Below are positions 1 to 64,000 of a stretch of DNA of 64,000 nt, piece after piece. The stretch lies in contig NZ_CP036261.1 in NCBI RefSeq assembly GCF_007741475.1, positions 5,891,798-5,955,797 of the forward strand, in the 5' to 3' direction. The notes below the pieces were generated by a model. It was not told the origin of the DNA and did not search any database. It was given only the letters and a program-made list of their open reading frames with translations. Each line of letters opens with the position of its first letter. The stretch's first letter is position 1. This stretch comes from Rosistilla ulvae (GTDB lineage Bacteria > Planctomycetota > Planctomycetia > Pirellulales > Pirellulaceae). Position numbers and translations under genes: made by a program.

Positions 1-621
1 CCCCAACTGCGCGCTGGTCTGATCGTAATCGCTCTGCAGCTCCTCGACATGCTTTTCGACCTCGTCCAGATCGGCTTCCAGTTTGGCGATCAGATCGGAC
101 TTCGTCTGTTTCTCACGATCCAACGATTCGCACTGGGAGACCAGTTTGCCGATTGCATCGTCGGCGTTGCACGAACGCGCCTCCAGTTCGCGGGTCACGC
201 CATCCAACTGCAACTTGAGCTGCTTGGCCTGCTTTTGCGCCGCGGCGTTCTGATCCAACAAGACGCGCAGTTCTTGGATTTCACGATTCTGTTTGGCGTT
301 GTGCGCCGAACTTTGACTGAGCTTGGTCTGCAGTTCGCGGAGATGATTGTTGAGCCGATCGTGCTCTTGGTCGAACTCCTGGTTCGCGCTGACCAGATTT
401 TCGGTGACTCCCTTGGCAGCTTCCAACTCCGCCTCGGCCGCTTTCAGCTGAGACGTGAGCAGTTCGTTCTGGTCTTGGTGCTGTCGCGAAACGGCTTGCA
501 GCGAGCGGAATTCACGATCCAGCGCGGTCAGTTCCTCGGAGTCATCCGATCCATTTCGGTTCGACAGCAGATATCCAACGATGACACCAACAAACAGGAC
601 TGCGAAAAAGGCAGTGATCAT
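1..621 (-). CDS. membrane-anchored coiled-coil protein (C-terminus beyond window)
   Basis: The minus strand is open from an ATG at 621 to the window edge. The protein begins with a short hydrophobic segment (about residues 2-19, ITAFFAVLFVGVIVGYLL), followed by a long Glu/Gln/Lys/Leu-rich heptad region typical of a coiled coil. This predicts a single-pass membrane protein with a long coiled-coil domain. The same frame stays open upstream to a TAG near 660 and encodes GDAICCAHCPRFGVGF just before the ATG, so a non-ATG start (for example CTG) that adds a Cys-rich N-terminus is possible. No catalytic domain is visible in the part present. The family is not recognised and the C-terminus is missing. 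The plus-strand open frame over this region is a shadow of the heptad codons. Confidence 0.7.
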   Translation of the reverse strand, partial: MITAFFAVLFVGVIVGYLLSNRNGSDDSEELTALDREFRSLQAVSRQHQDQNELLTSQLKAAEAELEAAKGVTENLVSANQEFDQEHDRLNNHLRELQTKLSQSSAHNAKQNREIQELRVLLDQNAAAQKQAKQLKLQLDGVTRELEARSCNADDAIGKLVSQCESLDREKQTKSDLIAKLEADLDEVEKHVEELQSDYDQTSAQLG

Positions 622-888
622 GAAACCGACTCCGAACCGAGGGCAGTGGGCGCAGCAAATGGCGTCGCCCAGTGAAGTGCATTGCTAGCAGGGGCAAGAA
701 CCAATGCATACATGTCTGGATTCGGCGGGTTGCCTCAATCCTCTTGACTGAAACGATAAAATCGATCGAACCTAGTTATGCTGTCAGCCTGCCGGGGGTT
801 CAGCCCGCTGAGCGATGGTGCCTGCCAAGAGTTGTTTACCATCATCCCGAGTTAGAAAGCGACACCGAAGCGACGCTCGCCCCAACGA

Positions 889-1881
889 CTACCACGGCGT
901 GTTGACCATCATCCCCAGGTAAAACCCGACGTCGAAGCGGTCGGCGATCGTTTCATCGGTCGATGTCCCCGCCTGCAGCCCCGCTTCGAAACCGACACGG
1001 GTGCGTTGGTCCAAGCGGATCGGACGGCCGTTCTGGTCGAGGACCGCGGGAGGTTCGGGGCCGATCGGGAACTCGTACCGGAAGCCGATCGAACCGACGC
1101 CGATGGGAGCGCCCCCGCCGTCGGTGCCACCATTTGATAGCGCGGTGGTGATCCCAAGCCCCAGCGTGGCGCCAAATCGCCAGCCGAGATCGTGCAGCGA
1201 AACCTTCTTGCTGTTCTCATCGGCGAAGAAGTCGGTCACCAGTTTCAGCGGCTTATAGATCTCCAGAACGTCCAACGACGCCAGGATCGAACCGTTGCGA
1301 AACAGATCGAATTCCGAATCGTTGTCCCGTTTCAGATCGAAGAAGACGCGGGCCTTGGGCTGCAAAAAACGGACCTGCGGTCGCCACGATTGGTCGTCGT
1401 GAACCTCGACAAGGTCACCCTGCAGCCCGTTTTGCGAGATCGTGCTGTGCAACAAGATCTCGTCGTCGGGAACTTCGTAGCGGACGACGCGTATCGTCTC
1501 TTGCTCCGGATCGTCCGACGGAACGTCCATCAATTTGCCCTGGACTCCGCTGGCGCGAAACAGATTGTGCGCAGTGACTTCCGTAAGTGGCACGTCGTAG
1601 CGAACGATCCGATGATCGACTCCCGACGGCGATGAACTGAGAAAGGTCGGGATCCGTTGGACGCCCGAAAGGATATTTTGCGTCGCCGGTTCCGATGCGG
1701 CGATCGACATCGCCCCGGCCAGATCCAGACGTTGCGGCTTCGGAGAAGAATGAGCTTCCGAGATCGGTTCAAACTGAAACGCTGGCGATGGATCGAACAA
1801 TGCCGGCGGCATCTCGTACTGCTGAGCGCGCGCAACAGAACTGCAAATGCAGGCTGCTATCAGTAATAAATACCGTTGCAC
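889..1881 (-). CDS. secreted protein, possible outer-membrane beta-barrel
   Basis: The chosen start is a GTG at 1881 because it puts a classical signal peptide at the N-terminus (QRYLLLIAACICSSVARA, cleavage before QQYEMPP) and has a GGAAAGG ribosome-binding site about 9 nt upstream. An in-frame start at 1962 would add 27 residues before the signal. The mature protein has about 310 residues. Two related segments (VRYDVPLTEVTAHNLFRASG and VRYEVPDDEILLHSTISQNG) look like an internal repeat. The C-terminal third is rich in Gly and alternating hydrophobics (GWRFGATLGLGITTA, GSIGFRYEFPIG) and ends in an aromatic residue (NTPW), as barrel strands often do. Family not recognised; the outer-membrane location is inference. 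Confidence 0.65.
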   Translation of the reverse strand: MQRYLLLIAACICSSVARAQQYEMPPALFDPSPAFQFEPISEAHSSPKPQRLDLAGAMSIAASEPATQNILSGVQRIPTFLSSSPSGVDHRIVRYDVPLTEVTAHNLFRASGVQGKLMDVPSDDPEQETIRVVRYEVPDDEILLHSTISQNGLQGDLVEVHDDQSWRPQVRFLQPKARVFFDLKRDNDSEFDLFRNGSILASLDVLEIYKPLKLVTDFFADENSKKVSLHDLGWRFGATLGLGITTALSNGGTDGGGAPIGVGSIGFRYEFPIGPEPPAVLDQNGRPIRLDQRTRVGFEAGLQAGTSTDETIADRFDVGFYLGMMVNTPW

Positions 1882-2003
1882 GCTCCCATGCCTTTCCGCA
1901 AAATTCGCTCCCCCCGATACTGTCCGTTTCGCAGGGTACGCTATCGGGCGGAGAACAAGCAAGACGGAATCGTTACCGCCGCGGGAATGCTAGCAAGCGT
2001 GGA

Positions 2004-3353
2004 CTACTTCGCCGCCGATGGGATCAATTGGAAACAGGCGACGCGATTTGCACCGCGAACGTACAGCCGGCCGTTGGCGACAACCGGAGCGGCCCAACAA
2101 GGCGATCGCAGAAACGGGGCCTCGATATCTCCCAACGCTTCGGAGAGATCGATCTCGGTGACCGGTTGATACGAATCGCTGCTGTCCTTGATCAATTCCA
2201 TGTGGCCGCGTTCATCGAGAACCACAAAATGACCGTCGATCCAAAGCAGACTGGTCCGGATTCGATTCGGTTTGGTCCACATCACTTCCCCATCGGACCA
2301 ACGGATGCAACGCAGATCGCTGTCGGGTTCATTGCGGCCGCTGCAACCGAACAGATAGTCGCCGTGCTGGATCGGCGTCGCCCAGTGGGCTCGCATCGCT
2401 TGCGCCCGACGCGACCGAGGATCTTTCCACAGCAGTTCGTAATCGCGTGGAGTGACTTTCAGCAAAGCACTTCCGACGTCGTAACATTCCGAGATCAGCA
2501 CCTGATCGCCGCGGACGATCGGTAGCGCCGCATTGACGCTCTCCAGCCGCGGCGAACGCCACGGGAAGTGCCACAGTTCCTTGCCCTTGTTCGGATCAAA
2601 AGCCAACAAGCCGCCGCGCATGAAGGCCAGTCCAACGTCTTGGCCATCGATCTTGGCGATCACCGGCGTGCTGTAGCTGGCCAGTTCGTCGGACAGCTGA
2701 TAAGCAAGCTTTCCATCGGATTGGCGGAACGCGACGATTCCCGAATTGTTGCCGATGACGCGATCCAACGCTCCCAACGGTAAGCGTTGGTCGGCCGCCG
2801 GGCTGCCGCCAACCATCACGATCACCATGTCTTTGTAGATCACCGGGCAACATGAGACGCCGAAGAAGTTTTGGATCACGCCAAACTCTTCGTTCAACGA
2901 ATGCGTCCACAACAGTTTGCCGTCGGTCTTGTCGAAGCAGCTGAGCCGGCCGGCGACGCCGTAGGTAAAAACTCGATTTCCTGCGATTACTGGCGAACTT
3001 CGCGGCCCGTTGTTGTATCCATACATGTCGCGGTATGCGACTGGTTGGTCGGCGTGCCAAATCTCGCGGCCGCTGGCGGCATCGAGACAGATCAAACGCT
3101 CGACGTCGCCGACGCGATCGAATTGGAAATAACGTCCCTGATCAACAGCTCCGATGCCGTAACTGGTATCGAGGTCGAGGGTCCACAGCAGCTTCAGTTT
3201 GCCGTCGCTCCAATCGGTTAAGATGCCGGTCTCGGTCGATTTCCCGTTGGCCGTGGGGCCTAGAAAACTAAGCCAGTCGGCGGCGGCGAGCGGGCCGCCG
3301 GTTGACACGAGCACGACGAGCCAACAGATTGTCCAGGCAATGAAAGATCTCAT
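2004..3353 (-). CDS. secreted PQQ-like beta-propeller repeat protein
   Basis: About 449 residues. It starts with a signal peptide (MRSFIAWTICWLVVLV...AAADW) and then has repeated blades with the W/L-x-x-x-D-x-x-x-G-K-E-L/I-W signature (LICLDAASGREIW, LSCFDKTDGKLLW, LLAFDPNKGKELW), the hallmark of PQQ_2/PQQ-like domains. Such proteins act outside the cytoplasm in planctomycetes; their substrates are mostly unknown and no quinone site can be assigned here. The ATG at 3353 is preferred over a TTG at 3359 because GAGAG lies 6-7 nt upstream. Its first codons overlap the start of the divergent release-factor-like gene by 14 bp, so the two genes have embedded 5' ends. Confidence 0.88.
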   Translation of the reverse strand: MRSFIAWTICWLVVLVSTGGPLAAADWLSFLGPTANGKSTETGILTDWSDGKLKLLWTLDLDTSYGIGAVDQGRYFQFDRVGDVERLICLDAASGREIWHADQPVAYRDMYGYNNGPRSSPVIAGNRVFTYGVAGRLSCFDKTDGKLLWTHSLNEEFGVIQNFFGVSCCPVIYKDMVIVMVGGSPAADQRLPLGALDRVIGNNSGIVAFRQSDGKLAYQLSDELASYSTPVIAKIDGQDVGLAFMRGGLLAFDPNKGKELWHFPWRSPRLESVNAALPIVRGDQVLISECYDVGSALLKVTPRDYELLWKDPRSRRAQAMRAHWATPIQHGDYLFGCSGRNEPDSDLRCIRWSDGEVMWTKPNRIRTSLLWIDGHFVVLDERGHMELIKDSSDSYQPVTEIDLSEALGDIEAPFLRSPCWAAPVVANGRLYVRGANRVACFQLIPSAAK

Positions 3354-3762
3354 AATCAACTCTCGGGTGACGATTCCAGCGGATCAGCTGACGGTGACGC
3401 ATGCCCGCAGCAGCGGGCCAGGTGGGCAAAATGTCAACAAGGTGAATTCGAAAGTTACTGTATCTTGGCTGGTCGACGACAACAACATCCTCGATCCCGA
3501 ATGGACCCGCCGCGTCAAAGTGCGACATCAAAATCGAATCAACCAGCTGGGACAGCTCTCCCTGACCAGCCAACAGTATCGCCAACAGCCGCGGAACCTC
3601 GAGGATTGCCTGACCAAGCTGCGGACGCTGCTTTTAGAGTGCCAACATCCGCCGAAACGACGGCGTGAAACGCGGCCAACGCTGGGATCGAAGAAGCGAC
3701 GCTTGGAATCCAAACGCCAACAGAGTTCCAAAAAGCAATCGCGCGGTGGACGCTGGGACTGA
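3340..3762 (+). CDS. arfB: peptide chain release factor-like protein (ArfB/YaeJ type)
   Basis: 140 residues, the usual length for ArfB. The N-terminal half carries the peptidyl-tRNA hydrolase signature around SSGPGGQNVNKVNSKV with the catalytic GGQ, and the C-terminus is a Lys/Arg-rich tail (KRRLESKRQQSSKKQSRGGRW) like the ArfB tail that enters the empty mRNA channel. By family knowledge it releases peptides from stalled non-stop ribosomes. The codon-recognition domains of RF1/RF2 are absent. The start chosen is the ATG at 3340, beginning MKDLIINSRVTIPADQL; longer in-frame starts would run back through the beta-propeller gene. It overlaps the divergent gene's start by 14 bp. Confidence 0.88.
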   Translation: MKDLIINSRVTIPADQLTVTHARSSGPGGQNVNKVNSKVTVSWLVDDNNILDPEWTRRVKVRHQNRINQLGQLSLTSQQYRQQPRNLEDCLTKLRTLLLECQHPPKRRRETRPTLGSKKRRLESKRQQSSKKQSRGGRWD

Positions 3763-4015
3763 TCTCTCCCGAAGACGTATCGCGGCAAGATCGGCTTCCC
3801 AATCGATCGCTCCAAGGCTGCCGCCCATCGCAAACTTTTCTCGCCACCGCCCGAATGAATGTCCGCAATCTCGGCGTTTTCAGGATTGGCCCAATGGCAG
3901 CCGAGCCGTGCGTTTCCGATCGATACATCGACCATTTCAGTCGATGCGTTTCGTCGGACAGCGTCAATCTTCCGCCGCCCCAAACGTGTCCGCCCGTGCC
4001 TGGAGAACTAGTGCG

Positions 4016-5782
4016 ATGATCCGATATTTGCTGATGGCGATCTGCCTGCTGTACAGTTTGAGTTCACCGATCCCGGTCCGCGCGGACGATCCCGATCTTC
4101 CCTCGCGAGCGGCAAAGATCTTGAAAAAACACTGCTATTCCTGCCACGGCGTGAAGTTTGAAGTCCCCGGGTTCAACGTTTTAGATCACGCAGTTCTGGT
4201 CGCACAGCCCGCCGATGCGACGCCTTACGTGACCGCGGGCAAGCTGGACGCGTCGTTGATTTGGCAACGCATCGCCGTCGACAAGGACATGCCGCCACAA
4301 AAGATCGATGATCGAATCAGCGATCAAGATTTGGAGGTCTTGCGGCGTTGGATCGTCGACGGAGCGGCGGCGCCGACTTATACGAACCGCGAGTTCATCA
4401 CTGAAGAGCATGTGTTGCGATCGATTCGCGACGATCTGCAAGAGATGCAGCCCGAGAGCCGATCGCATCAGCGTTATCTTTCGCTGCATGCGATCAGCAA
4501 TAACCCGCGGTACACCGATGCCGACCTGCGGCTGTATCGCGCCGCCGTCGTCAAACTGCTGAACAGCGTCAGCCGCCGCAGCCGGATCGTCAATCCACCG
4601 ATGGTCGATGTTCCGGCCGAACGCTCCAGCGAAGGGAACGTCTTTCGGGTCGATCTCCGCGACTTCGGCTGGTCCGCCGCCGACTGGCAGTTGGCTCTAC
4701 AAGGCTATCCATTTGGACTCTCCTGGAACGACAACAAATTGCAAGCGTTTGCCAGGGACATCGAACAACTTGTCGGTTCGCTTTCGTTCGACGGCATCGC
4801 CTATGTCCGTGCCGATTGGTTCGTCACCAAAGCCTCGCGGCCGGCGACCTATCACGCGCTACTGAACATACCGGAGACCGCTGGCGAATTGGAAACGCGA
4901 CTGGGCGTCGATACGAAACAGGACTTCCTGCAAGATCGGCTGAACCGCGCCGGTTTCGCTGGCAGCGGCGTGAGTCATCAGAATCGCTTGGTCGATCGAC
5001 ACGAGGGATCGGTCGCGTCGTATTACTATCGCAGCTACGACTTCGATAAAGCGTTTGGCCGCGGCGTCTTATACCGCTTCCCGCTGGGGCCTCGCTTCGA
5101 TGGGAACCCACACGATCAGTTCGCCTTCGAACACGCTGGCGGCGAAATCATCTGGGATCTGCCCAACGGACTGCAGGGTTATATGTTGGTCGACGCCGAA
5201 GGAAAGCGAATCGACAAAGGGCCGATCGAAATCGTTCGGGACATGCGCGAAATCGCAGGTTCGCCAGAGATCGTCAACGCGGTCAGCTGTATCGGCTGCC
5301 ATCGCCACGGCCTGCTGGACTATCGCGACATGGTTTCGGGCTCGCAATCGTTGACCTCCGACGACAGAACCAAGGTCGACGCCCTCTACACTCGCCCCGA
5401 TCGGTTGCAGGAAATCTTGACGTCCGACCGCAACCGCTACCTGGCAGCCCTGAAGCTTGCGATCGGCCCCTATCTGCAAATTCGCGAGGCGACCGACACA
5501 GCGATCACCGAGTTTCCCGAGCCGATCAGCACGGTGGCCAAATGGTACGACCAAGATATGTCGCTGGCCGATGTCGCGGCGGAACTAGGATTTGAAAATG
5601 CCGATGCGCTGGCTCCCACGATCCAATACAACCAGAAACTGAAGGACCTGGGACTCGCTCCGCTCGCTTCGGATTCCACGATCCCACGGCGGATGTGGGA
5701 CACGCAACAGGAGAGTCCATCGTCGATCTTCCAACGGACGGCGGTGGCGCTGGGAGTTGGCAGCGGGATGAACCCCAACTAA
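4016..5782 (+). CDS. planctomycete-type dihaem cytochrome c protein
   Basis: 588 residues from an ATG at 4016, with GGAG about 11 nt upstream and a signal peptide (MIRYLLMAICLLYSLSSPIPVRA). Two c-type haem motifs are visible: CYSCH near residue 40, inside the planctomycete cytochrome (PSCyt1-like) domain that includes DKDMPPQKI and VLRRWIVDGA, and CIGCH near residue 425. It should be an exported electron-transfer protein. The usual partner in such loci, a DUF1501 or PSD1 protein, is not next to it. The upstream extension of the open frame lacks a plausible start and overlaps the release-factor gene. A hairpin about 120 nt downstream may terminate it. Confidence 0.82.
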   Translation: MIRYLLMAICLLYSLSSPIPVRADDPDLPSRAAKILKKHCYSCHGVKFEVPGFNVLDHAVLVAQPADATPYVTAGKLDASLIWQRIAVDKDMPPQKIDDRISDQDLEVLRRWIVDGAAAPTYTNREFITEEHVLRSIRDDLQEMQPESRSHQRYLSLHAISNNPRYTDADLRLYRAAVVKLLNSVSRRSRIVNPPMVDVPAERSSEGNVFRVDLRDFGWSAADWQLALQGYPFGLSWNDNKLQAFARDIEQLVGSLSFDGIAYVRADWFVTKASRPATYHALLNIPETAGELETRLGVDTKQDFLQDRLNRAGFAGSGVSHQNRLVDRHEGSVASYYYRSYDFDKAFGRGVLYRFPLGPRFDGNPHDQFAFEHAGGEIIWDLPNGLQGYMLVDAEGKRIDKGPIEIVRDMREIAGSPEIVNAVSCIGCHRHGLLDYRDMVSGSQSLTSDDRTKVDALYTRPDRLQEILTSDRNRYLAALKLAIGPYLQIREATDTAITEFPEPISTVAKWYDQDMSLADVAAELGFENADALAPTIQYNQKLKDLGLAPLASDSTIPRRMWDTQQESPSSIFQRTAVALGVGSGMNPN

Positions 5783-5904
5783 CGCAGCCTCCCCCCCGGG
5801 GCCACTTCGCAGTTTGTCGGTTCCAATCCGACAGCTCCTCTTCTTCATCGATGGTTCCAACGCGCTCGAATCGGCTCGCGATTCGTCCCCGAAACCACTC
5901 TCCC

Positions 5905-5932
5905 AAGCTCCCGGATGTCAAACCGGGGGCTT
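5905..5932 (+). terminator. possible Rho-independent terminator
   Basis: A 10-bp stem (5905-5914 pairing with 5923-5932, one G-U pair) with an 8-nt loop, followed by a T-rich but interrupted stretch. It lies 120 nt after the dihaem cytochrome gene. The rest of the 344-bp gap (5783-6126) shows no gene; the next gene's leader is A-rich. Confidence 0.45.
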
Positions 5933-6126
5933 TGCGTGTTTTATGTCACCGCGTGAGTGCTCTTCGCAAATTTTTTATTGCAACCGGTGTCCGCCTGGGC
6001 GGCCGAACCTGCATCCATCCTTTGGGGAGCGACACTTGTGCTCTCCACGCCTGAACACCAACACAAGCGAAAACGAGACCAGAACCAAAACCGGACGACG
6101 ATCCGAATCGCAGGGAGACATCGATC

Positions 6127-7305
6127 ATGAAAAACACGCTCTACCGCAGCCAAGCATACAGGATCCTGGCGTTGGTTGGCTTGTTATCGATCGCGATCTC
6201 AAGCGTCGCTTCGGCGGCCAGCGACGACGTCACCCCAACGGTTCGCGAGGCGATGGTCAAGATGAGCGATGAGATCGCTCGCTACATCGCCGCCGATCCC
6301 GACACCAAAGGGCAAGTCGCGATCGGTGCCTTCCAAGGCCCTTCCAGCAGCGGCGCCGGAGCGAGGATCGTTCAATCGCTGCGAGAGAACCTGAAGTCGA
6401 AGTGTGAGATCGTCGACGTCGGAGCTGCCTATACGATCAGCGGTCGATTCATGGGACAGAAACTCGATGGCCAATTTGTCACGATCATCGAAGCGGAGAT
6501 CGGCGACGCGTTGGGCAACACAGTCCAGAAACTGCGACGCAAAGTGGTCACCGCGATCGAAGAGGGATTGGCCTTCTTCGGTCCCAGCAGCGTCGATCTG
6601 TCGGCGCAATCCCAAGCTGCCAAGTCGGACAAACCAGACTCCGAACAGTCCAAAACCGATTCGACGACGGCGGAGATTTTGGTCAGCAGCATCGTCAAAC
6701 CAGAGACCCATCTGGACGCCAACCGCAAGACACGGATGAACCCTGCCGACGGCAGTCCCTACGGCTTGGAGATCGCACTGAAACAGGCCGACGGTAAATA
6801 CCGCAGCCTTCCGATCACCAAGTCCGACGGCATTGCCACCGTCGATCTGAAAGCAGACCAGATCTATGCGGTCCGTTTGTTCAACGATTCGGCCCGCCCG
6901 GTTGGATGCCGTTTGACGATCGATGGAATCAACACCTTTGCCTTGAGCTTGGACGCGAATTACCGCGGCAAGGAAACGATCATGGAGCTGCAACCGCACG
7001 CCAAGTTCCTGATCAAAGGCTGGCACCACACCGGCAACCTCAGCCATGAATTTCGCATCAGCGATTATGGCGATACGCCAGCATCCAAGTTCGGCGTCTT
7101 CGATGGCGTCGGCATGCTGACCGCCACGTTTTTTGAAGCGACAGCTCCCCAGGGCTACGCCGCGACGCGGGAGTTCGCCACCGGCATCGGCGACGAAGTC
7201 GCGATGCGATACCGAGACGGGCAATCGAAGTTCGGCAAACCGATCGCCGCGGTCAGCGTTCGCTACGTCCGTCCGGCCCCCCCAACCGACTTGCCACCCA
7301 AGTGA
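6127..7305 (+). CDS. secreted protein with FlgO/CsgG-like N-terminal domain
   Basis: 392 residues, ATG start with a GGGAGA ribosome-binding site. A signal peptide covers about residues 1-35 (ending SSVASAASDD). Residues about 40-160 have the pattern of FlgO/CsgG/LpoB-like domains: helix, a VAIGAFQGP strand, helix over QSLRENL, then AAYTISGRFMG and a strand ending in an Ala-rich helix. A Ser/Lys/Asp-rich linker (about 163-185) leads to a C-terminal beta-rich region (about 190-390) that may accept or present ligands; it contains FLIKGWHHTGNLSHEF. It lies 115 bp upstream of a caspase-like gene in the same direction, so the two may work as a pair. The domain call rests on pattern only. Confidence 0.68.
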   Translation: MKNTLYRSQAYRILALVGLLSIAISSVASAASDDVTPTVREAMVKMSDEIARYIAADPDTKGQVAIGAFQGPSSSGAGARIVQSLRENLKSKCEIVDVGAAYTISGRFMGQKLDGQFVTIIEAEIGDALGNTVQKLRRKVVTAIEEGLAFFGPSSVDLSAQSQAAKSDKPDSEQSKTDSTTAEILVSSIVKPETHLDANRKTRMNPADGSPYGLEIALKQADGKYRSLPITKSDGIATVDLKADQIYAVRLFNDSARPVGCRLTIDGINTFALSLDANYRGKETIMELQPHAKFLIKGWHHTGNLSHEFRISDYGDTPASKFGVFDGVGMLTATFFEATAPQGYAATREFATGIGDEVAMRYRDGQSKFGKPIAAVSVRYVRPAPPTDLPPK

Positions 7306-7420
7306 CAAACCCATACCCTCAAGAGAACGGCACCCTGTGCCGATTCTTGGACCATAAGACTCGCAACCGCAAACACCCGTTGCTGAAGAACATCTTCCCG
7401 TTACCGCTAGGAGAATTCCG

Positions 7421-9301
7421 ATGAAGACGCCGCGTATACGAATCGTGCTCCCCAGCCTGCTGCTCGCCGCGTTGGTTTGCGGCAACAACGCCTTGGCCAA
7501 GAACACTCAAAAACTGCATGCGATGGTGATTGGCAATGGTGCCTACAGCGTTGGCAGCCTCGCCAATCCGGCCAACGATGCCAAAGCGATCTCCGACGCA
7601 TTAACCGACCTGGGCTTTGATGTGACGACCGAAATCGATCTGACGCACCAGAACATGGATCGCGCGATCAACAAGTTCTGTCAACAAGTCGACGAAGGAG
7701 GACTAGCCTTCTTCTTCTTCGCCGGACACGGAATCCAAGTCGACGGGGAAAACTATCTGATCCCGGTCGACGCCGATATCCCGGACCAGTCCTTTGTGAA
7801 GTACAAAGCGGTTTCGCTCAGTTTGATCCTCGATTCGTTGGGCAAATCGCGCAGCAACATGAACGTGGTCGTCCTGGATTGCTGTCGCAACAATCCCTTC
7901 GAGCGCACCTGGACGACCCGTTCGTTGGGACAACGTGGACTCGCCGCTCAAACCGAAGTTCCCGAAGGCACGATCATCGCCTATGCCACTTCACCAGGAA
8001 AAACGGCGTCCGATGGCGACACCGGCAATTCCCCCTACACCACCGAACTGGCCGCAGCGCTTAAGCAGCGGCCGCAGAAGGGATTGCTGCTCCGCGACGT
8101 CTTCTTTACCGCCAGTCGCGCCGTAAAAGAAAAAACCGGTCAATCTCCATGGGTAAACATGGAAGCGTCGTTGGACAACTTCTACCTACGCCCCAGTGAA
8201 ATCGATGACAGCGTTTCGGTGCCACGCCCTCAACCCGAATTGGAGCCCGAGGTGATCCCCACAGGAATTGCCAAGCCCGAATCGATGGCAATGGAATCGG
8301 TCCTCGTGGAACCCACCATCAGCCTCGAAGACAAATCGTTGATTGATCAGGCCGAAGTCTACCTGCGTCAGGGGCAATACGCCAACGCGATCGTGGCCTA
8401 CACCGCGGTTTTGGAAAGCCCATCGCTGCCAACAGCGGCGAGACAGAAGGCACGCAAGAGCCGTGGGGCAGCCTACTTGGGACGCGGCACACAACAGGAT
8501 CTTCACTTTGCCATCGTCGACCAATTGGCAGCCGGTTTGGACGGGATCCGCGTCACGGTGCGAAACGATTCGTCGGAGCTTAAAGTCGGCACCAAGAAGA
8601 GCGGTCGAGTCTCGCGAGGACAGGTGTTACGAATCACCAAATCGATGCAGCATAACGACAAGGATTGGTTCTGGGTCGCGGCCGTCAACGGCGACGAAAC
8701 GCTCACAGGCTGGGTGACCGCTGCGACAGTGGTCAAGTCCGACAACACCACCAAACCTGCCTCGCTGGCCGCCTCCGCTACGCCCAGCCACTCAGCCTCG
8801 AGCAATATCGTTGTCGGCACGCCAACCTCCGTCTCTCTCCCGAGCCCGCAACCACAACATCAAATCATCCAGACACCACAACCCCAGTCGTTCAGCAGCA
8901 ACCATCGCACGACAGTGCAGCCACAGTCGTTCTCTCAGTCGCAACGTTCGGTCACGCCGTCGCACAACAACTTTGGAACGCACAACCGCAACACCCAACG
9001 GCAGACGATGCAAGTCGTACCGCAACAGCAGCAGAACTGGCGGTCCCACAACAATACGCATCACAACAACTGGAAAACCAACAACCACACGCAGAAAAAG
9101 CACCACTGGCAGCAGAACAACCATGGCCACCATGGTCAAATCAAACACCATCAGCAGCACCAACGGCAAAACCAGTGGGGCGGCCAAAATCATTGGGGCG
9201 GAAACAACCAAACACGAGTCCAAAACAACTCGGCAACTTTGAAATGGGGAGCGGCAGGAACACTCCGACGCGCCATCGCCAACGGCACCCTTAGCTGGTA
9301 A
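7421..9301 (+). CDS. secreted caspase-like (C14) protease with Asn/Gln/His-rich tail
   Basis: 626 residues, signal peptide about 1-26 (ending NNALAKN). Residues 30-270 form a caspase/metacaspase-like p20 domain: His103 in FFFFAGHGIQVDG and the Cys in VVLDCCRNNPF (Cys155 by alignment with DxCRxNP) form the dyad. Next come a TPR-like pair of helices (about 306-345, DQAEVYLRQGQYANAIVAYTA), an SH3-like module (about 365-425, VSRGQVLRITKS...WFWVAAVNGDETLTGWV), and a roughly 160-residue tail dominated by Asn, Gln, His, Ser and Thr (HNNTHHNNWKTNNH). Bacterial caspase homologues cleave after Arg/Lys or act in regulated death and signalling; the substrate here is unknown. The exported location is unusual for a death effector. 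GGAGAATTCCG precedes the ATG. Confidence 0.88.
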   Translation: MKTPRIRIVLPSLLLAALVCGNNALAKNTQKLHAMVIGNGAYSVGSLANPANDAKAISDALTDLGFDVTTEIDLTHQNMDRAINKFCQQVDEGGLAFFFFAGHGIQVDGENYLIPVDADIPDQSFVKYKAVSLSLILDSLGKSRSNMNVVVLDCCRNNPFERTWTTRSLGQRGLAAQTEVPEGTIIAYATSPGKTASDGDTGNSPYTTELAAALKQRPQKGLLLRDVFFTASRAVKEKTGQSPWVNMEASLDNFYLRPSEIDDSVSVPRPQPELEPEVIPTGIAKPESMAMESVLVEPTISLEDKSLIDQAEVYLRQGQYANAIVAYTAVLESPSLPTAARQKARKSRGAAYLGRGTQQDLHFAIVDQLAAGLDGIRVTVRNDSSELKVGTKKSGRVSRGQVLRITKSMQHNDKDWFWVAAVNGDETLTGWVTAATVVKSDNTTKPASLAASATPSHSASSNIVVGTPTSVSLPSPQPQHQIIQTPQPQSFSSNHRTTVQPQSFSQSQRSVTPSHNNFGTHNRNTQRQTMQVVPQQQQNWRSHNNTHHNNWKTNNHTQKKHHWQQNNHGHHGQIKHHQQHQRQNQWGGQNHWGGNNQTRVQNNSATLKWGAAGTLRRAIANGTLSW

Positions 9302-9799
9302 CAAACAGGCGATTTCGCAACTCAGCGGCCTGAACAATCCCTGAAGGTGCGCCCCACCTCAGGACTAATGAGTGTTTGTGCTTAGAAAAATTAGCCGGCA
9401 TGCGCTAGCGTCCAGTTCCCTTGGAGAACCGGTCGATAGCGAATGCCGGCTGATACCTTAAATTGTAATACCGATTGGCCCTGCGTCCCCCGACCGCAAC
9501 TCCGCCCCCACAAGCGTGACGAATCCCAGGAAGAGCAACACGACAGATTGCAAGCTCCGACCAGGGCGATATTCATTCCAAAGACTGACAAAAACGCCGG
9601 GGACACGGCCTACGCGAGGCCCCTTCTTGGAGCAACAAAGGCCTTTCCAGAAGCAGCGTTGATGGGGGGCGTAGAGTAGGCGTTTGCCCCCTTCCCAATT
9701 TTCGCGTGTTCTCTGATAACGCAAACCGACCGCAGCGACTATACTCATGGTCCCCAACAGCAGTCGTTGCCCGCCTCTCTCCTTCAAAGGTATCCCACC
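9302..9799. other. 498-bp intergenic region with palindromic element
   Basis: No convincing gene. A bulged hairpin lies just after the caspase gene (9340-9349 with 9355-9363), without a T-run. A long palindrome covers 9393-9451 (listed separately). A small GGCCT/AGGCC dyad lies near 9608-9622. Short open frames on both strands lack start signals. Confidence 0.5.
9393..9451. repeat. intergenic palindromic element (REP-like)
   Basis: Arms AGCCGGCATGCGCTA (9393-9407) and TAGCGAATGCCGGCT (9437-9451) are complementary at 14 of 15 positions. A second small dyad (GTTC...GAAC) lies inside the 29-nt centre. It could fold into a cruciform or a long RNA hairpin. The form is that of a dispersed palindromic repeat, but no second copy is seen in this window. 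Confidence 0.55.
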
Positions 9800-10855
9800 A
9801 TGCAGATCCCTACTCTGGCTCAACTTGTACTCATTCCCGCTCTGGCAATCGCCGTATCTCTCGGCGCCGCAACCGGCGCGTCGGCCGACGAACCACTGAA
9901 AGTTGGCATCATCGGACTGGACACGTCGCACGTGACAGCGTTCAGCAAAGTCATGAACGATCCCAAAGCGACCGGCGATTTGGCGAAGATGAGCGTCGTC
10001 GCCGCGTTCCCCGGTGGCAGCCCCGACATCGCGTCGAGCCGCGACCGCGTCGAAGGCTTCACCAACCAATTGCGTGATATGGGTGTCGAGATCGTCGATT
10101 CGATCCCAGCCCTGCTGGAAAAAGTGGACGTTGTGATGCTGGAAAGCGTCGACGCCCGTCCCCACCTGGAACAAGTATTGCCCGTCTTCCAAGCTGGCAA
10201 ACGCGTCTTCATCGACAAACCACTGGCCGCTTCGCTTGTCGATTGCCTGGCGATCCAACAACTGTCGAAGAAGTACAACGTGCCGTGGTTCAGCAGTTCG
10301 TCGCTGCGATTCAGCCCCGATATCTACCGCTTCCGCACCGGTGATCCGAAGGTCGGCGCTGTGTTGGGCGCTACCGTCTGGAGCCCCTGCTCGCTGGAAC
10401 CAACTCACCCCGATCTGTTCTGGTACGGCGTCCACGGCGTCGAAACCTTGTACACGATCATGGGAACCGGATGCACGCAAGTCTCTCGCGTTTCGACAGC
10501 TGATACCGACGAAGCGACTGGCGTTTGGGAAGACGGCCGCGTCGGTACCTTCCGCGGACTGCGAGCAGGCAAACGAGGTTACGGCGGGATCGTGTTCGGC
10601 GAAAAATCGATCGCCGATGCTGGCACTTATGCTGGCTACCAACCGCTGGTTCAACGCGTTGCATCTTTCTTCTTGACCGGTGAAGTTGCCGTCGACCCGA
10701 ATGAAACGATCGAGATGTTCGCCTTCATGACAGCCGCCGACGAATCGAAGAAGAAGGATGGCGCAGCGGTTTCGATCGCCGACGTGATGAAAGCCGCCGA
10801 AGCGCAAGTCGCCGACCGGATCGCGGAAGTCGAAAAGAAAATCGCGGCCAAATAA
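9800..10855 (+). CDS. Gfo/Idh/MocA-type oxidoreductase, exported
   Basis: 351 residues from the ATG at 9800 (AAAGG 9 nt upstream). A signal peptide (about 1-29, MQIPTLAQLVLIPALAIAV...GASADE) is followed by a Rossmann-like N-terminal domain beginning LKVGIIGLDTSHVTAF. The Lys of the usual EKP motif is conserved as DKP (VFIDKPLA, about residues 136-143), the catalytic-type Lys in this family. The middle (WYGVHGVETLYTIMG) is the standard HGxE-like motif of the C-terminal domain. The glycine motif is degenerate (GIIGLDTSH, not GxGxxG), so NAD(P) binding is uncertain. Secreted Gfo/Idh/MocA proteins are common in planctomycetes and usually concern sugar metabolism; the substrate is unknown. Confidence 0.82.
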   Translation: MQIPTLAQLVLIPALAIAVSLGAATGASADEPLKVGIIGLDTSHVTAFSKVMNDPKATGDLAKMSVVAAFPGGSPDIASSRDRVEGFTNQLRDMGVEIVDSIPALLEKVDVVMLESVDARPHLEQVLPVFQAGKRVFIDKPLAASLVDCLAIQQLSKKYNVPWFSSSSLRFSPDIYRFRTGDPKVGAVLGATVWSPCSLEPTHPDLFWYGVHGVETLYTIMGTGCTQVSRVSTADTDEATGVWEDGRVGTFRGLRAGKRGYGGIVFGEKSIADAGTYAGYQPLVQRVASFFLTGEVAVDPNETIEMFAFMTAADESKKKDGAAVSIADVMKAAEAQVADRIAEVEKKIAAK

Positions 10856-10867
10856 ATCGCCGCTGCG

Positions 10868-10947
10868 ACCACGGCTGGCATCAAGCCGTGGTGCGGAACC
10901 GAATCGAAGTTCGTAGACTGAGCTGGCCGCAACGGGTTTGCGGCCAG
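10868..10947. repeat. two strong adjacent hairpins
   Basis: The first hairpin pairs 10868-10876 with 10884-10892 (ACCACGGCT/AGCCGTGGT). The second pairs 10923-10932 with 10938-10947 (CTGGCCGCAA/TTGCGGCCAG). Both are perfect, GC-rich and lack T-runs. They fill the gap between the oxidoreductase and yjbQ and may act as a mRNA processing or partial termination signal, or be REP-type elements. Confidence 0.5.
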
Positions 10948-11009
10948 TCCAGTCACCCGGCACTGGGCTGCCTGTCGCTTCGATCCCATCGATTCAGAAA
11001 GTCGCTGTC

Positions 11010-11426
11010 GTGTGGTTCCAAAAACAGATCGCCCTCGCTGCAAAACCGCGAGGATTTCATCTCGTGACGCGTGAAATCTTGTCCGCGCTGCCCGAGCTGG
11101 CCGAGGTTCAAGTGGGCCTGCTGCATGTCTTTATCCAGCACACCAGCGCTAGCCTGACGATCAACGAAAACGCCGATCCCGACGTGCGGACCGATTTCGA
11201 AATGGTCGCCAATCACCTGGTCCCCGAATCGTTGCCCTACGTCCATACCCTCGAGGGAAGCGACGACATGCCGGCCCACGTCAAAGGGGCACTGCTGGGA
11301 TTCAGCCTCTCGATCCCCATCGCATCAGGACAACTGGCTCTCGGGACGTGGCAGGGGATCTATCTCTGCGAGCACCGCAACCAGGGCGGTCGCCGCCGAC
11401 TGGTGCTGACGATTCACGGCGAATAA
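11010..11426 (+). CDS. yjbQ: YjbQ/UPF0047 family protein
   Basis: 138 residues from a GTG at 11010; this start gives the usual family N-terminus (WFQKQIALAAKPRGFHLVT). The signature LLHVFIQHTSASLTINENADPDVRTDFE and the C-terminal GTWQGIYLCEHRNQGGRRR are diagnostic; the conserved His and Asp/Glu residues are all present. Family members have weak secondary thiamine-phosphate synthase activity and an otherwise unsettled role. It lies 52 bp upstream of mogA, same strand, probably co-transcribed. Confidence 0.9.
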   Translation: MWFQKQIALAAKPRGFHLVTREILSALPELAEVQVGLLHVFIQHTSASLTINENADPDVRTDFEMVANHLVPESLPYVHTLEGSDDMPAHVKGALLGFSLSIPIASGQLALGTWQGIYLCEHRNQGGRRRLVLTIHGE

Positions 11427-11478
11427 GCGGCCCAAAAACGCAAGGATCTTCGTGGTCCAGAGAAAGGGAAAGGAAAAG

Positions 11479-12036
11479 ATGACTCAGCCCACTCCCGCGT
11501 CGATCGGTATCGTGACGGTATCGGATCGCGCCAGCCGCGGCGAATACCAAGATCGCGGCGGCCCGGCGATCGAAGCCTATCTGCAGGAGGTCCTGCAAAG
11601 CCCATGGCGGGCGGTTCCCAGACTGGTTCCCGACGACATCGATGCGATCGCCGACGCGCTGCAAGAATTATCCGAACTGGGATGCTGCTTGATCATCACA
11701 ACGGGTGGCACCGGTCCGGCGCTGCGGGATGTCACCCCGGAAGCGACCGAGCGGGTATGCGACAAGATGATGCCCGGCTTTGGCGAACAGATGCGGCAGG
11801 TTTCGCTGCAGTTTGTCCCGACGGCAATCCTCTCGCGGCAGACCGCCGGGATCTGCGGCAGCAGCTTGATCGTCAACCTTCCGGGCCAGCCGAAAGCGAT
11901 CGCCGAGTGTCTCGATGCGGTTTTTCCAGCGATCCCCTACTGCATCGATCTGCTGGAAGGACCTCGCCTGGAGACCGATCCCGCCCGCTGCCAAGCGTTT
12001 CGCCCCAAGAGCAAACCGGCGCCGGATCCTCAGTAG
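11479..12036 (+). CDS. mogA: molybdopterin adenylyltransferase
   Basis: 185 residues from the ATG at 11479, preceded by a purine-rich AAAGGGAAAGGAAAAG. It has the MoCF_biosynth fold: IGIVTVSDRASRGEYQDRGGPAIEAYL at the N-terminus, LIITTGGTGPALRDVTPEAT (the TTGGTG and DVTPEA motifs of MogA), and SLIVNLPGQPKAIAECLDAV. It activates molybdopterin with ATP to make adenylyl-molybdopterin before molybdenum insertion in the cytoplasm. No other moa/moe genes are in the window. Confidence 0.93.
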   Translation: MTQPTPASIGIVTVSDRASRGEYQDRGGPAIEAYLQEVLQSPWRAVPRLVPDDIDAIADALQELSELGCCLIITTGGTGPALRDVTPEATERVCDKMMPGFGEQMRQVSLQFVPTAILSRQTAGICGSSLIVNLPGQPKAIAECLDAVFPAIPYCIDLLEGPRLETDPARCQAFRPKSKPAPDPQ

Positions 12037-12123
12037 CTGCCGAAGCGGCTGGATTTACGTCGCCACAGCTGCCTGCTAATTTAGTTTCCGATTGAGGTCC
12101 GCCCGAACGAAAAAGGAACACCG

Positions 12124-13044
12124 ATGGCGACTGCTCTGGCTGACGGATCGCAAACGACCGACAGCCGGCTGATCGGTTCGCTGGAACTCCCCAATCGCCT
12201 CTCCCTGGACGCTCCGTCGGTGGCGGTAACGTGGCAATGGCTGCTGGCCACCGTCTACTCAAATCCCCCATCGACCGACGGCCCTTCGCGGGCGATCGAT
12301 CGATCTCAAGCAGCCGCGATGGCGGTCTTGTTCATCACGGTCTGGTTGATCTACATGGCGGATCGGCTGTTGGATTGCCGGCGTCTGGATTTCAGCCGCG
12401 ACGTTCCCGGTCGACATCGTTTCGCCAACCGCTACTCGCGAATCCTGTGGCCGATCTGGTTCGGTATGCTCGCCATCGACAGCAGCCTCGCGCTGCGGAT
12501 GCTGGATCGACAGCTGTTGTTTGCCGGAGCGGGGCTGATGGGAATCGTCCTCCTCTACTGCTTGGCCGTGCACGGTTCCCGCTGGCTGCAAGGCGGCGTT
12601 CCCAAGGAATTTGTCGTCGGAACCGTCTTTGCCGCCGGAGTCAGCTTGCCGATCGCGGTGGCAGAGTTCTCGCTGCCGCTGGCCCTGACAACCTGCATGA
12701 TGGCGGCGTTGTTTAGCCTGAACTGCTTGTGTGTCGCCAAAGTCCAAAGGGGCAGCGACCGCCAGCAGAAGATCGGATCGGCGATCTTGATGTTCCCTCG
12801 ACTCGCATCGAGGTTGCCGTTGATCTCCGGCCTGCTTTCGATCCTGGCGATCGCCCTGGGCTGCTGGGGCCTGATCCCCGCGGCGATTGCTGCGGCGACG
12901 GCGCTCAGCGCCGCCGGGCTGCTGGGAATCGCGTGGATTATCGACCGCGAGCGAAGCTGGATCGATGCAGCAAGCTGCGGCCCGCTCGCCGATTACGTGC
13001 TCCTTGCGCCGCTGCCGGTGCTCCTGCTGGCGAACTGGCTGTGA
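12124..13044 (+). CDS. polytopic membrane protein, UbiA-like
   Basis: 306 residues, ATG with AAAAAGGA 6 nt upstream. Seven to nine hydrophobic segments alternate with short loops. The first loop (VWLIYMADRLLDCRRLDF...RHRFANRY) resembles the Asp-rich prenyl-diphosphate loop of UbiA prenyltransferases, but the canonical NxxxDxxxD is reduced to YMADRLLD. The substrate cannot be predicted. Its stop codon overlaps the GTG start of the following methyltransferase by 4 nt, so the two are probably translationally coupled and may act on the same isoprenoid or quinone-like compound (inference). Confidence 0.62.
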   Translation: MATALADGSQTTDSRLIGSLELPNRLSLDAPSVAVTWQWLLATVYSNPPSTDGPSRAIDRSQAAAMAVLFITVWLIYMADRLLDCRRLDFSRDVPGRHRFANRYSRILWPIWFGMLAIDSSLALRMLDRQLLFAGAGLMGIVLLYCLAVHGSRWLQGGVPKEFVVGTVFAAGVSLPIAVAEFSLPLALTTCMMAALFSLNCLCVAKVQRGSDRQQKIGSAILMFPRLASRLPLISGLLSILAIALGCWGLIPAAIAAATALSAAGLLGIAWIIDRERSWIDAASCGPLADYVLLAPLPVLLLANWL

Positions 13045-13727
13045 GCGATAAGCGGCGATCGGGGTACGACAGATTGGCGCCGTGGTATCAAACGCTGGAA
13101 CAGCTGCGGTTTGGCAAGGCGCTGCAAAAGGGAAGAGTCAGCCTGCTGCCGGCGGTTCTCGAACACCTTCAGTCCCGATCGAGCGGCGACGCCCCGGAAG
13201 TCCTGTTCCTGGGCGATGGCGACGGGCGGTTGCTGGACGCTTTTTTAGCCAGCTGCCCGACGGCTCGAGTGACAAGCGTCGACATCAGCCCACGGATGGT
13301 AGCGATGCAGAAATCTCGAGTCGGCCAGCGGGGCAGGTCGGTGCAGTGGAAAGTTGCCGACATCGAAGCCATCGAATTCCCGGCGGGACGTTTTGACCTC
13401 GTCGTGACTCCGTTTTTCCTCGACTGCTTCGACGCAGCGGAGCTCGGCCGTCTGATCCCCCGTATCGCGGGCTGGCTGAATCCCGCTGCCGCTTGGTACG
13501 TCGTCGACTTCCAAATCCCACCATCCGGTCTACGGCGGCTGTGGGGCCGATTCTGGCTTGCAACCATGCACACCTTCTTTCGCTGGCAAACCGGTCTCCG
13601 ATCGCGTCAGGTGGTCGATCCGGTCCCCATCCTGCAGACGTGCGGCTTTTCCCCCAAGCACGACCAACAGGCTCACGCTGAAATGATCCGATCGACGCTT
13701 TTCTGCCGCGACGCAGAGTCGACGTAA
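13041..13727 (+). CDS. class I SAM-dependent methyltransferase
   Basis: 228 residues from a GTG at 13041 inside the GTGA overlap with the upstream gene. Motif I is VLFLGDGDGRLLDAFL (about 54-69), with the acidic end of strand 2 in VTSVDISPRMVAMQKSR; motif post-I and IV follow in FDLVVTPFFLDCFDAAEL. The C-terminal part (VDFQIPPSGLRRLWGRFWLATMHTFFRW) resembles UbiE/Coq5-like methyltransferases. The substrate is unknown. Longer in-frame starts run through the membrane-protein gene and are not supported. Confidence 0.85.
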   Translation: MSDKRRSGYDRLAPWYQTLEQLRFGKALQKGRVSLLPAVLEHLQSRSSGDAPEVLFLGDGDGRLLDAFLASCPTARVTSVDISPRMVAMQKSRVGQRGRSVQWKVADIEAIEFPAGRFDLVVTPFFLDCFDAAELGRLIPRIAGWLNPAAAWYVVDFQIPPSGLRRLWGRFWLATMHTFFRWQTGLRSRQVVDPVPILQTCGFSPKHDQQAHAEMIRSTLFCRDAEST

Positions 13728-13994
13728 GCGAGCGCGACACGGAGGACCAGGATCCCAATCCCCCGAAGACGGTCGAGACAAAGTGTGCCCCCAGATGTGC
13801 GTTCGTGACGAACTGGCGCGCGACAAGACTTGATCGAGCGCTCGCAGAGCGATTGCTATCCCCCCGGCTCCGCTGAAGCGAAGGAAGAAGCCGGAAGACC
13901 ATTCTACGGAAGCAGAGCACTATCGCCCCCAAATGGCGAACCGGCTCTGAAGAACTGTTGGCAAATGACGCACTTTTCACCGCCCCCCCAAAGA

Positions 13995-14010
13995 TGGCAC
14001 AGCCTTTGCT
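13995..14010 (+). promoter_or_regulatory. sigma-54 (-24/-12) promoter
   Basis: TGGCACAGCCTTTGCT fits the sigma-54 consensus TGGCAC-N5-TTGCW at every defined position. Predicted transcription start is about 14021. It reads toward the csrA/tRNA-Glu block on the opposite strand. Confidence 0.6.
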
Positions 14011-14020
14011 ATAAGTCTCC

Positions 14021-14200
14021 CCGCACACAAATTTCACGAAAAGGGATTGGCAATGTTCAAACGGCGGCACGACGGAGAGGAACGGAGGCTGTTGCCGGCG
14101 AGCGAGAAGATATCCCGTGGCCAGAAGGAACGCGGCTGCGGAATAGGCACAAAAAAACCCAGCGTTTCCGGCTGTGGAAGCCAAAGAAACGCTGGGCTTA
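14021..14200 (+). ncRNA. candidate GGA-rich RNA downstream of a sigma-54 promoter (or small mRNA)
   Basis: The 180 nt after the predicted start contain seven GGA motifs (near 14043, 14074, 14079, 14084, 14127, 14139 and 14176), against about three expected at random. Three are spaced 5 nt apart, and one sits in the loop of a GGCT/AGCC hairpin. GGA in loops is what CsrA binds, and csrA lies 350 nt away. Alternatively it is an mRNA: AAGGGA is 6 nt before an ATG at 14053, opening a basic 113-residue frame to 14394 that reads antisense through the tRNA and is unlike a conserved protein. The 3' end is unknown; the hairpin at 14158-14196 lacks a T-run on this strand. Confidence 0.3.
14151..14196 (-). 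terminator. Rho-independent terminator after tRNA-Glu
   Basis: On the minus strand an 11-bp perfect stem (14186-14196 with 14158-14168, CCCAGCGTTTC) is followed by seven T residues (14157-14151). It lies 15 nt beyond the tRNA 3' end and probably ends a csrA-tRNA-Glu or tRNA-only transcript. Confidence 0.85.
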
Positions 14201-14210
14201 AGTCAATTAA

Positions 14211-14283
14211 TGACCCCAATGGGGTTCGAACCCATGTTGCCGCCGTGAAAGGGCGGAGTCCTAGGCCGCTAGACGATGGGGCC
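14211..14283 (-). tRNA. tRNA-Glu (TTC anticodon)
   Basis: The minus strand folds as a 73-nt tRNA. The acceptor GGCCCCA pairs with TGGGGTC (one G-U), the anticodon stem CCGCC/GGCGG holds a CTTTCAC loop with anticodon TTC, and the T-arm ATGGG-TTCGAAC-CCCAT is canonical. The discriminator base is A. The CCA end is not encoded. A strong terminator follows. Confidence 0.96.
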
Positions 14284-14549
14284 GCGACAAGACAAGGTTT
14301 ACCAAAGCGAGGGCCAGACCGTCAAGGGGCTCGGCACAAAATTCGCAGTTGGTTCCTGAAATTCGATATCGGGTCGGCTCAAGCGGAAACTTAAACCAAT
14401 GTTTGTCAGATTCTATCAAAAAACGAAAATAGATCGTCAGCCCCACCGAGTGGGTTATGACGCAGCGACTGCTGCGGTGGCAACGAGTCAACAGCCCCCA
14501 GGTTTAGGTGGGAATGATGTTTCATCGGACCGCATGGAAGCAGAGCGAA

Positions 14550-14747
14550 TTAGCCATCGACCGATTCAGCGGAATCGTCTTGCTGGCTTCGTTGAATCGC
14601 ATCGTAGACTTCGCGGCGATGAACCGGCACTTCGCGAGGCGCTTCCACCCCAAGCCGTACCTTATCGCCACGGATCTCGACGACAACGATACGAATATCA
14701 TTGTTGATTACGATGCTTTCGTTTTTCTTACGTGATAGCACTAACAT
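14550..14747 (-). CDS. csrA: carbon storage regulator CsrA
   Basis: 65 residues from the ATG at 14747 (AAAGGA 8 nt upstream). [51 protein letters not shown] is a complete CsrA, including Arg6, the [11 protein letters not shown] core and the VHR(R)EVY signature with Arg44-type contact. The dimer binds GGA in mRNA leaders to block or alter translation. Its own Shine-Dalgarno overlaps a GGA and follows a GTGAC/GTCAC hairpin (14761-14774), the arrangement expected for autoregulation. tRNA-Glu lies downstream on the same strand. A longer start at 14783 would add 12 residues and is not needed. Confidence 0.95.
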
Positions 14748-14760
14748 GGTGCATTCCTTT

Positions 14761-14774
14761 GTGACCGGCGTCAC
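14761..14774 (-). promoter_or_regulatory. leader hairpin upstream of csrA ribosome-binding site
   Basis: GTGAC-CGGC-GTCAC is a perfect dyad placed directly 5' of the AAAGGA ribosome-binding site of csrA. It could present the adjacent GGA to CsrA or be a DNA operator. Confidence 0.35.
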
Positions 14775-14890
14775 TCTCCTCAATTAATCAAAAATCCCTA
14801 CCCCGACAGGTGCAGGCTTGATGCTGCTGCTCAAATGTAGGACCCACCGAGGTAGGCTCTGAGCGTAAAACCGCTATTGTGACTCAATGT

Positions 14891-14918
14891 ACTCTACGTC
14901 CACTTTAGGGAAAGTCAA
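14891..14918 (-). promoter_or_regulatory. possible sigma-70-type promoter for csrA
   Basis: Reading the minus strand, TTGACT (14918-14913), a 16-nt spacer and TAGAGT (14896-14891) give a moderate -35/-10 pair. A second TTGACA lies at 14935-14930 and an A/T-rich tract at 14941-14967. The rest of the gap 14748-15179 shows no gene. Confidence 0.3.
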
Positions 14919-15179
14919 GAAACTTTGCTTGTCAACCGGGCTTTTATTTTATTTTAACTTAAGAATTGGCACGACAACCGTCCTGGGGGACCTATTTGTT
15001 CAGTAATACCACACCGGAAGCGTTTTAGCGACCGACCAAATTTCGCAGCTTGGTTCATATAAAAACCGATCGGGCGACAGGGGTGGACTATGATTTGAGC
15101 GGTGAGCGATCCGAACGCGGCGACGAGGCCCGGTGTGGGTCAGCTCACAGATTCCCCCCAGAAACGAAGCGCCATCGCG

Positions 15180-15770
15180 ATGCCACGAGTCCTTTTAACA
15201 GCCTTTGAACCCTACGAAGAGTGGCAGGACAATAGCAGTTGGTTGACCCTGGTCGAGTTAACACGCTGGTTTGACGCTGGGGAAAACCTGGTAACTCGCC
15301 GCTATCCTGTCGATTTCCAGGCGGTTAAACATCGGTTGGCGATCGATATGCAGCAGGATTTCGATCTAATCCTGCACCTGGGGCAGGCACCTGGCGCGAG
15401 CGTGATGCGGCTGGAGGGATTTGCGATCAACATGGGCAGCAACCACTGCGCGTTGGTCGACGATGGCCCGGCGGCTCATAGATCGCGACTGCCGCTGACC
15501 GCATGGTCAAACAAACTGCAGGAACGCGGAATCCCCGCCCAGGTCTCCTACCACGCGGGGACCTATCTCTGCAACGCAACGCTCTATATGAGCCAGCACT
15601 ATGCCGCCCACGAAGGACTGCGGACCGATTCGACCTTCATCCACCTGCCCGTCTCCCCGCATCAAGTCGCGGCGCGGCAAAAACCGATGCCTTCGATGAG
15701 CGTGCCGTTGATGGCTGCCGGGATTGCGTTGATCTTGGAGCAGTACCTGCAACGAAGCCAAACCGCTTAG
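15180..15770 (+). CDS. pcp: pyroglutamyl-peptidase I-like
   Basis: 196 residues from the ATG at 15180 (MPRVLLTAFEPYEEWQDNSSW, matching the family LLTGFEPF start). The catalytic triad can be read: Glu in GQAPGASVMRLEGFAINM, Cys in SYHAGTYLCNATLY, and His in TFIHLPVSPHQV. By family knowledge it removes N-terminal pyroglutamate from peptides in the cytoplasm. A GTG at 15102 would add 26 residues that look unrelated to the family. It is flanked by unrelated genes and is probably monocistronic. Confidence 0.88.
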   Translation: MPRVLLTAFEPYEEWQDNSSWLTLVELTRWFDAGENLVTRRYPVDFQAVKHRLAIDMQQDFDLILHLGQAPGASVMRLEGFAINMGSNHCALVDDGPAAHRSRLPLTAWSNKLQERGIPAQVSYHAGTYLCNATLYMSQHYAAHEGLRTDSTFIHLPVSPHQVAARQKPMPSMSVPLMAAGIALILEQYLQRSQTA

Positions 15771-15969
15771 CCGTTAGGTCGATCGCAACCTGCCCACCAC
15801 CCCCAACAGGGCGCGACAATACGCACCGTGCACCGTGCCAGTCTGCACAGTCACGCCGGGGGCAGGAACCTCCCCCCGCTTCCGCTGTCACTTCGGTCCC
15901 CCGACGTAGACAAGCTGGCTTCCGGTCCGAGCTTGCGATAACTCGAAATCGGCTCTTCGTTGGCGCGTT

Positions 15970-15985
15970 CGGCACCACAGTTGCT
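15970..15985 (+). promoter_or_regulatory. sigma-54-type promoter upstream of the sigma-54 activator gene
   Basis: CGGCACCACAGTTGCT matches TGGCAC-N5-TTGCW except for the first base. Predicted start is about 15996, leaving a 142-nt leader before the activator gene at 16138. An inverted repeat CAAGCT (15911-15916)/AGCTTG (15930-15935) lies 35 bp upstream and could be an enhancer. The remainder of the gap 15771-16137 is empty. Confidence 0.5.
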
Positions 15986-16137
15986 GCATGATCCCACCGG
16001 GGTTCTTCTCGCAGCTCGATTGTCGATGCAATTTCGATCACACCGGCTTCCGCCGACACGCTGCGCACCGGGGAATCACACGCGGATGTCCTGGCAGACA
16101 TCGCGGCCGTTCTCATCGAATTCAGGTGCTGCAATCC

Positions 16138-17496
16138 ATGACGAATAGGACACTCGATCCCCACGAGCCGCGCAGGGTGCTGTTGGTCGATGCTGCTGGC
16201 AAAGAACGCGACGCAACATCGCACTGGCTAACGCAGCGAGGGGACTGCGTTTCGACCGTCGCGACAACAGCCGAAGCGAACCGAATGACTGCGGCCCAGC
16301 GGTTTGACATCGTAGTCCTCGCACTCGAAGATCCCGCTCCCGAAGCGTTGACACTGATTACCCAACTGCGGTCCCAAAACGCGTCACTTCCGATTCTTGC
16401 AATTTGCCGTGACGCGTCGATCGCCGCAGCCAGCGATGCAATACATACCGACAAGTGCGACTTTCTCGTTAAACCGATTGCCTTGGATGATTTGGAATCG
16501 GCAATTCGCAAGATCAGCCGAACCGACGCGGTCCCCAACGGCAACAAACGCCAAACGCCCAAACCGCGAATCCGCCGCAGTGTGTCGCCGATCATCGGCA
16601 AATCGGTGGCGATCGAAGTGGTACATCAATGGATCGATCGCGTCGCCCCCTGCGAGATGCCGGTATTGATCGAAGGGGAAAGCGGGACGGGCAAAGAGTT
16701 GGTGGCGAGCGAAATCCATGCGGCCAGCCGCGTGGCCGACCGACCGATGATCACGATCAATTGCGCCGCGGTCCCAGCAACGCTACTGGAAAGCGAATTG
16801 TTCGGTCACGAAAAGGGAAGCTTCACCGGTGCGATCGCTACCAAACGCGGACTGTTTGAAATGGCCGATGGCGGCACTTTATTTGTCGATGAACTGGGCG
16901 AACTTGCCGGTGACTTGCAAGCCAAACTGCTGCGAGTGCTTGAGGATGGTCGAATCCGGCGCGTCGGATCGACTTGTGAACGCCAAGTCCATGTCCGCTT
17001 GCTGGCAGCGACGAACAAAAGGTTGGCCGACGAAGTCCGCGCCGGACGGTTTCGCGAAGACCTTTTCTACCGCATCAACGTGCTCGGAACCCGGCTGCCA
17101 GCACTCCGCGAACGGTCCGACGACATCGGTTTGTTAGTTGCGCATTTCCTAGGGCCCGGATGGACGCTTGGGGTTGGCGTCCTGCCGGTACTGGAACGCT
17201 ACACTTGGCCTGGAAACGTGCGGCAACTGAGCAACGCGATCGAACGATCAAAGGTCTTGTCGGCCGAACCGGGAATCGTTTCGGTCGATGATCTGCCCCC
17301 CGAGATCGTCGCCGCAAGCGGCGACCAACGGGTAGAAATCGGTGGCGACATCGACCTCGAAACAATCAACCGATCGCATGTATTAAAAGTCCTCCAACAG
17401 CACCGCGGCAACAAAGCCAAAACAGCGCGTGTGCTGGGCATCAACCGGCGTTCGTTGTACCGACTGCTAGACAAATACGGAGCCAACCAACGCTAA
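16138..17496 (+). CDS. sigma-54-dependent transcriptional activator with degenerate receiver
   Basis: 452 residues from the ATG at 16138, NtrC-like in layout. Residues 12-125 form a receiver domain in which the position of the phosphoacceptor Asp is Ala62 (FDIVVLALEDP) and only one of the usual two acidic residues is kept (Asp18); the Lys remains (FLVKP, Lys112). The AAA+ domain (about 150-385) has Walker A GESGTGKE (180-187), the sigma-54 contact loop as GSFTGA (227-232), Walker B GGTLFVDE, and the R-finger region (DLFYRINVL). A Fis-type helix-turn-helix ends the protein (AKTARVLGINRRSLYRLL). No histidine kinase is adjacent. The domain should drive open-complex formation by sigma-54 polymerase, but control cannot be by ordinary aspartyl phosphorylation. 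Confidence 0.9.
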   Translation: MTNRTLDPHEPRRVLLVDAAGKERDATSHWLTQRGDCVSTVATTAEANRMTAAQRFDIVVLALEDPAPEALTLITQLRSQNASLPILAICRDASIAAASDAIHTDKCDFLVKPIALDDLESAIRKISRTDAVPNGNKRQTPKPRIRRSVSPIIGKSVAIEVVHQWIDRVAPCEMPVLIEGESGTGKELVASEIHAASRVADRPMITINCAAVPATLLESELFGHEKGSFTGAIATKRGLFEMADGGTLFVDELGELAGDLQAKLLRVLEDGRIRRVGSTCERQVHVRLLAATNKRLADEVRAGRFREDLFYRINVLGTRLPALRERSDDIGLLVAHFLGPGWTLGVGVLPVLERYTWPGNVRQLSNAIERSKVLSAEPGIVSVDDLPPEIVAASGDQRVEIGGDIDLETINRSHVLKVLQQHRGNKAKTARVLGINRRSLYRLLDKYGANQR

Positions 17497-17883
17497 CAAC
17501 CAACAACCTTCCACCAAGACACCAAAAAGCCCAGCGGTGTGGAACGCCACGAGATGGCGGGGGCAAACAGCGCCCCAGTTACCGAAACACGAACCGGCAC
17601 ACGCGGCCGGTGGCGACGGTCGAGAGCGTATATCGGATCGGCCATTCGTTACAGCAGCACCAACAATCGCGTCCCCTTCGCTGCGTCTCCCAAGCGGTGC
17701 ATATCAATTCGAATCGGCAAAGCCTGCATAACCCCACCATCCCCCCTAGAGATAACCTCTTCCATTCCGCTGGCGAACCCCTCAAGACGGTTGCTGGTTT
17801 TCCACAGCTGTTTATCCTTTACAGTGAAAGCTTCGATTTAGTTTCACTTCGAGCCTGTCGATTGACGCGGGTACGGACGATCC
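17497..17883. other. 387-bp intergenic region
   Basis: No gene seen. An inverted repeat AGTGAAA (17823-17829)/TTTCACT (17842-17848) lies about 35 bp before the next start codon and could be an operator for the membrane-protein/MutS-like pair. Confidence 0.35.
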
Positions 17884-19311
17884 ATGAGCCAAATTCTATT
17901 CCATTATCAGCGCCCCGACCCAGTCACCTGGGTCTATCTGTCGTCGCTGCTGATCATTGGGTTGTTTTTTGTCTTCTATCGTGTGTGGAGCTTGCGAAAC
18001 GTCGACATCCTGCTGCTGCTGTTGTTATCCCCCGGCTTGCTGATGGTTCACGAAGGGCGTCAGCTGCGGATGGCGGGAGAAACGATTGTCGAAGCCGCCC
18101 ATCCGTCGCAGCCTACGATGCCGCCGGAGATCGCCGACCGTATCGAAGCAGCAACCCCCGATGAATTGCTGGGCATGGCCGACGCCACCACACGTGCAGC
18201 CCCCCCCAAGGTGCTTGTCGCGGGGGTCGACGTCGCCGACGTGGAACGATGGGGGTTCATGTGGCTACTGGGAGTCGCCGGGCTGATCTGCATCCGGATG
18301 ATCCTCGACCCGATCTTGGTCCGGCGCCCGTTGCTGGATCCCAACCTGTCGACCGGCGGGCTCTCCTTTATCGGGATCGCGATGTTCATCTTTTTGATGG
18401 CCAACGTGATCACCAGCACTGCAGAAATCCAGGCGGCGCAGGGTCCCAAGCCAGGCCCGGGATACCCGTTAGTCAATCGCTTGCCCGCGATTCCGACAAC
18501 GCCCGACGCGGAAGTCGCCGGCGTGGTGCAACCGGTTCGTTACGCGGGACTGGCTCGCGCGTTGGCGATCGCGTCGCAATTGGCGATCGTGCTGGGGCTG
18601 GTCTTCATCGGCCAATTTCACTTCAAGAACATCCGCGCCGGGGTTGGCGCCGCAGCGCTGTATCTTCTGCTGCCCTACACCGCGCAAACCACCGGACGGG
18701 TCGACCATGTGCTTCCCGCAGCGTTATTGATCTGGGCCGTCTTCTGCTATCGGCGACCGATCCTTTCGGGAATTTTCATCGGACTGGCCGCTGGACTGGT
18801 CTATTATCCATTGTTCCTGTTGCCGTTGTGGGTCAGTTTTTACTGGCAGCGCGGGCTGCGACGATTTATCTACGGCGTGGGGCTGACCGTCGCCGTCCTG
18901 GCAGCGTTGCTGTTCCTGGGTGAACGCGATCTGATCTTCGACCGCGTGCAACAGATGTTTGGCTTGTGGCTTCCGGTGACCGAAGGGTTGGCGGGGATCT
19001 GGGGCTTGGGCTGGAATCCAATCTGGCGGCTGCCGATCCTTGTCGCCTTTGGCGTGCTGAGCGGATTCTTTGCTTTCTGGCCAGGGCAAAAGAACCTCGG
19101 GACGTTGATGAGCTGTTCTGCAGCGGTGATGGCAGCCGCTCAGTTCTGGCACGGATACGGGGGTGGGCTGTACGTTGCTTGGTATCTTCCACTAATGTTG
19201 TTGACTGTTTTTCGCCCCAACTTGGAAGATCGCATCGCGCTGAAAGTGATTGGCAATGGACGTAAACGTATCGGAAACAACGAACTCGCCGCCGACAGCG
19301 AAGCCGCTTGA
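17884..19311 (+). CDS. polytopic membrane protein of unknown function
   Basis: 475 residues, about ten hydrophobic segments. A long periplasmic-type loop after the second segment is rich in Ala, Pro and Glu (about residues 58-120). The C-terminal half has the alternating helices and short loops of GT-C/DUF2029-like glycosyltransferase folds (YLLLPYTAQTTGRVDHVLPAALLIWAVFCYRRPILSGIFIGLAAGLVYYPLF), but no catalytic Asp motif can be assigned, so this is only a resemblance. The last 56 nt overlap the start of the MutS-like gene in another frame, indicating an operon. Confidence 0.6.
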   Translation: MSQILFHYQRPDPVTWVYLSSLLIIGLFFVFYRVWSLRNVDILLLLLLSPGLLMVHEGRQLRMAGETIVEAAHPSQPTMPPEIADRIEAATPDELLGMADATTRAAPPKVLVAGVDVADVERWGFMWLLGVAGLICIRMILDPILVRRPLLDPNLSTGGLSFIGIAMFIFLMANVITSTAEIQAAQGPKPGPGYPLVNRLPAIPTTPDAEVAGVVQPVRYAGLARALAIASQLAIVLGLVFIGQFHFKNIRAGVGAAALYLLLPYTAQTTGRVDHVLPAALLIWAVFCYRRPILSGIFIGLAAGLVYYPLFLLPLWVSFYWQRGLRRFIYGVGLTVAVLAALLFLGERDLIFDRVQQMFGLWLPVTEGLAGIWGLGWNPIWRLPILVAFGVLSGFFAFWPGQKNLGTLMSCSAAVMAAAQFWHGYGGGLYVAWYLPLMLLTVFRPNLEDRIALKVIGNGRKRIGNNELAADSEAA

Positions 19312-21208
19312 CCCACCGACCACCAGCGAACCTGGCAGCGCTCGGCAGCGTTATGTCCAGCGATTGGAAGAGCTGGCTGGTGAGGTGACCGGATTTGAGT
19401 CGCGGAATCGCCAACTGAATATCATCCGCGGGCTGCTGTTCTTTGGCGGCTTGATCTTGTTGATCGTCGGCTATGCCGCCGCTCAGGGAGCCTTGCTGCT
19501 GGTCGTCCCCGGCTGGATCCTGATGGCAAGTTTCATGGCAGTGATCACGTGGCACGAATACGTTCGCGATTCGATGACCGCGATCCGCCGCCGTCGCTCG
19601 CTGTACCGCCAACTGCTCGCCCGGCTCGACCGCCGCTGGTCGGAACTTCCCGTATTCGAGCTACCCGACGACGTGCCGTGGATCGACCGCAATGGCCGCG
19701 CGGTCGCGAAAGACCTCGATCTGTTTGGCGTCGGCTCGCTGTACCAGCTTGTTTCGCTGGCCGGAACCCAGCCGGGCAAACTGACTCTCGCCCAGTGGCT
19801 GTGCGGCCCGGCGATTCCCGAACAAGCTGCCGCGCGAAACCTCGCCGCTCGCAAACTCGCCAGCTTTCACAATCAGCGGGAAACCTTTTATGCCCGCGCC
19901 CGCGACGTCGCCGGCCAGACCGCATCGCCGGAGAACTTTGAAAGCTGGGCCGTCGCACCCGCTTGGTTGGCCGGACCGCGAGGCTGGATGTTGCCACTAG
20001 CGCGAGCGATCGCGATCACTCCATTTATCGTCTGGCCGTTGTGCGCGATCGGATTGATCTCGATCTCCGTCGCCGCAGCGATCCAACTGGTGGCGATTGC
20101 GATCGCGATCGTCGTGACCGTCGGCTTCCTGGGACCGGTCCACGAGATCTTCAAGTCGGTGGCGACGCGACGCGCCGAAGTCGAAAACTACATCAATCTG
20201 TTCGAAGCTGCCGACTGGATTCCCGAAGAGATCGAGATGCTTGGCCCGGTCCGCCAGCGGATTCTCGATCCTCAATCGGGAGCGATCGCGGGGCTTCGCG
20301 CGATGGGCGGTTTGTCGATGATGACCGGATTGCGACACGCTCCGATGCTGTTCCTGCCCTACGTTCTGCTGCAATTGATCGGGCTGTGGGACGTCCACGT
20401 GCTGGCGTTGATGGAGCGCTGGAAAGCTCGCTACGGCAGCGACGTTCCGGGCTGGTTCGACGCCTTGGGACAAATCGAAGCGATTCTCTCACTGGCGGCG
20501 TTGGCCGACGAATATCCGCAGTGGGCCGCGCCAACTTGGAACCAGGCAGGGCCCGAGGGGAAGGTAGCCGCACGCAGCCTTGGGCATCCGCTGCTGAAAG
20601 ACGCCGACCGCGTGGTCAACGATGCGGAGCTTGGCCCTGCCGGCACACTGCTGCTGGTGACCGGATCGAACATGTCGGGCAAAAGCACGCTGCTGCGATC
20701 GTTGGGGCTGAACATCAAACTGGCCGGTGCGGGATCGGTCGTCTGCGCCGAGCAATTCGAACTGCCAGCCTGCGAAGTCGCAACCAGCATCCGCGTCGAC
20801 GATTCGCTCCGCGAAGGCGTTTCGTTTTACATGGCCGAACTGAAACGGCTGCGCGAAGTCGTCGATCATGCGGAGCGATTGCACGCGTCGAAAGATCGGA
20901 TGTTGGTCTATCTGTTGGACGAAATCTTGCAGGGGACCAACAGCCGCGAGCGGCAGATCGCCGTCTCGACCGTGCTGGATCACTTGGTCCACATGCAAGC
21001 GATCGGAGCGATCAGCACGCACGATCTCGAATTGGCCGACGATCCGGCAATGCAATCGGTCGCCACGATCGTCCATTTCCGCGAGCACATCGAAACCGAC
21101 AAGTCGGGTCAGGAAACGATGACGTTCGATTACAAGATGCGCAGCGGCGTCACCCCGACGACAAACGCGATCCGGCTGCTGGAAATGGTCGGGCTGGGGA
21201 AGCGGTAA
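19256..21208 (+). CDS. membrane-anchored MutS-like ATPase
   Basis: 650 residues from the ATG at 19256 (a TTG at 19250 is also in frame). The N-terminal part has two predicted TM helices (about 60-105, GLLFFGGLILLIVGY and LLLVVPGWILMASFMAVI) and another hydrophobic pair near 245-285. The C-terminal third is a MutS ATPase: Walker A TGSNMSGKSTLLRS (about 467), Walker B VYLLDEILQGTNSRERQ (about 549), and the switch STHDLELADD. The mismatch-reading and connector domains of MutS are absent. By family knowledge this is the MutS-related group of unknown role rather than a repair protein. It overlaps the upstream membrane gene by 56 nt. Confidence 0.85.
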   Translation: MDVNVSETTNSPPTAKPLDPPTTSEPGSARQRYVQRLEELAGEVTGFESRNRQLNIIRGLLFFGGLILLIVGYAAAQGALLLVVPGWILMASFMAVITWHEYVRDSMTAIRRRRSLYRQLLARLDRRWSELPVFELPDDVPWIDRNGRAVAKDLDLFGVGSLYQLVSLAGTQPGKLTLAQWLCGPAIPEQAAARNLAARKLASFHNQRETFYARARDVAGQTASPENFESWAVAPAWLAGPRGWMLPLARAIAITPFIVWPLCAIGLISISVAAAIQLVAIAIAIVVTVGFLGPVHEIFKSVATRRAEVENYINLFEAADWIPEEIEMLGPVRQRILDPQSGAIAGLRAMGGLSMMTGLRHAPMLFLPYVLLQLIGLWDVHVLALMERWKARYGSDVPGWFDALGQIEAILSLAALADEYPQWAAPTWNQAGPEGKVAARSLGHPLLKDADRVVNDAELGPAGTLLLVTGSNMSGKSTLLRSLGLNIKLAGAGSVVCAEQFELPACEVATSIRVDDSLREGVSFYMAELKRLREVVDHAERLHASKDRMLVYLLDEILQGTNSRERQIAVSTVLDHLVHMQAIGAISTHDLELADDPAMQSVATIVHFREHIETDKSGQETMTFDYKMRSGVTPTTNAIRLLEMVGLGKR

Positions 21209-21319
21209 CCCCTCCTGCGGTCGCTCCATTGCGGCGCCGTTAAACTGGACATTTGGGCAATTCAATCGTCCCGATTGAACCAAGAGTCAGTCGCAGCTGG
21301 TGTTTCCCTGCAAAAACCG

Positions 21320-21373
21320 CTCTCAAAAAATTGACGCCTTGTCATTTTTGACGTCGCGTCATATTTTTGAGAG
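21320..21373 (+). promoter_or_regulatory. 54-bp dyad operator in front of the TetR gene
   Basis: The region is nearly symmetric from end to end. Outer arms CTCTCAAAAA (21320-21329) and TTTTTGAGAG (21364-21373) are complementary. Inside them lie two dyads, TGACGCCTTGTCA (21332-21344) and TGACGTCGCGTCA (21349-21361), the second with perfect 5-bp arms. The right arm ends at the base before the ATG. It is the likely binding site for the TetR product and would autoregulate the efflux operon. Confidence 0.7.
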
Positions 21374-22111
21374 ATGCAAACACTGACCCCCAAGCAGCAA
21401 CAGATTCGACAGCGAGAGACGCGAATTCTCGATCTCGCTCGCCCGATGATCGCCAACGGCGGCATCTCGGTCCTCAGCATGGATGCCATCGCGGCGGAGC
21501 TGAAGACCGCCAAAGGGACCGTCTACAACCACTTTCCGAACAAGGAAGAGATCGTCCTGGCACTGGCGATCCAAGCGGTCGAGTGCCGGTTGAGCCTGTT
21601 CAGTCACGCCGCAAGCCTCGACGGCTCCCCTCGCCAACGCGTCGCGGCGATCGGGATTGCATGTGAACTGTTCGTCGATCGCTTCCACGAACTGTTCCGG
21701 ATCGAACAGATCATCCGCCACGATGCGGTCTGGGATAAGACATCGCCGAAGCGGCAGGCGCTGCTGCGGGATTGCGAATCGCGGTGCATGCACACAGTCG
21801 CCACAGTCGTTCGCGATGCGATGGCCTGCGGCGACCTCGAGAACCAGACAACACACGCCGTCGAAGACATAGTGTTTGGTTTGTGGTCGCTTGTCTACGG
21901 CGGCCTGATGCTGGAACTGACAAGCCCATCGCTTGCCGATCTGGGAATCGAAAACGCTCGCCGGGCGATCCGCCGCAACTGCAACGGACTGTTGGACGGC
22001 CTGCAGTGGCAGCCGCTACACGATCCGAAATCTTACGAGCGATGGATCGAGAAGGTGCGAACGGATTTAAACCAGTGGTTAGACAATGAACACAAACTGG
22101 GTGAATCATGA
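21374..22111 (+). CDS. TetR/AcrR family transcriptional regulator
   Basis: 245 residues. The N-terminal helix-turn-helix is standard (ILDLARPMIANGGISVLSMDAIAAELKTAKGTVYNHFPNKEEIVLAL), with a divergent ligand-binding domain after it. It is the first gene of a TetR-HlyD-RND operon; its TGA overlaps the next ATG (ATGA). The start at 21374 is the only one that keeps the N-terminal helix, but it touches the operator palindrome, so the purine-rich GAGAG lies directly against the ATG with no spacing. A leaderless or weakly translated mRNA is possible. Confidence 0.88.
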   Translation: MQTLTPKQQQIRQRETRILDLARPMIANGGISVLSMDAIAAELKTAKGTVYNHFPNKEEIVLALAIQAVECRLSLFSHAASLDGSPRQRVAAIGIACELFVDRFHELFRIEQIIRHDAVWDKTSPKRQALLRDCESRCMHTVATVVRDAMACGDLENQTTHAVEDIVFGLWSLVYGGLMLELTSPSLADLGIENARRAIRRNCNGLLDGLQWQPLHDPKSYERWIEKVRTDLNQWLDNEHKLGES

Positions 22112-23475
22112 CCTCCGCACGAACCAGGTCGATGACGATGCTGGCGGCCGCTGCAGTCGTCGGCCCGGCGATTTTCTTCGCCGCCAACAACTGGACCGGC
22201 GCGTCGCAAGCTCGCCCCGACGCAGCGGCAACCATCGCCTCCGCCGCCGGATCGCGGCCGCTGCCGGTGACCACGCTTCAATTGGGACAACTCGCCGCCC
22301 CGCCGCGGATCGACGATTACCGCGGCACGATCCAAGCGAGCAAAGAAGCCGACCTCGCGTTTCGGCGCAGCGGCCGCGTCCTGTCGATAGCAGTGGAAGA
22401 GGGGGACATCGTCCGCCGCGGCCAGACATTGGCTCAATTGGAAGTCGACGACCTCGACGCGAGCGTCGAAGCGACCGAGGCGCGGATCGCCGAGGCCGAA
22501 GCGATGTTGGTCGAATTGGCAGCGGGTCCGCGAAAGCAGACGATCGCGGCAGCGGCGGCGGAGGTGAGCCGATTGACCGCGGCGGTCGAGCTGGCGCAGA
22601 TCACAACCGCTCGCGAACTGGAACTGCAGCGTTCGAACTCGTCCAGCATCCAGTCCTATGACAACGCAAGATTCCAGGCGGCGCAGCAGGAGTCGGCGTT
22701 GGAAGCGGCGGATCAACAATTGAAAGAGCTGCAAGCGGGCACGCGACCGGAACAGCTGGCCGCTCAACGCGCCCGCGTGGCGATGCTGCATGCCGAACTC
22801 AAAGGCTATCAAGTCGACCTCCGCGACGGCCGCATCGTCGCTCCATTTGATGGCGTCGTCGGCCGGCGGTTCCTCGACGAAGGCACGATCGCCAGTCCCG
22901 ATCGTGTCGTCCTGCGCGTGATTCAGACCGATCCGCTGGAAGCTAGATTTGGAGTCTCTCCCGAGGACACGCGAACGCTTTCACCGGGGCAAGAAGTAGC
23001 GGTCACGGTCGGACCGACGACGATCCAGGCGACCATCGGCCGGATCGAACCGGAACTCGATCGCAGCACGCGAACCCAAGCCGTGTTGGTAACGATCGAG
23101 CGCGACCGACAACGTCCCGATGGCAGTTATGCCGACGGGATCGTACCGGGCCGGACGGCCAGCCTTTCGTTGGGCGTTGCGCGGACCAGCGACACCGATT
23201 CTTATTGGGTACCGATCACTTCGCTGGCGCGGTCGACTCGCGGCCTGTGGTCGCTGATGCTGGTCGTCGAAGACGGTCCCGACCATTTCACGGTGCAACG
23301 TCGCGATGTTCAGGTATTGGAAACCGATACACGACTGGCGCGCATCAGCGGTGGCATGATCGCTGCGGGAGATCATGTTGTCGCGGCGGGACTGCATCGC
23401 TTGACGCCCGGCATGGCGGTCGCTCCCGTCGACAGCAAGAACGCTCACACCGCCGAGTCGTTGTCGTTGAACTAG
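22108..23475 (+). CDS. RND efflux periplasmic adaptor (HlyD/MFP family)
   Basis: 455 residues starting in the ATGA overlap with the TetR gene. An N-terminal hydrophobic anchor (MTMLAAAAVVGPAIFFAA) precedes a first barrel/lipoyl half (YRGTIQASKEADLAFRRSGRVLSIAVEEGDIVRRGQTLAQLE), an alpha-helical hairpin (about 115-225), the second lipoyl half (RIVAPFDGVVGRRFLDEGTIASP) and the beta-barrel and membrane-proximal domains. It should link the RND pump to an outer-membrane channel, which is not in this operon. Its substrate is unknown. Confidence 0.9.
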   Translation: MTSARTRSMTMLAAAAVVGPAIFFAANNWTGASQARPDAAATIASAAGSRPLPVTTLQLGQLAAPPRIDDYRGTIQASKEADLAFRRSGRVLSIAVEEGDIVRRGQTLAQLEVDDLDASVEATEARIAEAEAMLVELAAGPRKQTIAAAAAEVSRLTAAVELAQITTARELELQRSNSSSIQSYDNARFQAAQQESALEAADQQLKELQAGTRPEQLAAQRARVAMLHAELKGYQVDLRDGRIVAPFDGVVGRRFLDEGTIASPDRVVLRVIQTDPLEARFGVSPEDTRTLSPGQEVAVTVGPTTIQATIGRIEPELDRSTRTQAVLVTIERDRQRPDGSYADGIVPGRTASLSLGVARTSDTDSYWVPITSLARSTRGLWSLMLVVEDGPDHFTVQRRDVQVLETDTRLARISGGMIAAGDHVVAAGLHRLTPGMAVAPVDSKNAHTAESLSLN

Positions 23476-23515
23476 TCCACATTCGCAAGGACCGCTCCTG
23501 CACCGAACAAAACCC

Positions 23516-26500
23516 ATGAAGCAAACGCCAGCTCCCAACGCCGCGCAGCCACAAGGTGCCAGCGAAACCAATCGCCAAGGTTGGTCCAATCGCTTGGTCC
23601 ACGACAAACGTTCGTTGATCTTGATCGTTGCGTTGGTAGCGGTTGCAGGTTTGTCGAGCGTATCGATTTTGCCGCGGATGGAAGATCCGGTGCTGGTCAA
23701 GCGTGCCGCCCTTGTCGTCACGCGACTGCCCGGAGCCGACGCGTCGCGGGTCGAGGCGCTGGTGACCGAAAAGCTGGAAGACCGGCTGCGAGAAATCGAA
23801 GAGATCAAAGAGATGCGATCGCAGAGTCGTTCGGGAGTCTCGTCGATCTCGATCGAGCTGTTGGACCAGGTGACCGAATCGGAGATCGTGTGGTCGAAGA
23901 TTCGCAGCAAAATCGAAGACAGTTTGCCCGAACTGCCGGCCCAAGCGTCGCGGCCCGAATTCGACGATCTGGAAGTCCGCGCGTACGCGCGGATCCTGTC
24001 GGTCGTCTGGGACCTCGACACGCCCGTCGACTATGCCGTCTTGAGGCGGACTGCCAAACGCTTGCAGGACGCTTTACAGGGGATGCCGGGAACCGAATCG
24101 GTCGACCGATTTGGCGATCCCGGCGAAGAGATCCTTGTGCAAGTCGATCCGCAGCGAGCTGCCGCACTGAACCTCTCCGCCGCCGACATCGCGGCGCAGC
24201 TGCAACGCTTTGATGCGAAAGACGCAGCCGGACAGATGCGTGGCGCCGGGCTAGACCTTTCGCTGGAGGTCGGCAACCAATTTGATGATCTATCGGATGT
24301 CGGTCGGGCCGATGTGCGGGCGGCTGACGGACGGTTCGTTCGACTGGATCAGATCGCCGACGTTTCGCTCGCCACGCCGCAACCGATGCCTCGCATCGGC
24401 TGGCACCGCGAGCGACCGGCGATCACGCTGGGCGTGCTAATTCGCCCAGAGACGCGGATCGATTTGTGGTCGCTTGCGGCCGATCGAGTGGTCGATGATT
24501 TTGGCAGCGAACTTCCGACGGGGCTATCGATCTGCCGAGTGATGGACCAGAGCGGGTATGTTTCGGCGCGGCTCGAGAGCCTGCTGAGCAACCTGGCGAT
24601 GGGAGGCATCGCGGTCTGCGCGGTGATCCTGTGCCTGATGGGCTGGCGAAGCGCGATCGTCGTTGCCTCGGCGCTGCCGCTGACGATGTTGACCGTGCTG
24701 TTTGGAATGCACATTTTGAAGATCCCCGTCCACCAGATGTCGGTCACGGGCTTGATCATCGCACTGGGGCTGTTGATCGACAACGCGATCGTCGTCGCCG
24801 ACGAGATTCAAGTCGAAATGATGCACGGGCTAAGCCCCAGCGATGCGGTCGCCAAGACGGTCCGCAAGCTGGCGATTCCGTTACTCGGGAGCACGTTGAC
24901 GACAGCCTTTGCGTTTGCACCGATCGTATTGATGCCGGGACCAGCGGGAGAATTTGTCGGTTCGATCGCCATCAGCGTGATCATGGCGATCTTCGCTTCG
25001 CTGTTCTATTCGCTAACAGTGATCTCTGCATTTGCGGCCCTATTCATCCGCGCTGTCGATCCAAAATCGAAGCCGCACGGCGTGGCTAGCTTCTTGCAAT
25101 CGGGCATCTCGCCAACGTGGTTGATCGGCGGATACCGACGCCTGCTGACGCACTTGATCTCCCATCCGCGGCTGGCGATCGGAATCGCGGTGGTCTTGCC
25201 GGTTGCCGGTTTCAGCGTCGCACCGACGCTGGCTGAACAGTTTTTCCCGCCGGCCGACCGCGACCAATTTCATATCGAAGTTGAACTGGCAACTGGCGTT
25301 TCGATCGACGACACCCAGCGGGTAGCTAAGTTAATCGATGAGACGCTCGCGGACGAAGCGATCCAACAGATCGATTGGTACTTCGGCGAGAGCGCGCCGA
25401 CGTTTTATTACAACGTGCTGGCGAATCGCCGCGGGACGCCGAACTTTGGTCAAGCGATCATTCGCGTCTCCGAAGGGGTTTCGGTCAACGCGATGATCCG
25501 CCGACTGCAGACCTCGCTCGACGAAAAGGTTCCCGAGGCGCGGGTCTTGGTTCGGCAGCTGGAACAGGGACCGCCCTTTAACGCACCGGTGGAGGTGCGG
25601 ATTTTCGGCCCCGATCTGCTGAAGCTGCGCGAACTGGGAGAACAGGTCCGCGCGGTCCTGGCGGGCGTGCCCGAAGTGACGCATACGATGAGCCTGTTGA
25701 GCGAGACGCTGCCCAAGGTGCGGTTGCAAGTCGATCCGCAATCGGCAGCGATCGCCGGACTGTCGCCGTCGCAGATCTCGGCTCAAGTGCAAACCAACTT
25801 CGACGGACAACTTGCCGGTTCGGTGATCCAAGAGACCGAAGAACTGCCGGTTCGCGTGCGCGTCGAAGATCGGTCGCGGACCGAGATGTCGGGCGTTCGA
25901 TCGATGGAACTGGCCGCAGTCGGTGAGGAGGGGGCGCGGATGCTGCCGCTGCGAGCTGTCGCCGATTGGTCGCTGGAACCGGAGACGGGAGTGATCGTGC
26001 GATTGGATCGCCGGCGAATGAACGAGGTCAGCGCGTTCCTGACCGCAGGAACGCTACCGGCCAGCGCGCTGGCGGAGTTCCAAAAACGATTTGAGGCGAG
26101 CGGATTTGTTCTGCCTCACGGATACGAGCTGGCGTATGGCGGCGAAGCTTCGAAACGCGACGATGCGGTCGGCAACCTGATGGCCAGCGTCGGCTTGTTG
26201 ATGGTGATGATGGTCGCCACGCTTGTCCTTTCGTTTGGATCGTTCCGCCTGGCGGCGATCATCGGCTGCGTCGGATTCCTATCGATCGGGCTGGGCCTGG
26301 GATCGCTGTGGCTGTTCGGGTTCCCGTTTGGCTTCATGGCGATCATCGGCACGATGGGGCTGATCGGAATCGCGATCAACGATTCGATTGTGGTCCTGGC
26401 GGCGTTGCAAGAAGAACATGGCAAAGAGCCGGTAGGAACCGAGCCGATCGTGGAGACGATTGTCAGCTGCAGCCGGCACGTTATCGCGACGACGCTGACG

Positions 26501-26734
26501 ACCGTCGCCGGTTTCATGCCGCTGATCTGGGCTGGCGGCGGGTTCTGGCCACCGCTGGCGGTTGCCATCGCCGGCGGCGTGATCGGCGCGACGCTGCTGG
26601 CGTTGGTCTTTGTCCCGTCGGCGTACCGGATTGTCTACTGCGTCACCTGCAGTGCGGCCTCCCGCGCGGCGCAGTTGCCCGCAGCGGCGACCGACGGCGA
26701 GGCGGAAGCTATCGAACTCGCCGGCATTCATTAG
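23516..26734 (+). CDS. RND efflux transporter permease
   Basis: 1072 residues, the usual RND length. Twelve TM helices are visible in the standard 1 + 5 + 1 + 5 pattern, with two large periplasmic loops (about 60-350 and 565-870). TM4 carries ALGLLIDNAIVVADE and the second half repeats it as IGIAINDSIVVLAAL; the usual Asp-Asp pair of HAE1 pumps is Asp-Asn here. Sequences such as FPPADRDQFHIEVELATGVSIDDT are typical of the AcrB/SwrC-like superfamily. It is 40 bp downstream of its adaptor and controlled by the TetR gene upstream (inference). Confidence 0.9.
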   Translation: MKQTPAPNAAQPQGASETNRQGWSNRLVHDKRSLILIVALVAVAGLSSVSILPRMEDPVLVKRAALVVTRLPGADASRVEALVTEKLEDRLREIEEIKEMRSQSRSGVSSISIELLDQVTESEIVWSKIRSKIEDSLPELPAQASRPEFDDLEVRAYARILSVVWDLDTPVDYAVLRRTAKRLQDALQGMPGTESVDRFGDPGEEILVQVDPQRAAALNLSAADIAAQLQRFDAKDAAGQMRGAGLDLSLEVGNQFDDLSDVGRADVRAADGRFVRLDQIADVSLATPQPMPRIGWHRERPAITLGVLIRPETRIDLWSLAADRVVDDFGSELPTGLSICRVMDQSGYVSARLESLLSNLAMGGIAVCAVILCLMGWRSAIVVASALPLTMLTVLFGMHILKIPVHQMSVTGLIIALGLLIDNAIVVADEIQVEMMHGLSPSDAVAKTVRKLAIPLLGSTLTTAFAFAPIVLMPGPAGEFVGSIAISVIMAIFASLFYSLTVISAFAALFIRAVDPKSKPHGVASFLQSGISPTWLIGGYRRLLTHLISHPRLAIGIAVVLPVAGFSVAPTLAEQFFPPADRDQFHIEVELATGVSIDDTQRVAKLIDETLADEAIQQIDWYFGESAPTFYYNVLANRRGTPNFGQAIIRVSEGVSVNAMIRRLQTSLDEKVPEARVLVRQLEQGPPFNAPVEVRIFGPDLLKLRELGEQVRAVLAGVPEVTHTMSLLSETLPKVRLQVDPQSAAIAGLSPSQISAQVQTNFDGQLAGSVIQETEELPVRVRVEDRSRTEMSGVRSMELAAVGEEGARMLPLRAVADWSLEPETGVIVRLDRRRMNEVSAFLTAGTLPASALAEFQKRFEASGFVLPHGYELAYGGEASKRDDAVGNLMASVGLLMVMMVATLVLSFGSFRLAAIIGCVGFLSIGLGLGSLWLFGFPFGFMAIIGTMGLIGIAINDSIVVLAALQEEHGKEPVGTEPIVETIVSCSRHVIATTLTTVAGFMPLIWAGGGFWPPLAVAIAGGVIGATLLALVFVPSAYRIVYCVTCSAASRAAQLPAAATDGEAEAIELAGIH

Positions 26735-26754
26735 CCCAGCGGCAAGCGATTCGC

Positions 26755-26776
26755 GGCACCGTCGCGCGGCGGTGCC
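26755..26776. repeat. intergenic hairpin between efflux permease and prepilin peptidase genes
   Basis: GGCACCG (26755-26761) pairs with CGGTGCC (26770-26776) around an 8-nt loop. There is no T-run, so it is a weak terminator or an isolated palindromic repeat. Confidence 0.35.
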
Positions 26777-26896
26777 ACTGGCAAACATAGTGTGTGTGCT
26801 TGCTTCGTGTTGCGGTTTGTGGAACCATTGTGGCTCGCGCCGCTCGCAGGGAGCGTCGCCAGCGCTCTTGGCCACACACAATCAGAATCATCCCGC

Positions 26897-28180
26897 GTGA
26901 CTTATCTCTTGATCGTTCTGGTCGGTGTCGTATTGGGAGCGTTCATTAACTGGGCGATCTATTCTTGGGCCTGGTTTCCGCGAGCGATCAGCCCGTGGAG
27001 CAAAGCCGACGACCGGGCGCTGCCGCGAACCTGGACCGATCGGATCCCAGTCTTCGGATGGTTCGGCTTGCGGCGGGAGACCGAGATCCACGGCCGAATC
27101 TTCTGGTTGCGGCCGATGCTGATCGAACTCCTCTTCGGACCGATGCTGGCGGGCCTATTTTGGTGGGAAGTTATCGAACTAGGGTTATTGCCATCGGGAG
27201 CCGCTGCGGGGATGCCGCCGGGAATGTTGGTGGTCACACAGCAGTGGATGCTGATCATGTATCTCGGCCACGCGCTGCTGATGACGTTGCTGATGATCGC
27301 GACCTTCATCGACTTCGACGAACAAACGATCCCCGACGCTGTCACGGTCACCGGCACGCTGCTGGCTCTGACGCTGCACGTGATCGCGGCGATGATGATG
27401 CCGCAGATCGGATCGCCACTCTGCTTACCCTGGGCAACCGAGGGCGGCTTGGCGGCGGTGATGTTCACAGCGCCGGCCCCCATCGAAACGAAATGGTTGA
27501 CCCCAATGGGGCTGATCGTGGGTGAAGCGATCTTCGCGGCGTGGTGCTTCGCGCTTGCCAACCGCCGCTGGATCATGCGGAAAGGCTTCGTCAAAGCGAT
27601 TCAATTTTTCGCCGCCGGGCTAGTGAAATACGAAACGATGCTGCTGGGTCGGTTCCGCACCAAGGTCTGGAAACTGCTGGTCGCGATCTGGTTGACTGGC
27701 AGCGTCGCGATCGCGGCTGTTTATTTTGGGCTGGGCGGCTCGGCTTGGCTGGCTCTACTGAGCGCTTTGGTCGGCGTCGGGCTTGGAGGTGGGCAGATCT
27801 GGGCGGTTCGCGTGTTTGCAAAACTTGGGCTAGGCAAAGAAGCGATGGGGTTTGGCGACGTTACGTTAATGGCGATGGTAGGAGGTTTTCTTGGTTGGCA
27901 AGCTGCGCTGTTTGTCTTTTTCCTGGCTCCCTTCACCGCGATCGCGATCGTCTTGGCCAGTTGGTTATTGACCGGCAATCGGATGCTTCCCTTCGGGCCC
28001 TACCTGGCCGCTGGGGCTGTATTAACCGTGGTTTTCTGGGACGCGATCTGGAATCAATGGGGTTCGGGCGTCTTCATTTTGGGGCCGCTAATCGGTGCGG
28101 TTCTGCTGCTTGCGTTGGTTGCGATGTGCGCGTTGCTGTTCCTATTTCGGGTCGTGGAGCAGAAGATCTTCGCACAGTAG
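26897..28180 (+). CDS. prepilin peptidase-like membrane protease (A24)
   Basis: 427 residues from a GTG at 26897, chosen because it places the first TM helix at the N-terminus (TYLLIVLVGVVLGAFINWAI); a GTG at 26792 would add 35 residues. Both aspartates of the A24 family are present: LMIATFIDFDEQTIPDAV and GKEAMGFGDVTLMAMVGGFLG (GxGD site). The spacer between them is unusually long (about 180 residues, with extra hydrophobic segments). The zinc-type CxxC pair of PilD is absent (RIPVFGWFGLRRETEIHGR). Its likely task is cleaving prepilin-like leaders, for example those of DUF1559 proteins such as the one at 60708. Confidence 0.8.
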   Translation: MTYLLIVLVGVVLGAFINWAIYSWAWFPRAISPWSKADDRALPRTWTDRIPVFGWFGLRRETEIHGRIFWLRPMLIELLFGPMLAGLFWWEVIELGLLPSGAAAGMPPGMLVVTQQWMLIMYLGHALLMTLLMIATFIDFDEQTIPDAVTVTGTLLALTLHVIAAMMMPQIGSPLCLPWATEGGLAAVMFTAPAPIETKWLTPMGLIVGEAIFAAWCFALANRRWIMRKGFVKAIQFFAAGLVKYETMLLGRFRTKVWKLLVAIWLTGSVAIAAVYFGLGGSAWLALLSALVGVGLGGGQIWAVRVFAKLGLGKEAMGFGDVTLMAMVGGFLGWQAALFVFFLAPFTAIAIVLASWLLTGNRMLPFGPYLAAGAVLTVVFWDAIWNQWGSGVFILGPLIGAVLLLALVAMCALLFLFRVVEQKIFAQ

Positions 28181-28329
28181 TGCGGTCAAATGTCGCGAAC
28201 CTCAGGTAGCCCTTGTCGAAGTGGGTGGTAAACAGCGATACTGCCCTCCACGTGGGCGCACGAAAGCGTTCAGTACCTAATCAAATTGTCTCTAACAGAG
28301 CCTTTAGCACTGGTTCTTTGAACAAAATT

Positions 28330-29016
28330 ATGGATCGTTTTCTATTTCCCCGCTGGGTGAATCGGTTCCTGATGCTAATGGGCGCGTTGGTCGCAGGCGG
28401 TGGTGCCTACGCTGGCGTGGTGTTCATTGGCGCTACCGATCCCGGAACGTTGAATACCGGATACCAACCCGATCAACCCATTCCATTTAGCCATGCGATA
28501 CACGCAGGGCAATTGCGAATGGATTGCCGGTACTGTCACAACACGGTCTTCGATGCGGCTCTCGCAGCGGTACCGCCGACAGCGACTTGCATCAACTGCC
28601 ACAGCCCAGCTGACGAAGCGGGACAGACGGCGTTGTCGGCAGTTCACGCCGACAGCCCCAAGCTGAAACCGTTGCACCAGAGTTGGGAGACGGGCAAAAG
28701 CGTCGGCTGGAAACGCGTCCACAACCTGCCCGACTTCGTGTATTTCAATCACGCTGCCCACGTGAACTCCGGCGTCAGTTGCGTTCGATGTCACGGCCGC
28801 GTCGACAAAATGGATGTTGTCTATCAGGCAAAAGAACTTTCGATGGCATGGTGCTTGGACTGCCATCGCGGTGTCGATCCGGCGGACATCCGTCCCGTCG
28901 AATTCGTCACCAAGTTGGATTGGAAATCGGATGAGGATCCGATCGCCTTGGGCGAAAAGCTGATTAAAGAAAAGAACATTCACCCTCAGACCAATTGCGC
29001 TGTATGTCATCGATGA
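28330..29016 (+). CDS. actA: ACIII subunit ActA, pentahaem cytochrome c
   Basis: 228 residues from the ATG at 28330 with an N-terminal anchor (FLMLMGALVAGGGAYAGVVF). Five CxxCH motifs can be counted: CRYCH, CINCH, CVRCH, CLDCH and CAVCH, the number expected for ActA. Together with extra His residues (SHAIHAG, FNHAAHVNSG) they carry electrons from the iron-sulfur subunit to the oxidase. Alternative complex III oxidises menaquinol and passes electrons to cytochrome c or an oxidase. Its stop overlaps the actB start (ATGA). The upstream 149 bp holds no terminator after the prepilin peptidase gene; a loose TTGTCG-N18-GATACT pair near 28216-28245 may be the operon promoter. Confidence 0.93.
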   Translation: MDRFLFPRWVNRFLMLMGALVAGGGAYAGVVFIGATDPGTLNTGYQPDQPIPFSHAIHAGQLRMDCRYCHNTVFDAALAAVPPTATCINCHSPADEAGQTALSAVHADSPKLKPLHQSWETGKSVGWKRVHNLPDFVYFNHAAHVNSGVSCVRCHGRVDKMDVVYQAKELSMAWCLDCHRGVDPADIRPVEFVTKLDWKSDEDPIALGEKLIKEKNIHPQTNCAVCHR

Positions 29017-32000
29017 GCGAGACAACCGAACCAAAACCTCGTAGTCGCTATTGGCGTAGCTTGAACGAAATCAAGCAGACGCCCGATTTCGAGCAGTTTA
29101 TGCACCGCGAGTTCCCCGTGGGCGCTTCCGAGTTTCCCGAGGGTGTTTCGCGCCGTCGCTGGATGAAGCTGATGGGTGCGTCGATCGCCCTGGGCACGCT
29201 CAGCGCAAGTGGATGCCGTTACGCTGAAGAGACGATCGCACCCTTTGTGATCCGTCCCGATGGACGTGTCCCCGGCGAACCGCACTTCACGGCAACAAAC
29301 ATCGAATGGGCTGGCCGCGTCTATAACCTTTTGATCACCGGCGTCGATGGACGTCCGATCAAGGTGGAAGCCAACGCGCAGCACCCATCGCCAGGCGTCG
29401 GTACCGACCCGTTCATCCAAGCGTCGATCCTGCAGTTGTACGATCCCGACCGCATGGACGGCGTTATCTCGCGAGCCAAGGGGATGCGAAATCCTGGCGT
29501 CGACGACTGGGACACGTTCACTGCGGCTGTCGATAACGCGATCGGCGTGAAGGGTTTTGGCGCCGTCCGCGACGGACTGGCTCGCAACGACGGCAAGGGC
29601 TTCGGCATCCTGATGCCGCCGACGCAATCCCCTTCGGTCGTCCGTTTGCTGACCGAACTGCAGACCAAGTTCCCCGCGATCACGATCGGTCGCTACGACG
29701 CAGTGCGTGGCGACGCGATGTCGCAAGCTACCGAAAAAGCAATCGGTCGCGTCGGCAAACCGATCCTCGACCTCACCGCTGCAAAAGTCATCTGCAGCAT
29801 CGATGCCGACATCCTCGGAACCGATCACGGCTTCATCGCCAACGCCGCCGGATTTGCCGATGGCCGATCGCCCGAAGTTGGCAAGATGAACCGCTTGTAT
29901 TCGATTGAATCGAGCTTCTCCAACACCGGCATGGCAGCCGACACGCGTTATTCGCTGCAACCTTCGCAGATGCCCGCCTTCATCGCCGCTCTGGAAAAAC
30001 AGATCGACGTGGCACTTGGTGGTGAGGCAAGCGAACAGGTCGCCGAATCGGAAGTCGGTTTCGACAAACTGCCGCCAGCTGAAAAGCTGACGCGTTTGAT
30101 CCAAGTCATGGCCAACGATCTGGTCGCCAGCAAGGGTAAGGCTTTGGTCGTCGTCGGCGATCACCTGGGGCCTGAAACCCTTGCCGCCAGCATCCGCTTG
30201 AACAATAAACTCGGAAGCCTCGGCAAGACGATCCGCTTTGCCGAACCGATCGACAGCAAACTGAAGACCGTTGGCCTGGCTGACTTTGTCGCCAAGCTGA
30301 ACTCGGGCGATATCGCATCGGTCGTCGTTTTGGGCGGCAACCCCGTCTTCACCTCCACCGGCGACATCGACGTTGCCGCGGCACTTGCCAAGGCGTCGGC
30401 GAGCGTTTACGTCGGTGAATACGACGACGAAACCGCTGTCGCTTGCCAATGGGTGCTGCCACAAGCTCATCCGTTCGAAAGCTGGGGCGATTGCCAAACC
30501 GACGACGGTTTCTACGGTGTCACTCAACCGCAGATCCTGCCGCTGTTGAACGGCAAAACGATCGTGGAATACCTGTCTTGGTTCCTCGGCGAAGACAACC
30601 CCGATGCCGAAGCGATCGTTCGCAAGACGGCTGATGCCGCCGCGGGTGAATCGCTCAGCAACCGCCAATGGCGCAAATTGTTGCACGATGGATTCGAAGC
30701 ATCGATCAAAGCGGAGTTGCCAGCGGCATCTTATAGCGGCGGTGACGAACCGTTGACCGACGCTGCCGTTGTGCCGACCAGCGAATACGAAGCCGAAGGT
30801 GTCGACGTGGTGATCTCGGTCGCCGACGGCATCTACGATGGCCGCTTCGCCAACAACGCTTGGCTGCAAGAGATGCCTCAATCGGTGACCAAGTTGACTT
30901 GGGATAACGCCGCGTTGATGTCGCCAGCAACCGCCAAGAAAATCGGCGTCAGCCAAAACAAGATGGTCGCGTTGGGCGAAGGGGACTCGGCGATCGAGTT
31001 GCCTGTTTACGAACTGCCTGGTGCCGCAGCCGGTGTCGTTACCGTTGCGATGGGCTACGGCCGCCGTCGCGCCGGTGCCGTCGGTGGCAACGATGACCTT
31101 GGTACCGCTCCTGTTGGATTCGACGTTGCATCGCTGCGAACCAGCAGCAATCCGTTGATGGCAGCTGGCGTTACCGCCCGCCCACGCTCGACGACCTACG
31201 AACTGTCGACGACTCAAGATCACTTTGCGATCGACGAACTCGGCTTCAACGAAACCGTTGACCGCAGCCACCGTCTGGTCCGCGAAGGAACGATCGAAAA
31301 GCTCGAAAAGGATCCCGAGTTCGTCAAACACATGGGTGTTCACAGCCCGGCGCTCAAGTCGCTGTGGACCGAACCGTTGGAGACGATCGAAAACGACGGA
31401 ATCCAACGTCCTCAGTGGGGCATGTCGATCGACCTGAATCGCTGCGTCGGCTGTAACGCCTGCGTTGTCGCTTGCCAATCGGAAAACAACATTCCGATCG
31501 TCGGCAAGGAACAGGTCGCGATGGGCCGCGAAATGCATTGGATTCGCGTCGACCGCTACTTCAGTGGCGATCCCGAAGACGTCGACGAATCGCCGCAGAT
31601 CGTTCAACAACCTGTCACTTGCCAACACTGCGAAACCGCACCGTGCGAACAGGTTTGTCCCGTTGCTGCGACCGTGCACACCGAAGAAGGCATCAATGCG
31701 ATGGCTTACAACCGGTGTATCGGAACGCGTTACTGTGCGAACAACTGTCCCTACAAAGTACGCCGCTTCAACTACTTCAACTTCAACGAAGACGTCGGCA
31801 CCGGCTACGGCATCGATGCGTTCCCCGACAAGATCGAGAACGCCAATCGCAAGCTGCAGCAACTGGTCCTCAACCCCGACGTCAGCGTTCGCGGTCGTGG
31901 TGTGATGGAGAAGTGCACCTACTGCATCCAACGCGTCGAACGCGGCAAGATCGAAGCTCGCAAAGACGGCGGACGACCGATCCAAGACGGCGACGTGGTT

Positions 32001-32360
32001 ACTGCGTGCCAACAAGCTTGCCCAAGCAAGGCGATCGAATTTGGTAACTTGGTCGACCAAGAATCGGCGGTCTCGCTGGCTCATAAGGACAACCGAGCCT
32101 ACTACATGCTGGACCACTTGAACGTCAAACCGCGAACCGCCTACCTGGCTCGCATCCGTAACACGCATCACCTGTTGATGACCCAGGACCAACTGGATCA
32201 CTTGGCGGCTGAATCGCACGGCCATGGCGATCACGACGCCCACGGCCATGATGATGCGGGACACGGCGAAGAAGCTGGTCACGGCCACGGACACGAAGAG
32301 AAGGCCGAAGCAAAGAAGTCGGCGATGCTACCCGTATTGGGCGATGTCGCTCGCGTTTAG
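29013..32360 (+). CDS. actB: ACIII subunit ActB, molybdopterin-like and iron-sulfur subunit
   Basis: 1115 residues from the ATG at 29013. A Tat-type N-terminus carries the act-operon extension (about residues 1-40) and SRRRWMKLMGASIALGTLSASGC. Residues about 60-750 form the MopB-like fold without obvious cofactor ligands. The C-terminal part (about 800-1050) is a four-cluster ferredoxin domain: CVGCNACVVACQ, CQHCETAPCEQVCP, CIGTRYCANNCP, and CTYC...CQQACP. A His/Gly/Asp-rich tail (SHGHGDHDAHGHDDAGHG) ends the protein. The subunit wires quinol oxidation to ActA across the periplasmic side. Confidence 0.93.
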   Translation: MSETTEPKPRSRYWRSLNEIKQTPDFEQFMHREFPVGASEFPEGVSRRRWMKLMGASIALGTLSASGCRYAEETIAPFVIRPDGRVPGEPHFTATNIEWAGRVYNLLITGVDGRPIKVEANAQHPSPGVGTDPFIQASILQLYDPDRMDGVISRAKGMRNPGVDDWDTFTAAVDNAIGVKGFGAVRDGLARNDGKGFGILMPPTQSPSVVRLLTELQTKFPAITIGRYDAVRGDAMSQATEKAIGRVGKPILDLTAAKVICSIDADILGTDHGFIANAAGFADGRSPEVGKMNRLYSIESSFSNTGMAADTRYSLQPSQMPAFIAALEKQIDVALGGEASEQVAESEVGFDKLPPAEKLTRLIQVMANDLVASKGKALVVVGDHLGPETLAASIRLNNKLGSLGKTIRFAEPIDSKLKTVGLADFVAKLNSGDIASVVVLGGNPVFTSTGDIDVAAALAKASASVYVGEYDDETAVACQWVLPQAHPFESWGDCQTDDGFYGVTQPQILPLLNGKTIVEYLSWFLGEDNPDAEAIVRKTADAAAGESLSNRQWRKLLHDGFEASIKAELPAASYSGGDEPLTDAAVVPTSEYEAEGVDVVISVADGIYDGRFANNAWLQEMPQSVTKLTWDNAALMSPATAKKIGVSQNKMVALGEGDSAIELPVYELPGAAAGVVTVAMGYGRRRAGAVGGNDDLGTAPVGFDVASLRTSSNPLMAAGVTARPRSTTYELSTTQDHFAIDELGFNETVDRSHRLVREGTIEKLEKDPEFVKHMGVHSPALKSLWTEPLETIENDGIQRPQWGMSIDLNRCVGCNACVVACQSENNIPIVGKEQVAMGREMHWIRVDRYFSGDPEDVDESPQIVQQPVTCQHCETAPCEQVCPVAATVHTEEGINAMAYNRCIGTRYCANNCPYKVRRFNYFNFNEDVGTGYGIDAFPDKIENANRKLQQLVLNPDVSVRGRGVMEKCTYCIQRVERGKIEARKDGGRPIQDGDVVTACQQACPSKAIEFGNLVDQESAVSLAHKDNRAYYMLDHLNVKPRTAYLARIRNTHHLLMTQDQLDHLAAESHGHGDHDAHGHDDAGHGEEAGHGHGHEEKAEAKKSAMLPVLGDVARV

Positions 32361-32470
32361 AGTTTTGTGAGTTGAAGAAATAATGTCCCCAGGTCACGGC
32401 CTGGGAATTACCCAAACTGAATCGCGCCCCGGCATCCGCTTGGGCCCACGACACAGCAGTAGACAAAACA

Positions 32471-33889
32471 ATGGCGATTGCCGTTCCCAACAAACTCGAC
32501 AATACCTTGGAACAACCCGACCAACGCGCTCCGTTGGTGCTGGGGGATTCGACGACGTATCACACGATTACCGAATCGGTATCGACGATCGCCGAGCGGA
32601 TGCCAAGTAAAGCCTGGATCGTGGCGTTCTTGATCTCCTCGCACGTCGCAGCATTTTTTGGGCTGTTGATCGCCTACCTGCTGTACACCGGTGTGGGTGT
32701 TTGGGGTAACCGCTCTCCAGTTTTCTGGGGCTGGCCGATTGTGAACTTCGTGTTCTGGGTCGGTATCGGTCACGCCGGTACTTTGATCAGCGCGATTCTG
32801 TTCCTGTTCCGCCAGGATTGGCGAACGAGTATCAACCGCGCGGCCGAGGCGATGACGATTTTCGCCGTCGTTTGTGCCGGTACCTTCCCGGGTATCCACG
32901 TTGGTCGTGCCTGGTTGGCCTACTGGTTGTTCCCGTACCCGAGTTTGAACCTCTGGATGTGGCCACAATTCCGCAGCCCGCTGTTGTGGGACGTTTTTGC
33001 GGTCAGTACCTACGCGACGGTTTCGCTGTTGTTCTGGTACATGGGCATGGTTCCCGATCTAGCGACCTTCCGCGATCGATCGAAAAACAAATTCCGTCGC
33101 TTTGTCTACGGCGTCCTGTCGCTGGGATGGAGCGGTTCGGCTCGCCACTGGCACCGTTATGAAAAGGCGTACGCGTTGCTGGCCGCACTGGCTGCTCCGC
33201 TGGTCCTTTCGGTACACACGATCGTTTCGTTTGACTTTGCGGTCAGCCAAGTTCCTGGCTGGCACACGACGATCTTCCCACCGTACTTTGTTGCCGGTGC
33301 TGTCTTCAGCGGATTTGCGATGGTGGTCACGCTGCTGGTCCCCTGCCGCAGCATGTTCAAGTTGGAAAACTTGATCACGATCCGCCACCTTGAAAACATG
33401 AACAAGATCATCCTGGCGACCGGATCGATCGTTGGTTTGGCCTACGGTACCGAGTTCTTCATCGCTTGGTATGGTCAGGTTCCGGCCGAGAAGTTCGCCT
33501 TTATCAACCGTGCTTTCGGACCGTACTGGTGGGCATATTGGATCATGGTTACGTGTAACGTGATCAGCCCCCAACTGTTCTGGTTCCGTTTCTTCCGAAC
33601 CAACCTCGTCGCGATGGTGATCGTTTGCATCTTCGTTAACATCGGGATGTGGTTCGAACGTTTTGTGATCGTGGTCAGTTCGCTGTCACGAGATTATCTG
33701 CCCAGTGCCTGGGGATATTTCTCGCCGACGTGGGTCGACATCGGAATGCTGATCGGCAGCTTCGGGCTGTTCTTCACTCTGTTCCTGTTGTTCTGCCGGT
33801 TCCTGCCAATCATCGCGATGAGCGAAGTCAAAGCAGTCCTGGCTCACCAGTTGCACGTCAAACATGCACACCACGACGACAAGCACTAA
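32471..33889 (+). CDS. actC: ACIII subunit ActC, NrfD-like membrane subunit
   Basis: 472 residues, about ten TM helices, NrfD/PsrC fold. Helices contain the expected [33 protein letters not shown] and the [22 protein letters not shown] segments. It forms one of the two membrane quinol-binding subunits of ACIII, paired with ActF. It lies 110 bp downstream of actB; a hairpin (CCCAGG/CCTGGG) stands in that gap and may attenuate or process the mRNA. Confidence 0.93.
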
Positions 33890-34028
33890 GAAAACACCCG
33901 CCTAGGTGTCACCGACACTTTGGCTTTGAATAAGAACAACGGGTTAAACCCCGTACATAATTTTGGCCGTGGCGATCAACCGCCACACATATTTATCGCA
34001 CCTCAACAGAACGGACGGTTTGCCGACG

Positions 34029-35729
34029 ATGGCTGACTCCTCTGGCAATCAATCGAAATCCCGTGGTGTAGTTGCCGAATACGACACCCCCGATGCGCTG
34101 ATCGCTGCGGCGAATCGCGTTCGCGAAGCGGGCTACACCAAGACCGATGCGTTCAGCCCCTTCCCGGTGCATGGCATCGACGAAGCGATCGGCATCAAGC
34201 CCACGATCCTGCCATGGATCGTGTTGGCCGCTGGCACCACCGGATGTTTGACCGGGTTGTCGATGGAAACCTGGATGAACGCGATCGATTATCCGTACAT
34301 CATCTCGGGTAAGCCGTACATCAGTCTCCCCGCGTTCATTCCCGTCGCGTTCGAGTTGACGATTCTGTTCTCCGCGTTTGCCGCCTTCTTCGGACAATGG
34401 GCCCTCAACGGCTTGCCGAAGTTCAGCAACGCGATGTTCACCAGCCCACGCTTCGACGCGGCGACCGATGACAAGTTTTTCTTGTACATCGATTCGGCCG
34501 ACGCTCGCTTTGACGACGCTGGTGCTCGAGCACTGCTTGACGATACCAAACCAAATGTTGTCGAAGACGTCTACGATGATAAATCGTCGCCCAATGTGCC
34601 GCGGTTCATCTATCTCGCCGTCTTGGTCTTGGCTGTCTTGAGCATCTTCCCATTGCTGGTGATCGCCGACATGCGAGTCACGAAGAGCTCGAAGCCACGC
34701 TTCCATATCTTCTGGGACATGGACTTCATGCCTTCGAAGAAGCCGCAACAGAAAACGATCCTGTTTGCCGACGGCCGGACGATGCGTCCCAACGTTCCCG
34801 GTACCGTGTCGCGCGGCAACGGCGAATTCGACATTGACGATCAAACCGGCATCCAATTGGAAGCGATGGCCGGCGGTGGCCCAGACGGTTCGACGCAGCT
34901 TGTCGCCTTTGCTCAACAAGCCGACGGCGACGCCGCAGCCCAGACTCCTTGGGTGAAAGAGAATCCGCTGACGATCGACCGCGCAACGCTCGATCGTGGC
35001 CGTGAACGCTTTGATATTTATTGTGCAGTCTGCCACGGCCGCGATGGCTTCGGTGACGGCCTTGTCAATCAACGCGCTAAGAAGATCCTGGCCACCACCT
35101 GGACACAACCGACGTCGCTGCACGACGAACGACTCGCCGCCGACAAAATGCCCGATGGTCAGATCTTCAACACGATCAGCAACGGTATTCGCAAGATGCC
35201 AGGTTACGCGGGGCAGATCGCCGTCGAAGACCGCTGGGCCATTATCGCCTACCTGCGGGTTCTGCAAGCCAGCCGCGATGCGACGATCAACGAAATCCCC
35301 GCCAACAAGCGAGCGAAATTGGCTCGTGAAGCGGAACAGTTGAAAAAGCAGATCGAAGCCGCCGAAGCTGAACGCGAGAAGCAGGCACAAGCGAACGAGA
35401 AGCAGGCACAAGCGAAGAAATCGGCTGAACCTGCAACAGAAGAAGCTGCTTCGGAAGAGGCACCTGCCGCTGAAGCAAAGCCAGCGACTGAAGAAGCCAA
35501 ACCAGCTGCCGAGGAAAAGCCAGCTGCTGAAGAAAAACCAGCGACTGAAGAAGCTAAGCCAGCAGCGGAAGAGAAACCAGCCGCAGAAGAAGCCAAGCCA
35601 GCGGCTGAAGAAAAGCCAGCAGCTGAGGACGCACCAGCGGCGAAGGAAGAGCCAGCAGCGGAAGCGAAGCCGGAGGCTGCTGAAGAACCTGCGGCCGACC
35701 AGGCGGCACCAGCTGACGACAAGAATTAG
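34029..35729 (+). CDS. fused ACIII subunits ActD and ActE
   Basis: 566 residues from the ATG at 34029. Residues about 1-190 are ActD (DUF3341): EYDTPDALIAAANRVREAGYTKTDAFSPFPVHGIDEAIG, then two TM helices and FSNAMFTSPRFDAATDDKFF. A third TM (FIYLAVLVLAVLSIFPLLV) leads to a monohaem cytochrome c (ActE), haem motif CAVCH near residue 338 and a distal Met in RKMPGYAGQI. The two are normally separate genes. A roughly 140-residue tail of Glu/Ala/Pro/Lys repeats (EAKPAAEEKPAAEE) follows. ActE receives electrons from ActA; the fusion should keep it tethered to the complex. Confidence 0.9.
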   Translation: MADSSGNQSKSRGVVAEYDTPDALIAAANRVREAGYTKTDAFSPFPVHGIDEAIGIKPTILPWIVLAAGTTGCLTGLSMETWMNAIDYPYIISGKPYISLPAFIPVAFELTILFSAFAAFFGQWALNGLPKFSNAMFTSPRFDAATDDKFFLYIDSADARFDDAGARALLDDTKPNVVEDVYDDKSSPNVPRFIYLAVLVLAVLSIFPLLVIADMRVTKSSKPRFHIFWDMDFMPSKKPQQKTILFADGRTMRPNVPGTVSRGNGEFDIDDQTGIQLEAMAGGGPDGSTQLVAFAQQADGDAAAQTPWVKENPLTIDRATLDRGRERFDIYCAVCHGRDGFGDGLVNQRAKKILATTWTQPTSLHDERLAADKMPDGQIFNTISNGIRKMPGYAGQIAVEDRWAIIAYLRVLQASRDATINEIPANKRAKLAREAEQLKKQIEAAEAEREKQAQANEKQAQAKKSAEPATEEAASEEAPAAEAKPATEEAKPAAEEKPAAEEKPATEEAKPAAEEKPAAEEAKPAAEEKPAAEDAPAAKEEPAAEAKPEAAEEPAADQAAPADDKN

Positions 35730-35850
35730 AGAGTTCCCCAGGGGACGAACCAGACGCTGCAATCGGGCTGCTGATTGCGGCAAGCGAAACGATCTGCAAT
35801 CCATCACTTAAGACGACGCCGAAAGTAACTCGGCCTTACCCAAAACAACG

Positions 35851-37095
35851 ATGACAAAAGAACCAAACGATCGCACGTTGCAATTGCCCGAATCGCTCAG
35901 CGGCATCCAACTGCCTTTGCTGGCAGGTGGCGGAATCGCGGTGCTGGTTGGCGTGATCGCCGGCTTGATGTCACCCAATGGTGTCTCGCATTCGCTGCAC
36001 GCGTATCTGACGGCGTTCACGTTTTGCCTGACGATCAGCCTAGGGGCAATGTTTTTCGTCATCATCCAACACTTAAGCCGCGCCGGATGGAGCGCTTCGG
36101 TGCGACGGGTCGCGGAGATCATCATGGCGGTCATTCCATTGATGGCGATTCTGTTCCTACCGATCGTGGTCTATGTATTGTTTTTCGATCATGGCGCGCT
36201 CTACCCTTGGAACGCCGAGGGATGGGGTGAACTGACGCCTGCCAACCACGAAAAGGCGAAGATCCTTAACCCGGTCGCCTACCTGATCACATCCGTTGTT
36301 GTCCTGGCAGTTTGGACGGTCATCGTTCGCTACTTCTGGACCAACAGCTGCAAGCAGGACGAAACCGGTGACATCGCCCTCACCGCCAAGATGCAACGCT
36401 GGAGCGGCCCGGCAACGTTTGGGTTTGCGTTAAGCGTATCGGCTGCGGCGTTCGTCTGGATCATGTCGTTGGATCCGCTGTGGTTCAGCACCATGTTTGG
36501 CGTCTACCTGTTCGCCGGATCGATGGTTTCGTTCTTCGCACTGATGTGCAGTTCGATCTACTTTTTGCAACAACGCGGCGTGCTGGTCGACGAGATCAAC
36601 GAAGAACACTTCCACGACCTTGGAAAGTACACGTTTGGTTTTATCGTGTTTTGGGCTTACATTGCATTTAGCCAATACATGTTGATCTGGTACGCAAACA
36701 TTCCAGAGGAAACGATCTGGTTCTTGCACCGACAGGGCGATGGCCTCGAAGGATGGTCGCTCGTTTCGCTGTCGCTTGTCCTAATGCACTGGTTGATCCC
36801 ATTCTTCGCTGTCATGTCGCGACACATGCGTCGCTGGCCGAAGTGGATGGCATGTTGGGGTGTTTACATCTTGGCGATGCATTACGTCGACATGTACTGG
36901 GTGATCATGCCCGAAGCTGGCCACGAGAACCACCTAGTCTTTGGTGGTGCGATGGGACTGATTAGTTCGCTGTTGTGCGTGGCGGGCATGTTTGCCTTGT
37001 TCATCGGAGTCATGTTGCGAATCGGATCGGGGATTCCATTGGTTGCCGCCAAGGACCCACGTTTGCCACAAGCTCTGCAGTTTGAGAACATTTAA
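35851..37095 (+). CDS. actF: ACIII subunit ActF, NrfD-like membrane subunit
   Basis: 414 residues, about ten TM helices, related to but shorter than ActC. Landmarks are the helix with VSHSLHAYLTAFTFCLTISLGAMFFV and HLSRAGWSASVRRVAEIIM, the latter the usual ActF signature. It forms the second quinone-reactive membrane subunit. It lies 121 bp after the fused actDE gene on the same strand. Confidence 0.92.
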   Translation: MTKEPNDRTLQLPESLSGIQLPLLAGGGIAVLVGVIAGLMSPNGVSHSLHAYLTAFTFCLTISLGAMFFVIIQHLSRAGWSASVRRVAEIIMAVIPLMAILFLPIVVYVLFFDHGALYPWNAEGWGELTPANHEKAKILNPVAYLITSVVVLAVWTVIVRYFWTNSCKQDETGDIALTAKMQRWSGPATFGFALSVSAAAFVWIMSLDPLWFSTMFGVYLFAGSMVSFFALMCSSIYFLQQRGVLVDEINEEHFHDLGKYTFGFIVFWAYIAFSQYMLIWYANIPEETIWFLHRQGDGLEGWSLVSLSLVLMHWLIPFFAVMSRHMRRWPKWMACWGVYILAMHYVDMYWVIMPEAGHENHLVFGGAMGLISSLLCVAGMFALFIGVMLRIGSGIPLVAAKDPRLPQALQFENI

Positions 37096-37220
37096 TTAGT
37101 GACCCCCTTTGCCGGGCTGGCCCTCGAGATGACGGCCCGCCCGTGGAGGACAGGTCGAGGCGAGACGACAATCGCCCCGCACTGAACACATAACCTTTTA
37201 TTGAATAAGCGGCACTGGCT

Positions 37221-37535
37221 ATGGCTCATTACGACGACTTGGACAACAAGCAGATCTACGCTTACAGCGCGATTTTTGTCGTTGGCACCGTGATCACGAT
37301 CTTCTTCGTGTCGATCATCTTCCATTGGATGGATAACGGTGAGCAGACGCGAAAGATGCTAGAAACCGAATACAACCAGTTCAATCAGATCCTGGCTGAA
37401 CAAACCGAAAGCTTGAACGAATTTGTGGTTGTCGATCCTGTTACCGGACGGTTCGGTATCCCGATCGAAAACGCCATCGATTCGGCGCTCAAGCAAGAGA
37501 AGAAATCCGATGAAGGAACCCGTGACGAAGCCTAA
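37221..37535 (+). CDS. small single-TM protein in the ACIII-oxidase operon
   Basis: 104 residues, one TM helix near the N-terminus (YAYSAIFVVGTVITIFFVSIIFHW) followed by a polar, Glu/Gln/Asn-rich soluble part. Sandwiched between actF and SCO, it could be an extra ACIII or assembly subunit. Its stop lies 26 nt inside the SCO gene, which supports cotranslation. Function not recognised. Confidence 0.75.
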   Translation: MAHYDDLDNKQIYAYSAIFVVGTVITIFFVSIIFHWMDNGEQTRKMLETEYNQFNQILAEQTESLNEFVVVDPVTGRFGIPIENAIDSALKQEKKSDEGTRDEA

Positions 37536-38421
37536 AAGACTGCCGTTGGCAATCTACTGTCTCGCCGCGATCTGTTGTTTATTCACAGATCAGACTGCGG
37601 TTGGACAATTGATTAAGGACCTTCCAGCAAGCGTCCAAGAGGTCGGTGTCGAGCAAAGACTTGGCGAGACACTGCCGCTTAACACCGTGTTCTTTGACGA
37701 ACGCGGACAAAAGGTTCGCTTGAACCAGTTTTTTGACGGCCAACGACCGGTGTTGGTGACGCTCAATTACAGCGACTGCCCGATGTTGTGCAGCTTGCAA
37801 TTGAACAAACTTGTCACCGCCTTGGACGAACTGGATTTGGAAGTCGGCAAAGACTTTCAGATCGTCACGATCAGCATCGATCCCAAAGAGACGCCTTTTA
37901 AGGCGCGAGAAACAAAGTCGAAGTACGTAAACATATTGCCTCGTGAAGGAGTTGCTGACGGCTGGCACTTCTTAACTGGCAAACAAGATTCCATTACAAA
38001 AGTTGCCGACGCGATCGGGTTTCGATACAAGTTCATCCCCGAGACCGGGCAATACAGCCACGCTGCAATGCTTGCCTTCTGCACTCCCGAAGGCATGATC
38101 AGCAGCTACCTATTACTGATCGATTACCCGGCGGACCAGGTCAAACTGGGCCTGCTGGCTGCTGGAGGCGGAAACATCGGCTCGTTAGTCGATAACTTCG
38201 TTTTGTATTGTTCTGTCTACAATCCTTTGGAAGGCAGCTATACCGCCAGCGCCTGGAAGATCATGCGGTTGAGCGCAGCGGCCACGGTCCTGCTGCTGTT
38301 GATCGGATTAGTTCCCTATTGGCTCGGACGACGCAAGACGTCGGCAGACCTCAGCAATCACGAATTACCTAACCAATCGCGAATGAACGTCCAGCAGAAC
38401 GCTGCACACCATTCTCAATAG
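37510..38421 (+). CDS. SCO1/SenC copper chaperone
   Basis: 303 residues from the ATG at 37510, overlapping the upstream small gene by 26 nt. A signal/anchor (LAIYCLAAICCLFTDQTAVG) leads to a thioredoxin-like SCO domain with the copper-binding motif CPMLC (YSDCPMLCSLQLNKL) and the distal His in TGQYSHAAML. A second TM near the C-terminus (AATVLLLLIGLVPYWLGRR) ends with a polar tail. SCO proteins deliver copper to the CuA site of oxidase subunit II, encoded directly downstream. The second TM makes it a bitopic variant. Confidence 0.92.
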   Translation: MKEPVTKPKRLPLAIYCLAAICCLFTDQTAVGQLIKDLPASVQEVGVEQRLGETLPLNTVFFDERGQKVRLNQFFDGQRPVLVTLNYSDCPMLCSLQLNKLVTALDELDLEVGKDFQIVTISIDPKETPFKARETKSKYVNILPREGVADGWHFLTGKQDSITKVADAIGFRYKFIPETGQYSHAAMLAFCTPEGMISSYLLLIDYPADQVKLGLLAAGGGNIGSLVDNFVLYCSVYNPLEGSYTASAWKIMRLSAAATVLLLLIGLVPYWLGRRKTSADLSNHELPNQSRMNVQQNAAHHSQ

Positions 38422-38433
38422 AGTTTCAAACTG

Positions 38434-39489
38434 ATGCAAACATTACAGAACCTCTCGTTCGTCCTCGCCGACGTCTCCGACGGTTTTTGGTTCCCCAAAA
38501 CCGCGTCGAACTTCGCCACGGAAGTCGACTTCATGTACAAGGCGATCCTGTGGATCAGCGTCGCGTTTTTCGTGCCGATGATGATCTACATGGGTTGGGC
38601 GGCGTTCAAGTTCCAAAAGCCCAAGGGTGAAAAAGCCGAAGGCAAAGCAACGCACAACACCGCGTTGGAATTGGCTTGGTCGGTTGGCCCCTGCTTCCTG
38701 CTGATCTGGATGTTCTATCGCGGTAGCGTCGGATATCTGGACATGCGGCAACCGCCAAGCGATGCCCGTGAAGTCCAAGTCACCGCGCAAAAATGGTCGT
38801 GGTTGTTCGATTACGGCAGCGGAATCATGAATCCCGAACTGCACGTCGTCAAAGATCAACCGACCAAATTGATCATGCGATCCAAGGATGTCTTGCACGC
38901 GATGTACATCCCTGCGTTTCGCGTCAAACGCGACATCGTTCCAGGCCGGTACAACACGCTTTGGTTCACGCCAACGATCGGTACCGAATCGTTGACCGAC
39001 GATGAGATGCAGTGGAAGAGCGATGATCCAGAAGAAGCTGGGAACATCTTGAACCAAGGCAAATACTTCGACTTCTACTGTGCGGAGTATTGCGGCAAAG
39101 ATCACTCGATGATGCAGGGCAAGATCGTCGTCCACGAGACCCAAGACGAATACGACGCTTGGTTGGAATCGGCAAACCGCCGTCCGGACGATCAGACCCC
39201 CGAACAATACGGCGAGTTCCTGTATGCGACCCGTGGCTGCAAAGGTTGCCATTCGGCCGACGGTACCGCCGGTCAATGCCCAACGTTCTTGAACAGCTTC
39301 GGCGCAGAGCACGAGATGGTTGACGGCAGCAAGGTTTCGGTCGACGAAAACTACATTCGCGAATCGATCCTGAACCCGAAGGCCAAGGTGGTCAAAGGTT
39401 ATCCGCCGGTAATGCCGTCGTTCCAAGGCCAGTTGAACGACGACCAGATCGACTCCTTGGTCGCTTATATCAAGTCACTGAAAAAGTAA
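38434..39489 (+). CDS. coxB: cytochrome c oxidase subunit II with C-terminal haem c (caa3 type)
   Basis: 351 residues. Two TM helices (about 33-55 and 75-95) precede the cupredoxin domain with CuA ligands in CAEYCGKDHSMM and an upstream His in LHAMYIPAFRV. The C-terminal extension carries haem c (CKGCH, about residue 270), with a distal Met in VMPSFQGQL. Electrons from ACIII can therefore pass through the fused haem to CuA without a soluble cytochrome. The gene starts 12 nt after SCO. Confidence 0.94.
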   Translation: MQTLQNLSFVLADVSDGFWFPKTASNFATEVDFMYKAILWISVAFFVPMMIYMGWAAFKFQKPKGEKAEGKATHNTALELAWSVGPCFLLIWMFYRGSVGYLDMRQPPSDAREVQVTAQKWSWLFDYGSGIMNPELHVVKDQPTKLIMRSKDVLHAMYIPAFRVKRDIVPGRYNTLWFTPTIGTESLTDDEMQWKSDDPEEAGNILNQGKYFDFYCAEYCGKDHSMMQGKIVVHETQDEYDAWLESANRRPDDQTPEQYGEFLYATRGCKGCHSADGTAGQCPTFLNSFGAEHEMVDGSKVSVDENYIRESILNPKAKVVKGYPPVMPSFQGQLNDDQIDSLVAYIKSLKK

Positions 39490-39594
39490 GTTGGAGAAAC
39501 GACCAGCAGACGCCAACAAGCAATGCGGCGTGCGGGTTTCTTCGGTTCCGATTAACAATCACATACACCACGTTTGAAAAATGAGGACATGAGC

Positions 39595-41307
39595 ATGTCA
39601 AGCGCAGCTACTGCAGACCATGCGTCCGACGACAATTATCTGACCAATACCAAAGGCATCATGTCTTGGATCGTCACACTCGACCACAAACGCATCGGGT
39701 TGATGTATTTGATTGGTGTGATGGTCAGCTTTGCCCTCGGGGGAACGCTGGCGTTGGTCCTGCGTGCTCACCTGTACAATCCGCAGGGCAGCTTCCTGTC
39801 TAACGACGCCTACAACCAGGTGTTCACGTTGCACGGTGCGGTGATGATCTTCCTGTTCATCATCCCAAGTATTCCGGCGGCGTTGGGGAACTTCCTGGTC
39901 CCCGTCATGCTGGGTGCAAAAGACGTTGCCTTCCCGCGATTGAACCTCAGTAGTTTCTACTTGTGGGCCGCGGGTGCGTTGTTCTTCCTGTTTGCACTTT
40001 GCACCACGGGCCTCGACACCGGGTGGACTTTTTACACACCTTACAGCACCACGACATCGACCTCGGTGATCGCGGCCACGATGGGTGCGTTTATCCTCGG
40101 GTTCAGTTCGATCTTCACAGGTTTGAACTTCATCGTCACCGTTAACACGATGCGTCCGCCGGGAATGACTTGGTTCAAGATGCCGTTGTTCTTGTGGGCT
40201 ATCTACTCGACCGCTGTCATCCAAGTCCTGGCGACTCCCGTTCTTGGAATCACGCTGTTGCTGTTGATCTGCGAACGCTTGATGCACATCGGTATTTTTG
40301 ATCCCGCGTTTAACGGCGATCCCGTTGCGTTCCAGCACTTCTTCTGGTTCTACAGCCATCCCGCTGTATACATCATGATTCTGCCCGCCTTTGGCGTGAT
40401 CAGCGAATTGATGAGCGTTCACTGCCACAAGAGCATCTTCGGTTACCGCTTTATCGCGTTGAGTTCGATCGCGATCGCACTGTTGAGCTTCTTGGTCTGG
40501 GGACACCACATGTTCACCAGCGGCATGTCCGAGATCACCACGATTATCTTTAGTGCGTTGACGTTTACCGTTTCGGTACCGTCGGCGATTAAGGTCTTCA
40601 ACTGGTTGGCCACGATGTACAAGGGCTCGATCAGTCTGACGACTCCGATGTGTTACGCATTGGCCTTCATGTTCTTGTTCACTATCGGCGGTCTGACCGG
40701 ACTGTTCTTGGGAACCCTGACCACCGACCTGCACCTACACGACACCTACTTTGTTGTCTCCCACTTCCACTATGTGATGATGGGCGGAACCTTGGTCGCG
40801 TTCTTGGGCGGACTGTTCCACTGGTGGCCGAAGATGACCGGCAAGATGTTCAACGAGACCTGGGGTCGTATCTCCGCAGCGATCGTATTCATCGGATTCA
40901 ACCTGACCTTCCTGCCTCAGTTTGTTCTGGGCAGCCGCGGCATGCCTCGCCGTTACGCCACGTACGATCCCGAGTTCACTGGTTTGCACCGCATGTCGAC
41001 CGTGGGTGCGTTCACCTTGGGACTTGGCCTGTTGGTCGCTTTGATCGTGCTGCTGCACTCGCTGTATCGCGGCAAGAAGGCACCACGCAATCCTTGGGGT
41101 GGTGCAACGTTGGAATGGCGATGCTCGAGCCCGCCTCCTTATTACAACTTCGAACGTCCACCGGTCGTTGGAAACCCATATTACTTCGGCGACATTGAAT
41201 ATGACGCGAAGTCCGATGACTATGTGTTTACCGAACCAGAGCGTGAAGTGGTTCCGCAGACTCCCGATCCTGCTCCACAGCATGCCGAGTCGAAGAAAGA
41301 CGCTTAA
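39595..41307 (+). CDS. coxA: cytochrome c oxidase subunit I, A2 type
   Basis: 570 residues. The ATG at 39595 is chosen because GAGG lies 7 nt upstream; the ATG at 39589 is too close. Twelve TM helices carry the haem and CuB ligands: [37 protein letters not shown], and [17 protein letters not shown]. The D-channel Glu of HPEVY is missing; instead YSHPAVY has the Tyr-Ser pair of A2-type oxidases such as those of Thermus and Rhodothermus. It reduces oxygen and pumps protons in the cytoplasmic membrane. Confidence 0.96.
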
Positions 41308-41427
41308 CGAAGCGATCGTTTTGAATTGAAGATCAGCGAGTCGAGCTTGGAACCATATTCGACAGCCCCTCCAGCTCGACTCACCAAATCAGTTTCCACC
41401 TAACACTAGAAAAAGAACGGCCAGCCA

Positions 41428-42585
41428 ATGGCAACCGCTGAAATCGATCAACACGGCCACGCTCATGACGAGCATGAACACCCGTCGTTCCTGGCGCACC
41501 ACTTCGAAACTCCCGAACAACAATACGATTCGGGCAAGCTTGGAATGTGGTTGTTCCTGGTCACTGAAATTCTATTTTTCAGTGGACTGTTCTGCGCCTA
41601 TGCGATCTATCGCTCGCTGCGTCCAGAGGTCTACACCTACTGCAGCCAGTTCCTCAACACGGAACTGGGAGCGATCAACACCGGGGTGCTGCTGTTCAGC
41701 AGTTTGACCATGGCGTGGGCCGTTCGTGCAGCTCAACTGGAACAACACAAAACGACAGTCGGCATGCTGGCCGCAACGATCAGCTGTGCGATGATCTTCT
41801 TGGGTGTCAAAGCTGTCGAGTACTCGCATAAGTTTGATCTCGGCCTGCTGCCTGCCGGCTTCTATCACTACGATCCCGCGGCTCCACACCATGAAGGCCT
41901 ATCGCATTATCTGGTCGCCTTATGTGTCGTACCAGCAATCGTGTTGGCTGGCATGATCTGCCTGTTGGCATACTCCAAGATCGTTGGCAACGTCTTCCTA
42001 ACCAAATGTGCGATGCCACTGGTTGTTGCAGCTGCATGTTTCTTCGTTGGTGTTGGTCTTGGTACGGTCCTCGAGAACCGCGCTGCCGCCAAAGCCGCTG
42101 TAGCTCACGCTGCAGATTCCCATTCGGATGCGACGCATGAGGAAACTTCGCTAGAAGCCGACGTCGCCGCTGCCAAAGAGATCACGACAACTGCCGAATC
42201 TTCGGTACTTGGAATGCTGGCCACCGACGCAACGAACACCGGCGTCCGAGCGGAACTGGAAGCTCTGCAAGCTCAAGACTTGATGGCAACTGGCGAATTC
42301 ATCGAAGACTTCAGCGGTGAGGATCCGTTCTACGATCGCCCCGAATTAGATGTGAATTCGAACTCGTTGGCCGGTGTGTTTTTCAGCATCTACTACTGCA
42401 TGACCGGCTTGCACGCGATTCACATTATCATCGGTATCGGCGTCTTGGTCTGGTTGTTGGTCCGTGCGGTTCGACAAGACTTCTGCAGTCAGTACTTTGG
42501 CCCAGTCGATTACGTTGGCCTGTATTGGCACATCGTCGACCTTATCTGGATCTACCTGTTCCCGCTGCTGTATCTGATCGGCTAA
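41428..42585 (+). CDS. coxC: cytochrome c oxidase subunit III with long insertion
   Basis: 385 residues. Seven TM helices of the subunit III fold are visible (GKLGMWLFLVTEILFFSGLFCAYAIYRS; YYCMTGLHAIHIIIGIGVLVWLLV; YVGLYWHIVDLIWIYLFPLLYL). About 90-100 polar residues, Ala/Glu/Thr/Asp-rich (about 217-310, ENRAAAKAAVAHAADSHSD...), interrupt the fold between helices. The insertion is predicted to lie in a loop outside the membrane. It may be a linker or binding surface for other operon products. The subunit supports proton uptake and stability rather than catalysis. Confidence 0.9.
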   Translation: MATAEIDQHGHAHDEHEHPSFLAHHFETPEQQYDSGKLGMWLFLVTEILFFSGLFCAYAIYRSLRPEVYTYCSQFLNTELGAINTGVLLFSSLTMAWAVRAAQLEQHKTTVGMLAATISCAMIFLGVKAVEYSHKFDLGLLPAGFYHYDPAAPHHEGLSHYLVALCVVPAIVLAGMICLLAYSKIVGNVFLTKCAMPLVVAAACFFVGVGLGTVLENRAAAKAAVAHAADSHSDATHEETSLEADVAAAKEITTTAESSVLGMLATDATNTGVRAELEALQAQDLMATGEFIEDFSGEDPFYDRPELDVNSNSLAGVFFSIYYCMTGLHAIHIIIGIGVLVWLLVRAVRQDFCSQYFGPVDYVGLYWHIVDLIWIYLFPLLYLIG

Positions 42586-42656
42586 GCGACGAACCGAAAT
42601 CCGACACATCCAATCACTTGATATTCCGTTTCGTTTAAAAGATAGGCGTTTTAAAA

Positions 42657-43004
42657 ATGAGTTCACACAGCGAACACGATGACGGCGAATTTGCACATCC
42701 AATGCCGATCTGGATGTTGTTGGCCGTATTTTTCGCGCTCACCGCGCTGACGTTCATTACCGTCTTTCAGGCGAGTCTCCATCTCGGCAACTGGGAGATC
42801 TGGATCGCGATGACGATCGCTTCGGTCAAAGCGACTCTAGTGATGGCGTTCTTCATGCACATGTTGTGGGACAAGCCGTTTAACATCCTGATGTTCCTCA
42901 GCTCGTTCCTGTTCGTGACCCTGTTCGTCAGCTTCCTGCTGATGGACACGCACGCTTACAACCACAACGTGATCGTCAAGCCAGTTGGCGAAGTGGTACA
43001 GTAG
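42657..43004 (+). CDS. cytochrome c oxidase subunit IV-like
   Basis: 115 residues with three TM helices (PMPIWMLLAVFFALTALTFITVF; WIAMTIASVKATLVMAFFMHMLW; ILMFLSSFLFVTLFVSFLL), like the prokaryotic COX4 family. Last gene of the oxidase operon; a strong terminator lies 45 nt downstream. Confidence 0.88.
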   Translation: MSSHSEHDDGEFAHPMPIWMLLAVFFALTALTFITVFQASLHLGNWEIWIAMTIASVKATLVMAFFMHMLWDKPFNILMFLSSFLFVTLFVSFLLMDTHAYNHNVIVKPVGEVVQ

Positions 43005-43049
43005 CCGTCGAATCGACGACGCTCGCCTGTGACCACGCGATACGCTCAA

Positions 43050-43078
43050 CCGCGTCTCTCCAAGAGACGCGGTTTTTT
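43050..43078 (+). terminator. Rho-independent terminator of the ACIII-oxidase operon
   Basis: A 10-bp perfect GC-rich stem (43050-43059 with 43063-43072), a 3-nt loop and six T residues. It closes the long operon from about 28.3 kb. Confidence 0.92.
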
Positions 43079-43387
43079 CGTTCGATCTCAGGTTCGATCT
43101 TTTTCCCCAATCAGACCGCCGGAATTCACCGCCTAAGCTCCTCCATTGCCGCCTATTGGCTTCGCTCCCATCAAAGTAGCCCGGCGGCCTGAGGTCATCC
43201 CCGCTGTCTTAACAGCAAGCAAGCGAGCACGGCTCGAAGATCATCCGCACTAGCCGACGCGAAACCGGGCAATCACGTCTTACGTTGAAGAGTGTTTAAT
43301 ATTGAAGAGCGTGCAACCGGGAAGAGCCTGCTTTGCTTGAGCGACTTCGGCGAAGGAATCGCAGCCTATGGTCAGAAGGTACAGACA
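43079..43387. other. intergenic region between two opposing terminators
   Basis: No gene, promoter or repeat could be supported. It separates the oxidase operon from the convergent coiled-coil gene. Confidence 0.4.
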
Positions 43388-43419
43388 TAAAAAAACGGTT
43401 GGTCATAAGACCAACCGTT
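43388..43419 (-). terminator. Rho-independent terminator of the coiled-coil gene
   Basis: On the minus strand an 11-bp stem (43409-43419 with 43394-43404), ATAA-type loop, then a T-run (43395-43388 as A on the plus strand). It lies 65 nt after the stop at 43484. Confidence 0.88.
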
Positions 43420-43483
43420 CGCTTCTGTTGCTGTGAGAGGAGATGACAATTCTCCTCGCTTCAGAACCTGTTCTTCAGAACTC

Positions 43484-44500
43484 TTACTTGTCGCTCTTCT
43501 CGTCGGCAGGCTTGGCTTCCGCGGCTTCTTTTGCCTTGGCAGCGGCAGCTTCCGCTTCTTGTTTTGCTTTCGCTTCAGCAGCCTTCTTCGCTTCAGCAGC
43601 CTTCTTTGCTTCGGCAGCCTTTTTAGCTTCGGCAGCCTTTTTAGCTTCGGCAGCCTTTTTAGCTTCGGCAGCCTTTTTAGCTTCGGCAGCCTTTTTAGCT
43701 TCGGCAGCCTTTTTAGCTTCGGCTTCCTGCTTTGCCTTTACTTCGGCTTCCATCTTGGTCTTCGCTTCGGCTGCTTCTTTCGCTTCAGCTTCTTTTTTGG
43801 CTTTAGCTTCGGCTTCTTGCTTCGCCTTTACTTCGGCGTCCATCTTGGCCTTCGCTTCCGCTGCCTTTTTGGCTTCGGCTTCTTTTTTAGCCTGCTCTTC
43901 AGCGGCCTTCTTGGCCTTCATGGCTTCTTCGTCGCGTTTCGCCTTGGCTTGTTCGCGTCGCTTCTTCTCTTCTTCCTTGCGTTTGTTCTCTTCAGCGATC
44001 TGCTTGCTCAGGTCGGCGTTTTTGCTGGTCAGCTGTTCCACTTTCTTGCTGGTATCGGCCAGCTGTTGCTTCACTTTGGCAAGAGCTTGTTCGTTTGCTT
44101 TTGTCGCGGCAGCCATCGCGGCTTTGGTCTCTTTCAGTGCCTTTTCGGCCGCTTCGGCACGTTTGGTCTCTTTCAAGGAATCGGCGATCAGTTGTTCCAT
44201 TCGCGACTTCTGGGTGCCGACCAAAGTTTCGGCTTGCTCCAATGCTTGACTGGTTTCCGCAGCAGCGGTTTTCAGCGCCGCCACCTCTTCCCGCAACGCG
44301 ACCAATTCGGTCGTCAACAGGATGTTCAATTCGCTTGGATTGTCATGAGCGATGTTCGAAGAGGACGAATTGCAGCCCGACACAACGGATACGGGTTGCG
44401 AACAACCGCATCCAACGCGCGTCGCGCAAGGGCCCTGGGCACTGCTCGTTTGAATCGTCATGGTCGCAAGAGCGACGGTGTACATTGCTTTTTTAATCAT
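43484..44500 (-). CDS. exported Lys/Ala/Glu-rich coiled-coil protein
   Basis: 338 residues. A signal peptide (about 1-22, MIKKAMYTVALATMTIQTSSAQG) is followed by a Cys-containing stretch (PCATRVGCGCSQPVSVVSGCN) that could form disulfides. The rest is a long coiled coil (VALREEVAALKTAAAETSQALEQAETLVG...). From about residue 190 it becomes KKAAEA/KQEAEAKAK repeats, encoded by a perfect 18-bp DNA repeat unit, roughly 43600-43725. Similar to TolA-like spacer domains in composition. Function not recognised; probably a periplasmic spacer or scaffold. Confidence 0.8.
   Translation of the reverse strand: MIKKAMYTVALATMTIQTSSAQGPCATRVGCGCSQPVSVVSGCNSSSSNIAHDNPSELNILLTTELVALREEVAALKTAAAETSQALEQAETLVGTQKSRMEQLIADSLKETKRAEAAEKALKETKAAMAAATKANEQALAKVKQQLADTSKKVEQLTSKNADLSKQIAEENKRKEEEKKRREQAKAKRDEEAMKAKKAAEEQAKKEAEAKKAAEAKAKMDAEVKAKQEAEAKAKKEAEAKEAAEAKTKMEAEVKAKQEAEAKKAAEAKKAAEAKKAAEAKKAAEAKKAAEAKKAAEAKKAAEAKKAAEAKAKQEAEAAAAKAKEAAEAKPADEKSDK
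43575..43725 (-). repeat. 18-bp tandem repeat inside the coiled-coil gene
   Basis: A GCAGCCTTTTTAGCTTCG-type unit, encoding KKAAEA on the minus strand, is repeated about eight times with few substitutions. Recent expansion or contraction by replication slippage is likely. Confidence 0.8.
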
Positions 44501-45011
44501 TCTCGATACTCCGCTTTGCCAACGCTGAATCGTTGTTCATTGTGTGTAAGTGCTCCCACGCAACATCATTTGGGCTGTTCTGCACGAACCGCTAACGGTC
44601 CGACTGGAAGAATGAGAAAGCCTATTCCTACGGCTTTCTCCGACGACTGAATTCTTCAGGTGGGAGATTCGCATCCACTATGATCCGAGGGCAGAATCAT
44701 TGCAAACCCTTAGACAGCCTTTATCTTGGAAAGACTGGGGCGTCAAATCGGATTCTGCAAGCTTTGCCGGCTGCCCCGATCCTGCCGATATTACAGCCAT
44801 TCAGCCGGTCCATCGGGTGGTCCCTCAAGACGTCGCACCGCCCATATTGGGGCCCGTTGGCATCCCGCTCCGCATAATATTGAACGCCCAGATCTCGCCC
44901 AGATCTCGCCCCGATCTCGCCCCGATTGTTACAGGACGATTGGACATTCGCCGCCTTGGCTCTCAACAGCCTCCAGACTAAAAACCGCGTTGCTTCGGCT
45001 GCCTTAGGGCA
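44501..45011. other. 511-bp intergenic region with an 11-bp tandem repeat
   Basis: No gene supported. CAGATCTCGCC is repeated at 44889-44899 and 44900-44910, then CCGATCTCGCC at 44911-44921 and a partial copy to 44927. Function unknown. Confidence 0.4.
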
Positions 45012-46604
45012 TCATTGCGGCTGGCGAGCCTGATCGCTGAACTCCCGATTTTTGGATTCCCACAGCGCGACCAAGCGCTTCAAATCCGCGGGCTGCCGAT
45101 CCGCCAGATCGTGCTGTTCGCTGCGATCGTCCGCGAGGTTGTACAACTCCCACGCCCCTGCTTTTCCAGCCGCGACAATTTTTAGATCCCCTTGCCGCAA
45201 ACCGCGATTCCCTTCGTGAGACCACCACAAACACTCGCGGTCCAAAGACTGGTCTTGGCTGAAGAGCGGCAGCAAGCTATTGCCGGGAGGCGTTGGCGCG
45301 GACGCAGCTCGACTCGTCGGCGATGGCTCGATCTCAGCCAATTCCAACAACGTTGCGGCGATGTCGATCACATGCCCCGGCGTATGCCGCAGCGCTCCGC
45401 GGTCGGCGATCCCTTCTGGCCAATGGACGATCAACGGCGTGGCGATCCCGCCTTCATGGACCCAGGTTTTGTGACGGCGGAAAGGTGTATTGGAGACAGT
45501 CGACCAACCGGGGCCTAAGCAGAGATAGGAGTCGGCCGAACCGGGATCCGCTTGCGGATCGTGCCCGTCGGCCCGGACCATGATCTCGGCGCTTGCACCG
45601 TTGTCCGACAGGAACAGAATCAACGTCGCTTCGAACGCGTCCATCGATCGAATCTGATCCAACACGCGTCCCAGTTCCTGATCGATCCGATCGATCATCG
45701 CCGCGTGCACCGCCATCTTGTTCGCCTGAAACGCGCGTTGTTCATCGGTCAACGCCTCCCACGCCAGCGGCAGGTTAACCTCGCCATCGCCCAACGTTTC
45801 CATCGCTTTGGGAAACGGATAGGGAGGCCCCAGCGTCCGCTCGACATCCGACAGCGCGACCGCGGGAAAGCCCAGTTGCTGTTGCTTGGCAAACCGTTCG
45901 GCGCGTATCTGTTCCCATCCCGATCGGTAGCGGTCGCGATATTTGGCGATGTCCTCGGGCAGCGCGTGCAGCGGGAAGTGAGGCGCGGTGAAAGCGAGAT
46001 ACTGGAAAAAGGGCGCGTCGGGATGTTCTTTTGCGTGCTGTTTCAATGACGCGATCGCGTGATCGGCGATCGCCGTCGTTCCATAAAACGATGTCCCCTT
46101 GGGAACCGCCGGCAGTTTGACATCGTCTTCGTAATGGACCAGCGGATTGAAAAAACGCCCCTGATCCTTCAGGTAATACGAACGGTCGAACCCACAAGCG
46201 AGCGGCATCGAATCGATATGCCACTTACCCGAATGATACGATCGATATCCGGCCGGTTGCAGCAACGCGGGCAACAGCGGAGCCCAGGCGGGTCGCGTGC
46301 CGCGGCTCCCGCTCGGTACTCCCGGCACCTGATCGCGGCGGATTTGTTGAGCGTAGTAGCCGGTCAACAGCGAACCGCGAGTCGGCCAGCATCTTCCCGT
46401 GTTATAGAACTGTGTAAACCGCAGCCCACCGGCGGCCAAAGCGTCCAGATGCGGCGTCGCGATCTCGCTGCCGCAACAGCCCAGATCGGAATAGCCCAAA
46501 TCATCAGCCATTACCAACAAGATGTTAGGCCGAGCGGCAAACGCAACTTGAGCAACCAAACAGACCAGCAGACAAAAGGTCCAACGAAGGAGCAGCGACA
46601 TCAC
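45012..46604 (-). CDS. secreted sulfatase
   Basis: 530 residues with a signal peptide (about 1-23, ending VAQVAFAARPN). The FGly motif CWPTRGSLLTG (C-x-P-x-R) and metal-site sequences LLVMADDLGYSDLGCCG and FLSDNGAS are present, with GYRSYHSGKWH for the substrate pocket. Such enzymes desulfate algal or other polysaccharides and are abundant in marine planctomycetes. The converting enzyme is not nearby. The substrate class cannot be read from the sequence. Confidence 0.92.
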   Translation of the reverse strand: MMSLLLRWTFCLLVCLVAQVAFAARPNILLVMADDLGYSDLGCCGSEIATPHLDALAAGGLRFTQFYNTGRCWPTRGSLLTGYYAQQIRRDQVPGVPSGSRGTRPAWAPLLPALLQPAGYRSYHSGKWHIDSMPLACGFDRSYYLKDQGRFFNPLVHYEDDVKLPAVPKGTSFYGTTAIADHAIASLKQHAKEHPDAPFFQYLAFTAPHFPLHALPEDIAKYRDRYRSGWEQIRAERFAKQQQLGFPAVALSDVERTLGPPYPFPKAMETLGDGEVNLPLAWEALTDEQRAFQANKMAVHAAMIDRIDQELGRVLDQIRSMDAFEATLILFLSDNGASAEIMVRADGHDPQADPGSADSYLCLGPGWSTVSNTPFRRHKTWVHEGGIATPLIVHWPEGIADRGALRHTPGHVIDIAATLLELAEIEPSPTSRAASAPTPPGNSLLPLFSQDQSLDRECLWWSHEGNRGLRQGDLKIVAAGKAGAWELYNLADDRSEQHDLADRQPADLKRLVALWESKNREFSDQARQPQ

Positions 46605-46945
46605 ACAACACCTGACAGCAAGCGGAACAAGAGACCGATCCAGGATTAGTGTACCTCAACGTCAGGAGTCGCGCCCCGATGCTGTTCGCCCCGTTCCCGA
46701 AGGGATCGTAGATGGTAGCCGGAGGTCGTCGCGCAGCGGCGCACCTCCGGATTCCAACGGCCATAACGGACAACGCTCCCGAAGGGATCGCAGACGTTTG
46801 CAATCTGCGACCCCGCCGGGGTCGGCGATCATCCTTGCCTTGGGCCCGGTGGTATTCGCTACGCTCAAACCACCGGCTACCCTCTGAAACCGCTCCGCGG
46901 TCCGCCAGCATTAGACCCCGGATCGCACATTCGCGAGGCATCGCG
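46605..46945. repeat. intergenic cluster of palindromic (REP-like) hairpins
   Basis: Several perfect inverted repeats lie side by side: CCGGAGGT (46718-46725)/ACCTCCGG (46743-46750), CGCAGA (46789-46794)/TCTGCG (46804-46809), and CCGGTGGT (46846-46853)/ACCACCGG (46869-46876). GAAGGGATCG occurs twice nearby (46698 and 46781). The pattern is that of a dispersed REP/BIME-like element. No gene in this gap. Confidence 0.6.
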
Positions 46946-48259
46946 TTACGACTTCGCCCCAATGCAATAGAGGGCCTGGTCGCTGCGGAGATAGAGCTTG
47001 CCGTCGGAAACCGCTGGTGAGGCGTTGAAATCGCTTTCGTCGTCGGCGATCTTGTTCTGTGCAATCGGTTCGAATTCATCGCCGGGATCGAAGACCAGCG
47101 TGCCGCTGCGACGCGTGACGACATAGATATGGTCGCCGATCAAAACAGGCGATGCATAGACCGGCCGGCCGCTCTGCAAATTGCCAACGCGTTTGCGATA
47201 GATCACCGCGCCGTCTTCGGCTGATGTGCAATAGGCGATCCCGCGGTCGTCGATCCAATAGAATCGTCCGTCGTGCAGCAGCGGCGTCGCCACGTACGAA
47301 CTCGATTGGTTGGTCCACAGGACTTGGGAATCGGAAACGTCGTCTTTGCCTCCCGCTTTCACGGCGATGCATCCCGACGCGCGATATCCGCCGAAACTGT
47401 AAACCGTTTCGCCAGCAACGATCACCGACGGCGTGACGTTTCCGGTCATCGGCGTCTGAGCGTACCATTTCAATTTCCCGGTCCGTGGATTCATCGACCA
47501 CATCTCTTCGGGAACGCTGATCACCAGTTCGGATTCGCCATCGGCCAACTGAACGATCCGCGGCGTGCCGTAGGTCAGTTCGAGCATCCCCGCCTCCTGT
47601 CGCCACAGCTCTTTGCCCGTCGCTTTGTCCAACGCGATGATCGCTTTGCTCTCCTCTGCGGCGTTGACGATCACACTGTTTTCAAACAGCAGCAGACTAG
47701 CGGCCGATCCCCAGCGTCGGTTGCTCGATTCCTTGCCGACATCGACGCTCCAGTTCCGCTGGCCGTCGAGTCCGATGCTATGGACGCCCCCTTTTCCGAG
47801 GAACACATAAACGTTTTCGCCATCGGTCGCCGGCGTGTTGCTGGCGTAACCATGTTCGGTGATGTAACCCTGGTAGCCGTCTTCGCGGTAATCGATCGGG
47901 AAATCGACCGACCACAATTGTTCGCCGGAGTTCTTGTCGAAGCAGAGAACCTGCCGCTTCGCATTGCCGTCGCCGTTGACGTAACAGGTCACAATCACGC
48001 GATTGCCGGTGATGATCGGACTAGAGGAACCCGATCCCGGCAGCTCGACTCGCCACGCCATGTTCTCCGTTTCGTTCCACGATGTAGCGACCGTATCGCT
48101 CGACCTCGCAGCCCCTTGAGGTCCCAAAAATTGAGGCCAATCGTCGGCGGATGTGACTAGGGGGAAAAGAAGCAGCGTTGCGGTCAGTAGTGTTTGTCGA
48201 AGCATCGTCGGTCCATTCATTGGTGGAATCAGGTGGCGCTTGAAATTGTCGGCTTTCAT
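46946..48259 (-). CDS. secreted PQQ-like beta-propeller protein
   Basis: 437 residues. The ATG at 48259 overlaps the TGA of the upstream kinase (ATGA). A signal peptide begins after about 18 residues (MLRQTLLTATLLLFPLVTSADDW), so a start at 48220 (MNGPTM) is possible. Blade repeats include VLCFDKNSGEQLW, IIALDKATGKELW and WSMNPRTGKLKW. PQQ-type quinone residues cannot be assigned. Coupling to a Ser/Thr kinase suggests the kinase output or input may concern this exported protein (inference). Confidence 0.86.
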   Translation of the reverse strand: MKADNFKRHLIPPMNGPTMLRQTLLTATLLLFPLVTSADDWPQFLGPQGAARSSDTVATSWNETENMAWRVELPGSGSSSPIITGNRVIVTCYVNGDGNAKRQVLCFDKNSGEQLWSVDFPIDYREDGYQGYITEHGYASNTPATDGENVYVFLGKGGVHSIGLDGQRNWSVDVGKESSNRRWGSAASLLLFENSVIVNAAEESKAIIALDKATGKELWRQEAGMLELTYGTPRIVQLADGESELVISVPEEMWSMNPRTGKLKWYAQTPMTGNVTPSVIVAGETVYSFGGYRASGCIAVKAGGKDDVSDSQVLWTNQSSSYVATPLLHDGRFYWIDDRGIAYCTSAEDGAVIYRKRVGNLQSGRPVYASPVLIGDHIYVVTRRSGTLVFDPGDEFEPIAQNKIADDESDFNASPAVSDGKLYLRSDQALYCIGAKS

Positions 48260-50475
48260 TTTGACTTTGACTTAAACCCCAACTGGCGGCGTGCGTCTTG
48301 GTAAGTCAACAAAAATTCCACGGTTTCAAACCATGGCGCCGACTGGGGACCAGCCTCCATTTGATCCGTTGGCAATGCGATTTCGACGGCAGCTTCCCGC
48401 GCCTTGGCTAGTTCAGCTTCGGCCTGATCGCGCTTGCCCACGTTGTCGTAAGCGATCGCCAAGCTGGCATGGATGATCGATTGCGAACGCCACCGATTTT
48501 CCTCGAGGACTTCCGTCCAAGACTGGATCGCCGCTTCGTTGTCGCCAGCTCGCAGGTACGACAATCCGAGGAGGTATAAGCAAATCTCGCGAGGAACCGT
48601 CGGTCGCCCTACATCGTGGCGGCGATCCGGCGGTGGTGGTGGCCTCCATCGCCGCGTGTCGGATTCAAGATGCCAAGCTTCTCCGATTCGTGCGAGTTCA
48701 TCGCGCGAGACCGAAAATGTGTAATCGGCCGATGCGGCGCAGTCGCGCAACAATTCCCAGTTCGGTCGCTCGTCGAGCGTGCCGAGTCTTTCGTCCAGCC
48801 GTTCGCAGATTCTTCGATAGTCGTTCGGTCGATCCGTCAACAAAAACAATGCCGGCGTTCCCCACCAGGACGACGTATTGGTCGGCGCTCCCAGTGTCAG
48901 CGCCTTGGCGTAATCCTCCGCTGCCGCTTCCCAGTCGCTTCGTCCGGTATGGAATTGAGCCCGCGCAACCCACGGTTGGTAGTAGCCCGGTTGCAGCGAG
49001 ACCGCCGTGTCGAAATCGATCTGCGCCGCTTCGGTTCGGCCGGCGTTGACGTGCGATTGAGCGCTAGCGATCAACGAATTCGCTCGCGTGATGTTCTCGG
49101 CGAACTGCTCGATCTCCGCCTTGGCCGCAGTCGCTTCGCGAAGCGCTGCCTCCTTCTGATTCCGTTGGTCGATCGCCGCAGTCATCTGCCACAGACTGAC
49201 CGCCGAACCGATCAGCATCGTTACGCCGACCAACAGAACAGTGACCAACGCCGCGCGATGGCGGCGGGCGAATTTGCGAAACTGATACGTTCGCGACGGC
49301 GGCCGCGCTTCGATCGGCTCGGAATTCAGATAGCGTTTGATATCGGCAGCCAACGCGGCCGCCGATTCGTAGCGTCGCGTGCGATCCTTTTCCAACGCTT
49401 TCATCACGATCCAGTCGAGATCGCCGCGGATCGTTGCGGCCAAGCGAATCGGTTGCAGACGGCGAGTGGTAGCGACAGTCGAAAGGGCGTCGTTGAGCGT
49501 CGACAGACGCTTGCTTGGTTTGGGAGGATCCTCTTCGCGAATGATCCGCCGCAGTTCGTCGTAGCCAGCCGAATCCATCCGCTCGCGATCGAAGGGCGTC
49601 GCACCGACAAGCATCTCGTACATCAAGACTCCCAACGAATAGATGTCGCTGCGCGTGTCGATGTCCAGCCCACTCATCTCCGCCTGCTCGGGACTCATGT
49701 ACAGCGGCGTTCCAATCATCGAAAAGAACCGCGTATAGATCGTCTTGTCGGTCAACGTCTGCCCGATCGCTTTGGCGACACCAAAATCGATCACCTTCGC
49801 CACCGGCTTGGCATCGTGCAGCGTGACCATCACGTTGGATGGTTTGATGTCGCGATGGATGACACCTTTTTGATGGGCGTGGTGGACGGCGGAGCAGACG
49901 TCGACCAGCAGCGTCAATCGCTCCCGAACTGTCAATTGATGGTTGTCGCAGAACTCAGTGATCGGAAGCCCGCGAACCAGTTCCATCACGAAGTAGGGGC
50001 GATGATCAGCGGTCACGCCGGCGTCGAAGACTTGTGCGATGTTGGGATGATTCATCATCGCAACCGCTTGCCGTTCGGCCTCGAATCGAGCGATCACCTC
50101 TTTCGAACCCGATCCCGGTTTGACGATCTTCAACGCCACTTTCCGCGCGACCGGTTCGTCCTGCTGAGCGACGAAGACCAGTCCAAACCCACCTTCGCCG
50201 ATCTGTTCCATCAACCGATAGGCATCGATCTGCAACCCGATGTGCTCGATCGGTTCGGCAATCGGAGGCGTCATCGTGGCGGCGATCCCTTGCCCACCGC
50301 CGATCGGTTGATCGAGCAGTTTGGCTGGTTGATCGTGAGCGGCCAGCAACGCTTCGACCGACGCGAGCAGCTGCAAATCGCCGCCGCAAGCAGATTGCAA
50401 ATAGGCGGCGCGATCCTCGATGCTCTCCTCATCGATCGCTTGCAGGAAGATCGCTCGTTCAGCCGGATTGGTCAT
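48256..50475 (-). CDS. Ser/Thr protein kinase with TM segment and TPR-like C-terminus
   Basis: 739 residues. Residues about 1-80 are the planctomycete kinase N-terminal region (AERAIFLQAIDEES...ACGGDLQLLASVEALLAAHD). The kinase domain (about 85-375) has GEGGFGLVF, the Lys in VALKIVKPG, the catalytic HRDIKPSNVMV, DFGVAKA and GTPLYMSPEQAEM. A TM helix (about 415-440, AALVTVLLVGVTMLIGSAVSLW) is followed by a TPR-rich extracellular half (ANSLIASAQSHVNAGRTEAAQIDFDTAVSL, and AIQSWTEVLEENRWRSQSIIHASLAIAYDNVG). Such kinases often sit beside TIGR02999 ECF sigma factors; one occurs at 52385 but on the other strand. It is in an operon with a beta-propeller gene. Confidence 0.92.
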   Translation of the reverse strand: MTNPAERAIFLQAIDEESIEDRAAYLQSACGGDLQLLASVEALLAAHDQPAKLLDQPIGGGQGIAATMTPPIAEPIEHIGLQIDAYRLMEQIGEGGFGLVFVAQQDEPVARKVALKIVKPGSGSKEVIARFEAERQAVAMMNHPNIAQVFDAGVTADHRPYFVMELVRGLPITEFCDNHQLTVRERLTLLVDVCSAVHHAHQKGVIHRDIKPSNVMVTLHDAKPVAKVIDFGVAKAIGQTLTDKTIYTRFFSMIGTPLYMSPEQAEMSGLDIDTRSDIYSLGVLMYEMLVGATPFDRERMDSAGYDELRRIIREEDPPKPSKRLSTLNDALSTVATTRRLQPIRLAATIRGDLDWIVMKALEKDRTRRYESAAALAADIKRYLNSEPIEARPPSRTYQFRKFARRHRAALVTVLLVGVTMLIGSAVSLWQMTAAIDQRNQKEAALREATAAKAEIEQFAENITRANSLIASAQSHVNAGRTEAAQIDFDTAVSLQPGYYQPWVARAQFHTGRSDWEAAAEDYAKALTLGAPTNTSSWWGTPALFLLTDRPNDYRRICERLDERLGTLDERPNWELLRDCAASADYTFSVSRDELARIGEAWHLESDTRRWRPPPPPDRRHDVGRPTVPREICLYLLGLSYLRAGDNEAAIQSWTEVLEENRWRSQSIIHASLAIAYDNVGKRDQAEAELAKAREAAVEIALPTDQMEAGPQSAPWFETVEFLLTYQDARRQLGFKSKSK

Positions 50476-50622
50476 CGCATTTTGTCTTACTTAAACGTCG
50501 TCGGTAACTCTGCCTCCCTGGATCCCTTCACCTCGGGAAGTGCCGAGCTGTTCCGCTGTCGGGAAGTTACAGCCATTTAATATACCGACTCCAACGTGTG
50601 CCCCGATCGGCACCGCAGTAAA

Positions 50623-50801
50623 TCGTTTAACCGCGTGGGCATCGCCCCGCGTTTCATCCTATCTCCTGTATCCACCACACGGCCAAGCGGCCCTACAAAA
50701 CTTAACGGTACGGGTCGTCTAACCGCGCGGGAATCACCCCCGCACGTTACCGAGTGTAGCGTTTCGGAGACGCGCGGCCCGTTGGGCACGCGGTTAAACG
50801 A
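50623..50801. repeat. 179-bp MITE-like palindromic element
   Basis: Perfect 15-bp terminal inverted repeats TCGTTTAACCGCGTG (50623-50637) and CACGCGGTTAAACGA (50787-50801). Inner GGCCAAGCGGCC-type and CCCGCG hairpins add structure, and a shortened copy of the end (TCTAACCGCGCGGG) lies at about 50718. No open frame. It resembles a non-autonomous, folding repeat in planctomycete intergenic DNA. Confidence 0.5.
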
Positions 50802-50834
50802 AATCGGCGTTAGAAGGACCTTCGCGCCGAAGAG

Positions 50835-51377
50835 TTATTGAGGCCGTTGTGGGCGCCCGTCGGCTTCTTCGCCCGGAGCGCCGTGGCCGTGAGGCGGCTG
50901 CTGCAACGCGGCCATCTGCTCGTCGCTCAAGATCGCTGCGAGCCGTTTGTCGACAGTCGACTGCAACGCCGTCAGCTGCTTCGTCTGCCGATCGCTCAAG
51001 CCCAACGATTGAATGACAAAATCGGGGATCACTTGGCCGGGACGCGACGGCGGTCCGTGGTGCCCCTCTTGCCCCGGCGGTTGCTGCGTCATCTCTCCAC
51101 CACCAAAACCAGCTTGCGGAGGCGGTCCGCCGGGACCGCCTTGCGGATTGCCTCGCCGTTGTCCCCCACGCATCGACTGCATCGCTTGCATGGCGACGGA
51201 AAGTTCCTGCTTGGTCACGCTGCCGTCTCGATTCGTGTCGGCGCGATCAAACAACTGGCCAATCATTTCGACGGGTGATCCACCGGGGGGCCCACCGCGG
51301 CCCGGTGGCTGTGCGGAGACGGTGCTTGCAAATGTAAGTATGCCGCTGATAGCGATCAGGCGAAGCGTTGAATTCAC
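50835..51377 (-). CDS. exported EF-hand protein, Gly/Pro/Gln-rich
   Basis: 180 residues from a GTG at 51377 (AAGGA about 9 nt upstream). Signal peptide (about 1-22, TLRLIAISGILTFASTVSA). One clear calcium loop (DRADTNRDGSVTKQEL, about 42-57). The middle is Gly/Pro/Gln-rich (GGPGGPPPQAGFGGG) and the end is His/Pro/Gly-rich. A small calcium-binding secreted protein; partner unknown. Confidence 0.75.
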   Translation of the reverse strand: MNSTLRLIAISGILTFASTVSAQPPGRGGPPGGSPVEMIGQLFDRADTNRDGSVTKQELSVAMQAMQSMRGGQRRGNPQGGPGGPPPQAGFGGGEMTQQPPGQEGHHGPPSRPGQVIPDFVIQSLGLSDRQTKQLTALQSTVDKRLAAILSDEQMAALQQPPHGHGAPGEEADGRPQRPQ

Positions 51378-51634
51378 GATGGGGGGTCCTTGCGGAGAAC
51401 GAAGAAGAGGGGGGAGTCGCAAGACTCAATGCGTCATCGAAAGGGGGAGGGGGACACGAATCTCGCAGCTTTTCAAAGGTTTGTCTGATAGCCTTTCTTT
51501 CAACCGGAATTCCAACGTTTTCCGCCATTTTCGCCGATGTTGAGCCTCCCGAAATCACGAAGGTGCTTTCTGCCAACGTGCAATTCCTGCAACCGTTTGG
51601 CTCGCCTTCCATCCATGCAATTCAGGAGCGAACA

Positions 51635-52225
51635 ATGAGTATTTCTGCCTCGGGGGCCAATTTCTCTTCCCCTACAAGCTTCGGCACTTCATCCACGCGA
51701 GGACCTTCCGCAGAAGAGAAGCAAGAGCATCTTGCGGCGGCACTGGAGTCGATCGGAGTCGATTCGTCGACGGCATCGGATGTGTTGAGCCAGGTCGAAG
51801 AGACGGTCGATTCGCTGACAGCAAACGGATCGACAACCAGTGAGTCTTCGATCCGCAGCGCCGTCGAAGAAGTTCTCGAAGCCAACGGCATCGACTCAGC
51901 TGAAGTCGATGCGGCGATCAAAGGGAACCGACCGCCGGGCCCGCCCCCCCGCGGCCCCAAGCCAAGCGACGAGGAGTCGACGGATCTGGAGTCGGCCCTG
52001 CTATCGTCCAATCTCGACACAGGCACTTTGGATTCGTTGCTAACGTCGATCATCGATACGATTCAAGAACTGACCAGCGACTCGTCGACCGAAGTATCCG
52101 ACGAGTCGATCCGGTCGGCGTTGACCGAAGCGTTTGAAGAGAGTGGCGTCGACATCGATCTGCTGGAACAATCTCTGGGGCAGCCGATTGGATCCAACGG
52201 AAGCATTTTGAACCGACTCGCGTGA
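51635..52225 (+). CDS. acidic Ser-rich protein with internal duplication
   Basis: 196 residues, ATG with AGGAG 7 nt upstream. No signal peptide. Two homologous helical halves: about 60-90 (SESSIRSAVEEVLEANGIDSAEVDAAI) and 155-185 (SDESIRSALTEAFEESGVDIDLLEQSL), separated by a Pro-rich linker (RPPGPPPRGPKPSDEES). The composition is Ser/Asp/Glu-rich. It is divergent from the EF-hand gene and 159 bp upstream of the ECF sigma factor. Family not recognised. Confidence 0.68.
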   Translation: MSISASGANFSSPTSFGTSSTRGPSAEEKQEHLAAALESIGVDSSTASDVLSQVEETVDSLTANGSTTSESSIRSAVEEVLEANGIDSAEVDAAIKGNRPPGPPPRGPKPSDEESTDLESALLSSNLDTGTLDSLLTSIIDTIQELTSDSSTEVSDESIRSALTEAFEESGVDIDLLEQSLGQPIGSNGSILNRLA

Positions 52226-52384
52226 CAGTCGACGACGATTTCCTACAATGGTTGAATGACCAGCAACAGTAAGAAGGAACTGTAGCGCCGAAGCGTTCCA
52301 TGAACTCTCCGAAGTTCTCCAAGCGAGCCAGCGGGACTTTCAATCGGCAGCGCTTAACCAATCCTCGCCGGAAACCATGGCATC

Positions 52385-52954
52385 ATGAATATTGTGAAGC
52401 GCGACGTCACAAGAATCTTGTCGGCCATCCACGATGGAGATCGGCAAGCGGCCAGCGAGCTGTTGCCCTTGGTTTATGAAGAGCTTCGCAAGCTGGCGGC
52501 TAGCAAGATGAATCAGGAGAAGTCGGGGCAAACGCTGCAGCCGACGGCTCTTGTTCACGAAGCGTTTTTGCGGCTTGTCGGTGGCGAGACGCCACGAGAA
52601 TGGGATTCGCGAGGTCACTTCTTTGCAGCGGCCGCCGAAGCGATGCGTCGGATTTTGATCGATAACGCGCGGCGACGGGGCCGCGATAAACGGGGCGGTG
52701 ACTACGTCCGCCACGAACTGCACGAAGAGAGTGCTTTTGTCGATGCCGAAGATTTCGACGACTTGTTGGCCCTCGACGATGCGCTCAATAAACTGGCCCT
52801 CGAAGACACCGAACTGGCCAAACTGGTCGAGCTGCGTTATTTCACGGGGCTGACGATCGAAGAGACGGCGCAAGTCCTGGGGCAGTCCACGCGAACCGTC
52901 AAACGCCACTGGGCCTTCGCCCGCGCCTGGCTGCAACGCGAGATCAATGCGTAG
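52385..52954 (+). CDS. ECF sigma factor, TIGR02999-like
   Basis: 189 residues. Sigma region 2 (SELLPLVYEELRKLAASKMNQEKSGQTLQPTALVHEAFLRLVG) with the family's RRILIDNARRRGRDKRGG, and region 4 with the helix-turn-helix ETAQVLGQSTRTVKRHWAFARAWLQ. Such sigma factors in planctomycetes usually neighbour Ser/Thr kinases, which may control them in place of an anti-sigma factor. No anti-sigma gene is adjacent here. Confidence 0.92.
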   Translation: MNIVKRDVTRILSAIHDGDRQAASELLPLVYEELRKLAASKMNQEKSGQTLQPTALVHEAFLRLVGGETPREWDSRGHFFAAAAEAMRRILIDNARRRGRDKRGGDYVRHELHEESAFVDAEDFDDLLALDDALNKLALEDTELAKLVELRYFTGLTIEETAQVLGQSTRTVKRHWAFARAWLQREINA

Positions 52955-53098
52955 CCGCCGAGATCGCAATTTCTCCCAGCTCCCGCCTGCCAACTCCCTG
53001 CTGCCCCGTAGTTGCGATTTCTCAAAACTGCATAATTGGAAAGTTGCCGCTGGCGACCGCCGTTCTTTAGGTTTCCGATTTGCCAGGACGAGGGTTTA

Positions 53099-53980
53099 GT
53101 GTCTCGAGGAATTATTGATTACGCGATGATTGTGTCAGCCGGTCTGCTGTACGCGATCGCGCTGAAGTATTTTGTTCTGCCATCAAAAGTAATCCTGACG
53201 GGCAGCGAAGGGATCGCGGCGGCTCTCTCTTATTACTTCGAAAACTACTCGCTGTTCATCGTCTTGTATCTGGTGTTCCAGGCGGCGCTGTTGGCGTTTG
53301 CATTCGCTCGCGTCGGTCGCACCTTTGCGCTTCGCTCGCTGATCGTTGTCGGCACGGTTGTGCTGGCGCTCGCCGGATTGCCCGAATTACAATTTGCCTC
53401 CCCCGAACCTCAAAACGAGCGGATCATCCTGGTCATCTTCGGCGGCCTGTTAGCCGGCTTCGCCAAAGCGCTGGCGTTCAAAAATCGCGGCTCCACCGGC
53501 GACGAAGATATCCTGGGGGCCTACTTTGCGATGAAGTATCTGAAGCCGGTCGGATCGATCGCGATCTTTGCCGCCGTCGGTTCGACAGCCTTTGGCCTCG
53601 GGATGGAGCTGCTGAAACACGGGCACATCGAATCGGTCGTCAACACGCTGATGTACACCTGCATCTACATCTTCGCGTCCGCCGAGACGTTGAACAATCT
53701 GTACCACAAGTTCAAGATCACGATGCTGGTAATCATCACCCGCAATCAAGAGGCGATCGGCGAAGCGATCACCGCCACATCGGCACATCGCACCTACACC
53801 GTGCAGCCAGGTATCGGTGGCCACAGCGGCGAATCGTTTTGGATGGTACGGACGATCATCACGCAAGAGGAACTTCCGCACCTGGTCGACGCTGTCGAGG
53901 AATCCGACCCAAGCAGCTTTCACTACAATTACGATATCGAAGGAATCTCGCGTCGTTACTACATCACGCCGATCAGTTAG
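53099..53980 (+). CDS. YitT family membrane protein with DUF2179 domain
   Basis: 293 residues from a GTG at 53099 (GAGGG 5 nt upstream). Six TM helices of the YitT type (MIVSAGLLYAIALKYFVLPSKVILTGSEGIAAALSYYF; IILVIFGGLLAGFAKALAFKNRGSTGDEDILGAYFAMKYLK) precede a cytosolic DUF2179 domain (about 205-290, KITMLVIITRNQEAIGEAI...HRTYTVQPGIGGHSGESFWMV). Family role is poorly known. A longer frame to 53036 lacks a better start. Confidence 0.85.
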   Translation: MSRGIIDYAMIVSAGLLYAIALKYFVLPSKVILTGSEGIAAALSYYFENYSLFIVLYLVFQAALLAFAFARVGRTFALRSLIVVGTVVLALAGLPELQFASPEPQNERIILVIFGGLLAGFAKALAFKNRGSTGDEDILGAYFAMKYLKPVGSIAIFAAVGSTAFGLGMELLKHGHIESVVNTLMYTCIYIFASAETLNNLYHKFKITMLVIITRNQEAIGEAITATSAHRTYTVQPGIGGHSGESFWMVRTIITQEELPHLVDAVEESDPSSFHYNYDIEGISRRYYITPIS

Positions 53981-54001
53981 CTGCGTGAGCGATGCGACGC
54001 A

Positions 54002-54316
54002 TTACGCTGCCAATTTAAGTCCAACGATTCCACCGATGATCAGCCCGATGCAGGCGATTCGGACCGCCGTCGCCGGCTCGCCAAACAGCAAGATCCCCAG
54101 CGATGCCGTCCCAACGGCGCCGATCCCTGTCCAGATCGCGTAACCGGTTCCCAGCGGAATCTCTTTAATCGCATGCGACAGAAAATAGAAGCTGGCGATC
54201 ATCAGCACGACAGTGATCATGCTGGGCACAAGCCGCGTCCAACCTTCGGTCTGCTTCAATCCGATCGCCCACGCGACCTCCAACAAGCCAGCGATCACTA
54301 AATACAACCACGCCAT
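54002..54316 (-). CDS. sugE: SMR transporter, Gdx/SugE type
   Basis: 104 residues, four TM helices. [28 protein letters not shown] carries the essential Glu of the first helix, and [28 protein letters not shown] is the SugE/Gdx-type second half rather than EmrE. Gdx proteins export guanidinium and some quaternary ammonium compounds in exchange for protons. No guanidine riboswitch can be recognised in the 45 nt upstream. It is convergent with the YitT gene and close to the DUF3565 gene. Confidence 0.92.
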
Positions 54317-54361
54317 TGACTGGGTCCATTTCCGTTTAAGAGTCAGCCGTTTTTACAGTTT

Positions 54362-54580
54362 CTATTTTGCTTCGGGCCGCGCATCGGCTGCAGCCCCTTC
54401 GTCGCACTTCTTGCATTGCAGCAGATGACCGATCATCCCCGCGCGGCCCGCGGCGGTTGTCACCCAAGGGCGATTCATCCACGGCGGCGTATGGCGAACG
54501 TGTTGGTTGTGACCACAGCCTAGCTGAGCGACCCAATCGCCCTCTTCATCGGTGTGGTATCCAATGATCGGTTGCTGCAT
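54362..54580 (-). CDS. DUF3565 family small protein
   Basis: 72 residues from the ATG at 54580 (MQQPIIGYHTDEEGDWVAQLGCGHNQHVRHTPPWMNRPWV), the family consensus N-terminus. Cys and His pairs (CGHNQHVRH and CKKCD) suggest a metal site. Function unknown. A start at 54598 would add MLLRRS. It is 45 bp upstream of the SMR gene on the same strand. Confidence 0.85.
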   Translation of the reverse strand: MQQPIIGYHTDEEGDWVAQLGCGHNQHVRHTPPWMNRPWVTTAAGRAGMIGHLLQCKKCDEGAAADARPEAK

Positions 54581-54899
54581 CGATCGTCGCAGAAGCATCG
54601 TGAGAATGATGGGAAAGCCGGCGGCAAACGCATCTATTTAGCTTTGAATCGTTCGCTGGACAACCCGAGGACTTCGGGGATCGATCCAACCGACAGCGGT
54701 TGCAGCGACGACGATGCCCGCGGCGGCTGACGGAAACCGGCAACAACGACAAAATCCATCGAGGACTTCGACAGCGAACACGGTTCAGATCGCGGAACAA
54801 AAGTTCCAAGCGATCGCTCGGCAAGGCTGTTTCCAAAAAACGTCACGTGCTTCTTTGCGCGAAGTGCAGTTACGGCCGAGTCTGGTTAGAATATCGGGC

Positions 54900-55832
54900 A
54901 TGACAATTTTGTATTACGATCCGATTTTCATGGAACACCTGACGGGCGACCATCCCGAACGGGGCGGGCGGATTTTGCCCGCGGTGCGCAACTTGAACTT
55001 TCTGGCTTTGGATTCGGCTTGCAAGCGTCCGGCTTGGGAATCGGTTTCGAAAGACCGGTTGTTCTACGTCCATCAACACAAATACATCGAAGCGCTGCAA
55101 CAGATGGCCGAGACCGGTGGCGGGTTGATCGATACCGATACCGTCGTCAGCCCGAAGTCTTATGAAGTCGCATTAAAGGCGACCGGAGCGGTTTGCGACG
55201 CGGTCTGTCGTGTTGTCGCCGGCGAAGACAAGACGGCGTTTTGTCTGATCCGGCCGCCAGGACATCACGCCATGCCCGACCACGGGATGGGGTTTTGCCT
55301 GTTCAACAACATTGCCGTCGGCGCCCGCGTTGCGACCAATGAACTTGGAATCGAGCGGGTGCTGATCGTCGACTTCGACGTCCATCACGGCAACGGAACC
55401 CAAGCGATGTTCTGGGAAGCCGCCGACGTTGGCTATTATTCGATGCATCGATCTCCCCTATATCCGCACACCGGCGCGGCAGACGAAATCGGCGTCGGCC
55501 CCGGCGAGGGAACGACGATGAATCTGCCCGTCGCCTTGGGAACGCCGCGCGAAGAACAACTGGAGACGTTCACCGCCAGCGTGCACGCATTTGCCGACAA
55601 GATCAAGCCACAACTGGTGATGGTCAGCGCCGGCTTCGACGCTCATAAAGAGGATCCGATCGGATCGCTGGGGCTCGAGAGCGAAGACTTTCGAACGTTG
55701 ACACACGTGCTGTTGGACGTCGCCAACAAGCATTCCGACGGCCGATTGGTCAGCGTTTTAGAAGGCGGCTACAACGCCGAAGCGATGGCCGAGTGTGTGC
55801 CGATCCACCTGGAACAACTGCTCGAAGCGTAA
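54900..55832 (+). CDS. histone deacetylase-like amidohydrolase
   Basis: 310 residues from the ATG at 54900. Zinc and catalytic motifs are complete: RPPGHHAMPDHGMGFCLFNN (His-His dyad), IVDFDVHHGNGTQAMF (Asp and His zinc ligands), SAGFDAHKEDPIGSL (third ligand) and LEGGYN. These enzymes remove acetyl groups from lysines or from polyamines. It is convergent with an acetyltransferase gene 32 bp away, so it may reverse that enzyme's products as AcuC does for AcuA. Longer frames upstream are basic, unrelated sequence. Confidence 0.93.
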   Translation: MTILYYDPIFMEHLTGDHPERGGRILPAVRNLNFLALDSACKRPAWESVSKDRLFYVHQHKYIEALQQMAETGGGLIDTDTVVSPKSYEVALKATGAVCDAVCRVVAGEDKTAFCLIRPPGHHAMPDHGMGFCLFNNIAVGARVATNELGIERVLIVDFDVHHGNGTQAMFWEAADVGYYSMHRSPLYPHTGAADEIGVGPGEGTTMNLPVALGTPREEQLETFTASVHAFADKIKPQLVMVSAGFDAHKEDPIGSLGLESEDFRTLTHVLLDVANKHSDGRLVSVLEGGYNAEAMAECVPIHLEQLLEA

Positions 55833-55864
55833 GCTCTCGGCAGCAAATCACTTTCAGACGACGT

Positions 55865-58570
55865 TCAGTCTGCGTCCAGCAAGCTCTTCTTGACCATCAC
55901 GGTATCAAACGATTTGGATCGATCGATTTCGAAACCGCGTCGCTGGAACATCTGGATCATCCGATGGTTCGACGCGGCGGTCTCGGCGACGACCGATTGG
56001 ATATTCCAACGTTTGCAAATCGTCAGGCACTTATCGGTCATCAACGACCCGAGTCCGCGTCCCTGCCAGCGATCGGCAACCAGGATCGCAAATTCCGCTT
56101 CGTAATGATCGGCGTCGGCGACAAACCGAGCAACGCCCGCGATCTGTTTGACGCCGTCTTCGATCACTTCGACCACGATCGCCAGTTCGCGGTCGTAATC
56201 GATGAAGCAAAATCGAGACGCCATCGTATGCGTGGCGGTGCGAAACATGTAGCGGAACCGCTGCTGGATCGTTTCGGCGGAACAGCTTTCGATCAACCGA
56301 TGCCACATCGGTTCGTCTTCGGGTTTGATCGGTCGCAGCACGACGGGAGTGCCGTCTCGCAATTCGATGTTGCGAATGAACTCTTCCGGATAGGGGCGGA
56401 TCGCCAGATGCGCGAAACGAGAACTCGATTTCCGACGCATCTTCCCATCGAGGATGATTCGCGAATCGAGCGCGATCACATCGCGGTCGCTTGCCAACAA
56501 CGGGTTGATGTCGATTTCGGCGATCTCAGGGCACTCGACGATCAACTTCGACATCCGCAACAAGCATTCGACCAACAGATCGACGTTCACTCCGCGACGA
56601 CCGCGGTAACCTTTCAACAGAGGCCACGATTGCAGCGACTCCAACATCCGCCGCGCCAGTCGCTCGTTCAGCGGCGGCAGTTCCATGGCGTAATCTTGAA
56701 CCAACTCCGCCGTGATCCCTCCCGCACCAACCAACAGCACCGGTCCAAAGACGGGATCGCGCTTCGCCCCCAGGATCAATTCGCGGCTGAGCGATGCAAC
56801 AACCATCGGTTGCACCGTCACTCCACCAAACTCAAAACCGAATCGATGTTGCGCGACGCGGCGGCCGATCTCCTGATACGCTTCGCGAACTCGGTCGCCG
56901 CTTGTCAAGTTCAGCTCCACACCATCGACGTCGGTCTTGTGCATGATCTGCGGTGAATAGACCTTTAAGACGACGGGGTATCCCAGCCGATCGGCGATCG
57001 CAACCGCTTCCTCCTGCGATCGAGCGATCTCGGTCTCCGCGACTCGAAAGCCGTAATTCTTGAGCACCAACTTCGATTCGTATTCGCTGAGCGGAGTCCG
57101 TTCGCCTGGCCTCTCGTTGACAGCGTCGACGACACATCTTCGCCGCTCGGCTTCGTCGACAGGAAAGGTCAGCGGGACCTCCAACGGTGTTTCGCACAAC
57201 ATCTCGCGGTTGCGGCCATAACGCACCAACTGCATGAACACCCGCACGCATTTTTCCGGCGTCGCGTAGACCGGGACGCCCCCCTGCGTCAACCGCCGGA
57301 TCCCTTCGGCCACCCGAGTGCAGCCCATCCACGACGCCAAGACAGGTTTTGTCGTCGACTTGGCGGCGGCGATCACGGCGTCGGCGACCCCACTGGGGTC
57401 AGTCGTCGCTTGCGGTGCCAGCAGCACCAAAACGGCATCGACGTTGCGATCGCGGATCACGGTTTGCAGCGCCGATGCGTACCGCTGTTCGCTCGCGTCG
57501 CCAATCACATCGACGGGGTTGCAGCGAGACCAAGCGGCTGGCAATTGGGCGTCCAATGCTGCGATCGTCGAATCTGAGAATTGTGCAAGCTTGCCGTTCC
57601 GCTGCAACAAGGCATCGGTTGCCATCACGCCAGGGCCGCCAGCGTTGGTGACAATCGCCAACCGGTCGCCGCATGGCTTGGGGTGTCGAGCCAAGAATTC
57701 GGCGCTGTCGAAGAGGTCGTCGAGTTCGTTGGCGCGAACGATTCCCGCCCGCGCGAACGCAGCTTCATACGCGCTGTCGACACCGACCATCGCGCCGGTA
57801 TGCGATGCCGCCGCCGCCGCGGAAGCGTCGAACCGCCCCGACTTAAACGCAATGATCGGTTTGGATTGCGTGAACGCGCGAGCCGCCGAAAGGAATGCGC
57901 GAGCTTCGGTCAACGATTCGACATACAGAACGATCGACTCGGTCCACGGGTCCTCGGCGAAATAATCGATCAGTTCGGCGATGGTCACATCGGCCATGTT
58001 CCCGATCGACACAAACTGAGAGAAACCTACGTTCTGGTTGATCGCCCATTCGAGGATCGGGGTGCAGAGTGCACCGGATTGCGAGATGAAAGCCACGTTG
58101 CCCGCCGGTGGCATCTCGCTGGCCAGACTTGCGTTGAGATGTCGATGCGGCGAGATGATCCCAACACAATTGGGACCGATGATTTTTGTCCCGGGGAACG
58201 TCTTGGCGACCGCAACGATTTCGTCTTGCAAGCGAGCCCCTTCGGCTCCGACTTCGCGAAATCCAGCCGACTGGATGATGATCCCGCGAATGCCCGCTTC
58301 CCCGCACCGTTTGACAACATCGGGAACCGTCGCCGCGGGCGTACAGATGATGGCCAGGTCCACCGTCTCGGGCAACGCGGCGACCGACGCGAAACTGGGC
58401 AACTGCAGGATCGTTTCGTAGTTCCGATTGACGGGATAGATCCGACCGCGAAACCCGCCATCGACAAGGTTTTTCAGCGACAACCTGCCGACACTCTCCG
58501 GTCGCTCACTGGCACCGATCACCGCAATGCTCTTGGGTGAAAAGATCTTCTTGAGGTGCTTTGAGGTCAT
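55865..58570 (-). CDS. Pat-type protein acetyltransferase (NDP-forming acyl-CoA synthetase-like domain + GNAT)
   Basis: 901 residues, the usual length. Domains in order: CoA-binding Rossmann domain (about 1-135, IFSPKSIAVIGASERPESVG), succinyl-CoA ligase-like domains with the conserved SHTGAMVGVD, an ATP-grasp part (about 490-700, GYPVVLKVYSPQIMHKTDVDGVEL), and a C-terminal GNAT domain (about 740-895) with LVADRWQGRGLGSLM. PatZ/Pat proteins acetylate metabolic enzymes, notably acetyl-CoA synthetase. The deacetylase-like gene faces it from 55832. Confidence 0.9.
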   Translation of the reverse strand: MTSKHLKKIFSPKSIAVIGASERPESVGRLSLKNLVDGGFRGRIYPVNRNYETILQLPSFASVAALPETVDLAIICTPAATVPDVVKRCGEAGIRGIIIQSAGFREVGAEGARLQDEIVAVAKTFPGTKIIGPNCVGIISPHRHLNASLASEMPPAGNVAFISQSGALCTPILEWAINQNVGFSQFVSIGNMADVTIAELIDYFAEDPWTESIVLYVESLTEARAFLSAARAFTQSKPIIAFKSGRFDASAAAAASHTGAMVGVDSAYEAAFARAGIVRANELDDLFDSAEFLARHPKPCGDRLAIVTNAGGPGVMATDALLQRNGKLAQFSDSTIAALDAQLPAAWSRCNPVDVIGDASEQRYASALQTVIRDRNVDAVLVLLAPQATTDPSGVADAVIAAAKSTTKPVLASWMGCTRVAEGIRRLTQGGVPVYATPEKCVRVFMQLVRYGRNREMLCETPLEVPLTFPVDEAERRRCVVDAVNERPGERTPLSEYESKLVLKNYGFRVAETEIARSQEEAVAIADRLGYPVVLKVYSPQIMHKTDVDGVELNLTSGDRVREAYQEIGRRVAQHRFGFEFGGVTVQPMVVASLSRELILGAKRDPVFGPVLLVGAGGITAELVQDYAMELPPLNERLARRMLESLQSWPLLKGYRGRRGVNVDLLVECLLRMSKLIVECPEIAEIDINPLLASDRDVIALDSRIILDGKMRRKSSSRFAHLAIRPYPEEFIRNIELRDGTPVVLRPIKPEDEPMWHRLIESCSAETIQQRFRYMFRTATHTMASRFCFIDYDRELAIVVEVIEDGVKQIAGVARFVADADHYEAEFAILVADRWQGRGLGSLMTDKCLTICKRWNIQSVVAETAASNHRMIQMFQRRGFEIDRSKSFDTVMVKKSLLDAD

Positions 58571-58600
58571 CGGTGGAGTTCTTTTCCAATCACTGCGGGG

Positions 58601-59512
58601 TCAAATTCCCAGTAGGCGCCGGATTGCCCGACGGTCATCGGCAACGGCTGCGATGCGTTGGGCAGCCTTTTGCGGATCGCGATGATCGATGTATTCCATG
58701 TGCACCGAAACGGGGATCCCCGCGATCGGATCTTTCCGCAGCGAATCATAAAAGCTGCTGGCGACCAGCCCCGATCCCAACGGAACGTTCTCGACCTTCG
58801 CCTCGTTCCACCGAAAATCTTTGCAATACAACGCGCCGACATGCTCGCGCAACATGCTCCAATGTATCGGCCATGACATGCCGGCTTCAACGGTAGCATG
58901 GCGGATGTCGAACGCGACGGCCAATTGTTCTTTCGGCTGATCGGCGGCAATCCGGTAGAGATCCCACAGTCCTGCGCCGCAATACCGCGTGCCGGCGTGA
59001 TTCTGGTAGAGCGCCGTGATCCCCAGCTCGCGATTCAGCTGCACCAACTGCTCGACCTGGCGGGTGAATTTTTCCAATTGTGGCAGAATCGGCCGGTCGA
59101 GATCGTACCGATAATAAGCCATGCGGTAGTAGCGGATTCCCGCCTTGGCCGCCGCTCGCAATGTTGGTTCAGTCAACCGTTGATCGACGCTGTTGACATC
59201 GCTAGCAAACAGCACGACTTGCTTTTCTTTAGCCGCCAACGCATCGACCAGCTTGGGCAACTGGTCGGCAACTTTCGCCGGCTCCACCTGGCCACCCTTG
59301 CGCACCGTCGCTTCGATCCCATCCCACTGCTGCTTGACCAACAGATCGGCCAGCTCTGAGAAACTCAACATCTGCAGCGGCTTGGCGAACACACACAGCG
59401 GCCCCCACGGAGACGGCGAATCCGCAGACGCCTTGTTTTCATCGGCCTGAGTCCAGCGAGCGGTCAGCCCCGCAGCGAGTGCGCCCATGGCGACGCGTCG
59501 GTTGTATTTCAT
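58601..59512 (-). CDS. sugar phosphate isomerase/epimerase-like protein, exported
   Basis: 303 residues from the ATG at 59512. The N-terminus has a twin-Arg and hydrophobic stretch (MKYNRRVAMGALAAGLTARW), suggesting Tat export. The remainder is a xylose-isomerase-like TIM barrel: LLVKQQWDGIEATVRKGG, YYRMAYYRYD, LGITALYQNHAG and VAFDIRHATVEAG, with His/Asp/Glu metal positions. The substrate is unknown. It is 30 bp downstream of the Pat gene's start (same strand), so it may be in one transcript. Confidence 0.8.
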   Translation of the reverse strand: MKYNRRVAMGALAAGLTARWTQADENKASADSPSPWGPLCVFAKPLQMLSFSELADLLVKQQWDGIEATVRKGGQVEPAKVADQLPKLVDALAAKEKQVVLFASDVNSVDQRLTEPTLRAAAKAGIRYYRMAYYRYDLDRPILPQLEKFTRQVEQLVQLNRELGITALYQNHAGTRYCGAGLWDLYRIAADQPKEQLAVAFDIRHATVEAGMSWPIHWSMLREHVGALYCKDFRWNEAKVENVPLGSGLVASSFYDSLRKDPIAGIPVSVHMEYIDHRDPQKAAQRIAAVADDRRAIRRLLGI

Positions 59513-59866
59513 GTTATTGCAAAGAGAGTGTGAATCGCGGTGTCGTTGTAGTTCAAGAAAAGCTTTGAATAGTGTAACCGTTGCAGAGCCGGAGCGTTCA
59601 AATTTCCGGGCACGCATCGCGCGCAATTCAGAGCTTGAGCTCGGCAGATTTTTGACAACCCAACGCGTAAACGGGGCACCACGTGAATTCCGCGCTTACA
59701 CGTCGGGCTACCAATTCCTGCGACGCTTCCGTTTCGAAAAGTGATTTCGCCTGCGGCTAACTCCGACTCCGCTTGCCAATAGTGCACACGAACGTATACA
59801 TTAAATGACGGCTCGGCACGAACACACGCGCCGGCAACTCACCTCAATTTTTTGGAGCAGCATCGG

Positions 59867-60205
59867 ATGGCAATCTCTCACGCAAAATCTGGCGAGATCA
59901 TCGACGTCGGTCCCTTGGGCGACGCGCTCTCCTCAACGAAGACTTCTGCGCTTCTGAAGTCGGATGAAATGGAACTGCTGCGGCTGGTACTGCCCGCTGG
60001 CAAGACGATCGCCGAGCACAAGGCGCCAGGCGAAATCACAGTGCATTGCCTCGAAGGCCGAATTCAATTCACAGCTCTCGGCGCGACCCAGGAACTGACC
60101 ACCGGCCGACTGTTGCACCTTCCCGCTGGCGAACCTCACGCGCTCCACGCCATCGAAGATTCGTCGCTGCTGGTGACGATCGTGCGTCGTCCATCGAAAA
60201 CGTAA
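59867..60205 (+). CDS. small cupin-domain protein
   Basis: 112 residues from the ATG at 59867 (GGAG 9 nt upstream). A single cupin barrel: LVLPAGKTIAEHKAPGEITVHCLEGRIQF (motif 1, His and Glu) and GRLLHLPAGEPHALHAIEDS (motif 2). Metal-dependent binding or isomerisation of an unknown ligand. It stands alone. The gap 59513-59866 holds no other recognised element. Confidence 0.8.
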   Translation: MAISHAKSGEIIDVGPLGDALSSTKTSALLKSDEMELLRLVLPAGKTIAEHKAPGEITVHCLEGRIQFTALGATQELTTGRLLHLPAGEPHALHAIEDSSLLVTIVRRPSKT

Positions 60206-60707
60206 CCGACGCCGCGACGGCAAAGACCGCCCCATGATGACCACGAGTCCGTCGCAGCGGTCCCAGATCCTGTTCCCGTCTTCTTATCGTGAACATCAGC
60301 CGTTCCAACTGCTGCGAGTTTCCCAGGAACGACTCCTTCAAAAGCCGACGATCTTAAGACTTAGACGAACGCGAATTTTGAAATTCGGACATCACTACTC
60401 CGAAGCCCATGTCAATTAACCAACGGCACTCTCGGTCGCTCAAGCCCCCCACCATCCGCGTTGAGCGCCGCGGAAACCGACCGAGTGGTCAGCCCAACAA
60501 TGATTTCCCATCGAAGCATCTTGCCGCCAACTTCGCATCCAAAGTAGCCCCTGGAAAATTCAGGAAAACGTTGGGAGGCCCCACCGCCCCCCCCCGGAGC
60601 CATTGAACCAATCATCTACCTTGACTAGTATTTGCCCATGGAATGCCGTTCTTGGGCATTTCAGCGGACATTATCGCTTTTTACTTCAAATTACGGTGTG
60701 AAATAGA
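60206..60707. other. 502-bp intergenic region before the DUF1559 gene
   Basis: No gene supported; the short open frame at 60409-60606 lacks conserved character. A C-rich run and GGAG lie near 60570-60600. A TGCCCA (60633-60638)/TGGGCA (60653-60658) dyad sits in the leader of the DUF1559 gene. Confidence 0.4.
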
Positions 60708-61730
60708 ATGGCTCGAACTTCATTCCGACGCGGCTTTACGCTGGTCGAATTATTGGTCGTCATCGCAATTATTGGGATCTTAGTCGGGTTATTATTGCCA
60801 GCGGTGCAACAGGCCCGCGAAGCAGCTCGCCGCATGCAGTGCACCAATCATCTGAAGCAATTTGGATTGGCATTGCACAATTACCACGACACCTTCAACG
60901 CCCTGCCGTATCGCCAGGGAGGGCCCGACCAATCGACGGTCGCCGCCGCCAATCCACCGCGTCGGTTTTCTGGCTTCGTTTCGCTATTGCCGTTTATCGA
61001 ACAAGAGAATCTGTATGAAGCAGCTTTGACCAACACGCAATACGTTTGGAACACAGGGTTCGCGCCGTGGCAGGCGAAGTCACAAGTTGCGGAATTTTTG
61101 TGCCCGTCGGACTCGCTTGTCGGCAGCCCCTATGCTGAGATCAATTATTCATTGAGCATGGGCGACAGTGTTGGGAGCGATTACTCGATTTCTGGTACCA
61201 ATTTAAACTCCCTTGGTGTTCGCGGAATCTTCGGGATGGAAACGCACACCCGATTTCGCGACGTTACCGATGGGTTGTCGAACACCGTCGCGATGTCCGA
61301 ATTCCTTAAACCGACCACGACCAACCGTATTGGAGCGGCCGTTTCGAACGACTCCACCAACCCAATCAATTGCAAAGCACGGCTGGTAAATGGTGTCTAC
61401 ACCGCTTCGAGTTCTCTGATCACTCCAGATCGTTGTTTGGGCTACCGCTGGGCCGATGGCCGGCCGGGCTATTGTGCGTTGACGACGATCCTGCCCCCCA
61501 ATAGTGCCACGTGCAGTTCACAAGCCTCCGGCGGACTATACACGGCCAGCAGCCGACATCCGGGCGGAGTTAACGCGGTATATGTCGATGGCAGCGTGCA
61601 TTTTGTGGCCGAGACGATCGACACCGGTAACTTGGCCGCCGCCGTTCCAAGCGTCTCCAGCGGGGCGTCGAGCCCGTTTGGGGTTTGGGGAAGCCTCGGA
61701 TCGAAGTCGGGGGGCGAAACGCATCAATAG
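60708..61730 (+). CDS. DUF1559 prepilin-type protein
   Basis: 340 residues. A type IV pilin-like leader is cut after Gly: [39 protein letters not shown]. The rest is the typical DUF1559 domain, ending with [24 protein letters not shown]. Such proteins are extremely expanded in planctomycetes; their pseudopilin-like assembly is not understood. It should be processed by a prepilin peptidase, one candidate being the gene at 26897. The lipoprotein gene follows 53 bp downstream. Confidence 0.95.
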
Positions 61731-61783
61731 TTGTCGCGTCGTCCACTTTTGTTTCAAGTCCTCCAATTCAACCTTCACTGAAA

Positions 61784-62266
61784 ATGCAATTCATCTCCCA
61801 CTTTAAACTGACCTGGTTAACAGGTCTTTTACTCGTCGCCGGTTGCGGCGACATCGGCACCTGGAGCGACAGCCGGCAAGTGATGCTGTATCCCGTTTCG
61901 GGAATCGTTACGCTTGATGGGCAACCGGTCGAGGGTGCGCAAGTGATCTTTCAACCGGCCGGCGAATCTCAACAAAACCTGCTTGGCACTGGCGAGACCG
62001 ATGCGTCGGGACGCTTTTCGTTGGTGACCGTCCAAGCTGGCGAAGGCGCCGTGGCCGGCACTCACAACGTGAGCGTTTCCAAAAGGGTCGTAACGGGTGT
62101 AAACACCGACGCGGACGTCGATTTAGAGATCTTCGTTCCGTCAGTAACCGAAGAGAATCAGTTGCCGGAAATCTACAACGCGTTTGAGACTTCAGGCCTG
62201 ACATTCGACGTCTCCGACCAACAGGCGACCGAAATTTCGATCGCGTTGGAAACTCAGACACCGTAG
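61784..62266 (+). CDS. small lipoprotein with carboxypeptidase-regulatory-like fold
   Basis: 160 residues from the ATG at 61784. Lipobox LLVAGCGD gives a lipid-anchored protein. The remainder is a beta-sandwich: YPVSGIVTLDGQPVEGAQVIFQPAGE...GTGETDASGRFSLVTVQAGEGAVAGTHNVSV, typical of planctomycete proteins paired with DUF1559 genes. It is presumably an accessory to the upstream DUF1559 protein. Confidence 0.88.
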   Translation: MQFISHFKLTWLTGLLLVAGCGDIGTWSDSRQVMLYPVSGIVTLDGQPVEGAQVIFQPAGESQQNLLGTGETDASGRFSLVTVQAGEGAVAGTHNVSVSKRVVTGVNTDADVDLEIFVPSVTEENQLPEIYNAFETSGLTFDVSDQQATEISIALETQTP

Positions 62267-62290
62267 CCTCCCCTCTGTGACGGTCGACCG

Positions 62291-62351
62291 CCGGTTGATG
62301 CCATTTCCCCGGCACCAACCGGCCATTTCTCGGGCCCCGTGTTCCGGGGCC
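62291..62351. terminator. two hairpins after the lipoprotein gene
   Basis: CCGGTTG (62291-62297)/CAACCGG (62316-62322) and GGCCCCG (62333-62339)/CGGGGCC (62345-62351). Stable stems, no T-run. They probably end or process the DUF1559-lipoprotein transcript. Confidence 0.4.
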
Positions 62352-62520
62352 GGGGTGCTGCGTGCGTCCTATACCTCACGCCGACCACCGACCACGACCG
62401 TGATTGCTTACCGTAGCGTTCTGCCGTCGAATTAAGCGGCAATTCCACAGAGTGGTTCGCAGGATTTTGCGTTGGCGACACCATGAACCTGCAGCGACAC
62501 CGCGGATGTCAACGCGGTCA

Positions 62521-62544
62521 GACAGTGTCAGCGGAGGTTGACGC
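62521..62544 (+). promoter_or_regulatory. candidate enhancer (UAS) for the sigma-54 promoter at 62607
   Basis: GACAGTGTCAGCGGAGGTT-type sequence with GTCA/TGAC arms, 63 bp upstream of the -24 element. A related sequence (GACAGT-T-GTCA...GTTAACGC) occurs at 63341-63364 upstream of the third promoter; about 19 of 24 aligned bases agree. It is a plausible binding site for a sigma-54 activator. Confidence 0.3.
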
Positions 62545-62606
62545 AATTTATGCCGATTGAACGGTTTGCGCGACTCCACAGCTGAATTTACGCAATTTTA
62601 ACCATC

Positions 62607-62622
62607 TGGCATGTTGATTGCG
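62607..62622 (+). promoter_or_regulatory. sigma-54 (-24/-12) promoter for the 48-residue protein gene
   Basis: TGGCATGTTGATTGCG fits TGGCA-N6-TTGC with correct spacing. Predicted start about 62633, leaving a 53-nt leader. Confidence 0.55.
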
Positions 62623-62685
62623 TAGTTCTTCTTGTGACACCACGGGGGTGCCGATTCTGGTCCACTTCTTAGAAGGAGCCCCAAC

Positions 62686-62832
62686 ATGTTGATGCGCAAT
62701 CCTGAGATGATGCTGCACGATTCAAACGATCGGACTCAAAACACTGCTGCTTCCACTTCCCGCGAAAATTTGCTCGGGCAAGTGATCGTGATGCTCTTAC
62801 TGATGATCGCGATCCTGCTGCGAGCACTGTGA
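62686..62832 (+). CDS. 48-residue single-TM protein
   Basis: A short frame missed by length filters. AGAAGGAG lies 8 nt before the ATG. The peptide starts MLMRNPEMMLHDSNDRTQ, a polar N-terminus, then one TM helix at the end (LLGQVIVMLLLMIAILLRAL). It follows a sigma-54-type promoter, which supports real expression. It could be a small membrane regulator or stress peptide. No homologue recognised. Confidence 0.6.
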   Translation: MLMRNPEMMLHDSNDRTQNTAASTSRENLLGQVIVMLLLMIAILLRAL

Positions 62833-62970
62833 CAATCTCGTGCGAGCCAAGTTGGCAAGACAAACATGTCGCCGAACTTTCGGTTTCCGTTCGCGAAGCA
62901 CGGAGACCGCTTCCGAAACAGCGTGGCAAAACATCGCACCGACACCTTTACATCACCAAACACCGTCCAA

Positions 62971-62986
62971 TGGCACTGCGATTGCC
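62971..62986 (+). promoter_or_regulatory. sigma-54 (-24/-12) promoter for the BON-like gene
   Basis: TGGCACTGCGATTGCC keeps the full TGGCAC and TTGC with correct spacing. Predicted start about 62997, a 44-nt leader before the ATG at 63041. Confidence 0.55.
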
Positions 62987-63040
62987 CTTGGAAACGGGTG
63001 CGACTTGATTCCAACCGCTTCACCAACATGGATGGTGCCG

Positions 63041-63376
63041 ATGTCATTTGATCGATGGAGCCAGGAGAATGAATTCCTGAATGCCTTGGCAACAAATCTA
63101 GTCCGCGAAACCCATGGTCTGATCGAAGACTTATCGATCGATTCGGATCGTGACTCCGCCATTGTTTACGGCACAGTGTCGTCATACCACGACGTGCAGC
63201 GGGCCATCCACGCGACCCAGTCTTTTGGTCGTGAGCAGACGATCTTTGCGAGGACTAGGCTCTCCTTTCGAGTGTGCGGTCGAACGCTCGATTTGACCGT
63301 CCCCCATCTCGGTGCAACACGGCGGGTGCCAACGCCAGCGGACAGTTGTCAACGCGAGTTAACGCTGATTTCGTAA
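63041..63376 (+). CDS. BON-like domain protein
   Basis: 111 residues from the ATG at 63041. The centre (VRETHGLIEDLSIDSDRDSAIVYGTVSSYHDVQRAIHATQSF) has the alpha-beta pattern and GxVxSYxxxQ signature of BON domains, which attach to phospholipid or other BON proteins under osmotic or envelope stress. No signal peptide. Other in-frame starts (63032 and earlier) are possible; the chosen one fits the promoter at 62971. Confidence 0.6.
   Translation: MSFDRWSQENEFLNALATNLVRETHGLIEDLSIDSDRDSAIVYGTVSSYHDVQRAIHATQSFGREQTIFARTRLSFRVCGRTLDLTVPHLGATRRVPTPADSCQRELTLIS
63341..63364 (+). promoter_or_regulatory. second copy of the candidate enhancer motif
   Basis: GACAGTTGTCAACGCGAGTT plus AACGC, about 130 bp upstream of the sigma-54 promoter at 63493 and overlapping the end of the BON-like gene. 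It shares the GACAGT and GTTRACGC parts with 62521-62544. Confidence 0.25.
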
Positions 63377-63492
63377 CCGCGGCGACACATCCAAAGCAAA
63401 TCGCTTGACCTGTGCATCGTTGCAGCAGCTGGCAAAAAATCGTTTTGCCGCGGCCCTTATATTTTGCGACTCACGGCGTCGAACCGATCATT

Positions 63493-63508
63493 TGGTCCGC
63501 CGCTTGCA
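63493..63508 (+). promoter_or_regulatory. sigma-54-type promoter for the Rnk/GreA-like gene
   Basis: TGGTCCGCCGCTTGCA: GG and TTGCA are at the required spacing; the -24 part departs from TGGCA at two bases. Predicted start about 63519, a 91-nt leader. Confidence 0.45.
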
Positions 63509-63609
63509 TTAGCAGCCGACTCGGTAGGCAACTCTTACATCGCCCCAAGAACACGCTTGCCACTGCGTGCTTCGATTGATATCACCAACTAACAACATGG
63601 ACCTCGGCT

Positions 63610-64000
63610 ATGGCTGTTCGAAAAATTGTCGTCACCCGTCAGGACTGTCAACGCCTTGAAAGCATGCTTGCTAGCGATTTCACGCAAGCGCTTTGCAACA
63701 AAGGCAATTTGAAGAACTTGCGCGGCGAACTTGCGCTCGCTCGGATCGTCGAGCCCGATAAGGTTCCCCCGGATGTCGTCACGATGGGATCGACAGTCCG
63801 CCTGCTGGATCTCGACTGCGACGAACTGGAAACGTTTACGTTGGTCTATCCCGACGAAGCGAACATCGCCGAAGGAAAACTTTCGGTCCTAGCGCCGATC
63901 GGGACCGCCATCCTCGGCTACCGGGTGGGAGATATGGTATGTTGGAAAGTCCCTAGCGGCGAAAGCCGAACACGTATCGAAGAGGTCTTGTTCCAGCCCG
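63610..64000 (+). CDS. Rnk/GreA-like RNA polymerase-binding protein (C-terminus beyond window)
   Basis: 130 codons are present and the gene runs off the window. It starts MAVRKIVVTRQDCQRLESML, a short coiled region, then the FKBP-like GreA/GreB C-terminal fold (VVTMGSTVRLLDLDCDELETFTLVYPDEANIAEGKLSVLAPIGTAILGYRVGDMVCWKVPSG). The long N-terminal coiled coil of GreA is missing, so it is closest to Rnk (regulator of nucleoside diphosphate kinase), which binds RNA polymerase near its secondary channel. Confidence 0.85.
   Translation, partial: MAVRKIVVTRQDCQRLESMLASDFTQALCNKGNLKNLRGELALARIVEPDKVPPDVVTMGSTVRLLDLDCDELETFTLVYPDEANIAEGKLSVLAPIGTAILGYRVGDMVCWKVPSGESRTRIEEVLFQP

Follow-up and report, generated by a model that had tools for sequence, protein, structure and literature searches.

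A sigma-54 promoter conserved in Rosistilla and a candidate short RNA facing tRNA-Glu and csrA

Introduction

Qrr and GlmY are small RNAs that depend on sigma-54 (RpoN), and the Rosistilla locus described here resembles theirs in having a short RNA, predicted in our case, downstream of an intergenic sigma-54 promoter. A sequence relation to these RNAs was looked for through Rfam alone, where tRNA was the only match. The CrcZ, CrcY and CrcX RNAs of Pseudomonas are described in the excerpted text of PMC8657755 as dependent on RpoN and CbrB, and they share with the present element a short non-coding RNA (again predicted here), a sigma-54 promoter and an activator of the NtrC type. According to that excerpt CrcZ and CrcY sequester Hfq-Crc, whereas no conserved decoy motif was seen in the Rosistilla RNA. 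In its mode of action, the predicted RNA would come closest to CrcZ and other small RNAs that depend on sigma-54.

CsrB, CsrC, RsmY and RsmZ, as covered in the excerpted text of a review (PMC7652899), show a different likeness, namely several GGA motifs in one short region and CsrA in the genome, but the GGA motifs at our locus are not conserved and the same genome encodes FliW, a protein that antagonizes CsrA. The excerpted review text reports that fliW is anti-correlated with BarA-UvrY, a system on which Csr RNAs depend in many species, and states that it is not known whether FliW and Csr RNAs ever work together (PMC7652899). Planctomycetes are listed among the phyla that may use FliW in the available part of PMC4682653.

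Here we analyze a window of 64,000 nt from the marine planctomycete Rosistilla ulvae, for which an original prediction had placed a full sigma-54 consensus ahead of a GGA-rich transcript beside csrA and proposed that this transcript is a CsrB/RsmY-type sponge for CsrA. If transcribed, the element would provide a planctomycete case of a small RNA dependent on sigma-54, encoded next to csrA and converging on a tRNA gene; the titles and abstract openings of the literature we surveyed mention no comparable example.

Materials and methods

A search of 40 genomes for csrA yielded 30 loci, one per genome, of which 28 have a tRNA-Glu gene. The two loci without it (L038 and L055) were left out, and the remaining 28 comprise three from the genus and 25 from outside it. 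The genus sample consists of three species: that of the window and two congeners, referred to as G002 and G001. For the promoter search, 600 nt by the tRNA-Glu were scanned on the matching strand for sites with fewer than three mismatches, with GG and GC required; in L043 only 161 nt could be scanned, and in L039, where the orientation of the tRNA relative to csrA is reversed, the scan covered the csrA side. Four window widths (30, 40, 50 and 58 columns) were tried in the permutation test on the spacer. The start codon of the activator gene at 16138 was chosen within a longer open reading frame, 15988-17496.

Results and discussion

Table 1. Features of the csrA/tRNA-Glu locus (window coordinates)
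Feature	Position	Strand	Basis or remark
Second conserved stretch, candidate activator-binding site	13793-13822		holds GTTCGTGACGAAC; ~200 nt ahead of the predicted transcription start
Conserved island (promoter, start region, opening ~20 nt of the predicted RNA)	13983-14040	+	53/58 columns identical to G002
Sigma-54 (RpoN) promoter, TGGCAC-N5-TTGCT	13995-14010	+	TGGCACAGCCTTTGCT; exact consensus; GG 13996-13997, GC 14008-14009
Inferred short RNA, sigma-54 start to terminator hairpin	14021-14199	+	sequence geometry only; start from promoter geometry
Open frame from ATG 14053, judged not a gene	14053-14394	+	reads on through antisense tRNA-Glu; no NCBIfam match
Three-GGA cluster, 5 nt apart	14074-14086	+	not present at the aligned positions of G002 or G001
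Hairpin read as tRNA-Glu terminator	14155-14199	-	inverted repeat; A-run 14151-14157 gives a T tract on the - strand
tRNA-Glu (TTC)	14211-14283	-	ARAGORN, Rfam
csrA	14550-14747	-	PF02599, E 2.1e-26
Sigma-54-like site	15970-15985	+	CGGCACCACAGTTGCT; one mismatch; ~170 nt upstream of the activator gene
NtrC-type sigma-54 activator, candidate regulator	16138-17496	+	receiver PF00072, AAA+ PF00158 (E 4.3e-65), Fis-type HTH PF02954

The sigma-54 site at 13995-14010 (Table 1) has its GG and GC elements 10 nt apart and is the only exact match to TGGCACN5TTGCW in a pattern scan of the window. Across the whole genome (7,475,804 bases in one contig), which encodes one RpoN (PF04552, E 4.7e-62), we found 27 exact sites versus 8 for a reversed control pattern; by a rough test, 17 of the 27 lie outside and 10 inside long open reading frames. 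All 16 promoter bases are identical in G002, and G001 has the near-identical TGGTACGGGGTTTGCA in the same position, with the distance to tRNA-Glu being 216 nt in the window, 215 in G002 and 218 in G001. Within two mismatches, the promoter was found in three of three Rosistilla species and at none of the 25 loci from outside the genus, and it appears genus-specific among the loci compared. A search for the promoter followed by CGCACA in 60 genomes of the family, G001 not included, returned the window's genome and G002 only, and the pattern with the spacing of G001, applied to the three genus genomes, matched only that species' own site. The methyltransferase adjoining the locus led to six loci, none of them of the genus; the nearest of the six, L073, lacks a tRNA.

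At the DNA level, identity to G002 is 93% in the csrA/tRNA-Glu stretch and 67% over 424 columns in the spacer at 13728-14145. Outside two conserved stretches, the spacer identity is 166 of 287 columns (~58%). At widths of 40, 50 and 58 columns the best window is always located in 13982-14040, with 37/40, 47/50 and 53/58 identical columns and permutation p values of 0.007, 0.0004 and 0.0002, respectively. The best 30-column window is the second conserved stretch (29/30, permutation p 0.007), and the G001 locus lacks an exact copy of its palindrome. The palindrome GTTCGTGNCGAAC has five copies in the window's genome versus two for the control, and 15 versus 6 over the three genomes; with such copy numbers it is not specific, and we rejected it as a genome-wide binding site. 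The exact consensus, the retention of the site in all three Rosistilla and the permutation test together bear out the promoter claimed in the original prediction, whose placement of tRNA-Glu and csrA likewise agrees with ours, and judging from these sequence comparisons we conclude that the sigma-54 promoter is real.

From this promoter, an RNA would start near 14021, ~12 nt downstream, and run for ~175 nt toward the terminator hairpin of the convergent tRNA-Glu gene, the arms of which are 14155-14168 and 14186-14199. The plus strand has no U tract after the hairpin, which makes the 3' end of the RNA uncertain. A consensus terminator scan reported nothing at 14155-14199 on either strand and, as it misses even the terminator that we read for the tRNA, is no evidence either way. 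The RNA body (14021-14155) folds with a z score of -0.59 relative to shuffled sequences and the two congener bodies with -0.12 and -0.66; with the terminator hairpin included, the z score of the window's RNA is -2.46. The hairpin recurs in the window's genome (G000) at G000:C1:5413422-5413472 with 88% identity over 51 nt, and it is also part of a 75% match of 140 nt at G000:C1:7013175-7013314 that covers a tRNA-Glu-like stretch as well.

We class the element as a candidate sigma-54-dependent intergenic transcript. Our preferred explanation, to which we give a probability of about 0.42, is that the genus-specific RpoN promoter drives a short and largely non-coding plus-strand small RNA that acts through its 5' end. 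Selection would then fall on the promoter and on the 5' end, CGCACACAAAUUUCAC, which is mostly unpaired in the predicted fold, while the mostly non-coding body would be free to change, a pattern to be expected if a sigma-54-controlled small RNA acts through a 5' segment. A bacterial enhancer-binding protein would have to activate the promoter, for which the product of 16138-17496 is the natural candidate. We infer transcription, both RNA ends, the action of the 5' end and the choice of activator from the sequence. In favor of the small RNA are the conserved island, with 53/58 identical columns versus 166/287 in the remaining spacer, and the retention in G001 of CCGCACA, at the expected transcription start, and of TCAC in a spacer that can hardly be aligned elsewhere. 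Against it, G001 retains the 5' end only in part (CGCACA and TCAC, the intervening bases having changed), and the fold predicted for the window pairs the first bases of that end. Also against it are the body without structure beyond chance, the plus-strand hairpin without a U tract, a genus sample of only three species, and an ATG with a purine-rich stretch in the same place in all three, which would fit translation.

A rather unlikely alternative is antisense or colliding transcription, in which the sigma-54 polymerase would meet the convergent csrA/tRNA-Glu unit and lower the output of tRNA-Glu or csrA. The promoter is directed into both genes, nothing resembling a U tract follows the hairpin on its strand, and the promoter is conserved while the RNA body is not. 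The tRNA also adjoins csrA in 28 of the 30 loci, but this adjacency is far more widespread than the promoter, confined to the genus in our scan, and a collision needs no conservation of the first 20 transcribed nucleotides. Selection on the promoter and 5' end, combined with an unconstrained body and a terminal hairpin, would fit interference less well than a small RNA acting through its 5' end.

Less likely again is that the site is a binding site or relic that yields no functional RNA. The lack of a conserved product agrees with this, as do the 26 other exact sites in the genome and the share of the 27 that lies inside long open reading frames. It is opposed by the clear local conservation in a fast-evolving spacer and by the retention of the site in G001 where the surrounding spacer hardly aligns.

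The original prediction had itself offered a small mRNA starting at ATG 14053 as a competing reading, to be recognized by conserved codon structure. Measured from the first promoter base, the ATG is at a distance of 58 nt in the window, 57 nt in G002 and 58 nt in G001, and purine-rich sequence precedes it in each species; a non-coding reading does not account for either feature. Compared with G002 over 93 nt, however, the frame has one synonymous and 18 non-synonymous codon changes (null mean of 3.7 synonymous), and on this ground we rejected the small mRNA, considering its translation from ATG 14053 improbable. The frame runs on through the hairpin and the antisense tRNA, with lengths of 113, 113 and 65 aa across the three species. 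The ratio of synonymous to non-synonymous changes is 1 to 15 in frame 1 and best in frame 2 (7 to 10, permutation p 0.15), but in the window frame 2 contains no ATG, GTG or TTG beyond 14021, and in G001 a TAG closes it before the hairpin. A search of 40 genomes with the 35-aa peptide found it at this locus only in the window and G002 (E 0.007, residues 15-35); the other matches lie elsewhere than this locus, with E of 0.02 and up.

The candidate activator gene is found ~2 kb from csrA in all three Rosistilla species, with the same neighborhood in G001 and G002. Outside the genus, 23 genomes have an activator match (E up to 1e-100) and 20 of them also a csrA match. In none of these 20 do the two lie close together: more than 800 kb separates them in G012, G020 and G030, and the others have them on separate contigs, although many assemblies are in pieces and only matches with E up to 1e-100 were counted, so that a nearby relative could be missed. 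Set against the 93% DNA identity of the csrA/tRNA-Glu stretch, the window's activator is only 64% identical to the copy in G002. In an alignment of the three receivers, the position that we take, by eye from the usual receiver pattern, to be that of the phosphate-accepting Asp holds A, F and G. The receiver seems to lack this residue in all three species, and the activator may not be controlled by phosphorylation. Upstream of the gene, TTCGGCA-N5-GTTGC is kept in the three Rosistilla species, with one, two and three mismatches to the sigma-54 consensus in the window, G002 and G001, making autoregulation through 15970-15985 possible. A search for motifs shared by the regions upstream of both sigma-54 sites in the three species found AAAGTGTGC in four of the six: it precedes the 13995-type promoter in each species but the activator gene only in G002. 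This offers a weak hint of a shared binding site and is suggestive only, because related species share sequence by descent. The sites can be joined into a Rosistilla-specific circuit, a proposal we hold to be as improbable as the small mRNA, in which the activator would drive both its own gene, through the 15970-type site, and the 13995 RNA, and this RNA or the convergent transcription would adjust the output of csrA and tRNA-Glu.

As for the proposed sponge, the GGA motifs of the original prediction are present: 14021-14197 contains seven, at 14044, 14074, 14079, 14084, 14127, 14140 and 14176, including three spaced 5 nt apart, and four ANGGA. Among 177-nt pieces of the window the mean is 2.7 GGA, with at least seven GGA in 2.1% and at least four ANGGA in 0.09%, these counts being of features picked after the fact. 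From the start region through the terminator, the window, G002 and G001 have 7, 4 and 5 GGA and 4, 1 and 0 ANGGA, whereas an RNA that titrated CsrA would be expected to keep these motifs; the three-GGA cluster lies in the variable part. Over a fixed 260-nt stretch before the tRNA the numbers are 7, 4 and 7 GGA and 4, 1 and 1 ANGGA, the two additional GGA of G001 coming from sequence that precedes the RNA. At the 25 loci from outside the genus the mean is 4.7 GGA, against an expectation of 4.0; individual loci reach 8 or 9 GGA, and two have four ANGGA. The GGA described as lying in the loop of a small hairpin is there, and it is common to all three species, but we read that hairpin as the terminator of tRNA-Glu on the other strand and assign its loop GGA to the tRNA unit. 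Folding lends no support to GGA-bearing hairpin loops in the RNA body, the bodies folding no better than shuffled sequences, and an Rfam search matched only tRNA up to E 1 in 10-20 kb. The presence of FliW, taken with the anti-correlation of fliW and BarA-UvrY in the excerpted review text (PMC7652899), weakens the sponge without excluding it. Despite the nearby csrA and the four CsrA-family genes of the genome, we rejected a CsrB/RsmY-type CsrA sponge under sigma-54 control as highly improbable, since neither the number of GGA and ANGGA nor the GGA cluster is conserved, the body has no structure beyond shuffles and the other 25 loci show little excess of GGA. The RNA is not placed in the CsrB/RsmY family because the features tested failed; the GGA-rich stretch by csrA looks sponge-like in one genome and fails the comparison of three species.

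The four CsrA-family genes have open frames of 77, 101, 137 and 149 aa. The pairing of tRNA-Glu (TTC) with csrA is a wide one, seen in 28 of the 30 csrA loci sampled across the order. Looser sigma-54-like matches occur elsewhere in some of the loci, among them L038 of genome G032, one of those left out as its fetched stretch has no tRNA-Glu. At position 1899 on its minus strand it carries TGGCAAAGCATTTGCT, a single mismatch away from the sigma-54 consensus. This site is directed at csrA from ~235 nt upstream, and csrA itself may be under sigma-54 control in that genome.
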